A stretch of DNA of 45,681 nt from Alphaproteobacteria bacterium. Lineage in GTDB: Bacteria > Pseudomonadota > Alphaproteobacteria > Geminicoccales > Geminicoccaceae. Each line of letters starts with the position of its first letter. Positions within the stretch are counted from its first letter, which is position 1. Shown here piece after piece: positions 1 to 45,681 of this stretch. A program made the position numbers and the translations under genes. The stretch spans positions 1 to 45,681 of the forward strand of contig JALUAG010000069.1 of NCBI GenBank assembly GCA_027045875.1, given 5' to 3'. The notes under the pieces are model-generated. The model made no database searches, had not been told where the DNA came from, and saw only the letters and a list, made by a program, of their open reading frames with translations.

Positions 1-104
1 CCCAGGCGGAGTCGGTGGAGTATCGCAATCGCCACCGGGTCGGAGGGCGTCACCGCACGTCGCACGGGACGGCCGGGGTGCCCGGGAGCGCGCGCGGCGG
101 CGAG

Positions 105-1241
105 ATGGCGATTCTCGATCTCGACGGATTGCGGACCCGCGGCTGGACCTGCGGAGAGGTGACGCGCGCCCTGCTGGACATCGACCGCGAGACCGTGGCG
201 GGCCTCGCCGCCGAGACGGAGGGAGCGTTCGCCCGCCGGCGGGAGATCTGCGCCGGCTATCCGGGCTTCTGGCGCGTCCTCTACCGCGAGCCGCGGGAGA
301 TCCTCGGCTACTGGCAGGCCGTCCCGGTCGGCCGGCGGGGCTTCCGACGCCTGCTGCGGGGCGAAGTCGCGCCCGACCGCCTCGAGGCGGCGGATCTCGA
401 CCATGTCGCCCTGGCCGGCACCTACAAGCTCGCCTTTCTCATGTTCACCCTGCGCGAGCCGGCACGCAGCGAGGAAAACCGGGTGCGGCTGTTCCGTTCC
501 TTCGTCCGCCGCCTGGTCGAACTCGCCGGTGCCGGGATCTTCTTCGACGAGATGGTGGCTCCCGCCTACGGCTTCGAGGGCGAACGCCTCTGCCGTGTGC
601 TGGGCATGGAGGAGGTGGGCTTTCCGAAGGCATCCGGCGCCGGCCGCGACGACCGGCAGCGGCCGCCGGTCGCCCTCTACCGCCTCCGGCTGCTGCCTTT
701 TCCGCGCCAGGGACGCCTCGCCCATCGCAAGGAGCTGGCGGCCCTCTACCGCGATCGCAGGACGGTCAAGGCCGTCGCCGAGGCGGCCGATCTGCCGCAC
801 GCCGGCGCGCTCCGGGCGATGTGGAATTCGCGGGAGATGCTGATCGCGCGCCGTCACGTCTGCGAACTCGCCGCCCGCGGCCCGGTGGGTCCGGGCGGAC
901 CGCAGGCGCTGTTGCTGGGCTTCTTCGAGGAGCTCCACCACTTCCTCCGTCGCGGCGAGATCTCCCGCGACTATCTGCGGCTGGCCTACGGCCCGGCGGT
1001 GGATCTCTACGGCACACTGCTGCGACAGGCGGCCCTCGCCTACCAGCGGCAATTCGGCGGGCATCGCCACGCCGGCTTCTTCCATCTCCTCGAGGAGATG
1101 GCGGCCGACGGCCACGGCCCGGATGCCGGGCCGCCGACGGCGGACCGGCTCGAACGGATGATCGCCGAGGAGCGCGAGCTCACGGCGCTGCTGCTGGCCG
1201 CCGACGGGCCCGGGCGGCATACCGCCGGGAGCGGTGGCTGA
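105..1241 (+). CDS. hypothetical protein, possible GNAT-like N-terminal half
   Basis: This 378-residue protein is not one I recognise. The reading frame extends upstream to position 15, but the first residues there are low-complexity arginine/glycine; the ATG at 105 starts a normal-looking sequence (MAILDLDGL) and follows a purine-rich GGCGGCGAG stretch. There is no signal peptide and no membrane segment. Around residues 150-165 the pattern GERLCRVLGMEEVGF resembles the last strand and helix of GNAT acyltransferases, but no clear acetyl-CoA loop is visible, so this is only a hint. The C-terminal half is helical and rich in Arg, Glu and Leu. It is convergent with the FAD oxidoreductase gene, 11 bases away. 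A coding call is well supported by length and codon use; the function is unknown. Confidence 0.7.
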   Translation: MAILDLDGLRTRGWTCGEVTRALLDIDRETVAGLAAETEGAFARRREICAGYPGFWRVLYREPREILGYWQAVPVGRRGFRRLLRGEVAPDRLEAADLDHVALAGTYKLAFLMFTLREPARSEENRVRLFRSFVRRLVELAGAGIFFDEMVAPAYGFEGERLCRVLGMEEVGFPKASGAGRDDRQRPPVALYRLRLLPFPRQGRLAHRKELAALYRDRRTVKAVAEAADLPHAGALRAMWNSREMLIARRHVCELAARGPVGPGGPQALLLGFFEELHHFLRRGEISRDYLRLAYGPAVDLYGTLLRQAALAYQRQFGGHRHAGFFHLLEEMAADGHGPDAGPPTADRLERMIAEERELTALLLAADGPGRHTAGSGG

Positions 1242-1252
1242 CGTCCGCCGGA

Positions 1253-2620
1253 CTATGGCCAGCGATCGCGGAGCCCGTACAAGGCATAGGCGGTGGCCAG
1301 CATCACCGGCCGTAGCGACGGCAAGAGAAAACGTGGCGGCGGGCGACCGACGAAGGCGGGCAGCGGGCCGTCGAAGCCGCGACCCGCGAGCCGGGCGGCC
1401 GCCGCCGCCCCGAACCAGCTGGCCATGGCCACGCCGTTGCCGTGATAGGCCAGCGCCGCCCAGGCTCCCGGGCGGCCGGGGATCTCGGCCAGATGCGGCA
1501 GGCGGTCCCGCGCGAGGCAGGCGAACCCCCACCAGGCATGATCGACCGCCACATGTCGCCAGGCGGGAAAGCGGGCCGCGAGACGTCTGCGCATCCAGGC
1601 CACCCGGCGGGTGAAGGCCTCGGGCCGGCCGGTGATGCCGCCGCGCGCTCCGAACAGCAGGCGATCGTCGGGCAGCAGGCGCATGTAGAAGAGGAGGCGG
1701 CGGGTGTCCGATACCAGCGCCGGCGTGGTCCAGCCCTGCGCGGCCCGTTCCGAGAGGGTCAGCGGCCGCGTCACCAGGATGCAGGAGAGCACCGGCAGCA
1801 CGCGGCCGGCGAGCTCCGGCGCGAGACCCTCGGGCGTGTGGCCGTTGGTGGCGAAGAGGACCCGCGCCGCCCGCACCGTCCCGCCCTCGGTGTGCAGACG
1901 GTGGAGACGGCCGTCGCGCTCCCAGGCCACCACCGGCGAACGCTCGTGCACGCGTGCCCCCTGCTCGACCGCCGCCCGGGCGAGCCCGCGCGCGTAGCGG
2001 AGCGGGTGAAGGCCGAATCCGTAGGGGACGACCAGGGCCCCGTGGTTCTCCTCGAGCCGCACCCCCTGTTCGGCCAGCTCCCCGGGCTCCAGGATCTCCC
2101 AGTTTTCGCCGAACAGCTCGGCCACCTCGAGCGCCTCCCGCTCGAGCGCCTCGCGGCGTCGCGGCCGGTGGGCGACGACCAGCTCGCCCTCGCCCGTGCG
2201 CTGCAGATCGATGCGATGGCGCCTCGCGAGATCGGCGACCAGCGCGATCGCCGCCTTCTGGGCCGCGAACCAGCTGCGTGCCTCCTGCTCGCCGAACCGC
2301 CGCCAGACCTCCCGCCAGCCGCGCCCCCCGCCGCCCAAGCAGCAGAAGCCGCCGTTGCGGCCCGAGGCCCCCCAGCCGATGGCTCCCGCTTCCAGCACCC
2401 GCACCGACATGCCGTGATCGCGGGCGAGATGGAGGGCCGCCGACAGGCCGGTGAAGCCGCCGCCGACGATGGCCACGTCGGCCGCCGCGTCCCCGGCCAG
2501 AGGATCGACGCCCACCGGCAGCGGACCGCCCCGGCGATGCCAGTAGGTGGCGGGCGGGCGGCTGCGATCGTGAAGCTCGGGCTCGTAGACGGGTGACGCC
2601 GCGAGGGCGGAACTGGACAT
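1253..2620 (-). CDS. FAD-dependent oxidoreductase, DAO family (PuuB/OrdL-like)
   Basis: This 455-residue flavoprotein belongs to the D-amino-acid-oxidase/glycine oxidase superfamily, closest in pattern to gamma-glutamylputrescine oxidoreductases. The dinucleotide-binding motif VAIVGGGFTGLSAALHLA lies at residues 49-66, followed by an acidic residue ending the second strand (VLEAG, 75-79) and the SGRNGG segment (86-91) typical of this family. The C-terminal half has the WWGFACLARDRLP and YHGNGVAMA stretches expected near the flavin ring. No signal peptide is seen, so it should be cytoplasmic. Such enzymes oxidise a primary or secondary amine or amino acid with oxygen or a quinone; the substrate cannot be told from sequence. 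The gene is divergent from the formate locus and no polyamine genes are nearby, so the PuuB comparison is structural only. Confidence 0.85.
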   Translation of the reverse strand: MSSSALAASPVYEPELHDRSRPPATYWHRRGGPLPVGVDPLAGDAAADVAIVGGGFTGLSAALHLARDHGMSVRVLEAGAIGWGASGRNGGFCCLGGGGRGWREVWRRFGEQEARSWFAAQKAAIALVADLARRHRIDLQRTGEGELVVAHRPRRREALEREALEVAELFGENWEILEPGELAEQGVRLEENHGALVVPYGFGLHPLRYARGLARAAVEQGARVHERSPVVAWERDGRLHRLHTEGGTVRAARVLFATNGHTPEGLAPELAGRVLPVLSCILVTRPLTLSERAAQGWTTPALVSDTRRLLFYMRLLPDDRLLFGARGGITGRPEAFTRRVAWMRRRLAARFPAWRHVAVDHAWWGFACLARDRLPHLAEIPGRPGAWAALAYHGNGVAMASWFGAAAAARLAGRGFDGPLPAFVGRPPPRFLLPSLRPVMLATAYALYGLRDRWP

Positions 2621-2690
2621 CGGATGCAGTCGGCACTAGCCATGGTGACGGACGGTGGGGTGCGCTCTGGGAAACACACCCTTGGGAGGA

Positions 2691-3395
2691 ATGGTCAAGC
2701 CCGTTTTGCCGCCGGCCTACGACCTCGTGGTGATTGCAGGCGAGCGGGACGCGTTCGACCGGGCGTGCGAGCTGGCCCGCACCCGTGTCGAGGACGGGCT
2801 GCTGGTCTGGAGCGAGCGGCCGGACCGGCTGCAACTCGCCGTCGTCCTCGAACCCGAGGCGCCGTTGGCGGAGAGCCTCAAGGCCCACCATGTCTTCGTG
2901 CTGGCGGTCGGCGACGCCTTGGGCGGCTTCACCGCTCCGGCCCTGCCTCTCGCCCTGCGCTGGCCGGACACGGTGCTCGTCGACGGCGTCGCGCTCGCCC
3001 GCATCCGCTGCGCCTGGGGCGACGGCGCCGGGGGCGATCCCGGCTGGCTCGTGCTCGGGGTCGAGGCGGCCGCGCGCGAGCCGGCGGAGCCCGGACGCAC
3101 GCCCGATCGTCTCACGCTCGAGGGGGCGGCGGGCGAGCCGGTCCCCCAGGCCCGGGTGGTGGAGCAGATCGCGCGGCAGTTCCTGCTCTGGATGGACCGC
3201 TGGCAGCGGGAAGGCTTCGCGCCGATCGCCCGGGCCTGGAACCAGCGTCTCGAAGGGGCCGGACGCACGGCCACCGTGATGCTGGGCGGCATCGAGGCCG
3301 CCGGCGTCGTGGAGGGGCTGGACGGCGAGGGCCGTTTCCGGATCGGTGGCCGCGCGATCGCCCTCGCCGAACTGGCCCCGGAAGCGCTCGCATGA
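2691..3395 (+). CDS. biotin/lipoate A/B protein ligase-like protein (DUF4444 type)
   Basis: This 234-residue protein resembles the biotin/lipoate ligase-like family that carries a DUF4444-type C-terminal domain. The N-terminal part (PPAYDLVVIAGERDAF) starts the ligase-like fold, the middle reads PDTVLVDGVALARIRCAW, and the last 50 residues (TVMLGGIEAAGVVEGLD) look like a small beta-barrel domain as in biotin ligases. Genes of this family are often found beside formate dehydrogenase accessory genes, as here. Its real substrate is unknown; acyl or biotinyl transfer is an inference from fold. The start is uncertain: GGGAGGA directly abuts the ATG at 2691, which is unusually close, and an in-frame GTG at 2655 is an alternative. 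The 79 bases to the next gene hold no convincing ORF. Confidence 0.78.
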   Translation: MVKPVLPPAYDLVVIAGERDAFDRACELARTRVEDGLLVWSERPDRLQLAVVLEPEAPLAESLKAHHVFVLAVGDALGGFTAPALPLALRWPDTVLVDGVALARIRCAWGDGAGGDPGWLVLGVEAAAREPAEPGRTPDRLTLEGAAGEPVPQARVVEQIARQFLLWMDRWQREGFAPIARAWNQRLEGAGRTATVMLGGIEAAGVVEGLDGEGRFRIGGRAIALAELAPEALA

Positions 3396-3474
3396 CCGCC
3401 GCCGTGCCTGCGCGGCGCGCCAGCTCGGGCCACGGAGCCGCGCGGCGACGCGCCCGTTCCGGGGAGGGCCGGTC

Positions 3475-4500
3475 GTGACCGGGAAGGCTCGTTCCTTCTG
3501 GCCGGACTGCGGCTTCGAGCTCCTTACCCGGGACGGGCGGGGGCGGCTGCGGGTGACCGACGACTTCCTGCGGCTCTATCTGCAGCGGCCCGAACTCGCG
3601 CCGGTTGCCGAGAGCTGTGCGGCCGAGCGGGCGCTGCACGCGGCCCTGCTCGAGAACCCCCGACGCCCGGTGACGCCGGTCAATCTGCTGCGCATCCGCG
3701 ACCGCGACGCGGTCGAGAACTGGGAGCTGTTCGTCACCTTCCGCGACCGGCTCCTCGCGCGGGGCACGATCGAGGATGCCTATCTCTCGCTGTTCCTGGA
3801 TCCGCTGCCGCGCCTGCCGCCCCTGTTCGCCGACCATCTGGCGCAGCTCGTCCTGAAGGCGATCCACGAGGACCGACCGGATCCGCTGCGGCTGCGGGCG
3901 GCGGAGCTCTTCTTCCGACCGCAGAAGGTGCGCATCGAGGAGGGAGCCGTCCTGGTCGCCGACGAGGCCACCCTGGAGCAGCTCGTGGAGACCGGCGGCT
4001 TCGGCGATCTCGGCCGGCTGGTCCGCGAGGCGGCGGGCCGCCTGCGCACGGTGGAGCTCGACGTCCTCGGCGAGGACAACGCCGAGATCTATTTCCAGCG
4101 CAGCGACCGGTTCGACACCGTGCTCGATCTTTCCTTCACCCGGCCCGGCCTCGATGCCCTCTGCCGGGTGCTCGAGGCCTGGCTCGCCCGCCTGCTCGAC
4201 ATCGCGGTGTCCATCCAGCCGCTCGCGCAGGTACGCGACGAGCGCTGGCGCTGGCACGTGGGGCTGGACGCCGAGGCGACGGGGATCCTCAACGATCTCT
4301 ACGAGGGACGCGAGGTGGAGGAGGAGCGGCTGGCCCGCCTGCTCGCCCTGTTCCGCATGGAATTCCGCGATCCCAGCGTGCTGCCGGCGGCGTTGCGGGG
4401 GCGGCCGGTCTATCTCGGCATGGCCATGGACGCCCGCAACCGCCTGCGTCTCAAGCCGCAGAACCTGCTCGTCAATCTGCCGCTGGCGGAAGCGGCCTGA
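3475..4500 (+). CDS. DUF6352 family protein of the formate dehydrogenase locus
   Basis: This 341-residue protein matches the DUF6352 type of uncharacterised alphaproteobacterial proteins. The diagnostic opening FWPDCGFELL is followed by RLRVTDDFLRLYLQRPELAPV, and the C-terminus carries PVYLGMAMDARNRLRLKPQ. It has no signal peptide, no membrane helix and only two cysteines, so it is probably a soluble cytoplasmic factor. The chosen start is GTG at 3475 with GGGGAGGG seven to fourteen bases upstream; the frame is open further upstream but that part overlaps the ligase gene and looks like shadow sequence. It sits between the ligase-like gene and the DUF6494 gene in what looks like one transcript. 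A role in formate dehydrogenase expression or maturation is inferred from neighbourhood alone. Confidence 0.82.
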   Translation: MTGKARSFWPDCGFELLTRDGRGRLRVTDDFLRLYLQRPELAPVAESCAAERALHAALLENPRRPVTPVNLLRIRDRDAVENWELFVTFRDRLLARGTIEDAYLSLFLDPLPRLPPLFADHLAQLVLKAIHEDRPDPLRLRAAELFFRPQKVRIEEGAVLVADEATLEQLVETGGFGDLGRLVREAAGRLRTVELDVLGEDNAEIYFQRSDRFDTVLDLSFTRPGLDALCRVLEAWLARLLDIAVSIQPLAQVRDERWRWHVGLDAEATGILNDLYEGREVEEERLARLLALFRMEFRDPSVLPAALRGRPVYLGMAMDARNRLRLKPQNLLVNLPLAEAA

Positions 4501-4515
4501 TCGGGGGAGCCGCCG

Positions 4516-4722
4516 ATGAACGAAGAGACCTTCAACATGAGCGTGCGCAAGTTCTTGAAGAAGCTCGGCATCACCGCCCAGCGGGAGATCGAGCAGAGGA
4601 TCCGCGAGGCGGTGGCGAGCGGACGCCTCACGGGCCGAGAGGAGCTGCCGGTCAAGGCGCGGGTCACCCTGCCCGAGGTCGGCCTCGATCTCGAGGTGGA
4701 GGGGCGGATCGCCCTCGAATAG
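4516..4722 (+). CDS. DUF6494 family small protein
   Basis: This 68-residue protein matches the DUF6494 family, a short conserved protein that recurs next to formate dehydrogenase accessory genes. It begins MNEETFNMSVRKFLKKLGIT and then has an amphipathic helix rich in Arg and Glu and a C-terminal pair of beta strands (VKARVTLPEVGLDLEVEG). It has no cysteine, signal peptide or membrane segment. The ATG is 15 bases after the DUF6352 stop, with GGGGGAGCCG as ribosome binding site, so the two are very likely co-transcribed. It ends three bases before the stop of the convergent iron-sulfur protein gene. The function is unknown. Confidence 0.82.
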   Translation: MNEETFNMSVRKFLKKLGITAQREIEQRIREAVASGRLTGREELPVKARVTLPEVGLDLEVEGRIALE

Positions 4723-4725
4723 GGT

Positions 4726-6795
4726 TCAGCCCTTCCCTTCCCCGTCCTTGCGCTCGACCTCGAGCCGGCGCCTGATCGCCTCCAGCTCCTCGCGTTCGCG
4801 CAGATAGTCCTCGGTCACGCGAGGCCGGTGCGGTCTGCCGAGGGCGAAGGGATTGTCCTCCTTCTCGAACTCGACGATCACCCGGCAGTCCTCGCACATC
4901 CGCAGGAGCTCGACGCGGGCGGGATCGGCGAACATCGAATGGCTGCCGGCGAGCCGCGCCACCACGCGCTCGATGGAGCTGCGGGTGCCGAAGGGCTTGC
5001 CACAGCGCACGCATTCGAAGGGTTCCTCCTCCTTGATCAGCTGCGGCTCTCTGGTCGCGGCGCCGAAATGGAGGCGCGGCTCGAGGCGGATCACCTTCTC
5101 CGGGCAGGTGGTGCGGCAGAGGCCGCACTGCACGCAGGCCTCCTCGAGAAAGCGCAGCGCGGGCCGGTCCGGATGATCGAGCAGCGCGCCGGCCGGACAG
5201 GCGCCCACGCAGGAAAAGCACAGGGTGCAGCCGTCGGTGTCCACCACCACCCTGCCGAAGGGCGCCCCCGCCGGCAGCGGCAGCAGCTCCTGCAGCCGCG
5301 GCGCCACCGCCTGCAGATGATCGAGGGCGAGGCGCAGGAGCTGGCGCGTGCCGCCCATCGGCAGGAAGTCCGCCGGCGGCACCGGCGCGAATTCGACGGG
5401 CGCCCGCAGGGCCTCACCCAGGGCGTCGGGATCCTCCTCGAACAGCAGCCGCAGCCGCTCGCCCTCGTAGCCGAGGCCCGACAGCACCGCATCGACGAGC
5501 TCGACGGCGGCGACGAGCGCTCCCGCTTCCGCCCGCTTTCGCGGCGGTACGAGGATGTCGGCGCGCTCGACTCCGTAGGCCATGGCGGCGGCCAGCAGCT
5601 CCGGCCCGATCTGCGTGATCTCCTCCACCCGGAAGGGGAGCACGCGGGCCGGCAGGCCGGCGCCGAAACGCGCGAGCGCGGTCAGCAGCTCGCCGCCGTG
5701 GCGTTCCTCGTAAAGGAGGACGCGGGGGGCGGTGCCGCCCGCCCGCCGGTAGGTGGCAAGCAGCGTCCGCAGCCGCTCGAGTTGCCGATCGGCGGTCGGC
5801 GCCGCATAGCTCGCGGCCCCTGTCGGGCAGAGGCTCGCGCAGCTGCCGCAGCCGGCGCAGATCCGGGGATCGATGGCCACATGGTCGCCGTCGGGAGTGA
5901 CGGCGCCGGTGGGACAGTGATCGAGGCAGCGGGTGCAGCCCTCGAGACCGGCCCGGGAATGGGCGCAGAGCGAGGCATCGAAGGCGATGTAGCGGGGCTT
6001 CTCGAACTCGCCGACGAGGCCCGCGAGCTCCAGAAGCGCCCCCGCCACCGCCGCCGGATCGCGCGGGTCGGGGCGGAAATAGCCGTCGCGCTTCTCCGGA
6101 GCCGGAAACCAGGGCGCCTCCCCCGAGAGATCGAGCAGCAGATCGAAGGTCCGGCACGCGTCCTGCGCGTCGGGCTCGAAGGCGAGAACGCCGCGCGAGG
6201 AGACCCGTGCCGGCGCGAGCCCCGCGATCTCCACCTCGAAGGCGCCGAGATGACCCCGCGCCCCCCGGACACGGCCGCGGAAGACGGACAGATCGAACAG
6301 GCGGGGCGGCATCACCTCCTGCCGGCCGCTCAGCAGCAGGGTGGGCGCCAGCGCCTGGCCGAGCCGGCGGGCCGCCTCCAGTGCCGTCTCGTCGTGGCCG
6401 TAGACCAGGACCCGGCCCTCCGAGCGCAGGGTGACGGCGGGTGCCGGCGGCAGCGCCACCGCCGCCTCCGCGAGGAGGGCCGCCATCTTGGGCAGGGCGG
6501 CGCGGGCCTCTTCCGACCAGCCGGCGCGGTCGCGGATGTCGACGAAGCGGAGATCCCCATCAAAGCCCCGTTCCTCGGCCAGCTCCCGGAACAGCGGAGC
6601 CTCCTGCTCGCAGGCGACGATCAGTCCGGAATGGCGGTCGAGGGCCTTCTTGAAGGATTCGATCTGGCTGCGGCAGAGATGGCCGAAGATCGCCGCCTCG
6701 CCGCCGGCGCCGAGGGCCTTCGCCAGCCTGTCGGCGGCGATCGGCATCGTGTCCTGGCAGGAACAGACCAGGCATGCCTTGCCGGCCAGTTTCAT
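4726..6795 (-). CDS. multi-cluster 4Fe-4S protein of the formate dehydrogenase locus
   Basis: This 689-residue cytoplasmic protein carries four ferredoxin-type clusters in two pairs. The first pair uses C277, C287, C290, C294 and C313, C316, C319, C323; the second uses C523, C526, C529, C533 and C554, C557, C560, C564. The spacing of the first cluster is unusual, with nine residues between C277 and C287. The N-terminal 120 residues hold C8, C11, C13 and C41 (ACLVCSCQD), and the C-terminus has two more CxxC pairs (C595/C598 and C634/C637) that could bind zinc or iron. Proteins of this type are encoded beside cytochrome-linked formate dehydrogenases in alphaproteobacteria. An electron transfer or cofactor-maturation role is inferred. 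The ATG at 6795 is preferred because the upstream in-frame extension is low-complexity. The gene is divergent from the DUF3305 gene. Confidence 0.88.
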   Translation of the reverse strand: MKLAGKACLVCSCQDTMPIAADRLAKALGAGGEAAIFGHLCRSQIESFKKALDRHSGLIVACEQEAPLFRELAEERGFDGDLRFVDIRDRAGWSEEARAALPKMAALLAEAAVALPPAPAVTLRSEGRVLVYGHDETALEAARRLGQALAPTLLLSGRQEVMPPRLFDLSVFRGRVRGARGHLGAFEVEIAGLAPARVSSRGVLAFEPDAQDACRTFDLLLDLSGEAPWFPAPEKRDGYFRPDPRDPAAVAGALLELAGLVGEFEKPRYIAFDASLCAHSRAGLEGCTRCLDHCPTGAVTPDGDHVAIDPRICAGCGSCASLCPTGAASYAAPTADRQLERLRTLLATYRRAGGTAPRVLLYEERHGGELLTALARFGAGLPARVLPFRVEEITQIGPELLAAAMAYGVERADILVPPRKRAEAGALVAAVELVDAVLSGLGYEGERLRLLFEEDPDALGEALRAPVEFAPVPPADFLPMGGTRQLLRLALDHLQAVAPRLQELLPLPAGAPFGRVVVDTDGCTLCFSCVGACPAGALLDHPDRPALRFLEEACVQCGLCRTTCPEKVIRLEPRLHFGAATREPQLIKEEEPFECVRCGKPFGTRSSIERVVARLAGSHSMFADPARVELLRMCEDCRVIVEFEKEDNPFALGRPHRPRVTEDYLREREELEAIRRRLEVERKDGEGKG

Positions 6796-6861
6796 CCTCG
6801 ATCCTCCACCCACTGCGGCGGCGCGTGCTCCGGCGCCTTTCGAAGAAAGCTTGACTGCCCG

Positions 6862-6898
6862 CCCCTGCATAGCAAGACTTGCCGCTCGCCTACAGGGG
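6862..6898. promoter_or_regulatory. nested inverted repeats in a divergent promoter region
   Basis: The 116-base gap between the iron-sulfur protein gene (leftward) and the DUF3305 gene (rightward) holds an outer inverted repeat CCCCTG (6862-6867) / CAGGGG (6893-6898). Inside it is a perfect palindrome GCAAG-A-CTTGC (6872-6882). Such a layout suits a dimeric regulator acting on both promoters, but no regulator gene is next to it and no strong -35/-10 pair could be fixed here. The call as an operator is inference. Confidence 0.35.
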
Positions 6899-6911
6899 AT
6901 AAAGCCGGTCC

Positions 6912-7448
6912 ATGAAGGACGGAAGCCGGGACGGGGAACGCAGCGCGGTGATGATGCTGGGCGTGGTGGTGGAACGCCGCCCGCTCGCGCATCCCTGGCA
7001 GCAGTGGCGATGGCGGGCGGTGTCGGTCATTCCCGGCGCCGGGCCGGTCGCCGGCTGGCGCGAGCTCAGGCGCGAGGGCGAGGTGGTCGAGTTCCACGCC
7101 GGCACCCTGCCCCTCGAGATCCACCGCACGGAGACCGAGGCCTACAAGTACAACCTCTCGGGCCGACCCGCGGTCTATGTGGTGATGCGGGAGACCGGGG
7201 ACGACGCGTTCCCCTGGGCGCCGGCCGAACTCTCGGCCTCGCCCTGGGACGCCCAGGCCCACGGCGAGGTGTCCGAGGACCGGGTCGAGGCGGTGCCGAT
7301 GCCGGAGCCGGTGATCGCCTGGGTCAAGGATTTCGTCGACCGCCACCATGTCGACCGCCCCTTTCTCAAGCGGCGGCGCAAGGGGCGGGACAAGGCCGCC
7401 CACGACCTCGCCGAGTTCGTGCCCGTGAGCGGGGAGGAACCGCGATGA
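6912..7448 (+). CDS. DUF3305 domain protein, formate dehydrogenase accessory
   Basis: This 178-residue protein belongs to the DUF3305 family. The conserved core runs MLGVVVERRPLAHPWQQWRW, then LPLEIHRTETEAYKYNLSG, and PAVYVVMRE; the tail KDFVDRHHVDRPFLKRRRKG is also typical. It has no signal peptide or membrane span, so it is probably cytoplasmic. The ATG at 6912 is used; ATGs at 6951 and 6954 are possible and would remove a short poorly conserved leader. Its stop overlaps the start of the DUF3306 gene by four bases (ATGA), showing translational coupling. DUF3305/DUF3306 pairs lie next to formate dehydrogenase genes in many proteobacteria; the biochemical function is not known to me. Confidence 0.87.
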   Translation: MKDGSRDGERSAVMMLGVVVERRPLAHPWQQWRWRAVSVIPGAGPVAGWRELRREGEVVEFHAGTLPLEIHRTETEAYKYNLSGRPAVYVVMRETGDDAFPWAPAELSASPWDAQAHGEVSEDRVEAVPMPEPVIAWVKDFVDRHHVDRPFLKRRRKGRDKAAHDLAEFVPVSGEEPR

Positions 7449-8005
7449 CGGAGGAACGGGAGGGCTTCGCGGCCCGCTGGTCGCGACTGAAGCGCCGCAG
7501 CCGGCGGGACGGGGAACGGCCGTCGCAGCCGGAGCCGGCCACCGAGACGGTACGGCCGCCGGCGGCGCAAGGGGCCGCCGAACCGGTGGCGGCCGAGGAG
7601 CTGCCCGATCCCGAGACGCTGTCCCCGGACGCCGACTTCAGCGTCTTCATGCGCGAGAACGTGCCGGAGCTGCTGCGGCGCAGGGCGCTGCGCCGGCTGT
7701 GGCGCAGCAACCCGATCATCGCCAACGTCGACATGCTCGACGACTATTGCGAGGACTTCACCGACGCGGCGACGGCGGCGACGGCGCTCGAGACCGCCTT
7801 CCGGACCGGCAGGAAGATGCTCGAGGAGGCCGCCGAAGGGGACGGCCGGGCGGGCGGCGCGCGGCGCGGGGCGGCGGCGCCCGCGGTCGCGCCCGAGCAA
7901 CCGGTGGCGACCGCCGGCGAGGAGGAGCCGCCGCAGCCCGGCAGCGGCGGAAGGGATACGGCCGATCCCGCGCGACCGCCGGGGGAGGGCGCGGAAAGTT
8001 CGTGA
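7445..8005 (+). CDS. DUF3306 domain protein, formate dehydrogenase accessory
   Basis: This 186-residue protein is of the DUF3306 family. The N-terminus FAARWSRLKRRSRR is basic, then a Pro/Ala/Glu-rich linker leads to the conserved segment DADFSVFMRENVPELLRRRA and LRRLWRSNPIIANVDMLDDY at roughly residues 60-110. The last 55 residues are low-complexity Ala/Gly/Glu/Pro. It has a single cysteine and no transmembrane helix. It starts by a four-base overlap with the DUF3305 gene, with GGGGAGGAA as ribosome binding site. The gap to torD contains the next promoter, so this gene likely ends the accessory transcript. Confidence 0.85.
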   Translation: MTEEREGFAARWSRLKRRSRRDGERPSQPEPATETVRPPAAQGAAEPVAAEELPDPETLSPDADFSVFMRENVPELLRRRALRRLWRSNPIIANVDMLDDYCEDFTDAATAATALETAFRTGRKMLEEAAEGDGRAGGARRGAAAPAVAPEQPVATAGEEEPPQPGSGGRDTADPARPPGEGAESS

Positions 8006-8035
8006 AAGGGACCGGCGAACCGCCCGGGGGGCAGC

Positions 8036-8064
8036 TTGCACGGATCCTGCCGGGAGGCTAAAGT
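8036..8064 (+). promoter_or_regulatory. sigma70-type promoter of the torD-formate dehydrogenase operon
   Basis: A -35 box TTGCAC (8036-8041) and a -10 box TAAAGT (8059-8064) are separated by exactly 17 bases. Transcription would start near 8071, leaving a leader of about 50 bases before torD. The same -35 hexamer and spacing occur at the SRP RNA promoter in this window (37413-37441). Confidence 0.65.
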
Positions 8065-8121
8065 CGCCCGTGCTGACGAGGAAGCTTTCCGGCGCGGCAG
8101 GGGCCGGAGGTCAGGGAGCGG

Positions 8122-8760
8122 ATGGAGACCACCGTCGTCGAATCCGAGTGTGCGATCGGTAGCGAGGAGCGCCTGCGGCTGCTGCCCTACAGGCTGCTGG
8201 CACGATATCTGGCGGCACCGCCCGATCGGGAGCTGCTGGATCTGACGAAGGGTCTCGAGGGCGACGACACGCCGTTCGGCCGCGCCGTCGCGGGGCTCGC
8301 CACGGCGGCCGCCGACACCACTCCGGAGGCGGCAGAGGACGAATACCACGCACTGTTCGTCGGTCTCGGACGCGGCGAGCTCCTTCCGTACGCCTCGTAC
8401 TATCTCACGGGTTTTCTGCAGGAACGGCCGCTGGCCGAGCTGCGCGGCGACCTCGAGCGGCTGGGCGTGGCCCGTGCCGAGGGTTGCCCGGAGCCCGAGG
8501 ACCACGCGGCGGCGCTCTGCGAGGTGATGGCCGGGCTGATATCGGGCGCCTTCGGCGACGGCCGCCTGGGCACCCAGAAGCGGTTCTTCGAGACCCACGT
8601 CGCGACGTGGATGGGACGCCTCTTCGCGGATCTCGAGGAGGCGCGTTCGGCTCGTCTCTATCGCCATCTCGGGACCGTCGGCCGGCGGTTCCTGGAGATC
8701 GAGGAGACGGCATTCGCGATGGTCGACGGACACGAGGCAGCGGTGTCTGTCGGCGATTGA
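8122..8760 (+). CDS. TorD/DmsD-family molybdoenzyme chaperone
   Basis: This 212-residue protein is a TorD-family cytoplasmic chaperone that binds the twin-arginine signal of a molybdoenzyme and helps cofactor insertion before export. The family core EDEYHALFVGLGRGELLPYA, followed by SYYLTGFLQERPLAELR, lies around residues 72-110, and the second half keeps FFETHVATWMGRLFADLE. The all-helical composition and length fit the family. The ATG at 8122 follows GGGAG at a good distance. It is the first gene after the promoter at 8036-8064 and is followed by the twin-arginine peptide and the catalytic subunit, its likely client. Confidence 0.9.
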   Translation: METTVVESECAIGSEERLRLLPYRLLARYLAAPPDRELLDLTKGLEGDDTPFGRAVAGLATAAADTTPEAAEDEYHALFVGLGRGELLPYASYYLTGFLQERPLAELRGDLERLGVARAEGCPEPEDHAAALCEVMAGLISGAFGDGRLGTQKRFFETHVATWMGRLFADLEEARSARLYRHLGTVGRRFLEIEETAFAMVDGHEAAVSVGD

Positions 8761-8794
8761 GGCAGGAGGCTGGCTGCCGGGGAAGGGTGGAACA

Positions 8795-8989
8795 ATGCGC
8801 AAGGACGCGAACGAGACGAAGCCGGGGCGCCGCGACTTCCTGAAGCTCGCCAGTGTCGGCGCGGTCGCCGCGGGCGTGGCCGGTGTCACGGGCCCGGAGG
8901 CGAAAGCCGAAGCGCAGGCGGAGGCGAAGGGCTCGGGCTACCGCCTCACGCACCATGTCAAGAAAGTCTACGAGCTCGCGCGCTTCTGA
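8795..8989 (+). CDS. small twin-arginine peptide of the formate dehydrogenase region
   Basis: This 64-residue protein has a twin-arginine signal (GRRDFLKLASVGAVAAGVAG, residues 11-30) followed by an Ala/Glu-rich stretch and a short conserved tail, GYRLTHHVKKVYELARF. It matches the family annotated as formate dehydrogenase region TAT target. The mature part is only about 25 residues, with two adjacent histidines and no cysteine. It lies between torD and the catalytic subunit gene with GGGGAAGGG as ribosome binding site. Whether it is a subunit, an escort peptide or a regulator of export is unknown. Confidence 0.87.
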   Translation: MRKDANETKPGRRDFLKLASVGAVAAGVAGVTGPEAKAEAQAEAKGSGYRLTHHVKKVYELARF

Positions 8990-9022
8990 GCCGCGGCGAC
9001 AAGAGCCAATCTGGAGTAGGCC

Positions 9023-11899
9023 ATGCTCAGGAAACGGACTTCGGGGAGTGTCAGCGGGGCGAAGCTGTCGGCCACGCTGGCCGGACTGGCCGCCGGCGCC
9101 GTCGATCGCCGCGCCTTTCTCAGGAACTCGGGTCTCGCCGCCGGCGGTCTCGCCGCGGCAGGGGCACTGTCGGGCGGCATGGTGCGCCGGGCCGAGGCTC
9201 AGTCGGCGACCCGTGGCAGCGCCGAGGTAGAAATCAAAAAGTCGATCTGCAACCATTGCGCGGTCGGCTGCACGGTGATCGCCGAGGTCAAGAAGGGCGT
9301 CTGGGTCGGCCAGGAGCCCGGCTTCGACAGCCCGATCAACCTCGGCGCCTACTGCGCCAAGGGGGCGGCGGTGCGCGACTTCGCCATCGGCGAACGACGC
9401 CTGCGCTATCCGATGCGCCTCACCGGCGGCAAGTGGCAGCGCGTGTCGTGGGAGGACGCGATCAACGAGATCGGCGACACGCTGCTCAAGATCCGCGAGG
9501 AATCGGGCCCCGATTCCGTCTACTGGCTGGGATCGGCCAAGCACAACAACGAGCAGGCCTACCTGATGCGCAAGTTCGCGGCCTTCTGGGGCACGAACAA
9601 CATCGACCATCAGGCGCGGATCTGCCATTCCACCACGGTCGCGGGTGTCGCCAACACCTGGGGCTACGGGGCGATGACCAACTCCTTCAACGACATCCAT
9701 CGCTCCCGGGCGATCATCATGTTCGGCTCCAATGCCGCCGAGGCCCATCCGGTGGCGATGCTGCACATTCTCAAGGCCAAGGAGCAGAACAACGCGCCCC
9801 TCATCGTCTGTGATCCGCGTTTCACGCGTACCGCCGCCCACGCCGACGAATACGTGCGCTTCCGTTCGGGCACCGACGTCGCGCTCGTCTGGGGCATTCT
9901 GTGGCACATCTTCGAGAACGGCTGGGAGGACAAGGAATACATCCGCCGTCGCGTGTGGGGCATGGACCGGGTGCGCGAGGAGGTCCGGAAATGGACCCCC
10001 GAGGAGACCGAGCGCGTCACCGGCGTGCCGGGCTCGCAGCTCCGGCGGGTGGCCCGTCTCCTCGCCAACAACCGGCCGGCGACCCTGATCTGGTGCATGG
10101 GCGGCACCCAGCACACCATCGGCAACAACTACACCCGGGCCTACTGCATCCTGCAGCTGGCGCTCGGCAACATCGCGGTGAGCGGCGGCGGCGCCAACAT
10201 CTTCCGCGGCCACGACAACGTGCAGGGGGCCACCGATCTGGGCGTGCTGTCGCACACCCTGCCGGGCTACTACGGCCTGTCCACCGGCGCCTGGAAGCAC
10301 TGGTCGCGGGTGTGGAACGTCGACTACGAGTACATGCTCGGCCGCTTCGCCTCCAAGGAGCTCATGGAATCCAAGGGCATCCCGGTGTCGCGCTGGTTCG
10401 ACGGGGTGCTGGAGGACAAGGCCAACATGGACCAGCCGGACAACGTCCGGGCGATGGTCTTCTGGGGGCACGCGCCGAATTCCCAGACCCGCCTGCCGGA
10501 CATGAAGCGGGCGATGGAGAAGCTCGATCTGCTGGTCATCATCGATCCGCACCCGACCTTCTCCGCGGTGCTGCACGATCGCACCGACGGCGTGTTCGTG
10601 CTGCCGGCGGCGACCCAGTTCGAGACCTACGGTTCGGTGACCGCCTCGAACCGCTCCATTCAGTGGCGGGAGAAGGTCTTCGAGCCCTTCTTCGAAGCCA
10701 AGGTCGACCACGAGATCATGTACCTGTTCGCGAAGAAGTTCGGCTTCGCGGACGAGATGTTCAAGAACATCCGGGTCAACGGCAACGAACCGCTGATCGA
10801 GGACGTGACCCGCGAGTTCAATCGCGGCATGTGGACAATCGGCTACACCGGCCAGTCGCCCGAGCGGTTGAAGTTGCACATGGCCAACCAGCACACGTTC
10901 GACCGCACTACCTTGAGGGCCAACGGCGGTCCCGCCGACGGCGAGTACTACGGGCTGCCCTGGCCCTGCTGGGGCACGCCGGAGATCAAGCATCCCGGCA
11001 CCCCCATCCTCTACGACACCAGCAAGCACGTGATGGAGGGCGGCCTCACCTTCCGCGCCCGCTTCGGCGTCGAGTACGAGGGCGAGAACCTGCTGGCCGA
11101 GGGCAGCTATTCCGTGGGCTCGGAGATCAAGGACGGCTATCCCGAGTTCACCATGGAGATGCTGACCCGGCTCGGCTGGGATCGCGATCTCACCGAGGAA
11201 GAGCGGGCCACCATCGAGGCCATCGCCGGTCCCAAGACCAACTGGAAGATCGATCTCTCCGGCGGCATCCAGCGGGTGGCCCTCAAGCACGGCTGCGCTC
11301 CCTTCGGCAACGCCAAGGCCCGCTGCTACGTCTGGAACTTCCCCGATCCGATCCCGGTCCATCGGGAGCCGCTGTACACGCCGCGGCGGGATCTGGTGAA
11401 GGACTATCCCACCTACGAGGACCGGAAGTTCTACCGGCTGCCGACGCTCTACCGCTCGATCCAGGAGACGGACTACTCCAAGGACTTCCCGATCATTCTC
11501 ACCTCGGGGCGGCTCGTGGAATACACGGGCGGTGGCGACGAGACCCGCTCCAGCGCGTGGCTGGCGGAGCTCCAGCAGCACATGTTCGTCGAGATCAATC
11601 CCTACGACGCCAACACCATCGGCATCCGCGACGGGCAGATGGTGTGGGTCGAGGGGCCGGAGGGCGGCAAGGTCCTGGTGATGGCGATGGTCACCGAACG
11701 GGTGGGACGCGGCGTCGCTTTCATGCCGTTCCACTTCGCCGGCTGGTTCCAGGGGGAGGATCGTCGCCACAAGTATCCCGAGGGCGCCGATCCCTACGTG
11801 CTGGGCGAGGCGACCAACACGGCCCAGACCTACGGCTACGACTCGGTGACCCAGATGCAGGAAACCAAGACGACCCTGTGCCGCATTCAGCCGGCGTAA
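9023..11899 (+). CDS. fdh3A: periplasmic formate dehydrogenase catalytic subunit (FDH3/FdoG type)
   Basis: This 958-residue molybdopterin enzyme oxidises formate to CO2. A twin-arginine signal (DRRAFLRNSGLAAGG, residues 28-42) sends it to the periplasm. One 4Fe-4S cluster is bound by C76, C79, C83 and C111. The catalytic residue is C201 followed by H202 (ARICHSTTVAG), encoded by TGC at 9623-9625, so it is not a selenoprotein. Molybdopterin-binding stretches include GGTQHTIGNN and FRGHDNVQGATDLG, and the C-terminal dinucleotide-binding domain starts near FPIILTSGRLVEYTGGG. Length fits the alphaproteobacterial FDH3 type. The iron-sulfur subunit gene follows 12 bases downstream. Electrons would pass through that subunit to the cytochrome b encoded after the terminator at 12563-12593. 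Confidence 0.95.
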   Translation: MLRKRTSGSVSGAKLSATLAGLAAGAVDRRAFLRNSGLAAGGLAAAGALSGGMVRRAEAQSATRGSAEVEIKKSICNHCAVGCTVIAEVKKGVWVGQEPGFDSPINLGAYCAKGAAVRDFAIGERRLRYPMRLTGGKWQRVSWEDAINEIGDTLLKIREESGPDSVYWLGSAKHNNEQAYLMRKFAAFWGTNNIDHQARICHSTTVAGVANTWGYGAMTNSFNDIHRSRAIIMFGSNAAEAHPVAMLHILKAKEQNNAPLIVCDPRFTRTAAHADEYVRFRSGTDVALVWGILWHIFENGWEDKEYIRRRVWGMDRVREEVRKWTPEETERVTGVPGSQLRRVARLLANNRPATLIWCMGGTQHTIGNNYTRAYCILQLALGNIAVSGGGANIFRGHDNVQGATDLGVLSHTLPGYYGLSTGAWKHWSRVWNVDYEYMLGRFASKELMESKGIPVSRWFDGVLEDKANMDQPDNVRAMVFWGHAPNSQTRLPDMKRAMEKLDLLVIIDPHPTFSAVLHDRTDGVFVLPAATQFETYGSVTASNRSIQWREKVFEPFFEAKVDHEIMYLFAKKFGFADEMFKNIRVNGNEPLIEDVTREFNRGMWTIGYTGQSPERLKLHMANQHTFDRTTLRANGGPADGEYYGLPWPCWGTPEIKHPGTPILYDTSKHVMEGGLTFRARFGVEYEGENLLAEGSYSVGSEIKDGYPEFTMEMLTRLGWDRDLTEEERATIEAIAGPKTNWKIDLSGGIQRVALKHGCAPFGNAKARCYVWNFPDPIPVHREPLYTPRRDLVKDYPTYEDRKFYRLPTLYRSIQETDYSKDFPIILTSGRLVEYTGGGDETRSSAWLAELQQHMFVEINPYDANTIGIRDGQMVWVEGPEGGKVLVMAMVTERVGRGVAFMPFHFAGWFQGEDRRHKYPEGADPYVLGEATNTAQTYGYDSVTQMQETKTTLCRIQPA

Positions 11900-11911
11900 G
11901 GAGGCGAGGCA

Positions 11912-12508
11912 ATGGCAAGAATGAGGTTCCTGGTCGACGCGGACCGCTGTATCGAATGCAACGCCTGCGTCACCGCCTGCAAGAACGAGAACGAGGTGCC
12001 CTGGGGTATCAACCGCCGGCGCGTGGTCACCCTGAACGACGGCATGCCGGGCGAGCGCTCGATCTCGGTGGCCTGCATGCACTGTTCCGACCCGCCCTGC
12101 ATGGCGGTCTGCCCGGTGGACATCTTCTACCAGACGGAAGAGGGCGTGGTGCTGCACAACAAGGAGCTGTGCATCGGCTGCGGTTACTGCTTCTATGCCT
12201 GCCCCTTCGGGGCGCCGCAGTTCCCGCAGGCCGGCAATTTCGGCACCCGGGGCAAGATGGACAAGTGCACCTTCTGCAACGGCGGCCCGCTGCCCGACAA
12301 CAGCGAGGCGGAGTATCGCATGTACGGTGCCAACCGTCTGGCCGAGGGCAAGCTTCCGATCTGCGCGGAGATGTGCGCCACCAAGGCCCTGCTCGCCGGT
12401 GACGGCGACGTGATCTCGGACATCTACCGGGAGCGCATCGTCGCCCGTGGCTTCGGTGCCGGGGCCTGGGGCTGGGGCACCGCATACCAGATCAAGGGTG
12501 GTATCTGA
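11912..12508 (+). CDS. fdh3B: formate dehydrogenase iron-sulfur (beta) subunit
   Basis: This 198-residue protein carries four ferredoxin-type clusters and relays electrons from the catalytic subunit. Cysteines occur as C13, C16, C19, C23; C55, C58, C63, C67; C87, C90, C93, C97; and C119, C122, C151, C155, the usual order of FdnH/FdoH-like proteins with swapped cluster ligands. Unlike E. coli FdnH (about 290 residues) it has no C-terminal transmembrane helix, ending at AYQIKGGI. It has no signal peptide, so it should be exported with the catalytic subunit. The ATG follows AAGGAGGCGAGGC. Two hairpins lie right after the stop. Confidence 0.93.
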   Translation: MARMRFLVDADRCIECNACVTACKNENEVPWGINRRRVVTLNDGMPGERSISVACMHCSDPPCMAVCPVDIFYQTEEGVVLHNKELCIGCGYCFYACPFGAPQFPQAGNFGTRGKMDKCTFCNGGPLPDNSEAEYRMYGANRLAEGKLPICAEMCATKALLAGDGDVISDIYRERIVARGFGAGAWGWGTAYQIKGGI

Positions 12509-12516
12509 CGGCGGAT

Positions 12517-12548
12517 GCGGGTCGGAGGCGTGCGTCTCCGACTCCCGC
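12517..12548 (+). other. hairpin after fdh3B
   Basis: Arms GCGGGTCGGAG and CTCCGACTCCCGC pair over 11 base pairs with a two-base bulge and an eight-base loop. It begins eight bases after the fdh3B stop and precedes the true terminator. It may protect the 3' end of the upstream message or slow polymerase. Confidence 0.5.
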
Positions 12549-12562
12549 CCTCGTGCTCCCGG

Positions 12563-12593
12563 AGCGGCGGGGCTCGGCCTCGCCGCTTTTTTT
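12563..12593 (+). terminator. strong rho-independent terminator between fdh3B and the membrane subunit genes
   Basis: A ten-base-pair stem (AGCGGCGGGG against CCTCGCCGCT, one G-T pair, loop CTCGG) runs straight into seven T residues (12587-12593). It is the best intrinsic terminator in the window. It separates the catalytic and iron-sulfur subunit genes from the cytochrome b gene, so the membrane genes need read-through or their own promoter. Confidence 0.85.
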
Positions 12594-12645
12594 CGAACCG
12601 ACCCTGCAGTATGACGACGCATGATGCGCGGAGGAATCACGAGAC

Positions 12646-12888
12646 ATGGCGGATTCGGCGGCGCGGACCGGAGATGGTGACGGCGTGTCGGGGATCGCGA
12701 TCCGGGTGATCCTGGCGCTGGCCCTGCTCGGCCTCCTGCTCTGGGTGGTGTGGGGGATGAAGGATCGGCCTCTCGCCAACCGGCCGCTGACGCTCGAGAA
12801 GGGACGCTACGTCGGCCCCGTCGAGACACCGCTGGCCGAAGAGGTGGTGGAACGCACGCGGCAGCGAGCACGGTTGGAACGTTTCTGA
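12646..12888 (+). CDS. single-span membrane protein between FDH beta and gamma genes
   Basis: This 80-residue protein has one hydrophobic helix (IAIRVILALALLGLLLWVVWG, about residues 17-37, given here as its extent) after a short polar N-terminus and before a basic, soluble tail ending RARLERF. No cysteine or haem motif is present. I know no named family. It starts 52 bases after the terminator T-tract with GGAGGAA as ribosome binding site, and stops 17 bases before the cytochrome b gene, so these two are co-transcribed. Because the beta subunit here lacks a membrane anchor, this protein could serve as a detached anchor, but that is speculation. Confidence 0.75.
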   Translation: MADSAARTGDGDGVSGIAIRVILALALLGLLLWVVWGMKDRPLANRPLTLEKGRYVGPVETPLAEEVVERTRQRARLERF

Positions 12889-12905
12889 AGCGGCTGGAGG
12901 TACGC

Positions 12906-14018
12906 ATGAGATCGCCCGCTCGCCGATTCACCGGTCGGTTCCTCCTGCTGACCCTGTTCCTCTTCCTGCCGCTCGTCGTGACGCTCGCCCAGACCCCGGT
13001 GCCGGTGGTGCCCGAGAGTGTCCGTCCGCCGGCCAAGGCGGTGACCGGCGACCCCGGGCCGGACATGGTCACCGTCGTTCCGCAACCCGCGGTCACCGAT
13101 CTCTGGCGGCAGATTCGCCGCGGCGTGGAGGGAAAGGTCTCGATCCCCGATCCGCTCGCCGGTGTCCTCATCCAGTCCGAAGGGGAGCTGTGGCGCAGCC
13201 TGAGAAACGGTCCGTACCGGACCTATTCGGCCCTGTTCCTGCTCACGGTGGTGATCGCGCTCGCCGTGTTCTTCGTCGCGCGGGGCCGCATCCGCATCGA
13301 GGGCGGACGCTCCGGCGTGCGCGTGCGGCGGTTCGGATTCTTCGAGCGTTTCTCCCACTGGCTGACCGCCACCTCCTTCGTCATCCTGGCGCTGACGGGG
13401 CTCAACATGCTCTACGGGCGCGAGCTCCTGCTGCCGCTCGTCGGCGACAGCCTGTTCGCCAGCCTCACCTTCTACGGCAAGATCACCCACAACTACGTGG
13501 CCTTCGGCTTCATGGCGGGGCTGACCCTGCTGTTCCTGCAATGGGTCTGGTTCAACTTTCCCAATCGTCACGACATCGTCTGGCTCCTCAAGGGCGGCGG
13601 GCTGTTCGGCGGCCATGCCCCCTCGAAGAAGTTCAACGCCGGCCAGAAGCTGATGTTCTGGATCGTCGTTCTCGGCGGCCTGTCGCTGAGCCTGTCGGGG
13701 CTGCAGCTCCTGTTCCCCTACCAGTTCCACGTCTTCCAGGGCGTGTTCCGCTTTCTCGAATCCTGGCTGGCCCTCGGCCTTCCCACCGAGCTCACGGTCC
13801 TACAGGAACAACAGCTCGCCGCCATCTGGCACGGGCTCTCGGGCGTGGTGATGATCGGCGTCATCCTCGGCCACATCTACATCGGGACCCTCGGGTTGGA
13901 GGGTGCCGTGGAGGCGATGTGGGAAGGCGAGGTGGATCTCAACTGGGCCCGCGAACATCACGATCTCTGGGTGGAGGAGCTGACGCGCAAGGGCATCGTC
14001 CGACAACCCGCGGAATAG
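12906..14018 (+). CDS. fdh3C: formate dehydrogenase cytochrome b556 (gamma) subunit
   Basis: This 370-residue membrane protein is the di-haem cytochrome b that takes electrons from the iron-sulfur subunit to quinone. It has a signal-like N-terminal helix (LLLTLFLFLPLVVTLA, residues 14-29), then an exported region of about 75 residues with IPDPLAGVLIQSEGELWR, a segment typical of alphaproteobacterial gamma subunits, and about five transmembrane helices. Candidate haem histidines lie in FSHWLTA, KITHNYVA, IWHGLSG and GHIYIGTLG. The ATG at 12906 follows GGAGG; the open frame upstream overlaps the previous gene. The next gene begins nine bases after the stop. Confidence 0.92.
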   Translation: MRSPARRFTGRFLLLTLFLFLPLVVTLAQTPVPVVPESVRPPAKAVTGDPGPDMVTVVPQPAVTDLWRQIRRGVEGKVSIPDPLAGVLIQSEGELWRSLRNGPYRTYSALFLLTVVIALAVFFVARGRIRIEGGRSGVRVRRFGFFERFSHWLTATSFVILALTGLNMLYGRELLLPLVGDSLFASLTFYGKITHNYVAFGFMAGLTLLFLQWVWFNFPNRHDIVWLLKGGGLFGGHAPSKKFNAGQKLMFWIVVLGGLSLSLSGLQLLFPYQFHVFQGVFRFLESWLALGLPTELTVLQEQQLAAIWHGLSGVVMIGVILGHIYIGTLGLEGAVEAMWEGEVDLNWAREHHDLWVEELTRKGIVRQPAE

Positions 14019-14026
14019 GCCTCGAG

Positions 14027-14392
14027 ATGGTGCGCGGAGCCTCGATCCCGATGATCTTCCCGCTGCTCGCCCTGATGGCGGTGTCCGCGATGGCGCTGAC
14101 CCCGGAGGAGGCGGCGCGGAAGATCGCCGAGACCTATGGCGTCGAGGTGCTGCGGGTGCGGGAGGTCGAGGACGGCGGCAGGCGTCTCTATGCCGTCACG
14201 GTGATGCTGCCGGGCGGCAACCGCAACGATGCCTTCCAGGTCGGCACCCTGACCGTCGACGCCGGGACCGGTGAGCCGGTTCCGCGCCTGCGCCACCGGC
14301 CCGACGGTTACGAGCTGCCACCGCCACCCGCGGGCACGGTGCCGGAGCCCACCGCCGACCGTCTGAGGGAACGAACCTTCGGGAGGCATTGA
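14027..14392 (+). CDS. small exported protein, possibly PepSY-like
   Basis: This 121-residue protein has a signal peptide (ASIPMIFPLLALMAVSAMA, about residues 5-23) and a mature part that starts LTPEEAARKIAETYGVEVLR and continues with RRLYAVTVMLPGG and TLTVDAGTGEPVPRL. The helix-then-strand layout and the ending on Asp-Xxx-Xxx-Thr-Gly resemble the PepSY fold, but similarity is loose. It has no cysteine. It sits between the cytochrome b and WD40-cytochrome c genes with very short spacing, so it should be made with them and work in the periplasm. Confidence 0.72.
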   Translation: MVRGASIPMIFPLLALMAVSAMALTPEEAARKIAETYGVEVLRVREVEDGGRRLYAVTVMLPGGNRNDAFQVGTLTVDAGTGEPVPRLRHRPDGYELPPPPAGTVPEPTADRLRERTFGRH

Positions 14393-14409
14393 CTGGGACG
14401 AGGTCGGAC

Positions 14410-15789
14410 ATGTGGTGGCAGATGAACCCCGAATCCCGCCGTCCGTCGACGTACCCGCTCGCATGGGCCGCTCTCCTCGCCGCGATGGTGTGGGCGGTAG
14501 AGAGCCCGGCATCGTCGGACGAGGATCCGCTCGTCCAGCACGGCGGCCCGGCGAAGGCGGTGGCGGTGACCGCCGACGGCCGCCTCGCGGTCACCGCCGG
14601 CTTCGATTACAGTCTGGTGGTCTGGGATCTCCGCGGCCCCGAGGCCCTCCGGCGCCTGCTCGGTCACGATGCGCCCCTCAACGACGTCGCCCTGTCGCCG
14701 GACGGACGCCTCGCGGTCTCGGCCAGCGACGACCGCAGGGTGGGGGTGTGGGATCCCGCCACCGGAAGGCTGCGGGCTCTGCTGCGCGGGCACGAGGCCA
14801 AGGTGGCGGCGGTGACGCTTTCCGCCGACGGCCGGTGGGCCGCCTCGGCCGGCTGGGACGGCACGGTGCGGGTCTGGGATCTCGCCTCGAATCGCGAGAT
14901 CCGCCGCTTCCGCGAGCCGTCGCGGCGCTTCACCACCGTCGCCTTCGTCGACGGAAACGCCCTGCTCGCGGCAGGCGACCATAGCGGTGCACTCCGCCTG
15001 TGGCGCCTCGCGGACGGCGTCCCGCTGTGGCTGCGGAAGGGCAACGGGTTCCCCCTCACCCGCCTCGTCACCGCCCGCGACCGGCTGGTCACGGGCTCCA
15101 TCGACGGCACCATCCGCGGCTATGCGGTCGAGGACGGGCGGGAACTGTTCCGCTTCGAAGGGCAGGAAAAGCCCGTCCTGAGCCTCGCCGCGGCGGCGGA
15201 CGGGAGACGTCTCGCGAGCGGCACCGCCGCCGGCACCATCTATCTCTGGGACACCGCCGAGGGACGCGCCGAACGCATCCTCCGCACCGCCCGCGGCCCG
15301 GTCTGGGGGCTCGCCTTCGCCCCCGACGGCACGATCCTCTATTCGGTGCACAACGACGGGGCCATGCGTCTCTGGGAGCTCGCCACCGGCCGTCAGCTCG
15401 CCGGGCCGCGGGAGGTCTATCTCACCGCCACCGACCGGCTCTCGGGCCACGACCGGGGCGCCAGGCTGTTCCGCACTTGCAGCAAGTGCCATTCGGTGAC
15501 ACCGGACGACGAGAACAAATCCGGCCCCACCTTCTACGGGCTGATCGGCCGTCGTGCGGGATCGGTGCCCGGTTATCCCTACAGCCGGGCGCTGGCCGAA
15601 AGTGGTATCGTGTGGACCGAGGAGACGCTGGCGCGGCTGTTCGAACTCGGGCCGGAGAACTATCTGCCCGGTACCCGGATGCCCTTCCAGCGCATGCCCG
15701 ACGCCCAGGACCGGGCCGAGCTGGTCGCCTACATCGCCCGCGTCACGCGGCCCAGGAACGGCCCGAACGAGACAGGAAACCGCCCATGA
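14410..15789 (+). CDS. exported WD40 beta-propeller fused to class I cytochrome c
   Basis: This 459-residue protein starts with a signal-like segment (PLAWAALLAAMVWAVESPASS). Seven WD40-type blades follow, most with a D-[GD] turn and a closing WD or WE pair, for example LVVWDLRG, VGVWDPATG, VRVWDLAS, IYLWDTAEG and MRLWELATG. The last 100 residues are a class I cytochrome c: haem motif CSKCH, then GPTFYGLIGRRAGSVPGY and the likely axial methionine in PGTRMPF. It would be periplasmic and could accept electrons from formate oxidation or pass them to an oxidase. The start is uncertain: a TTG at 14389 overlaps the previous stop, while ATGs at 14410 and 14422 are also in frame. The fusion of a propeller to cytochrome c is seen in other proteins, but its use beside formate dehydrogenase is not something I can place. 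Confidence 0.88.
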   Translation: MWWQMNPESRRPSTYPLAWAALLAAMVWAVESPASSDEDPLVQHGGPAKAVAVTADGRLAVTAGFDYSLVVWDLRGPEALRRLLGHDAPLNDVALSPDGRLAVSASDDRRVGVWDPATGRLRALLRGHEAKVAAVTLSADGRWAASAGWDGTVRVWDLASNREIRRFREPSRRFTTVAFVDGNALLAAGDHSGALRLWRLADGVPLWLRKGNGFPLTRLVTARDRLVTGSIDGTIRGYAVEDGRELFRFEGQEKPVLSLAAAADGRRLASGTAAGTIYLWDTAEGRAERILRTARGPVWGLAFAPDGTILYSVHNDGAMRLWELATGRQLAGPREVYLTATDRLSGHDRGARLFRTCSKCHSVTPDDENKSGPTFYGLIGRRAGSVPGYPYSRALAESGIVWTEETLARLFELGPENYLPGTRMPFQRMPDAQDRAELVAYIARVTRPRNGPNETGNRP

Positions 15790-15944
15790 AAGCGTTTCTG
15801 ACCGCCCTTCTCGCCACGGTGGTGATCGCCGTCACCGTCCACTTCACTTTCCAGTGGATGGCACCCCGTTGGAACAGCGCGGTGGTGCTGAGCGAGCCCA
15901 ACGTGCGGCTGTCGCCGGGGGATCTGCCCTCGCCGGCCTGGTAG
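15786..15944 (+). CDS. 52-residue single-span membrane peptide
   Basis: This short protein overlaps the WD40-cytochrome c stop by four bases (ATGA), so it is translationally coupled to it. Residues 4-20 (FLTALLATVVIAVTVHF) form a membrane helix or uncleaved signal anchor; the tail WNSAVVLSEPNVRLSPGDLP is polar and would face the periplasm. No known family is recognised. The coupling and codon use support a real gene that works with the cytochrome. Confidence 0.68.
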   Translation: MKAFLTALLATVVIAVTVHFTFQWMAPRWNSAVVLSEPNVRLSPGDLPSPAW

Positions 15945-16048
15945 CCGCGGGCCGCATTTTCTCCCTTGCGGCGCGCGCGGAAACCGCGCATCGCCTGTCG
16001 GCGGGAGAGGGAAACGCCGCATCCGGAACGCGGGGCAGCGGCGACGAT

Positions 16049-16059
16049 CGAACGGTTCG
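16049..16059. promoter_or_regulatory. palindrome just upstream of the NAD-type formate dehydrogenase genes
   Basis: CGAAC-G-GTTCG is a perfect 11-base palindrome ten bases before the fdsB ATG and touching its ribosome binding site (GGGGGAAG). It lies in a 124-base gap that also holds a GCGCGG-AAA-CCGCGC hairpin (15975-15989). It could be an operator or control translation; no clear -35/-10 pair was found in the gap. Confidence 0.3.
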
Positions 16060-16068
16060 GGGGAAGCG

Positions 16069-17760
16069 ATGAAGGGCGACGGCGGGCGCTTGGGTGGCGG
16101 AGAGCGGCGCGGGCGGGCGACGCCGCGCGGACGGCAGGTGGAGCCCGGGGCGCTGGCCGAGGTGCGCGCCCTGCTCGGCGACCGGCCCAGACGCGCCGAT
16201 CTGCTGATCGAGCATCTCCATCTCCTGCAGGACGAATGCGGCCATCTTTCGGCCCGCCATCTGGCGGCCCTCGCCGAGGAGATGCGCCTGCCGCAGGCGG
16301 CGGTGTTCGAGGTGGCCACCTTCTACGCCCATTTCGACGTCGTGAAGGAGGACGGGACGCCCCCGCCACCGGTGACCGTCCGGGTGTGCGACAGCATCTC
16401 CTGCATGCTGGCGGGCGCCGAGACCCTGCTCACCGAACTGCGTCGCGGTCTCGATCCGAAGGAGGTGCGCGTGCGGCGCGCGCCCTGTATGGGCGCCTGC
16501 GACCGGGCACCCGCCTGCACGGCCGGCAGACGATTGATCGCCCCCGCCACGCCCGAGGCGGTGATGGACGCCGTCGCCGCCGACGAGCTCGATCCCGAAC
16601 CGCCGGCGCACATCGGCCTCGCCGCCTATCGCAACATGGGCGGCTACCGGCTGCTGGAAGCGGTCCGCGGAGGTGCCCGCGACGATGTGATCGCCCGGCT
16701 CTCCGCGGCCGAGCTGCGCGGCCTCGGCGGAGCCGGCTTTCCCACCGGCCGCAAATGGGAGATCGTCGCCGCCCAGCCCGCCCCCCGTTATCTCTGTATC
16801 AACGCCGACGAGGGCGAGCCCGGTACCTTCAAGGACCGCCACTGCCTCGCGAGCGATCCCCATCGGGTACTGGAGGGCGCGCTGATCGCCGCCCATGTGG
16901 TGGGCATCGACCGGATCTATTTCTATCTGCGCGACGAGTATCCCGAGATCCACGCCATGCTCGCCGCCGAGATCGCCGAGCTCGAACGGGTGGGCCTCGT
17001 GGCACCCGGCTTCCTCGAGCTCCGCCGCGGTGCCGGCGCCTACATCTGCGGCGAGGAATCGGCGATGATCGAGAGCATCGAGGGGAAACGGGGACTCCCT
17101 CGTCATCGTCCACCCTACGTGGCGAGCGTCGGCCTCTTCGGCCGGCCGACCCTGGTCAACAACGTCGAGACCCTGTTCTGGGTGCGCGACATCCTCGAAA
17201 AGGGTGCCGACTGGTTCGCCTCCCAGGGAAGGCGCGGACACAAGGGGTTCCGCTCCTTTTCGGTATCCGGGCGGGTGCGGGAGCCCGGGGTCAAGCTCGC
17301 CCCCGCCGGCATCACCGCCCGCGAGCTGATCGAGGAGTTCTGCGGCGGCATGGCCGAGGGGCACCGCCTGCGGGCCTATCTGCCGGGCGGCGCCTCGGGC
17401 GGAATCCTCCCCGCCTCGCTCGCGGACGTTCCGCTCGATTTCGGTACCCTCGAGCCATACGGCTGCTTCGTCGGCTCCCATGCGGTGGTGGTGCTGTCCG
17501 AACGCGACGATCTCCGGGCGGTGGCACTCAACCTTTTGCGCTTCTTCACCGAGGAATCCTGCGGGCAGTGCACCCCCTGCCGGGCGGGGACCGAGAAGGC
17601 GGTGCGGCTCATGGAGGCGGGGCGCTGGGATCCCAGCCTGCTCGGGGAGCTCGCGCAGGTGATGGCCGAGGCCTCGATCTGCGGGCTCGGCCAGGCGGCG
17701 GGCAACCCGCTGCTGTGCCTGTTCCGCCATTTCCCCGAGATCTTCGAAGGCGCGGAGTGA
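16069..17760 (+). CDS. fdsB: NAD-type formate dehydrogenase, fused NuoE/NuoF-like (gamma-beta) subunit
   Basis: This 563-residue cytoplasmic protein joins two diaphorase parts in one chain. Residues 25-165 are NuoE/FdsG-like, with a 2Fe-2S site from C107, C112, C140 and C144. Residues about 185-563 are NuoF/FdsB-like: LGGAGFPTGRKW (219-230) and NADEGEPGTF (245-254) bind FMN and NAD, GAGAYICGEESA follows, and ESCGQCTPCRAGT near residue 500 binds a 4Fe-4S cluster. It should pass electrons from formate oxidation to NAD+. Separate FdsG and FdsB proteins are usual in Rhodobacter and Cupriavidus, while a fused chain is known for the tungsten FDH1 of Methylorubrum. The alpha subunit gene follows five bases downstream. 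Confidence 0.92.
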   Translation: MKGDGGRLGGGERRGRATPRGRQVEPGALAEVRALLGDRPRRADLLIEHLHLLQDECGHLSARHLAALAEEMRLPQAAVFEVATFYAHFDVVKEDGTPPPPVTVRVCDSISCMLAGAETLLTELRRGLDPKEVRVRRAPCMGACDRAPACTAGRRLIAPATPEAVMDAVAADELDPEPPAHIGLAAYRNMGGYRLLEAVRGGARDDVIARLSAAELRGLGGAGFPTGRKWEIVAAQPAPRYLCINADEGEPGTFKDRHCLASDPHRVLEGALIAAHVVGIDRIYFYLRDEYPEIHAMLAAEIAELERVGLVAPGFLELRRGAGAYICGEESAMIESIEGKRGLPRHRPPYVASVGLFGRPTLVNNVETLFWVRDILEKGADWFASQGRRGHKGFRSFSVSGRVREPGVKLAPAGITARELIEEFCGGMAEGHRLRAYLPGGASGGILPASLADVPLDFGTLEPYGCFVGSHAVVVLSERDDLRAVALNLLRFFTEESCGQCTPCRAGTEKAVRLMEAGRWDPSLLGELAQVMAEASICGLGQAAGNPLLCLFRHFPEIFEGAE

Positions 17761-17765
17761 CGGCG

Positions 17766-20543
17766 ATGTCCGAGACCATCCGCTTTCTGCTCGACGGGCG
17801 CCATGTGGAGGCCCGATCCGACGAGACCATCTGGCAGGTGGCGGCGCGGGAGGGCATCGAGATCCCGCATCTCTGCTGGCTGCCCGAACCCGGCTACCGC
17901 GCGGACGGCAACTGCCGTGCCTGCATGGTGGAGATCGAGGGCGAGCGGACGCTGGCCGCCTCCTGTATCCGCCGGCCGCAGCCGGGCATGGTGGTGCGTT
18001 CGGCGAGCGAGCGCGCCCGGCGGGCACGGGCGATGGTGATGGAGCTGCTGCTCGCCGATCAGCCGCGGGAGGACGACGCCCACGATCCGGATTCCCGCCT
18101 CTGGCAGTGGGCGGCGCGCATGGGGGTGCGGGAAAGCCGCTTTCCGGCCCGCGAGCCGCCGCCGGCCGACCGGTCGCATCCGGCGATGGTGGTGCAGCTC
18201 GACGCCTGCATCCAGTGCACCCTCTGCGTCCGCGCCTGCCGCGAGGTGCAGGTGAACGACGTGATCGGCATGGCCTACCGTGGGCACGGCAGCAGGATCG
18301 TGTTCGACATGGACGATCCGATGGGGGCCTCGACCTGCGTCGCCTGCGGGGAGTGCGTCCAGGCCTGCCCCACCGGCGCCCTGCTGCCCGCGAGCGTCGT
18401 CGACCGGGAGAGCGGCCGCGCCGATTTCCGGGCCGATCGGGAGGTCCGCAGCGTCTGCCCCTACTGCGGCGTCGGCTGCCAGCTCGTCTACCACATCCGT
18501 GACGACCGCATCGCCTGGGTCACCGGCGCGCCCGGTCCGGCCAACGAGAGCCGCCTCTGCGTCAAGGGCCGCTTCGGCTTCGACTACGTCCACCACCCGC
18601 ACCGGCTGACGGTGCCGCTGGTGCGCAGGCCGGGGGTGCCGAAGCGCGCCGACGACGTGGTCGATCCGGCCAATCCCTGGACCCATTTCCGGGAGGCGAG
18701 CTGGGAGGAGGCGCTGGATCTGGCGGCGGCCGGGCTGCGACGCATCCGCGAGCGTCACGGCAGCCGGGCGCTGGCCGGCTTCGGCTCGGCCAAATGTACC
18801 AACGAGGAGGCCTATCTGTTCCAGAAGCTGGTGCGTACCGGGTTCGGCTCCAACTACGTGGACCACTGCACCCGCCTCTGCCACGCCTCCTCGGTGGCGG
18901 CACTCATGGAGGGCATCGGCAGCGGCGCCGTCACCGCCCCCTTCACCGAGGCGCTGAACGCCGATCTCGTCTTCGTCATCGGCGCCAACCCCACCGAGAA
19001 CCATCCGGTGGCCGCCACCTACTTCAAGCAGGCGGCCGCACGCGGCGCCAAACTCGTGGTCGCCGATCCGCGCGGCCAGGCGCTGCGACGCCACGCGACC
19101 TGGATGCTCCAGTTCCGGCCCGGCAGCGACGTCGCCCTGCTGAACGCGATAATGCATGTGATCGTCAGCGAAGAGCTGTTCGATTCGCAGTTCGTCCAGG
19201 CCCGCACCGAGAATTTCGAACGTCTGAAAGCCCATCTGGCCCACTTCCCGCCCGAGAAGATGGCCGATCTCTGCGGCGTTCCCGCCGCGACCATCCGCGA
19301 GGTGGCACGGGCCTACGCGCGGGCCGAGCGGGCCATCATCTTCTGGGGCATGGGCGTGTCGCAGCACGTCCACGGCACCGACAACGTCCGCTGCCTGATC
19401 TCGCTCGCCACCATCTGCGGCCATGTCGGCCGGCCGGGCACCGGCCTCCATCCGCTGCGCGGGCAGAACAACGTGCAGGGCGCCTCCGACGCCGGCCTCA
19501 TCCCCATGGTCTTCCCGGACTATCACCCCACGGGCGAGGACGGCTTCCGCGCCCGTCTCGAGACCCTCTGGGGGGCGGAGCTCGACCCCGAGCCCGGCCT
19601 CACCGTGGTCGAGATCGTCGACGCCGCCCGCGAAGGACGGATCCGCGGCATGTACATCATGGGCGAGAATCCGGCGATGTCGGATCCCGATGCCCAGCAC
19701 GCCCGCGAGGGCCTCGCCCGGCTCGAGCATCTCGTGGTGCAGGACATCTTCCTCACCGAGACGGCGTTCCACGCCGACGTGATCCTGCCGGCCTCGGCCT
19801 GGCCGGAAAAGGAGGGCACGGTCACCAACACCAACCGGCAGGTGCAGATGGGACGCATCGCCCTGCCGCTGCCGGGGGACGCCCGTCCCGACTGGTGGAT
19901 CGTCCAGGAGATCGCCCGCCGGATGGGCCTCGACTGGGACTACGGGGGACCGGCCGAGGTATTCGCCGAGATGAAGGAGGTGATGGGCTCCCTCGACAAC
20001 ATCACCTGGCAGCGGCTGCAGCGCGAGCATGCGGTGGCCTATCCCTGTCCGGCGCCCGACCACCCGGGAAAGGGGGTGGTGTTCGAGGAGCACTTCCCCA
20101 CCCCGAGCGGACGCGCGCGGCTGGTGCCGGCCGAGGTCCAACCGCCGGCCGAGACCCCGGACGAGGCGTTTCCGATGATCCTCACCACCGGCCGCACCCT
20201 CGTGCACTGGCACACCGGCGCCATCACCCGTCATGCCGAAGTGCTCGACAGCCTCGAGCCGACGCCCTTCTGCGCCATGAACCGCGGCGACCTCGAACGG
20301 CTGGGCATCGCGCCGGGCGCCGAGGTGCGGGTGGCCACCCGACGCGGTGCCATCACCCTGATGGCGCGGCAGGATCCGGCGGTGCCGCAGGGGGTCGTCT
20401 TCATCCCCTTCTGCTACCGCGAGGCCGCCGCCAACATCCTGACCAACCCGCAGCTCGATCCCTTCGGCAAGATCCCCGAGTTCAAGTTCTGCGCCTGCCG
20501 GGTCGAGCCCGCGGAGGCGGTCGTTGCCGCCGGCCGGGTCTGA
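17766..20543 (+). CDS. fdsA: NAD-type formate dehydrogenase molybdopterin (alpha) subunit
   Basis: This 925-residue protein oxidises formate in the cytoplasm. In order it shows a 2Fe-2S domain (C37, C50, C53, C67), two ferredoxin-type clusters (C148, C151, C154, C158 and C191, C194, C197, C201), a 4Fe-4S site of the catalytic domain (C231, C234, C238, C265) and the catalytic pair C372-H373 (RLCHASSVA; TGC at 18879). Molybdopterin-binding stretches include GVSQHVHGTDN and LRGQNNVQGASD. There is no twin-arginine signal. The His-Cys 4Fe-4S site that NuoG-like subunits carry between the 2Fe-2S and ferredoxin parts is absent: no cysteine lies between C67 and C148. The start ATG at 17766 follows the fdsB stop by five bases. 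No fdsD or fdhD gene follows. Confidence 0.94.
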   Translation: MSETIRFLLDGRHVEARSDETIWQVAAREGIEIPHLCWLPEPGYRADGNCRACMVEIEGERTLAASCIRRPQPGMVVRSASERARRARAMVMELLLADQPREDDAHDPDSRLWQWAARMGVRESRFPAREPPPADRSHPAMVVQLDACIQCTLCVRACREVQVNDVIGMAYRGHGSRIVFDMDDPMGASTCVACGECVQACPTGALLPASVVDRESGRADFRADREVRSVCPYCGVGCQLVYHIRDDRIAWVTGAPGPANESRLCVKGRFGFDYVHHPHRLTVPLVRRPGVPKRADDVVDPANPWTHFREASWEEALDLAAAGLRRIRERHGSRALAGFGSAKCTNEEAYLFQKLVRTGFGSNYVDHCTRLCHASSVAALMEGIGSGAVTAPFTEALNADLVFVIGANPTENHPVAATYFKQAAARGAKLVVADPRGQALRRHATWMLQFRPGSDVALLNAIMHVIVSEELFDSQFVQARTENFERLKAHLAHFPPEKMADLCGVPAATIREVARAYARAERAIIFWGMGVSQHVHGTDNVRCLISLATICGHVGRPGTGLHPLRGQNNVQGASDAGLIPMVFPDYHPTGEDGFRARLETLWGAELDPEPGLTVVEIVDAAREGRIRGMYIMGENPAMSDPDAQHAREGLARLEHLVVQDIFLTETAFHADVILPASAWPEKEGTVTNTNRQVQMGRIALPLPGDARPDWWIVQEIARRMGLDWDYGGPAEVFAEMKEVMGSLDNITWQRLQREHAVAYPCPAPDHPGKGVVFEEHFPTPSGRARLVPAEVQPPAETPDEAFPMILTTGRTLVHWHTGAITRHAEVLDSLEPTPFCAMNRGDLERLGIAPGAEVRVATRRGAITLMARQDPAVPQGVVFIPFCYREAAANILTNPQLDPFGKIPEFKFCACRVEPAEAVVAAGRV

Positions 20544-21144
20544 CGGGTCCGGGGATGCCCCGATCCGCCGGGCGAAGCCGCCCACCGAGGAGCGGCTGTG
20601 GCGTCGGGCGCTCTTCTATCTGCAGCGCTTCGCCACCACCCGCGCGCATCTGCGGGAGGTGCTGCGGCGGCGGGCATTGCGCGAGGCACGGGCGCTCGGT
20701 CTCGACGCCCGCGGGATCGAGGCCCGGGTGGAGCGGGTGGTGGCGCGCGCCGTCGAGGCGGGGCTCGTCGACGATGCCGCCTTCGCCCTCGCCCGGGCGC
20801 GCAGGCTCCTGGAACGGGGGGTCTCGCCGCGCAGCCTGCGCGTGCGCCTGCGCGAGAAGGGAGTGCCGGTGGAGACGATCGAACGGGCGCTCGAGGAGCT
20901 CGCGGACGAGATCGGCGATCCCTCCCATGAGGCCGCCCGCGCCTTCGCCCGCCGGCGCAGGATCGGTCCCTACCGGCCGCCCGAGGAGCGCGACGCCATG
21001 CGGCAGCGGGATCTCGCCGCCTTCGCCCGAGCCGGCTTTTCCTACCATGTCGCACACGCGATCCTCGGCGAGGACGGCCGGGAGTCGCACGGGGACGGAC
21101 GGAACCGCTTCGGCGTCGCGCCGAGCGACCGCCGGTCGCGGTGA
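20524..21144 (+). CDS. recX: RecX-family regulatory protein
   Basis: This 206-residue protein has the all-helical repeat pattern of RecX, a modulator of RecA filaments. Signs are LWRRALFYLQRFATTRAHLREVL near the N-terminus, AGLVDDAAFALARARRLLERG in the middle, followed by SPRSLRVRLREKGVP and the closing FARAGFSYHVAHAIL. The basic composition fits. No ATG is available in frame; the TTG at 20524 is used, which overlaps fdsA by 20 bases. recA is not in the window. A hairpin follows the stop (21144-21165). Confidence 0.85.
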   Translation: MPPAGSDGSGDAPIRRAKPPTEERLWRRALFYLQRFATTRAHLREVLRRRALREARALGLDARGIEARVERVVARAVEAGLVDDAAFALARARRLLERGVSPRSLRVRLREKGVPVETIERALEELADEIGDPSHEAARAFARRRRIGPYRPPEERDAMRQRDLAAFARAGFSYHVAHAILGEDGRESHGDGRNRFGVAPSDRRSR

Positions 21145-21165
21145 GCGGAAGTTCACCCTTCCGCT
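21144..21165 (+). terminator. hairpin after recX, possible terminator
   Basis: AGCGGAAG (21144-21151) and CTTCCGCT (21158-21165) form a perfect eight-base-pair stem with loop TTCACC, starting at the recX stop codon. Only a weak T-containing stretch follows, so termination may be partial. Confidence 0.45.
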
Positions 21166-21228
21166 TCACCGTTCGTTAAATCTCCTCTGCTCCAATGGGG
21201 GCGAACGAACAATTCGGGAGAACGCCTC

Positions 21229-21957
21229 GTGAAGACCAGCCACGGATTCCCGGCCCGCACCTCCGTGCGCCTCGCCTCCCTTGCCCTGGCGGCGGGCGTG
21301 GCCGTCTATTTCGCGAACCCCCTGCCGACCGGCACCGATCAGGCCTGGATCGGCTTCACCCTTCCCGCCGAGGCCGGCAACCACGGCGGCGGAGGAGGCG
21401 GCGGCGGTAGCGGCGGAGGCGGAGGCGGAGGCGGCGGTGCCGGAGCCGGAGCCGGAGCGGGTGCCGGTGGCGGTGGCGGCGGCGAACGCGCGGCCTTCGG
21501 CGGTGATGCCGCGGGCGGCCCGCCCGGACGAGCGGATGCCGCGTCCCGCGGCGAGAAGGCCTATCTGAGCGACTATATCGCCGAATGGTTCGGCGGCGGC
21601 GACGAGACGGCGGCCCGCGCGAGGGCCGGGGAGCGGACGAAGGACCGCGACCAGCTCGCCAAGGAAGAGGGGTTCCGCAATCACGGCGAGAAGGTGCGCA
21701 CCTACGTGGCGATCGCCCGGGCCCTCGGCTATCCCGCCGACGTCGGTGCGCTGCAGGCCAATGCCGCGCTGTTCGAGAATGGTGAGGCGGAACCCGTCGG
21801 CAGTACCGACTGGCGCAGTGCCGATCTCGACGTCAACGGCGACGGCATCGTCGACAAGGCCGATCTCGCGGCGCTCGGGATCGACGAGCTCCCCGAGGAC
21901 GAACCGGCTCCCGAGAGCGAAGCGGTCGCGGCGACCGAGGACATCGCGATCCAGTAG
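21229..21957 (+). CDS. exported glycine-rich protein with an EF-hand/dockerin-like loop
   Basis: This 242-residue protein is not assigned to a family. A signal peptide-like segment (RLASLALAAGVAVYFA, residues 14-29) starts it. Residues 53-85 are almost pure Gly with Ser and Ala (G8-S-G9, then alternating Ala-Gly). A charged middle holds KAYLSDYIAEWFGGGDE and HGEKVRTYVAIARALGYPAD. Near the C-terminus, D201, N203, D205, G206, V208 and D212 (DVNGDGIVDKAD) fit a canonical calcium-binding EF-hand loop as in dockerins. The start is GTG at 21229 with GGGAG upstream. It stands alone between recX and thpR. A secreted or surface role is inferred. Confidence 0.75.
   Translation: MKTSHGFPARTSVRLASLALAAGVAVYFANPLPTGTDQAWIGFTLPAEAGNHGGGGGGGGSGGGGGGGGGAGAGAGAGAGGGGGGERAAFGGDAAGGPPGRADAASRGEKAYLSDYIAEWFGGGDETAARARAGERTKDRDQLAKEEGFRNHGEKVRTYVAIARALGYPADVGALQANAALFENGEAEPVGSTDWRSADLDVNGDGIVDKADLAALGIDELPEDEPAPESEAVAATEDIAIQ
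21385..21483 (+). repeat. GGN glycine-codon low-complexity tract
   Basis: Thirty-three codons that are nearly all GGN, with a GCN-GGN alternation in the second part, encode the glycine-rich linker of the exported protein. Such tracts are prone to length changes by slippage. Confidence 0.8.
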
Positions 21958-22041
21958 CATCGCGGATCCAGGAAGCCCGGACGGGGCCGCCGTCCCGCAG
22001 CGCCGCGGGGCGGCGGGCGCCGTCCCCGGGGAAGCTCGGGC

Positions 22042-22602
22042 TCAGGCCCGCTCCATCACCCCGGTGACGAAGTCGTATTCCGCCTCCAGCAGATGTTCCG
22101 CCCCCTCGGGGCGGAGCACGCTCGAATAGAGGCCGAAGCGGGAGACCGGGAACGGGCTCGAGCGAAAGAGCGCCCGCCGCGCGAGGAAGCTGCCGAAGCG
22201 GTCCTGCGGCAGCGGTTCCTTGACCCGTCCCAGCGTCACATGAGGCACGAACTTCCGGCGCTCGGGTGCGATCCCGAGGTCGTTCAGCACCCGCTCGATC
22301 CGCCGTCGCAGCCGCGTGACCGGTTCGGCTTCCTCGACCCCCGCCCACAGCGTGTGGGGCATCCCGCGCGGCGGGAACTGGCCGATCCCCTTGAGACGCA
22401 GCTCGAACGGCGGCAGGCTTATCGAAGCCAGCGCCTCGCCGATCTCGCAGAAGGTGGTGGGATCCACCTCGCCGATGAAGCGCAGGGTCAGATGGAACTG
22501 CTCGGCGTAGGTCCAGCGCACGCCGGGCAGACCGTTGCAGAGGCGGTCCAACTCTTCCGCCACCGGCTCGGGCATGGCGAGGGCAACGAACAGTCTCGGC
22601 AT
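22042..22602 (-). CDS. thpR: RNA 2',3'-cyclic phosphodiesterase (LigT/ThpR)
   Basis: This 186-residue protein is a 2H phosphoesterase that hydrolyses 2',3'-cyclic RNA ends. Both HxTx motifs are present: HLTLRFIGEV around residue 38 and HVTLGRVKEP around residue 120. It opens MPRLFVALAMPEPV, as usual for the family. The ATG at 22602 follows GGGAGGACT, and was preferred over an upstream extension with no matching sequence. It is divergent from the YfgM-like gene across about 160 bases in which I found no convincing promoter. The 84 bases between it and the preceding convergent gene contain GC-rich hairpins (GACGG/CCGTC and GCCGC/GCGGC) without a T-tract. Confidence 0.9.
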   Translation of the reverse strand: MPRLFVALAMPEPVAEELDRLCNGLPGVRWTYAEQFHLTLRFIGEVDPTTFCEIGEALASISLPPFELRLKGIGQFPPRGMPHTLWAGVEEAEPVTRLRRRIERVLNDLGIAPERRKFVPHVTLGRVKEPLPQDRFGSFLARRALFRSSPFPVSRFGLYSSVLRPEGAEHLLEAEYDFVTGVMERA

Positions 22603-22760
22603 GGCGAGTCCTCCCACCAGCAGGTCATCTGCGCCTCCGCTGGGGCGGGCGCGCTTGCAAAACGCCGCCCGGTCCCGTACCAGATCGCCCATCGGATCGA
22701 TGCTCGACTTGCCGCTTGAGCGAGCTTGGTCGCAACCGTTCTACCACCGGGATAGCGCGC

Positions 22761-23426
22761 GTGAAATCCGAACAGTTCATCCGCGAGGTCAACGAGGAGC
22801 TCCAGCGGGAACGGCTCGCCAAGCTCTGGCGGCGTTTCGGCCCCTATGTGATCGGCCTCGCCGTCCTCGTGGTCCTCGCTACCGCGGGCAAGGTGGGGTA
22901 CGAGAGCTGGTACGACAAGCGGCTCCAGGATCAGGCCCGCATCTTCGCCGCCGCGGAGCGGCTGGTCGCCGAGGATCCGGTGGCGGCAGCCGAGAAATGG
23001 CTGGAGCTGGTACGCGAGGGTGACGACGGTTTCGCCGCCCTCGCACGGCTGCGGGCCGCCGCCGCCTTCGATAGTACCGGCAACCACGAACGGGCGCTGG
23101 CGGCGCTGCGCGAGACCGCGGCGAACGCGGAGGATCCGCTGGTGCGGGATCTCGCCACCCTGTTCCTCGCCCAGTATCGCATCGACGAGGACGATCCGGG
23201 CGCCCTCATCGCCGATCTCGAGCCGTTGACGGCGCCGGACCGGCCGTTTCGCCACAGCGCCCGCGAGCTGCTGGCCATCGCCTCCCTGCGGGCCGGCGAT
23301 CGCGAACGGGCACGAGCAGTGCTCAAGGAAATCCTCGACGATGCCACGACGCCGCTCGGCCAGCAGCAGCGGGTGCGCGAACTCTTCGACGCGCTGGGCG
23401 GTTCGGAGGAGCGCGTCGCGTCATGA
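22761..23426 (+). CDS. YfgM-like membrane-anchored TPR protein
   Basis: This 221-residue inner-membrane protein opens with a basic amphipathic region (FIREVNEELQRERLAKLWRR), one membrane helix (YVIGLAVLVVLATAGKVGY, about residues 34-52) and a periplasmic part of TPR-like helices. This matches the YfgM family, which works with the SecYEG-PpiD periplasmic chaperone network. Position before bamB and der is the common order in proteobacteria. The GTG at 22761 is preferred as it gives the usual VKSEQFIREVNEEL start; a TTG at 22716 is possible. It overlaps bamB by four bases. Confidence 0.85.
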   Translation: MKSEQFIREVNEELQRERLAKLWRRFGPYVIGLAVLVVLATAGKVGYESWYDKRLQDQARIFAAAERLVAEDPVAAAEKWLELVREGDDGFAALARLRAAAAFDSTGNHERALAALRETAANAEDPLVRDLATLFLAQYRIDEDDPGALIADLEPLTAPDRPFRHSARELLAIASLRAGDRERARAVLKEILDDATTPLGQQQRVRELFDALGGSEERVAS

Positions 23427-24757
23427 AGCTCCGGCGCCGGCAGTGCATCGCCTACGGTCTCGCCGCCGTCGGTCTCAGCGGCTGCGAGAGCCTGGGCTGG
23501 CTCGGCGATCCCGAGGAACCGCCGCTGCCCGGCAAGCGCATTCCGGTGATGTTGATCGACGAAGGGGTCGAGGCGGATCCGCGCCTGGCCCAGCTCCAGG
23601 TGGTGCTGCCGCCCCCGCGCCGCAACAGCGACTGGACGCAGACCGGCGGCAACGCGGTGCACGCCATGCACCATCTCGCCCTCGGCGAGAACCCCACCCT
23701 CGCCTGGCGGGCGGATATCGGCAGCGGCTCCAGCGAGGAACGCAAGCTGCTGTCGCAACCGGTCGCCGCCGGGGGGCGGGTGTTCACCGTCGACACCTCC
23801 CTCGAGGTCCGGGCCTTCGATCTGGCGAGCGGTCGGCTGGTCTGGAAATCGGCGCCGGAGCTCGTCGAGAGTGTCGACCGCCTGAGCGCCGGCGGGCTCG
23901 CCATCGCCGGTGACCGGCTGTTCCTCACCACCACCAGCGGCGAGGTGTTCGGGCTCGCCGTCGCCGACGGCTCGGTGCTCTGGCACCGACCGCTGCTGGC
24001 GCCGATCCTCGCGCCGCCCGCGGTGTTCGGCGGGCTCGTGTTTATCGTCACCGCCGACAACCGGCTGCTGGCCATGAACACCACCGACGGCGCACCGGTC
24101 TGGCAGCACGCCGGCCTGTTCGAGCAGGCGGGGATCCTCGGCGGCGCACCGGTCGCCACCGACGGCCGCACGGTGGTGGTGGCCTATTCTTCGGGCGAGG
24201 TGTTCGCACTGCGCTTCCGGGACGGCCGCGCCATCTGGTCCGACAGCGTGCTGCGGCCGCGCCGCACACTGGGCCTCGGGGCCATCAGCGACATCACCGG
24301 CGCCCCGGTGATCGACGGCGACCGGGTCTATGTGGTGGGCAACGGCGGCGAGATGGCGGCCTTCGCCCTCGATCGCGGCAGCCGTTTCTGGGACAGCGAT
24401 CTCACCTCCCGCGAAACCCCTTGGATTGCCGGCGAATTCATCTATCTCCTGACCGATCGCAACGAGATCGTCTGCCTCCTCCGGCGTGGCGGCCGGGTGC
24501 GCTGGGTCAGTCCCTTCGCGCGGCTGGTCGACCCCGACGATCCGACCTCGAGGCGGATCATCTGGGGCGCCCCGGTGCTGGCGGGAGACCGGCTGGTGGT
24601 GGCCGGCTCGACGGCCGAGGCGGTCAGCGTGTCGCCCTACACCGGCGAGGTGCTCGGCAGGATCCGGCTGCCGGCGCCGGTGCGGATCGCGCCCGTCGTC
24701 GTCGACGCCACGCTCCTGTTCCTGACCGAGAGCGGCGATCTCCTCGCATACCGCTGA
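23423..24757 (+). CDS. bamB: outer membrane assembly lipoprotein BamB
   Basis: This 444-residue lipoprotein has a basic start and a lipobox LSGC (residues 18-21), so C21 is lipidated. The rest is an eight-bladed PQQ-like propeller: repeats such as VRAFDLASGRLVWK, VFGLAVADGSVLWH, LLAMNTTDGAPVWQ and VFALRFRDGRAIWS. BamB scaffolds the BAM complex that inserts beta-barrel proteins into the outer membrane. It overlaps the YfgM-like gene by four bases and is followed by der after 19 bases, a common operon. Confidence 0.92.
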   Translation: MKLRRRQCIAYGLAAVGLSGCESLGWLGDPEEPPLPGKRIPVMLIDEGVEADPRLAQLQVVLPPPRRNSDWTQTGGNAVHAMHHLALGENPTLAWRADIGSGSSEERKLLSQPVAAGGRVFTVDTSLEVRAFDLASGRLVWKSAPELVESVDRLSAGGLAIAGDRLFLTTTSGEVFGLAVADGSVLWHRPLLAPILAPPAVFGGLVFIVTADNRLLAMNTTDGAPVWQHAGLFEQAGILGGAPVATDGRTVVVAYSSGEVFALRFRDGRAIWSDSVLRPRRTLGLGAISDITGAPVIDGDRVYVVGNGGEMAAFALDRGSRFWDSDLTSRETPWIAGEFIYLLTDRNEIVCLLRRGGRVRWVSPFARLVDPDDPTSRRIIWGAPVLAGDRLVVAGSTAEAVSVSPYTGEVLGRIRLPAPVRIAPVVVDATLLFLTESGDLLAYR

Positions 24758-24776
24758 CGAGTCCTTCACGTTCGCC

Positions 24777-26159
24777 ATGTCGCCAACCGTCGCCATCATC
24801 GGCCGACCGAACGTCGGCAAGTCGACCCTGTTCAACCGCCTCGTCGGGAGGCGGCGGGCGCTGGTCGACGACACGCCGGGGGTCACCCGCGACCGCCTCG
24901 AGGGGCGGGCGCGGCTGTTCGATCTCGAATTCCGGCTGCTGGACACCGCCGGCCTCGAGCCCGACGGCCGCGACGATCTCGCCCGCAGGCTCGCCCGCCA
25001 GAGCCTGAAGGCGCTCGAAGAGGCCGACGTCGGCCTGTTCCTGGTCGACGCCCGCACCGGCCTCACGCCGCTGGATGAGGAGATCGCGGATCTCCTCCGC
25101 CGCCAGCGGAAACCCGTGGTGCTGGCGGCCAACAAATGCGAGGGGCGGGCGGCCGAGGCCCAGGCCCTCGAGGCCTGCGCCCTCGGTCTCGGCGAGCCCG
25201 TGCGGCTCTCGGCCGAACACGGTCTCGGCCTCGACGAGCTGGCCGATGCGCTGCGCCCGCATCTCGCGGAGGCGCGGGACGTGGCCCCGCCCCCGGAGCG
25301 GGACGGAGAGGGCCGCATCCGTCTCGCCGTGGTCGGCCGCCCCAATACCGGCAAGTCCTCGCTCGTCAACCGGCTGCTCGGCGAGGAGCGGCTGCTGACC
25401 GGACCGGAACCCGGCCTCACCCGCGACGCGGTGGATCTCGACTGGTCCTGGCGGGGCCGCGAATTCACCCTCGTGGACACCGCCGGGCTGCGCCGCCGGG
25501 CCCGCATCGACCATCGCCTCGAACGGGCCTCCGCCTCGGCCACCGTGCGGGCGATCGAGCGGGCGGACGTGGTGGTGCTCATGGTGGACGCCACCGCGGC
25601 GCTGGAAAAGCAGGACACCACCATCGCCAACCTCGCCCTCGAACGCGGGCGGGCGCTCGTGATCGCTGCCAACAAATGGGACCTGGTGGAGGATCCACGG
25701 GCCTGTCTGGCGGAGATCCGCCACCGCGTCACCCACCGGCTGGGACAGATCGGCGACGTGCCGGTGGTCACCCTCTCGGTCCTCACCGGCCGCAATCTCG
25801 ACCGGCTGATGGCCACCGTCTGCGCGGTGTTCGATCGCTGGAGCCGGCGCATCGCCACCGGCCGGCTCAACCGCTGGCTGGCGGAGGCGGTGGCCCGCCA
25901 TCCCCCGCCCACGACCGGCGGCCGGCGCAGTAAGATCCGCTACGCCACCCAGGTGGGCACGCGCCCGCCCCAGATCCTGCTGTTCGGCAACCGGCCGGCG
26001 CAGGAACTGCCGGCGAGCTACCGGCGCTATCTCCTGAGCGATCTCAAGAGCCGCTTCGATCTCGCCGGCGTGCCCGTTCGCCTCGCCTTCCGCGTGGGCG
26101 ACAATCCCTATGCCCCGGGCGCTACCGCCCGGACGGAGGCTCGCCCGCACACCGGCTGA
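24777..26159 (+). CDS. der: ribosome biogenesis GTPase Der
   Basis: This 460-residue protein has the two tandem GTPase domains unique to Der (EngA). The first P-loop is GRPNVGKSTL (residues 9-18), with DTPGVTRDR and NKCEG; the second is GRPNTGKSSL near residue 189, with DTAGLRRRARI and NKWDLVED. The C-terminal KH-like domain holds SKIRYATQVGTRPPQILLF and RYLLSDLKSRFDLAGVPVR. Der is essential for 50S subunit assembly. Its last 38 bases overlap the end of the convergent SDR gene. Confidence 0.96.
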   Translation: MSPTVAIIGRPNVGKSTLFNRLVGRRRALVDDTPGVTRDRLEGRARLFDLEFRLLDTAGLEPDGRDDLARRLARQSLKALEEADVGLFLVDARTGLTPLDEEIADLLRRQRKPVVLAANKCEGRAAEAQALEACALGLGEPVRLSAEHGLGLDELADALRPHLAEARDVAPPPERDGEGRIRLAVVGRPNTGKSSLVNRLLGEERLLTGPEPGLTRDAVDLDWSWRGREFTLVDTAGLRRRARIDHRLERASASATVRAIERADVVVLMVDATAALEKQDTTIANLALERGRALVIAANKWDLVEDPRACLAEIRHRVTHRLGQIGDVPVVTLSVLTGRNLDRLMATVCAVFDRWSRRIATGRLNRWLAEAVARHPPPTTGGRRSKIRYATQVGTRPPQILLFGNRPAQELPASYRRYLLSDLKSRFDLAGVPVRLAFRVGDNPYAPGATARTEARPHTG

Positions 26160-26846
26160 TGCGCTCGCCGTGGTGTTCGCAGGAAGGCAGCAGCAGGGGC
26201 AGAAGTGCCGGCGCCACCTCGGCGGGCGAGGGCCGCGCTCCCTCCGGCTCGCCGGGAAAGGCGTCGGCACGCAGGCGGGTGGCCATCGGCCCGGGATCGA
26301 AGAGATTGACCCGCAGCGGCGTCTTGCGCACCTCGGCGGCGTAGGATGTCACGAGCGCCTCGAGGCCGGCCTTGGAGGCCGCGTAGGGTCCCCAGTAGGC
26401 GCGGGGCGCGGTGGCGATGCCGTCGGTGACGAACACCGCGCGACCGGCGGGAGCCGCCCGCAGCAGCGGATCGAGGGTGCGCAGCAGCCGCTGGGCGGCC
26501 AGCAGGTTGACCGTCAGGAGACCGTGGAAGCGGTCCGGATCGGCATGGGCGACGGGGGTGAGCTGGCCGAGCTGGGCGGCACAGGAAACGAGCCCGTCGA
26601 GGCGTCCGAACCGGCGGTAGATGCTGGGGCCCAGGCGATCGACCGCATCGCCGTCGGCGAGGTCCATGGGCAGCAGCGTGGCCTGGCCGCCCACTTCGCG
26701 CACCCGGTCGTCGGTCTCCTCGAGACCGCCTTGGGTGCGGGCCAGCAGCACGAGATGGGCGCCTTCGCGCGCGAGCAGCGGCGCCACCGCGGCTCCGAGC
26801 CCTCGGCTGGCGCCGGTGATCAGGACGACATGGTCGGCGAGCGCGC

Positions 26847-26850
<4 letters not shown>
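26122..26850 (-). CDS. short-chain dehydrogenase/reductase (SDR)
   Basis: This 242-residue oxidoreductase is a classical SDR. The nucleotide-binding motif GASRGLG lies at residues 13-19 and the catalytic Tyr and Lys are in PYAASKAG near residue 155. The second conserved block is LVSCAAQLGQL, where the common NNAG is replaced by SCAA. It is last in the dnaB-alr-mlaEF-radA-cvpA-purF string and overlaps purF by four bases; an SDR often follows purF in alphaproteobacteria. The substrate is unknown. Its C-terminus runs 38 bases into der on the other strand. Confidence 0.88.
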
Positions 26851-28307
<1,457 letters not shown>

Positions 28308-28325
28308 GGCGCACCCCGTCACTGG

Positions 28326-28937
28326 TCAGCGCTCGCCTTCGATGATCTTCTCGAGGGCCCGGTTGGCATCCTCCGGATAGCCGCTGCGTTCGCGGATCGT
28401 CCGGGCGCGTTCCACCGCCTCCTCGGCGGTGGATTTCGCCTGTTCGGCGAGCCGTTCGGGCAGGAGCTCGCCGAGCCAGCGCGCGCCCTCGCTCACATAG
28501 GGGTGGGTATAGCCGCGGACCACCCAGGACGGCATGTTGCGGGCATCGAGCAGGATCACCGCCACGAGGTAGCCGGCGGCGACCAGGAAGGCGCCGCGTG
28601 CGAGACCGAACAGGAGCCCCATCAGCCGGTCGAAGGCACCGGCACCGCTGTGCTCCACCCGCCGCGCCACCATCGAGGCCAGCAGCCGGAGAACGATGAA
28701 GGGCACGAGGAACACGAGGGCCGCGGTCAGGAGATCGGTGAGGAGATCGTTGCCCACCGCCTCCCCGACGATCGGCCGCATCTCCCCGAAGCCGTAGTAG
28801 GCGGCGGCGAAGGCGCCGACCCAGCTCAGAAGGCCCAAGATCTCCCGCACGGCGCCGCGGGCGAGGGAGACCACCGCCGACAGCAGCAGCACCACGAGCA
28901 CGATAAGATCGAAGGCGGTGAGAGGCAGTTCGCTCAC
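28326..28937 (-). CDS. cvpA: CvpA family membrane protein
   Basis: This 203-residue inner-membrane protein has four hydrophobic segments, starting LTAFDLIVLVVLLLSAVVSLA, given as its N-terminal extent, and the family pattern ARGAVREILGLLSWVGAFAAA. Later segments include GLLFGLARGAFLVAAGYLV. CvpA-type proteins support colicin V production and envelope homeostasis, and are commonly encoded next to purF, as here. A charged C-terminal tail of about 55 residues is cytoplasmic or periplasmic. The start overlaps radA by four bases. Confidence 0.9.
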   Translation of the reverse strand: MSELPLTAFDLIVLVVLLLSAVVSLARGAVREILGLLSWVGAFAAAYYGFGEMRPIVGEAVGNDLLTDLLTAALVFLVPFIVLRLLASMVARRVEHSGAGAFDRLMGLLFGLARGAFLVAAGYLVAVILLDARNMPSWVVRGYTHPYVSEGARWLGELLPERLAEQAKSTAEEAVERARTIRERSGYPEDANRALEKIIEGER

Positions 28938-30319
28938 TCCACTGCCGCCCGCGCCGCGGGCCGTGACCGGCCGTCGGCGGCCAGCAGGGCGATCAGTTCG
29001 TTGAGCCGCCGCACTTCCCGCAGCGCGATCCCTGCGGGCGGCGCCTTGGTGGGCGGCAGGATGGCGAGGCCGAAACCCAGCTTCCGCGCCTCACGCAGAC
29101 GTGCCTCGGCCTGTCCCACTGCCCGCACCTCTCCGGCCAAGCCGATCTCGCCGAACACCACCGATTCGGGCGGCAGGGGCCGGTTCTCGATAGAGGAGAC
29201 GAGGGCCGCCGCCACCGCCAGATCGGCGGCCGGCTCCTGCACGCGCAGGCCGCCGGCGACGTTGAGATAAATGTCGCGCCCGGCGGTGACAAGGCCGCAG
29301 CGGGTCTCGAGCACCGCCAGCACCATGGCGAGGCGGTTGCCGTCCCAGCCCACCACCGCGCGGCGCGGCGTGGCGAGGACCGAGGGCGCCACCAGCGCCT
29401 GGATCTCGACCAGCACCGGCCGCGAGCCCTCCATGCCGGCGAACACGCAGCTTCCCGGCACCCGCTTGCTGCGGTCGCCCACGAACAGCTCCGACGGGTT
29501 GGCCACCGGCAGCAGGCCGGCCTCGCGCATCTCGAACACCCCGAGCTCGTTGGCGGGCCCGAAGCGGTTCTTGATCGCCCGCAGCAGGCGGTACTGGTGG
29601 CCCCGCTCGCCCTCGAAGTAGAGCACCGTGTCCACCATGTGCTCGAGCACGCGGGGGCCGGCGATCTGCCCGTCCTTGGTGACGTGACCGATCAGGAAGA
29701 GGGCGGTACCGCTGCGCTTGGCGAAGCGGATCAGCCGGTCGGCGGCGAAACGGATCTGGGAGACGGTGCCGGGCGCCGCCTCGAGCTCGGTCGAGGCCAT
29801 GGTCTGGATCGAATCGATCACCAGCAGGGCCGGCGCCTCGCGGCCTTCGAGAACCGCCAGCACCTCCTCGACCACGGTGGCGGAAGCGAGCCGGAGCGGC
29901 GATCCGGCGAGACCGAGGCGCCGCGCCCGGAGCTGCACCTGCTCGATGGATTCCTCGCCGCTCACGTAGATGCCGTCGCGGCCGGCCCCGGCGAGGGTGG
30001 CGGCCACCTGCAGCATGAGGGTGGACTTGCCGATCCCCGGATCGCCGCCGATCAGCACCGCCGAACCGCGCACGATGCCGCCGCCCAGGACGCGATCGAA
30101 CTCCTCGATGCCGGTGGCGGTGCGCGGTGGCGGTGCCACCTCGCCGGCGAGCGGTACGAGCTCGATCCGACCGGCGGCCCGGCGCGCGGCGCCGCTCCGC
30201 GTCGTCACCACCTCCTCGGTCACGCTGTTCCAGGCCCCGCAGGCGTCGCAGCGCCCGGTCCAGCGGGGCTGGGTCGCCCCGCAGCTCTGGCAGACGTAGG
30301 TCCGTCGCTCGCGCGCCAT
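28934..30319 (-). CDS. radA: DNA repair protein RadA
   Basis: This 461-residue protein processes recombination intermediates as a RecA-related branch migration motor. A four-cysteine zinc finger starts it (YVCQSCGATQPRWTG, then RCDACGAW). The Walker A motif is GGDPGIGKSTL, the RadA-specific KNRFG motif is in IKNRFGPANELGVFEM, and a C-terminal Lon-protease-like domain holds LNVAGGLRVQEPAADLAVA. The start at 30319 is chosen by the zinc finger; the frame stays open upstream on shadow sequence of mlaF. It follows mlaF by 14 bases and overlaps cvpA. Confidence 0.95.
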   Translation of the reverse strand: MARERRTYVCQSCGATQPRWTGRCDACGAWNSVTEEVVTTRSGAARRAAGRIELVPLAGEVAPPPRTATGIEEFDRVLGGGIVRGSAVLIGGDPGIGKSTLMLQVAATLAGAGRDGIYVSGEESIEQVQLRARRLGLAGSPLRLASATVVEEVLAVLEGREAPALLVIDSIQTMASTELEAAPGTVSQIRFAADRLIRFAKRSGTALFLIGHVTKDGQIAGPRVLEHMVDTVLYFEGERGHQYRLLRAIKNRFGPANELGVFEMREAGLLPVANPSELFVGDRSKRVPGSCVFAGMEGSRPVLVEIQALVAPSVLATPRRAVVGWDGNRLAMVLAVLETRCGLVTAGRDIYLNVAGGLRVQEPAADLAVAAALVSSIENRPLPPESVVFGEIGLAGEVRAVGQAEARLREARKLGFGLAILPPTKAPPAGIALREVRRLNELIALLAADGRSRPAARAAVE

Positions 30320-30333
30320 CGCGTCCCCTCGCC

Positions 30334-31119
30334 TCAGTCCGCGGGCATGTCCTGCAGCACCCGGATCGGCCCCTCCGCGCGGCCGTGGATGAACTGGTCG
30401 ACGTAGGGGTTGCCGCTGTCGTCGATCTCCTCGATCGCCCCCTCCCAGATGATACGGCCCTCGAACAGCATCGCCACCCGATCGGCGATCTTGCGCACGC
30501 TCGCCATGTCGTGGGTGATGGAGACGGCGGTGGCTCCGAGCTTCTTGACCGAGCGCCGCACCAGCTCGTTGATGACGTCGGCCATGATGGGATCGAGGCC
30601 CGTCGTGGGCTCGTCGAAGAACAGGATCTCGGGTTCGGTGGCGATCGCCCGGGCGAGCCCCACCCGCTTCTGCATGCCGCCCGAAAGCTCGGCCGGATAG
30701 AGATCGAGCACCTCGGCGCCGAGGCCCACCTTGGCCAGGGTGGCGAGCGCCCGCTCGCGCGCCTCGGCCCGCCCCACCAGCCGGCGGGCGAGCAGACCGA
30801 AGGCGACGTTCTCCCATACCGGCAGGCTGTCGAACAGGGCCGCCCCCTGGAACAGCATGCCGAACTTGAGACGGATGCGCTCGAGGGTGGCGCCGCGCGC
30901 CCCCACCACCTCCTCGCCGTCCACCTCGATGGATCCGCCGTCGGCCCGCAGCAGCCCGAGGATGCATTTGAGGAGCACCGACTTGCCGGTCCCGGAGCCG
31001 CCGATTACCACCAACGACCGGCCGGCCGGGACGTCGAGATCGAGGCCGCGCAGCACATGGTTGTCGCCGAAGCTCTTCCGCAGGTCGCGGATGCGGATCT
31101 TGGCCGGCGGGCGGTTCAT
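30334..31119 (-). CDS. mlaF: phospholipid transport ABC ATPase MlaF
   Basis: This 261-residue ATPase drives the MlaE permease in lipid transport across the cell envelope. It has Walker A GGSGTGKSVLL, Q-loop FGMLFQGAALFDSL, signature LSGGMQKRVGLARAIA, Walker B EILFFDEPTTGLDP and the switch histidine in AVSITHDMAS. FDSLPVWENVAFGL is typical of MlaF. It overlaps mlaE by four bases. No mlaD or mlaB gene is next to it. Confidence 0.93.
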   Translation of the reverse strand: MNRPPAKIRIRDLRKSFGDNHVLRGLDLDVPAGRSLVVIGGSGTGKSVLLKCILGLLRADGGSIEVDGEEVVGARGATLERIRLKFGMLFQGAALFDSLPVWENVAFGLLARRLVGRAEARERALATLAKVGLGAEVLDLYPAELSGGMQKRVGLARAIATEPEILFFDEPTTGLDPIMADVINELVRRSVKKLGATAVSITHDMASVRKIADRVAMLFEGRIIWEGAIEEIDDSGNPYVDQFIHGRAEGPIRVLQDMPAD

Positions 31120-31889
31120 CGGCTGAAGAAGATCTCCGTCAGCATGTAGTCGGCGGTGAGGATGAGGATCGAGGCCGAGACCACGGCCCGGGTGGTGGCC
31201 GCACCCACCCCCTGGGCGCCGCCTCGGGAATGGTAGCCCTGATAGCAGCCCATGAGCGCCACGATGAAGCCGAACACCGCCGCCTTGACGAGACCCGAGA
31301 TCACGTCCTGGGCCTCGAGATGATCGAAGGTGCGGTTGATGTATTCGATGGGACCGAAGCCGAGCTTGTAGACGCTCACGAGATAGCCGCCCATGACGCC
31401 GATCACGTCCGCCACCAGCACCAGCAGCGGCAGCATCAGGAGGCCGGCGACCAGACGGGGAAAGACGAGGTAGCGCAAGGGGTCGGTGGCCAGCGTGTGC
31501 AGCGCGTCGATCTGTTCGGTGACCCGCATGGTGCCGAGCTCGGCGGCCATCGCCGCCCCGACCCGGCCGGCCACCATCAGCCCCGCCAGCACCGGCCCGA
31601 GCTCGCGGGTCATCGACAGCACGACGATGGTGGGGATGGCGTCGGGGGCCTCGAAGCGGGAGAAACCGATGTAGCTCTGCAGTGCCAGCACCATGCCGGT
31701 GAAGATCGCCGTGAGGCCCACGACCGGCAGCGAATAGTAGCCGATCTCGATCATCTGGCGGAGGATCTGGCGCGGATACCAGGGACCGCGCAGGCCGCGG
31801 ACCATGCCGTCGAGGGCGAAGAAGACGATCTCCCCGACCGTGCGCGACACGGTGATGGTCACCCGGCCGGTGGCGGCCAGCGGGTTCAT
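31116..31889 (-). CDS. mlaE: phospholipid transport ABC permease MlaE
   Basis: This 257-residue inner-membrane protein is the permease partner of MlaF. The family signature region reads VVLSMTRELGPVLAGLMVAG, followed by RVGAAMAAELGTMRVTEQIDAL, where the coupling helix lies (two stretches of one segment). It has about five to six membrane spans. The C-terminus has GCYQGYHSRGGAQGVGAATT, also a family mark. It overlaps alr upstream and mlaF downstream, each by four bases. Confidence 0.93.
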   Translation of the reverse strand: MNPLAATGRVTITVSRTVGEIVFFALDGMVRGLRGPWYPRQILRQMIEIGYYSLPVVGLTAIFTGMVLALQSYIGFSRFEAPDAIPTIVVLSMTRELGPVLAGLMVAGRVGAAMAAELGTMRVTEQIDALHTLATDPLRYLVFPRLVAGLLMLPLLVLVADVIGVMGGYLVSVYKLGFGPIEYINRTFDHLEAQDVISGLVKAAVFGFIVALMGCYQGYHSRGGAQGVGAATTRAVVSASILILTADYMLTEIFFSR

Positions 31890-32998
31890 GCCGGCTCCTC
31901 GGAGGCGAGATAGCGACGCCGGAAGCGGTGGCCGAGCCGCGTCAGCACCTCGTAGCCGATGGTTCCCGCCTGGGCGGCGAGGCGATCGACGCTGTCCGGC
32001 CCGCCGAGCAGTTCGACCGGCGTCCCGGGCGCCACCGCCGAAGCGGGCAACGCCGTCACGTCGAGACCGATCAGATCCATGGACACGCGCCCCGCATAGG
32101 GTACCTCGATGCCGCCGACGCGCGCGGTAGCACGATTGCTGGCCGAGCGTAAGATGCCGTCGGCGTACCCCACCGGCACGGTGGCGATGCGCATCCCCGG
32201 CCGCACCGGATATGTTGCCCCGTAGCCCACCGTGCCCGGGGCGTCGACCTCGTGGACCTGCAGCACCGGTGCTACGAGCCGCACCACCGGACGCACGGGG
32301 TTGGGACGCCCGGGCACCGGATTGACGCCGTAGAGCGCCACGCCGGGGCGGCAGAGATCGAAACGGTACGCGTCGCCGAGGAAGATGCCGGAGGAGGCGG
32401 CGAGGCTGCGCGGGATCCCCGGAAAACGCGCGGCGGCATCGAGGAAGCGCCGGAGCTGGGCAGCGTTCAACGGATGGTCCGGTTCGTCGGCACAGGCGAG
32501 ATGGCTCATCACCAGGCGCAGCTCGAGCGGCGCGAGCGCCTCGACGTCCACGGCGGTGGCCGCCGCCACGGAGAAGCCGAGGCGGGTCATCCCCGTATCG
32601 AGGTGGATCGCCGCCGGGAGCCGGCGTGCGAGCCGCCGCGCGTAGCCCGACCAGAGCTCGAGCTCGCCCGGATGGTTCAGTACCGGCACCAGGCGATGGG
32701 CGAAGACCGTCTCCTCCTCCCCCCGGCCTACGCCGTCGAGCACGAAGATCTCGGCCTCGGCGAGCAGGCGTCGGAGCGCCACTCCTTCGTCCAGGCGGGC
32801 GACGAAGAACTGGCGACAGCCGGCGGCGTGGAGCGTCCGCGCCACCGGCGCGAGGCCCAGCCCGTAGGCGTCCGCCTTGACCACGGCCGCGGTCGCCGCC
32901 GGCCGCGCCCGCTCGCGCAGCAGGCCGTAGTTGGCGGCGATCGCCCCGAGATCGATCTCGAGCTCCGCCGCCGCCGGTCCGCGCACCTCCCGGGCCAT
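31886..32998 (-). CDS. alr: alanine racemase
   Basis: This 370-residue PLP enzyme makes D-alanine for peptidoglycan. The cofactor lysine is K41 in AVVKADAYGLG, the second catalytic residue is the tyrosine of VGYGATYPV, and GYADGILR and AGRVSMDLIGLDV complete the family marks. The ATG at 32998 overlaps the dnaB stop by one base (TGATG); a TTG at 33001 adds one residue. Alr next to dnaB is common in this class of bacteria. Confidence 0.94.
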   Translation of the reverse strand: MAREVRGPAAAELEIDLGAIAANYGLLRERARPAATAAVVKADAYGLGLAPVARTLHAAGCRQFFVARLDEGVALRRLLAEAEIFVLDGVGRGEEETVFAHRLVPVLNHPGELELWSGYARRLARRLPAAIHLDTGMTRLGFSVAAATAVDVEALAPLELRLVMSHLACADEPDHPLNAAQLRRFLDAAARFPGIPRSLAASSGIFLGDAYRFDLCRPGVALYGVNPVPGRPNPVRPVVRLVAPVLQVHEVDAPGTVGYGATYPVRPGMRIATVPVGYADGILRSASNRATARVGGIEVPYAGRVSMDLIGLDVTALPASAVAPGTPVELLGGPDSVDRLAAQAGTIGYEVLTRLGHRFRRRYLASEEPA

Positions 32999-34506
32999 CA
33001 ATACCCTTCCGGATAGTCCGCCGATTCGAGATTGCGGAAGCGCCCGAAGTTGGCGTCGAACTGGAGATGGACGATGCCGATGGGACCGTTGCGCTGCTTG
33101 GCGATGATGACTTCGGCCTTGTTGTGGCTCTCCTCCAGCCGCTCGCGCCAGCGGGCGTAGCGTTCGTTGAACTTCTCGGCGCTCTCCTCGGGCCGCTGCT
33201 TGGGCTCCGCTCGCGACTGGTAGTATTCGTCGCGGTAGACGAACATCACCACGTCGGCGTCCTGCTCGATGGTGCCGCTCTCCCGCAGATCCGAGAGCTG
33301 CGGCCGCTTGTCCTCCCGCTGCTCGACGGCCCGCGAGAGCTGCGAGAGGGCCAGCACCGGCACGTCGAGCTCCTTGGCGATGGCCTTGAGCCCCTGGGTC
33401 ACCTCGCCGATCTCCTGCACCCGGCTGCTCTGGGCGTAGGCGCTCACCCCCCGTACGAGCTGCAGATAGTCGACCACCACGAGCGACAGCCCGTGGGTGC
33501 GCTTGAGCCGGCGGGCGCGGCTGCGGATGGCGGCGATGGAGAGCGCCGGCGTGTCGTCGATGAACAGGGGGCGGGCGGCGAGATCCTGGGTGGCGCGGAC
33601 GATGCGGTGGAAGTCCTCCTCCTGGAGCTGGCCGCGGCGCAGCTCGTCGGAGCCGATCCCCGCCTCCGCCGACAGCAGGCGGGTGGCGAGCTGCTCGGCC
33701 GACATCTCGAGGGAGAAGAGGGCGACCACGAAATTCTCGTGCTTCAGCTCCTCGGCGTCGGGCCCGCTGGCCTTGGTGGCCGCCGCATTGGCGGCGATGG
33801 TCACCGCGAGCGCGGTCTTGCCCATGCTGGGGCGGCCGGCGAGGATGACGAGATCGGAGCGCTGGAGGCCCCCGAGCTTCTCGTCCAGCCCCTTGAGGCC
33901 GGTGGGCACGCCGATCACGTGGCCGGTCTTGTTGTAGGCGGAGTGGATGAGGCGGACGGCGCTCTCCAGCACCTCGGGGAAGGTGCGGAACTCGCCCCGC
34001 ACCTCGCCCCGCTGGGCGAGCTCGAACAGCTTCTGCTCGGTGCGCTCGATCTGCTCGAGACCGCTCGCCCGGTTGGCCGGGTCGTAGGTCTCGTTGACCA
34101 CCTCCTCACCGATCTCGATCAGGCGGCGCTTGATCGCCAGATCGTGGACGACGCGGGCGTATTCGGTGGCGTTGACGATGGTCTCGGCGGCGCGGGCGAT
34201 CCGCGCGAGGTATTCGCCGCCGTCGAGCTCCCGCAGCGTGTCGTCGGTGTCGAACAGATGGAAGAGGGTGTTGTGGTCGGCGAGCTGACCGCGCGCGATG
34301 CGCTCGGCGCAGGCCTCGAAGATGCGGCGGTGGACGGGCTCGAAGAAATCATCCGCACGCAGGAAATCGCCCACCCGGTGATAGGTGTCGTTGTTGACCA
34401 GAATGGCCCCGAGCACGGCCAGTTCGGCCCGCAGATTGTGCGGCATGGTCCGCAGCGGCTCGGCCGCCTGCGGCGCGGCCACCGGTTCCGGGAACGAGCT
34501 CGACAT
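32998..34506 (-). CDS. dnaB: replicative DNA helicase DnaB
   Basis: This 502-residue ring helicase unwinds DNA at the fork. The N-terminal domain has MPHNLRAELAVLGAILVNND and the helicase domain the P-loop AGRPSMGKTALAV, FSLEMSAEQLATRLL, the Walker B VVVDYLQLV and QLSRAVEQREDKRPQLSDLR. The start at 34506 gives the usual Ser/Pro-rich leader; the upstream extension is low-complexity. A 174-base gap separates it from the DUF2336 gene and holds small palindromes. It is the first gene of an eight-gene string. Confidence 0.95.
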   Translation of the reverse strand: MSSSFPEPVAAPQAAEPLRTMPHNLRAELAVLGAILVNNDTYHRVGDFLRADDFFEPVHRRIFEACAERIARGQLADHNTLFHLFDTDDTLRELDGGEYLARIARAAETIVNATEYARVVHDLAIKRRLIEIGEEVVNETYDPANRASGLEQIERTEQKLFELAQRGEVRGEFRTFPEVLESAVRLIHSAYNKTGHVIGVPTGLKGLDEKLGGLQRSDLVILAGRPSMGKTALAVTIAANAAATKASGPDAEELKHENFVVALFSLEMSAEQLATRLLSAEAGIGSDELRRGQLQEEDFHRIVRATQDLAARPLFIDDTPALSIAAIRSRARRLKRTHGLSLVVVDYLQLVRGVSAYAQSSRVQEIGEVTQGLKAIAKELDVPVLALSQLSRAVEQREDKRPQLSDLRESGTIEQDADVVMFVYRDEYYQSRAEPKQRPEESAEKFNERYARWRERLEESHNKAEVIIAKQRNGPIGIVHLQFDANFGRFRNLESADYPEGY

Positions 34507-34531
34507 GGCCCCCAACCTAGCATGAAGCGAC

Positions 34532-34558
34532 GGGCTGGCGAGCCCTTTGCAGCGCAAA
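34532..34558. promoter_or_regulatory. paired palindromes upstream of dnaB
   Basis: Two inverted repeats lie back to back: GGGCT-GGCG-AGCCC (34532-34545) and TTTGC-AGC-GCAAA (34546-34558), within 55 bases of the dnaB start. They could form an RNA structure in the leader or bind a regulator. Promoter boxes for dnaB could not be fixed with confidence: the best -35 candidate on the minus strand is TTGCTC, with a poor TGCAAA -10 at 17 bases. Confidence 0.3.
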
Positions 34559-34680
34559 ACCGGAGCGGGAGCAAGACTTCCGTGCGCCGATACCGGCGGG
34601 CGTCCCGCAGGCGGCCGGGGCGGTTCCGTCGGCTCGCCGCGACGAGGCCCCGACGGCGTGCCCGCCACCTGCGGGCCAGT

Positions 34681-35937
34681 CTACCCCTCGATCAGCGGCG
34701 GCTCCGCGGCCCGTTCCTCCGGGGCTTGCGCCCTGCGCTCGCCCGTCGAGGCCTCGGCCTGGGCGATCAGTTCCTCCACCTTCTCGGGCTGCAGGCGCAT
34801 GCGCTCGTACTGGGCCTGCACGAACATCAGCGTCTCGCTGGAATAGGCCTTCTGCTCGCCCGCGGGCTCGAGGCACTGTTCCGCGAGCTCGAGCGCCATG
34901 CGGATGCCCACATAGTGCGGGGTGGCGATACCCGCCTTGATGCAGAGGGCGGCGAGGCAACGCCGGTCGCTGTTGTAGAGAAGACGCCGCACCGTGCGGA
35001 GGCCGAGACGGGTCATCACCGTGAAGGCGGTCTCGAAGGCGGCGATGTCGCCGTCGCGCAGGAAACGGAGCACGTCCTCGCCGTCGAGCTCGCCGGCCAC
35101 CCAGCGCTCCCGCAGATGCCGTTCGAGGCCGTGGTCGCCGTGTTCACGGGCGACCAGCGCGATGCTCACCCGATCGCGGATCGCCTCCATGAGCTGGCGG
35201 GCCTTCTCCGGCGAAATGCGGCGGTCGCGCAGCAGTTCCCATTGCAGGCGGTCGCCGATGACGCCGACGAGCTGCTCCACGAGTTCGTACGGCAGGGCCG
35301 GCCGCTTGACGAGCCGGTCCTGCACCGGGCGGCTTTCCCGGAACTCCTCGGCGATGCGCTGGAGGGTACGGCGCGACAGCTCGGCGCCGACGTTGCCGGT
35401 GAGCCGCACCACCACCTGCTCGTCGCCGCTGTCCACGAGCGCCTCGGAGACCGCCTCCGAGATGCGCTCGCGACCGGCCACCGCGAGGGCGTACTGCATG
35501 CTGTTGGTGCGGACGATCTCGATCAGCTCCTCGTCGCTGAGCACGGGGCTCCGTTCGAGCACCGGCCGGGCCACCTCGATGTCGTCGCGGGCGAGTCTGG
35601 AGGCGACGTCGGGCGGCAGTTCCTCGCAGTCGGCGATCGCCTCGGCGAGAGAGCGGCGCACCTCCTTCTCGACGTCCTTCACCAGCAGCATCAGGACGGC
35701 CTTGGCGAGGCCGGCGTTGTCGGTGGTGGCGAGTTCGCCGTACTGGGCCCCGAACTTGGCGGCGATGGTGGCGCGGGCCTGCGGCGAGCGGGTGCGACGG
35801 AGCTCCTCCACATCGGCCATGGCGAGCTTCTGCTGCTCGGCGAAGACGGCGCCCTGCCGGAGGAGGGCCTGCCGTCGCCGACTCGTGGGTGCTGGTGTGG
35901 CCGCCGTCACCGGTTCCCGCCGTGCAATCCCGAACAA
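34681..35937 (-). CDS. DUF2336 domain protein
   Basis: This 418-residue soluble, helix-rich protein matches the DUF2336 family of alphaproteobacteria. The body from MADVEELRRTRSPQARATIA on, with RDDIEVARPVLERSPVLSDE, IRTNSMQYALAVAGRERIS-like and RLTGNVGAELSRRTLQRI stretches, shows a HEAT-like repeat pattern. The start is uncertain: TTG at 35937, GTG at 35910 and ATG at 35820 are all in frame, and family members often start near the MADVEEL position. It has no membrane segment. The function is unknown; it is divergent from mmcB. Confidence 0.85.
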   Translation of the reverse strand: MFGIARREPVTAATPAPTSRRRQALLRQGAVFAEQQKLAMADVEELRRTRSPQARATIAAKFGAQYGELATTDNAGLAKAVLMLLVKDVEKEVRRSLAEAIADCEELPPDVASRLARDDIEVARPVLERSPVLSDEELIEIVRTNSMQYALAVAGRERISEAVSEALVDSGDEQVVVRLTGNVGAELSRRTLQRIAEEFRESRPVQDRLVKRPALPYELVEQLVGVIGDRLQWELLRDRRISPEKARQLMEAIRDRVSIALVAREHGDHGLERHLRERWVAGELDGEDVLRFLRDGDIAAFETAFTVMTRLGLRTVRRLLYNSDRRCLAALCIKAGIATPHYVGIRMALELAEQCLEPAGEQKAYSSETLMFVQAQYERMRLQPEKVEELIAQAEASTGERRAQAPEERAAEPPLIEG

Positions 35938-36039
35938 GGAAGGAAGGGCTCTCCGCTCCGCACGGACCTTCCGTCGCCCGCACCGGTCATGCTAACGGAC
36001 GCCGGGTTAACAAAGCGTATAGGGCCTGTCCGGCGGATC

Positions 36040-36471
36040 ATGAGCACAGCCCCCGACGCGGCCGGGATCGCGCGCGGCACGGCGCGGCTGCTCTTGGCCC
36101 TGGATTTCGTCTCGCTGACCGAGTTCCCGCTCGCCAACGGCCGCCGGGCCGACCTCTTCGCCCTCGGCCGCGACGGCCGCTGCGTGATCGTGGAGATCAA
36201 GAGCTCGCCCGCCGACTTCCGCGCCGATCGCAAATGGCAGGAATACCTGGCCTATGCCGACCGCTTCTATTTCGCGGTGGCGGACGCCTTTCCCCGTCAC
36301 CTGCTGCCCGCCGAGGAGGGCCTGATCCTGGCCGACCGGTTCGAGGGTGCCATCCTGCGGGAGGCCGTCGAACGGCCGCTCGCCGCCGCCCGGCGCCGGC
36401 GGCTGATCCTGGATTTCGCCCGCACGGCGGCCAGCCGCCTCGCCCTGCTGACCGATCCGCCGCCGGGCTGA
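36040..36471 (+). CDS. mmcB: MmcB family DNA repair protein
   Basis: This 143-residue protein has a nuclease-like core of the restriction endonuclease fold: RRADLFALGRDG, then VIVEIKSSPADFRADRKW, where Asp, Glu and Lys (D-ExK) form the likely catalytic set, and YADRFYFAVADAFPRHLLP. This matches MmcB, linked to mitomycin C resistance in alphaproteobacteria. The ATG at 36040 is chosen because upstream sequence is intergenic. No recognisable LexA box (GTTC-N7-GTTC or similar) was seen upstream. It ends two bases from the convergent nudC gene. Confidence 0.88.
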   Translation: MSTAPDAAGIARGTARLLLALDFVSLTEFPLANGRRADLFALGRDGRCVIVEIKSSPADFRADRKWQEYLAYADRFYFAVADAFPRHLLPAEEGLILADRFEGAILREAVERPLAAARRRRLILDFARTAASRLALLTDPPPG

Positions 36472-36473
36472 GT

Positions 36474-37388
36474 TCAGCCCTCGAGCAGCCATTCCTCGAT
36501 CAGGAAACGGGCGATGCTGTCGGCCCCGGGTAGGCGCACCGGCGGCTCCGCGGCGCCCAGCTCCCTGCGGGTGAACCAGGCCGCGTCCTCGAGCTCGTCC
36601 CGATCGATGCGCAGCTCCCGCCCCGCCGCCTCGGCCCGGAACCCGAGCATCAGCGACCGGGGAAAGGGCCAGGGCTGGGAGGAGCGGTAGCGGACCTGGA
36701 GGAGCTCGAGCCCCACCTCCTCGGTCACCTCGCGCCGCACCGCGTCCTCGAGCCCTTCGGCCGGCTCCACGAAGCCCGCGAGGGTCGAATACATGCCCGG
36801 CGGAAAGCGCGCGGAGCGCCCGAGCAGACAGCGATCGCCCGAGGTCACGAGCACGATCACCGCGGGATCCGTGCGCGGGAACACCTCGAGGCCGCAGGCA
36901 CGGCACATCCGGACATGGCCGCCCTGGGTGGCCCGCGTCGCGCCGCCACAGGCGCCGCAGAAGCGGTGGCGGGCGTGCCAGTACATCAAGGCGCGCGCAT
37001 AGGCGAGGAGGCCGGCGTCGCGCCGCGGCAGCAGGCTGCCCACGCTGCGCAGCTCGACCGTGGCCACCCGGCCCGGCGCCTCGCTCTCCCGCGACCAAGC
37101 GAACACCGGACGCCCCCCGAGAAGCCCGAGGAAGACGCCGTCTTCGGACAATTGCGGGGCCAGTCCGGCGAGCGGCACGAGGCGCGCCTTCGGGCCGTCC
37201 GGTCCCTCCTCGACCGGGACCCGCAGGCCCGCCATCGGCAGCACCAGCGTGGCCGGATCGCGGCGGCGCGCGGCCAGCCATTCGGCATCGCCGCGGCGCT
37301 CGGTGCAGCGGTCGAGACCGGTCGTGGAATAGACGTGCGGCGGCGGGTTCAGCGGCCGTTCGCCACCCCTGTCCGCTCCTGCCGCCAT
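36474..37388 (-). CDS. nudC: NAD+ diphosphatase NudC
   Basis: This 304-residue Nudix hydrolase splits NAD(H) into NMN(H) and AMP and can remove NAD caps from RNA. It has a zinc site (FCGACGG and CRACGLEVFPRTDPAVI), the Nudix box GFVEPAEGLEDAVRREVTEE followed by VGLE, and the NudC-specific SQPWPFPRS. The ATG at 37388 follows CGGGGAGGCAGGGA; the frame runs on upstream through the SRP RNA promoter and gene, which cannot be coding. It is divergent from the SRP RNA. Confidence 0.93.
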   Translation of the reverse strand: MAAGADRGGERPLNPPPHVYSTTGLDRCTERRGDAEWLAARRRDPATLVLPMAGLRVPVEEGPDGPKARLVPLAGLAPQLSEDGVFLGLLGGRPVFAWSRESEAPGRVATVELRSVGSLLPRRDAGLLAYARALMYWHARHRFCGACGGATRATQGGHVRMCRACGLEVFPRTDPAVIVLVTSGDRCLLGRSARFPPGMYSTLAGFVEPAEGLEDAVRREVTEEVGLELLQVRYRSSQPWPFPRSLMLGFRAEAAGRELRIDRDELEDAAWFTRRELGAAEPPVRLPGADSIARFLIEEWLLEG

Positions 37389-37412
37389 TCCCTGCCTCCC
37401 CGTACTGGCCCC

Positions 37413-37441
37413 TTGCACGAGGGTCCGTTCCGCCCGATATT
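37413..37441 (+). promoter_or_regulatory. promoter of the SRP RNA gene
   Basis: TTGCAC (37413-37418) and GATATT (37436-37441) are 17 bases apart. The -10 box ends seven bases before the first base of the SRP RNA stem (37449), which fits a direct start at the mature or near-mature 5' end. Confidence 0.75.
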
Positions 37442-37448
37442 GCAGCCC

Positions 37449-37544
37449 GGAAGGCTGGATGCGGACGGCACGCTCGCCAACCCGGTCAGGTCCGGAAGGA
37501 AGCAGCCGTAACGAGGTCGGTGTCGGGTCGCACTCCAGTCTTCC
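37449..37544 (+). ncRNA. ffs: signal recognition particle RNA (4.5S, small type)
   Basis: The universally conserved apical hairpin CAGGTCCGGAAGGAAGCAG (37487-37505) is present, with its GGAA tetraloop and the two symmetrical internal loops that bind Ffh. The ends pair: GGAAGGCTGGATGCG (37449-37463) matches CGCACTCCAGTCTTCC (37529-37544) with one bulge and one G-T pair. The 96-base length is normal for the small SRP RNA. It lies just before dnaX as in many alphaproteobacteria. A run of C follows the 3' end with few T residues, so transcription may continue into dnaX. Confidence 0.95.
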
Positions 37545-37569
37545 CCCCTCCATTCATGCGCCCGATCGG

Positions 37570-39234
37570 ATGGCTTCCGCAACCGCATCCCCGCAAGCTT
37601 ACCGCGTCTTCGCCCGCGCCTACCGCCCGCGACGCCTGTCCGAACTCGTCGGTCAGGACGCCATGGTGCGCACCCTCGAACACGCCTTCCGTTCGGGACG
37701 CATCGCCCACGCCTTCCTGCTCTCCGGCATCCGCGGCGTCGGCAAGACGACCACCGCCCGCATCCTCGCCCGCGGGCTCAACTGCACGGGCCCCGACGGC
37801 AGCGGCGGGCCGACCACCGAGCCCTGCGGCGAATGCGAGAGCTGCCGCGCGATCCTCGAGGAACGCTCGCTGGACGTGATCGAGACCGACGCCGCCTCCC
37901 ACACCGGCAAGGAGGACGTGCGGGAGATCATCGAGGGGGTGAAGTACGCGCCGAGCGCATCGCGCTTCAAGATCTACATCTTCGACGAAGTGCACATGCT
38001 CTCGGACAAGGCCTGGAACTCCCTCCTCAAGACGGTCGAGGAGCCGCCCCCCCACGTCAAGTTCATCTTCGCCACCACCGAGATCCGCAAGGTGCCGGTG
38101 ACGGTGCTCTCGCGCTGCCAGCGTTTCGATCTGCGGCGCGTCGACGGCGAGCGGCTGGTGGCCCATCTGGAACGCATCTGCGCCCGCGAGAAGGTGACCG
38201 CCGAGCCGCGGGCGCTGGCCCTCGTGGCGCGCGCCGCCGAGGGCTCGGTGCGGGACGCCCTGTCGCTCCTCGACCAGGCGGTGGCGACGGGGGACGGGAC
38301 GGTGACGGCGGCCGAGATCGAGGCGATGCTCGGCCTCGCCGACCGCACGCGATTGCTCGATCTCTACGAGGACGTGCTCGCCGGCCGGACCCGCGAAGCG
38401 ATCGCCCGTTTCGCCGAGCTCTACGGGCTGGGCGCCGATCCGGCGGCGGTGATCCGCGATCTCCTGGAGATCACGCACTGGCTGACCCGCATCAGGCTCG
38501 ACGCCGGCGATACCATGGAGACCGCCTTCGACACGGCGAGCGTGGCACGCGCGCGGAAGATGGCGGAAGGGGTCTCGCACCCGGTGCTGCAGCGGCTGTG
38601 GCAGATGCTGCTCAAGGGACTCGAGGAGGTACGCCTCGCCCCGGACGCTTGGGCGGCCGCCGAGATGCTGCTCGTGCGCCTGACCTGCGTGAGCGAGCTG
38701 CCGCCACCCGGCGAGCTCGCCCGGCTGCTGCGCTCGCAGCGCGGCGAGACCGCCGCATCCGCGCCCCGGCGCGAGGCGCGGCCGACCGTCCCGGCGGACG
38801 GCGCCACCGCCGCGACACCGCCGCGACCGCTGGAGATCCCCGACTTTCCGACCCTGGTCGAGCTGCTGAAGAGGCACGGCGAGCCGCTGCTGGGCGCCGC
38901 TCTCTTCGAGGGCGCGCATCTCATCAGCTTCGAGACCGGGCGCATCGTGCTGCGCCTCGAGCCGGGCGTGTCGAGCGATCTCCCGAACCAGCTCTCGCGC
39001 GCGCTCGGGCGGCTGACCGGCCGCGGCTGGGTGGTCGCCCTCGGCCGCGAGGAGGGGGCGCCGACTCTCGCCGAGCGGCGGGCCGAGGAACGGCGCCGGC
39101 GGATCGAGGCGGTGCGGCAGGATCCGCTGGTGCGCACCGCGCTCGAAACCTTTCCCGGTGCCCGGATCCTCGATGTGCGCACGGTCGACGATCGCGGGGC
39201 ATCCACCGATCAGCGGAAGACGGGGGGGAAATGA
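37570..39234 (+). CDS. dnaX: DNA polymerase III subunit tau/gamma
   Basis: This 554-residue clamp-loader ATPase has YRVFARAYRPRRLSELVGQ at the start, Walker A SGIRGVGKTTTARIL, a zinc site (NCTGPDG then EPCGECESCRAI), Walker B KIYIFDEVHML and sensor 1 FIFATTEIRKVP. The C-terminal 170 residues are tau-specific, with PDFPTLVELLKRHGEPLLGA. The ATG at 37570 is chosen because the upstream in-frame part lies in the SRP RNA. I saw no A-rich slippery heptamer that would make a short gamma form. It overlaps ybaB by four bases. Confidence 0.95.
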   Translation: MASATASPQAYRVFARAYRPRRLSELVGQDAMVRTLEHAFRSGRIAHAFLLSGIRGVGKTTTARILARGLNCTGPDGSGGPTTEPCGECESCRAILEERSLDVIETDAASHTGKEDVREIIEGVKYAPSASRFKIYIFDEVHMLSDKAWNSLLKTVEEPPPHVKFIFATTEIRKVPVTVLSRCQRFDLRRVDGERLVAHLERICAREKVTAEPRALALVARAAEGSVRDALSLLDQAVATGDGTVTAAEIEAMLGLADRTRLLDLYEDVLAGRTREAIARFAELYGLGADPAAVIRDLLEITHWLTRIRLDAGDTMETAFDTASVARARKMAEGVSHPVLQRLWQMLLKGLEEVRLAPDAWAAAEMLLVRLTCVSELPPPGELARLLRSQRGETAASAPRREARPTVPADGATAATPPRPLEIPDFPTLVELLKRHGEPLLGAALFEGAHLISFETGRIVLRLEPGVSSDLPNQLSRALGRLTGRGWVVALGREEGAPTLAERRAEERRRRIEAVRQDPLVRTALETFPGARILDVRTVDDRGASTDQRKTGGK

Positions 39235-39554
39235 AGAACCTCGCCAACATGTTCAAGGAAGCGCAGAAGCTCCAGGAGCGCATGAACGAGATGCAGGCGC
39301 GGCTGGCCGAGCTCGAGATCGAAGGCAGCGCCGGCGGCGGCATGGTGCGGGTCACCATGGACGGCAAGGGACAGATGCGGAAGATCAGCATCGACAGGTC
39401 GCTGGTCGATCCCGAGGAGGTGGAGATCCTGGAGGATCTGATCCTCGCCGCCGCCAACGACGCCAAGAGCAAGATCGAGGTGCGGGTGCAGGAAGAGATG
39501 GCCAAGCTCACGGGCGGTCTGCCCCTGCCGCCGGGAATGAAGCTGCCGTTCTGA
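39231..39554 (+). CDS. ybaB: YbaB/EbfC family nucleoid-associated protein
   Basis: This 107-residue DNA-binding protein begins MKNLANMFKEAQKLQERMNE, has AELEIEGSAGGGMVRVTMDG and ends with GGLPLPPGMKLPF, all typical of YbaB. It forms dimers that bind DNA and affect nucleoid structure. Its ATG overlaps the dnaX stop (ATGA), and recR starts six bases after its stop, the standard order. Confidence 0.95.
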   Translation: MKNLANMFKEAQKLQERMNEMQARLAELEIEGSAGGGMVRVTMDGKGQMRKISIDRSLVDPEEVEILEDLILAAANDAKSKIEVRVQEEMAKLTGGLPLPPGMKLPF

Positions 39555-39560
39555 GCCCAG

Positions 39561-40157
39561 ATGGCCGCCGCCGAAATCGATCGGCTGATCCGCCTCCTCG
39601 CCCGGCTGCCGGGTCTCGGTCCGCGCTCCGCCCAGCGGGCGGCGCTGGCGATGCTCAAGCGCCCCGAGGTGCTGATGACCCCCCTCGCCCAGGCGTTGCT
39701 CGAATGCGCGAGCCGCATCGCCCGCTGCGCGCTGTGCGGCAATCTCGACAGCCGCGATCCCTGCACCATCTGCCGCGACGAGACGCGGGACGCCGGCCTC
39801 GTCTGCGTGGTGGAGGAGGTCGAGGATCTCTGGGCGATGGAGCGGGCGTCCAGCTTCCGCGGCCGCTATCACGTACTGGGCGGCACGCTCTCGGCCCTCG
39901 ACGAGGTGGGGCCGGACGAGCTCGGCATCGGCCGCCTGCTGGCGCGCGTCGGCGACACGCCGATACGCGAGGTCATCCTCGGGCTGAGCGCCACGGTGGA
40001 AGGGCAAACCACCGCCCACTATCTCGCCGAACGCCTGCGGCCGCTGGGCGTGACCGTCACCCGGCTGGGCCAGGGGGTTCCGATCGGCGGCGAACTCAAC
40101 TATCTCGACGAGGGAACACTCGACGCGGCGCTGCGCGCCCGGGAGCCGGTGGGCTGA
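39561..40157 (+). CDS. recR: recombination protein RecR
   Basis: This 198-residue RecFOR pathway protein has the helix-hairpin-helix start IRLLARLPGLGPRSAQRAAL, a zinc site (CALCGNLDSRDPCTIC) near residues 56-71 and the Toprim domain from VCVVEEVEDLWAME to ILGLSATVEGQTTAHYLAER. Length is typical. It loads RecA at gaps with RecO. It is followed by def after 30 bases. Confidence 0.96.
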   Translation: MAAAEIDRLIRLLARLPGLGPRSAQRAALAMLKRPEVLMTPLAQALLECASRIARCALCGNLDSRDPCTICRDETRDAGLVCVVEEVEDLWAMERASSFRGRYHVLGGTLSALDEVGPDELGIGRLLARVGDTPIREVILGLSATVEGQTTAHYLAERLRPLGVTVTRLGQGVPIGGELNYLDEGTLDAALRAREPVG

Positions 40158-40187
40158 GGCGAAACGGCGTCGGATTCGGAATCGGAC

Positions 40188-40700
40188 ATGGCGATCCTGC
40201 GCATTCTCGAAGTCCCGCACCCCATGCTCAAGCGACGGGCCGCTCCGGTGGAGCGGGTCGACGAGGAGATCCGTCGTCTGGTGCGGGACATGTTCGAGAC
40301 CATGTACGAGGCGCCGGGCATCGGCCTCGCCGCGCCGCAGGTGGGGGTCGGCAGGCGGCTGTGCGTGATCGACGTCAGCGAGGAGAAGAACGCGCCGCTG
40401 TGCCTCGTCAATCCGCGCATCACCTGGCGGTCGGAGAACCTCGCGAGCGCCGAGGAGGGCTGCCTCAGCCTGCCCGACCAGTACGCCGAGGTGACGCGGC
40501 CCGATGCGGTGGAGGTGGTGTATCTCGACGAGCAGGGCGAGGAGCGGAAGCTCCGGGCCGACGGCCTGCTGGCCCGCTGCATCCAGCACGAGATCGACCA
40601 TCTCGACGGTATCCTCTTCATCGACCACATCTCGGCCCTCAAGCGCAACATGATCCTGCGCAAGCTGGCCAAGGCCCGCCGCCTCAAGGCCAGCGCCTGA
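40188..40700 (+). CDS. def: peptide deformylase
   Basis: This 170-residue metalloenzyme removes the N-formyl group from new proteins. All three motifs are present: GIGLAAPQVG, EEGCLSLP and HEIDHLDGILF, the Cys and two His binding the metal. It precedes fmt by seven bases, pairing deformylation with formylation of the initiator tRNA. The ATG at 40188 is preceded by a 30-base gap without a strong ribosome binding site. Confidence 0.96.
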   Translation: MAILRILEVPHPMLKRRAAPVERVDEEIRRLVRDMFETMYEAPGIGLAAPQVGVGRRLCVIDVSEEKNAPLCLVNPRITWRSENLASAEEGCLSLPDQYAEVTRPDAVEVVYLDEQGEERKLRADGLLARCIQHEIDHLDGILFIDHISALKRNMILRKLAKARRLKASA

Positions 40701-40707
40701 GACCGCG

Positions 40708-41625
40708 ATGCCGCGCATCCTGTTCATGGGCACGGGCGCCTTCGGGGTGCCGGCGCTGGAGCGTCTCGCCCGCGAATACGAGGTGCCCGCCGTCTACACC
40801 CAGCCGCCGCGGCCCGCCGGCCGCGGCCACGGCGAGCGCCGTTCGGCGGTGCACGAGGCGGCGTTGCGGCTGGGCATCGGCGAGATCCGCACCCCCCCTT
40901 CCCTGAAATCGCCGGAGGTGCAGGTGGCGTTCGCCGCCCTCGCGGCCGATCTCGCGATCGTCGCCTCCTACGGGCTGATCCTGCCGCGGCCCGTCCTCGA
41001 AGCGCCGCGCGCGGGCTGCGTCAACATCCACGCCTCGCTGCTGCCCCGCTGGCGGGGGGCGGCCCCCATCCAGCGGGCGATCGAGGCGGGGGACGAGAGG
41101 ACCGGGGTCTCCTTCTTCGTCATGGACGAGGGGCTCGATACCGGCCCGGTGCTGGCGATGTACGAGATCCCCATCGAACCGAAGATGCGGGCGGGTGTCC
41201 TCCACGACCGGCTGGCGGCGCTCGCGGCCGAACATCTCGTGGAAGTGGTCGAGGGCTATCTCGGGGGACGGCTGCGACCGCGCCCGCAGCCCGCCGAAGG
41301 GGCCACCTACGCGAAGAAGCTGCGCAAGGAGGAAGGCCATCTCGATTTCACCGCCCCGGCGGCGCTCCTCGAGCGGCGGATCCGCGCCTTCGATCCCTGG
41401 CCCGGCTGCTGGTGCTTCTGGCGGGATGTCCGCATCAAGCTCCTGGAGGCCGAGGTGATGACGGGCGGCGGCGCACCCGGAACCGTGATCGCCCTGCCGC
41501 TGACCGTGGCCTGCGGGGAGGGCGCGCTCGCCGTCACCCGGGTGCAGCGGGAGGGACGCAGGCCGATGACCGCCGACGAACTCCAGCGCGGGTTTCCGAT
41601 CCCCCTCGGCGCCCGGCTGACCTGA
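40708..41625 (+). CDS. fmt: methionyl-tRNA formyltransferase
   Basis: This 305-residue enzyme formylates Met-tRNA(fMet) with 10-formyltetrahydrofolate. The catalytic region reads VNIHASLLPRWRGAAPIQRA and FFVMDEGLDTGPVL, and the start is RILFMGTGAFGVPALERL. The C-terminal tRNA-binding domain holds RIRAFDPWPGCWCFW. It lies between def and truA. The formyl donor links it loosely to formate metabolism, but the gene is a normal housekeeping one. Confidence 0.95.
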   Translation: MPRILFMGTGAFGVPALERLAREYEVPAVYTQPPRPAGRGHGERRSAVHEAALRLGIGEIRTPPSLKSPEVQVAFAALAADLAIVASYGLILPRPVLEAPRAGCVNIHASLLPRWRGAAPIQRAIEAGDERTGVSFFVMDEGLDTGPVLAMYEIPIEPKMRAGVLHDRLAALAAEHLVEVVEGYLGGRLRPRPQPAEGATYAKKLRKEEGHLDFTAPAALLERRIRAFDPWPGCWCFWRDVRIKLLEAEVMTGGGAPGTVIALPLTVACGEGALAVTRVQREGRRPMTADELQRGFPIPLGARLT

Positions 41626-41640
41626 GCCGGAGGCTCCGGG

Positions 41641-42384
41641 GTGCCCCGCTACCGCCTGACCCTCGAATACGACGGGCGCGGCTTCGTCGGCTGGCAACGC
41701 CAGGCCTCCGGCCTGTCCGTCCAGCAGGCGCTCGAGGAGGCGGTGGCCGCCTTCTGCGGCGAACGGGTGACGGCCGTCGCGGCCGGCCGCACCGACGCCG
41801 GCGTCCACGCCCTTGCCCAGGTGGCCCATGTCGATCTCGCCCGCGACTTTCCGCCCGAGCGGGTGATGGGGGCGCTCAACGCCCATCTGCGCCCGCATCC
41901 GGTGGCGGTGCTCGAAGCGCGGCGAGCCGGGCCCGGGTTCCACGCCCGCTTCTCCGCCACCGAACGCCGCTATCTCTACCGCATCCTCAACCGCCGGGCG
42001 CCGCCCGCCCTCGAGCGCGGGCGCGTGTGGCACGTGATCCGGCCCCTCGATGCCGAACGCATGCAGGAGGCCGCCTCGCTGCTGGTGGGCCGACACGACT
42101 TCACGAGCTTCCGCGACAGCCAGTGTCAGGCGGCCTCGCCGCTAAAGACCCTGCGTCGGCTCCACGTCCGCCGCTGCGGCGAGATCGTCGAGATCCACGC
42201 CGCCGCCCGCTCCTTCCTCCATCACCAGGTGCGCAACATGGTCGGCACCCTGGTGCTGGTGGGCGGCGGCAGGCGACCGATCGCCTGGGTGGCGGAGGTC
42301 CTGGCGGCGCGCGATCGCAGCCGGGCCGGGCCGACGGCACCGGCCGAAGGTCTCTACTTCGCGGGCGTCGGTTACGACGCGTAG
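41641..42384 (+). CDS. truA: tRNA pseudouridine(38-40) synthase TruA
   Basis: This 247-residue enzyme isomerises uridines 38-40 of tRNA. It opens [18 protein letters not shown], with the catalytic Asp in [23 protein letters not shown] and [14 protein letters not shown]. The start is GTG at 41641 with CCGGAGG upstream. Its last 13 bases overlap the convergent membrane protein gene. Confidence 0.95.
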
Positions 42385-42941
42385 AGCAGCGAGGTCACCA
42401 TCCGGTCGACGAGAATGCCGGTGAGGAGGTCGGCGGCCACGAAGCCGCCGGCGATGCCGCCCGTGGTCTCCAGCGCCTGGCGGGCGACCAGCCACTGGTA
42501 GAAGACGACGGTGATGAAGGTGCCGAGCACGACGAGCGCCGCCACCGCGATCGGCAGCACCAGGCTCACCGCCACCGCCGTGGTCAGTGCCGCCGCCTGC
42601 AGCACCGAGGCCCAGTTGTCGGCGACGATCAGCGCCACGTAGCGGTGTTCGAGCCCGAACAGCCGCACCAGCAGGATGGCGACCAGCGGAAAGGCGGCCC
42701 AGTCCACCACATAGGCGAGGCTCCGCACCAGCACCACCAGCGGCAGGCTCGCCGGCAACCCGTTCGCCATGTAGTCGGTCGTCAGCATGAAGACGTAGAA
42801 GGGCGCCACCAGGACGGCCGCGAAGAAGGAGCGCCAGAAACCCTCGACGGTGAGATCGAACCAGCGCATCGCCATCGGATCGGTGCGCCACAGCAGCCAG
42901 GCGCCCGTGAGGGCCCGCGCGATCTCCTCGCGCCCGGGCAT
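42372..42941 (-). CDS. hypothetical multi-span membrane protein
   Basis: This 189-residue protein has a soluble amphipathic start ([19 protein letters not shown]) and about four to five hydrophobic segments, such as [35 protein letters not shown] and [20 protein letters not shown] do not recognise a named family; the layout is like Yip1-type or similar small inner-membrane proteins. Its ATG overlaps the dapE stop by one base (TGATG type junction), so it is made with dapD and dapE. Function unknown. Confidence 0.78.
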
Positions 42942-44092
42942 CACGTCCACCGCAGGAAGAAGCGCTCGACGAAGGCGAGATAGATGCGGGTCAGCCGTTC
43001 GATGTCGTCCACCTTCACCGCCTCGTCGGCCTGGTGCATGGTGCGGCCCACGATACCCAATTCCACGACGGGACAATAGCGGCGAATGAAGCGGGCATCC
43101 GAGGTGCCGCCCGAGGTATCGAGCCGCGGCGGCCGGCCGCGCACCTCGGCCACCGCCTCGCACAGGATCTCGTTGAGCGGTCCGGGGGGCGTCAGGAAGG
43201 CCTCGCCGCTGCAGCTCGTCTCGAGCTCGTAGCGCCCGCCGCAGGCGTCGAGGCGCCGCCGGAGGAGCCGTTCGAGCCCGGCCCGATCGTGGCGGTCGTT
43301 GAAGCGGACGTTGAAGACCGCCTCGGCCCGCCCGGGGATCACGTTGCTCGCCGGATTGCCGACGTCGATCGTCGTCACCTGCAGGCTCGAGGGCTCGAAA
43401 TGGGCGCTGCCCTCGTCGAGCGGCTCCGCAACGAGGTGGCGGAGCATCGCCACCAGCCGATGGGCGGCGTTGTCCGCGCGCTGCGGATAGGCGACGTGGC
43501 CGGCGCGCCCGTGGACGACGAGCCGGCCGGTCAGCGAGCCGCGACGGCCGATCTTGGCGAGATCCCCCACCTCCTCGACCGAGGTCGGCTCGCCCACGAG
43601 ACAGGCATCGAGCCGCTCGCCGCGGGCCGCCGCCCATTCCAGCAGCCGGCGGGTACCGTTGACCGCCGCCCCCTCCTCGTCGGCGGTGATCAGGAGCGCG
43701 ATCGCACCGCGCGGCCGCGCCCCGCCGCGGAGCCAGCGACCGACCGCGGCCACGAAGGCGGCGATCCCGCTCTTCATGTCCGCGGCCCCCCGCCCGTAGA
43801 GACGGCCGTCGCGGATCTCGGCGGCGAAGGGATCGACGCTCCAGGCCGAGGGGTCGCCCGGGGGCACCACGTCCACATGGCCGGCGAAAGCCAACAGGGG
43901 GCGCCCTTCGCCGAGGCGCGCGTAGAGGTTGTCGACCGCTTCATCCCCCTCGCCGAAGCGCAGCCGGTGACAGACGAAGCCCATCTCCCCGAGCACCCTC
44001 TCGAGGATCGCGAGGGTGCCGGCCTCCTCGGGGGTGACGCTCGGGCAGCGCACCAGATCCCGGGTGAGCCGCACCGGATCGGGCGGTGCCAT
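42941..44092 (-). CDS. dapE: succinyl-diaminopimelate desuccinylase
   Basis: This 383-residue di-zinc hydrolase releases succinate from N-succinyl-LL-diaminopimelate for lysine and peptidoglycan synthesis. The metal motif AGHVDVVPPGD has H72 and D74; GRGAADMKSGIAAF gives the bridging Asp and TADEEGAAVNGT the catalytic Glu. The dimer domain holds RRGSLTGRLVVHGRAGHVAY. The C-terminal metal His is in GRTMHQADE. It overlaps dapD by one base at 44092. Confidence 0.95.
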   Translation of the reverse strand: MAPPDPVRLTRDLVRCPSVTPEEAGTLAILERVLGEMGFVCHRLRFGEGDEAVDNLYARLGEGRPLLAFAGHVDVVPPGDPSAWSVDPFAAEIRDGRLYGRGAADMKSGIAAFVAAVGRWLRGGARPRGAIALLITADEEGAAVNGTRRLLEWAAARGERLDACLVGEPTSVEEVGDLAKIGRRGSLTGRLVVHGRAGHVAYPQRADNAAHRLVAMLRHLVAEPLDEGSAHFEPSSLQVTTIDVGNPASNVIPGRAEAVFNVRFNDRHDRAGLERLLRRRLDACGGRYELETSCSGEAFLTPPGPLNEILCEAVAEVRGRPPRLDTSGGTSDARFIRRYCPVVELGIVGRTMHQADEAVKVDDIERLTRIYLAFVERFFLRWT

Positions 44093-44934
44093 CAATCGCG
44101 CAGGAGATCGTTGATCGAGGTCTTGGCCCGCGTACCCGCGTCCACCCGCTTGACGATCACCGCGCAGTAGAGGCCCGGCCCGGGACGGCCGTCGGCGAGC
44201 GGTCTGCCCGGTAGCGTGCCCGGGACCACCACCGAATAGGCGGGCACCCGGCCGGTGAAGATCTCGCCGGTGGCGCGATCGACGATCTTGGTGGAGGCGC
44301 CGATGTAGACCCCCATCGAGATCACCGCGCCCTGCTCCACCACCACCCCTTCGGCGATCTCGCTGCGCGCGCCGATGAAGCAGTCGTCCTCGACGATCAC
44401 CGGGTTGGCCTGCAGGGGCTCGAGCACGCCGCCGATCCCGGCACCGCCGGAGATGTGGCAGTTGCGGCCGATCTGGGCGCAGGAACCGACGGTCGCCCAG
44501 GTATCGATCATGGTCCCCGATTCGACCCGGGCGCCGATGTTGACGAAGCAGGGCATGAGCACGACGCCGGGGGCGATGTAGGCCGAACGGCGGACGATGC
44601 AGCCCGGCACGGCACGGAAGCCGGCGGCGCGGAAGCGCTCGGCGTCCCAACCCGCGAACTTGGAAGGGATCTTGTCCCACCAGACGGCGCCGCCGGGACC
44701 GCCCGGCACGAGCTCCATGTCGTTGAGGCGGAAGGACAGCAGCACCGCCTTCTTGAGCCACTGGTGGACGGTCCAGCCGCCCTCCGTCCTCTCCGCCACC
44801 CGGAACCTTCCGGCATCGAGCCCTTCGAGAGCCGCGTCCACCGCCTCGCGGGCCTCGCCCCGCGTCTGCGGACCGAGTTCGTCGCGCCTCTCCCAGGCCC
44901 TCTCCACGGCCCCCCTGAGCGCCTCGACCTCCAT
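44092..44934 (-). CDS. dapD: tetrahydrodipicolinate N-succinyltransferase
   Basis: This 280-residue enzyme succinylates tetrahydrodipicolinate in the same pathway as DapE. A helical N-terminal domain is followed by a left-handed beta-helix of hexapeptide repeats ([39 protein letters not shown] and similar). [17 protein letters not shown] is a family mark. The ATG is preceded by GGGAGGAAAAGG and by the promoter at 44965-44992. Confidence 0.95.
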
Positions 44935-44964
44935 CGCCCTTTTCCTCCCGCTTGCGGCCGGCGT

Positions 44965-44992
44965 AAGGTACTGCGCGACCGGACCCTGTCAA
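44965..44992 (-). promoter_or_regulatory. promoter of dapD-dapE
   Basis: On the minus strand a consensus -35 box TTGACA (44992-44987) is followed after 16 bases by TACCTT (44970-44965). A strong ribosome binding site and the dapD ATG at 44934 follow about 20 bases after the expected start point. Confidence 0.6.
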
Positions 44993-45024
44993 CTCGACCA
45001 CCTTCCGCGGAGCGCCCCGAGACC

Positions 45025-45681
45025 ATGCCGCCGGCCGCCTTCGTCGAAGCCTGCAGACGCCTTCTCGGAGAGGGCGGGCTGCTCGCCGAGGAGGACGCGA
45101 TCGCCCCCTACACGGTGGATTTCTGGGGCCAGTACCGCGGTCGGACGGAGCTCGTGCTGCTGCCGCGCGACACCGCACAGGTGGCCGGCATCCTCGCCGC
45201 CGCGAGCGCCCACCGGGTGCCGATCGTGCCCCAGGGCGGCAACACGGGACTCGTGGCCGGCGGCATCCCCGATGCGAGCGGCGCGCAGGTGGTGCTCAGC
45301 CTCGCCCGCATGGAGCGCATCCGCGAGATCGACCCGGCGGGGGAGTACCTCGTGGCCGAGGCCGGCTGCGTGCTGGCCCGCATCCAGGAGGAGGCGGAGC
45401 GGGTCGGGCGCATGTTCCCGCTGAGCCTCGGCGCCGAAGGATCCTGCCGCATCGGCGGCAATCTCGCGACCAACGCCGGCGGGGTGAACGTCTTGCGCTA
45501 CGGCATGGCCCGCCAGCTCGTGCTCGGGCTCGAGGTGGTGCTCGCCGACGGGCGGGTGTGGAACGGGCTCCGCCCCCTCCTCAAGGACAACACCGGCTAC
45601 GATCTCAAGCAGCTGTTCATCGGCGCCGAGGGTACCCTGGGCGTGATCACCGCCGCCTGCCTGCGCCTCGTGCCGGCGCCG
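45025..45681 (+). CDS. FAD-linked D-2-hydroxyacid dehydrogenase (GlcD/D2HGDH-like), 5' part
   Basis: The frame is open from the ATG at 45025 to the window end, giving the first 219 residues of a protein usually near 470. The FAD-binding PCMH domain is clear: YRGRTELVLLPRDTAQVAGI, IVPQGGNTGLVAGG, PLSLGAEGSCRIGGNLATN and IGAEGTLGVITAACLRLVP. This pattern is that of D-2-hydroxyglutarate dehydrogenases and related GlcD-type enzymes, which oxidise a D-2-hydroxy acid to a keto acid. The C-terminal domain that would decide the substrate is outside. It is divergent from dapD. Confidence 0.88.
   Translation, partial: MPPAAFVEACRRLLGEGGLLAEEDAIAPYTVDFWGQYRGRTELVLLPRDTAQVAGILAAASAHRVPIVPQGGNTGLVAGGIPDASGAQVVLSLARMERIREIDPAGEYLVAEAGCVLARIQEEAERVGRMFPLSLGAEGSCRIGGNLATNAGGVNVLRYGMARQLVLGLEVVLADGRVWNGLRPLLKDNTGYDLKQLFIGAEGTLGVITAACLRLVPAP

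Follow-up and report, generated by a model that had tools for sequence, protein, structure and literature searches.

A WD40 propeller-cytochrome c fusion protein linked to FDH3-type formate dehydrogenase clusters in Alphaproteobacteria

An exported seven-bladed WD40 propeller joined to a predicted class I cytochrome c is encoded within an FDH3-type formate dehydrogenase cluster of a Geminicoccaceae genome, and most of its relatives lie in clusters of the same type. The genetic linkage to FDH3 and the anatomy of the fusion are firm. We tentatively infer, at a little under an even chance, that the protein serves FDH3 as an accessory subunit in the periplasm, one that would give formate electrons an outlet to cytochrome c in parallel with quinone. 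The window, meaning the whole stretch of 45,681 nucleotides that was analyzed, makes up an entire contig of a 3.5-Mb draft genome (Table 1). The initial annotation of this DNA had already recognized the propeller and the cytochrome and placed them between the cytochrome b (gamma) subunit and an NAD-type enzyme, a position that profile matches of the neighboring genes bear out; it overlooked the small exported protein and the single-helix protein on either side of the fusion.

Table 1. Features of the formate dehydrogenase region in the window (FDH, formate dehydrogenase).
Feature	Position	Strand	Basis
4Fe-4S ferredoxin-type protein of the cluster	4726..6870	-	Pfam/profile scan
DUF3305 protein	6912..7448	+	
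DUF3306 protein	7445..8005	+	
TorD/DmsD-type chaperone	8122..8760	+	
Small TAT-leader protein of FDH clusters	8795..8989	+	
FDH alpha (molybdopterin) subunit, FdhA	9023..11899	+	
FDH3 beta subunit	11912..12508	+	NF038355, 335.1 bits over cut-off 240
FDH gamma subunit, cytochrome b561 type	12906..14018	+	TIGR01583, 134.4 bits over cut-off 115.85; start by eye
Small exported 121-aa protein, between gamma and fusion	14027..14392	+	
WD40 propeller-cytochrome c fusion, 459 aa, export-type N-terminus	14410..15789	+	One open frame, Pfam WD40, alignment, AlphaFold2
Seven-bladed WD40 propeller, residues 41-335	14530..15414	+	Alignment, AlphaFold2 model
Predicted class I cytochrome c domain, residues 340-450	15427..15759	+	Alignment, PDB match, AlphaFold2 model
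CSKCH heme motif of fusion	15478-15492	+	
Ligand Met424 of fusion	15679-15681	+	
52-aa single-helix protein (MKAFL...VRL...), start overlaps fusion stop codon	15786..15944	+	
NuoE-NuoF-type subunit (FdsB) of NAD-linked FDH	16069..17760	+	
FdsA-type alpha subunit of NAD-linked FDH	17757..20543	+	Translation read by eye; start approximate

The architecture of the fusion rests on several kinds of evidence. Its leader, judged by eye, is of the export type, Pfam WD40 matches at 1e-44, and an AlphaFold2 model built from 42 aligned sequences (mean pLDDT 90.6, pTM 0.86) folds residues 48 to 331 into 28 strands that make seven four-stranded blades, followed by five helices between residues 340 and 445. 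Among the 50 Foldseek matches shown for this model, all are WD40 or designed propellers. The C-terminal 122 residues find their best solved matches in mitochondrial-type cytochromes c (1.8e-23 in a PDB profile search), and the CxxCH motif together with a C-terminal Met in a PGT-Met loop points to a class I cytochrome c; the NCBI cytochrome c-550 CycA model NF043008 reaches 62.6 bits against its cut-off of 240, which leaves the protein outside that family. In the 42-protein alignment, which omits 10 fused frames that have no script-detected anchor motif, a copy at a contig end (L073), an interrupted copy (L086), a degraded copy (L131) and five split loci, the heme-site residues C357, C360, H361 and M424 are invariant, as are H44-G45-G46 at the start of the propeller, F65-D66 and D108, and W149 and W299 are nearly so. 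A CxxCH and a GxxM motif were found in all 65 fused cytochrome domains; the degraded L131 has no CxxCH. A single frame, recognizable domains and invariant heme residues rule out a chance match or two genes read as one. In-frame stops flagged in the genome searches fall outside the fusion gene except in G135 (L086), where one stop breaks the propeller. Interrupted or degraded copies were seen in three FDH3 clusters (L086, L131, L148), and in the Tateyamaria cluster (L148) the gamma gene also appears disrupted.

The surrounding cluster is of the FDH3 / FDH-N type, with beta and gamma subunits both above curated cut-offs. The small exported protein before the fusion has no Pfam or NCBIfam match ('PepSY' is a by-eye label without Pfam support), and tblastn finds relatives of it in 21 of the 80 stretches L054-L133. 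Six more stretches from the window's family, and two genomes of another family code, have NAD-type FdsB/FdsA genes next to the FDH3 cluster (L054, L055, L056, L058, L059, L072, L083 and L085).

Co-occurrence of the fusion with FDH3 extends well beyond this genome. Among 385 sampled Alphaproteobacteria genomes the fusion was found in at least 36 (few candidates were scored per genome, and the intact copy of G362 was missed) and FDH3 beta in 56, with both in 35 (Fisher p 7.5e-34, taking genomes as independent and ignoring kinship). FDH3 clusters hold 34 of the 37 fusion places in this sample; for 33, the stretch read includes FdhA, FdhB or gamma, and one that is counted among the 34 (L100) lies on a short contig with only accessory genes of the cluster beside it. 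Two fusions are unlinked to fdh genes (L076 in G375, L087 in G065), and another sits on a 3.9-kb contig too short to tell (L089). In the class sample only one fusion genome, G257, is without FDH3 beta, and there gamma adjoins the fusion close to the end of a contig. Within the family of the window the fusion and FDH3 beta each occur in 20 of 31 genomes, 19 of them shared, and every one of the 21 fusion places has FDH subunit genes on the stretch that was read; G015, which gave no beta match in the family search, carries beta next to the fusion, in two pieces. In G018 gamma and fusion share one contig and alpha and beta another (L063 / L108), an arrangement from which gamma and fusion may be travelling together. 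A phylum sample added eight further fusion places, all in FDH3 clusters. On plasmids, 45 records match the fusion, and each of the five opened shows it in an FDH3 cluster: it is annotated 'c-type cytochrome' in Sulfitobacter and Bradyrhizobium and 'hypothetical protein' in Sinorhizobium, has no annotation in Methylobacterium bullatum, where tblastn found it, and is disrupted in Tateyamaria, where pqq genes follow. FDH subunits and chaperones accompany the fusion across clusters. A scan of genome contigs yielded only three loci. In clusters of a second FdhA subtype, FdhA and the fusion are often about 7 to 8.4 kb apart, the fusion then adjoining the gene for the 4Fe-4S protein instead of following gamma. 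The initial annotation had tied the fusion to periplasmic formate oxidation, a link that it held would fail if homologues lay mostly away from fdh genes; they lie mostly within FDH3 clusters. This constancy of FDH3 as a neighbor is also what makes it very improbable that the fusion accepts electrons from another periplasmic C1 dehydrogenase and merely shares the cluster, a possibility to which the two unlinked fusions and the pqq genes of Tateyamaria, though the fusion is disrupted there, would otherwise lend some weight.

FDH3 beta is present without a match in the fusion search in 21 genomes of the class sample. One of these holds an intact fusion that was missed (G362) and one a degraded copy (G386); in six, propeller and cytochrome are separate, adjacent and convergent genes (G117, G158, G229, G232, G323, G397); two have a propeller only (G074, G334), with no cytochrome detected in their clusters (L114, L128); and three are cut by contig ends. 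The remaining eight, out of the 56 FDH3 genomes, have neither propeller nor cytochrome in the stretch read, which for one of them (G258) stops 1.7 kb after gamma. An apparent fusion of gamma to the propeller in L119 was discarded, as coordinate arithmetic puts the two in different frames. Of the 299 genomes of the phylum sample, 41 carry FDH3 beta: 21 Alphaproteobacteria, 17 of them with the fusion, and 20 genomes from outside the class, none of which gave a fusion match. Fifteen stretches read from 14 of those 20 contain no propeller and no cytochrome. Within this sampling, then, the fusion is something that Alphaproteobacteria have added to FDH3, an enzyme found elsewhere on its own, and because none was detected in those 20 genomes we regard it as accessory to FDH3.

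These patterns bear on whether the protein might instead serve assembly or stability, with the propeller as a scaffold that joins FdhA/B to gamma and the heme as a mark of readiness or a passenger. Propeller genes persist without a detected cytochrome in two clusters, and several genes of the cluster (TorD, DUF3305, DUF3306) probably serve maturation, as one might expect of an assembly factor; however, FDH3 clusters without a detected fusion exist both in and outside Alphaproteobacteria, and the invariant heme and Met residues point to electron transfer, such that we consider this role rather unlikely.

A single fusion event would suffice to explain the fused proteins, and the trees fit such a history. 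In the propeller tree the eight full-length separate propellers fall on one side of a branch (two further 'separate' rows, L071 and L073, are merely cut by contig ends), and in the cytochrome tree a branch divides the 65 fused cytochromes and the degraded L131 from the separate FDH3 cytochromes, on whose side three further cytochromes c from the window's genome also fall; the SH-aLRT values of these branches, 93 and 86, are both below the 95 starred by the tree program. The propeller tree has no outgroup and the cytochrome tree few columns, and they do not fix the direction. A midpoint-rooted FdhA tree of the 84 rows with a long enough FdhA match places the split clusters at the base of the second FdhA subtype.

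A second component of these clusters is the single-helix protein. It mostly has 40-60 residues, begins MKAFL..., contains one hydrophobic helix and ends in a tail with VRL or ARV, and it belongs to no convincing Pfam or NCBIfam family. Such a gene comes after the fusion, in the same orientation, in 30 of the 38 fused stretches with the window's FdhA subtype, and in four more that the script missed (L054, L058, L061, L072). With the second FdhA subtype it follows the fusion in only 1 of 18, and relatives occur elsewhere in some of those clusters; in the six split clusters it follows the separate cytochrome gene. A profile HMM matches 56 of the 80 stretches L054-L133, a partly circular count, as the 23 seed sequences of the model come from these very loci. 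Four alphaproteobacterial clusters that have no fusion carry the gene directly after gamma (L120, L121, L179, L180), as does one genome outside the class (L173, 3e-17); L173, L179 and L180 are all outside the seed set. No copy turned up in L115, L117, L124, L125, L159 and L160 or in the 14 remaining stretches read outside the class; the matches in L126 and L132 are weak and far from gamma. The window's genome has one clear copy. The protein accompanies FDH3 clusters whether or not they carry the propeller-cytochrome, and has the look of a small FDH3 partner that has so far been overlooked.

How would a tethered cytochrome fit into an enzyme that delivers its electrons to quinone? The gamma subunit keeps H18, H57, H155, H169, N110, G112 and Q113 (E. 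coli FdnI numbering) in all 70 sequences. In the FDH-N structure the four histidines ligate heme b, and N110, G112 and Q113 are residues of the quinone site. The initial annotation had suggested a docking electron acceptor that bypasses quinone. A docked acceptor still seems the best reading, and retention of the heme-b and quinone-site residues argues against the part of that idea in which the fusion replaces the quinone route; quinone reduction is therefore expected to be the main route and the cytochrome a second one. Together with the 20 outside genomes that have FDH3 beta and no detected fusion, this leaves at most a parallel branch as plausible.

The face of the propeller offers some hints as to how such a branch might be held in place. 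The second residue of strand a, which we take to line the mouth of the propeller channel, is R/K in 35 of 42 sequences in blade 1, N in 36, 28 and 21 of 42 in blades 2, 4 and 5, and W in 40 of 42 in blade 7; in the window's propeller the Asn that most sequences have in blades 4 and 5 is replaced by Thr (residues 175 and 217). Immediately ahead of the structural Asp stands F in blade 1 (42/42) and W in blade 3 (38/42). Positions of this kind are interaction hot spots in WD40 proteins. These conserved top-face residues, which have no structural role, speak for a specific partner, without naming which.

We propose that the propeller is the docking module of the fusion, and that a conserved patch at its top face and channel mouth (R/K49, F65, N91, W149, N/T175, N/T217, W299) grips either FDH3, from the periplasm, or the single-helix protein. 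The docked cytochrome would then be held within electron-transfer distance of the iron-sulfur clusters of beta or of the periplasmic heme b, and part of the formate electrons could pass to the cytochrome c pool and on to an oxidase, beside the quinone route. Such an outlet might be useful when quinone is already reduced or when formate must be removed fast. Support for it comes from the linkage to FDH3, from the invariant heme and Met residues, from the conserved top-face residues, from the six clusters in which propeller and cytochrome are separate neighbors, from trees compatible with one fusion, and from the presence of CcmE, three COX1-family genes and cytochrome c1 in the window's genome. 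Several observations weaken it. The propeller changes faster than the cytochrome (mean column majority 0.50 versus 0.63 in the alignment), which is odd for a tight dock, and compared with the quinone route the outlet would waste energy. Clusters with a WD40 propeller only, the eight FDH3 genomes with neither domain and the 20 outside genomes without the fusion also count against it, as do the distance from FdhA in one subtype, the two unlinked copies and the Thr residues at 175 and 217 in the window's own propeller. Nor does the presence of cytochrome c1 separate genomes with and without the fusion: of 70 FDH3 genomes searched, a subset of all those known from the samples, 69 gave a match, the miss being a 70% complete genome, so the bc1 complex is useless as a discriminator.

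A bolder version of the outlet, which we consider unlikely, is that alphaproteobacterial FDH3 is partly a formate:cytochrome c oxidoreductase, in which the propeller would act as a docking clamp that offers the tethered mitochondrial-type cytochrome to the membrane complex, and the single-helix protein as its membrane receptor, with the arginine of the VRL or ARV tail plugging the propeller channel much as WIN peptides do in WDR5. If this were true, the fusion and the single-helix protein would be two undescribed respiratory subunits.

Another model, which we judge quite improbable, is that the fusion is a redox sensor, the cytochrome reading the redox state of the periplasm or of FDH3 and the propeller relaying it to a regulator. 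In Sulfitobacter S190 the fusion and the small protein are followed by a sigma-54 regulator and then by a cache-domain protein, and in Sinorhizobium meliloti the end of an HTH regulator gene lies some 0.4 kb upstream of the fusion; regulators were read in these named cases, the other loci being marked with the cluster's own proteins alone. Against a sensor, the cytochrome belongs with the mitochondrial electron carriers and its Met ligand never varies in the alignment; it is not a sensor heme with an open site.

Comparison with known systems places the protein between familiar families. FDH-N and FDH3 (FdnGHI-type) share the alpha, beta and gamma subunits and the conserved gamma residues with the window's cluster, but no propeller-cytochrome gene lies in the 8 kb surrounding E. 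coli fdnGHI. Mitochondrial and alphaproteobacterial class I cytochromes c (c2, c550) share the sequence match, the CxxCH and the PGT-Met loop, whereas in the fusion the cytochrome is tethered behind a WD40 propeller and its Met lies in an MPxQ motif. A periplasmic cytochrome c joined to a beta-propeller is also found in cytochrome cd1 and PQQ alcohol dehydrogenases, but their propellers are eight-bladed enzymes with d1 heme or PQQ, and the fusion, with its seven-bladed WD40 propeller, belongs to neither. Apaf-1 is among many WD40 matches of the fusion profile in the PDB. As a portion of PMC4445527 describes the apoptosome, WD40 propellers there also stand beside a mitochondrial-type cytochrome c, held between two WD domains of Apaf-1; unlike in the fusion these are separate proteins, and the likeness is an analogy only.

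The initial annotation knew of no described role for such a fusion, and this holds for open-licence full texts: judging from search listings, we found no publication on a propeller-cytochrome c fusion there. Part of PMC4464133 reports DUF3305/DUF3306 beside fdhGHI operons, and 'WD40' is absent from its main text. The fdh3 of Methylorubrum extorquens is named in passages of PMC12445348 and PMC6414531 that mention no propeller-cytochrome gene.

Genes for the fusion occur in tractable genera, among them Sinorhizobium, Bradyrhizobium, Methylobacterium and Sulfitobacter. Formate oxidation is central to methylotrophs and is used by many other alphaproteobacteria. A conserved, overlooked heme subunit together with a tiny membrane protein would redraw the route that electrons take from formate.
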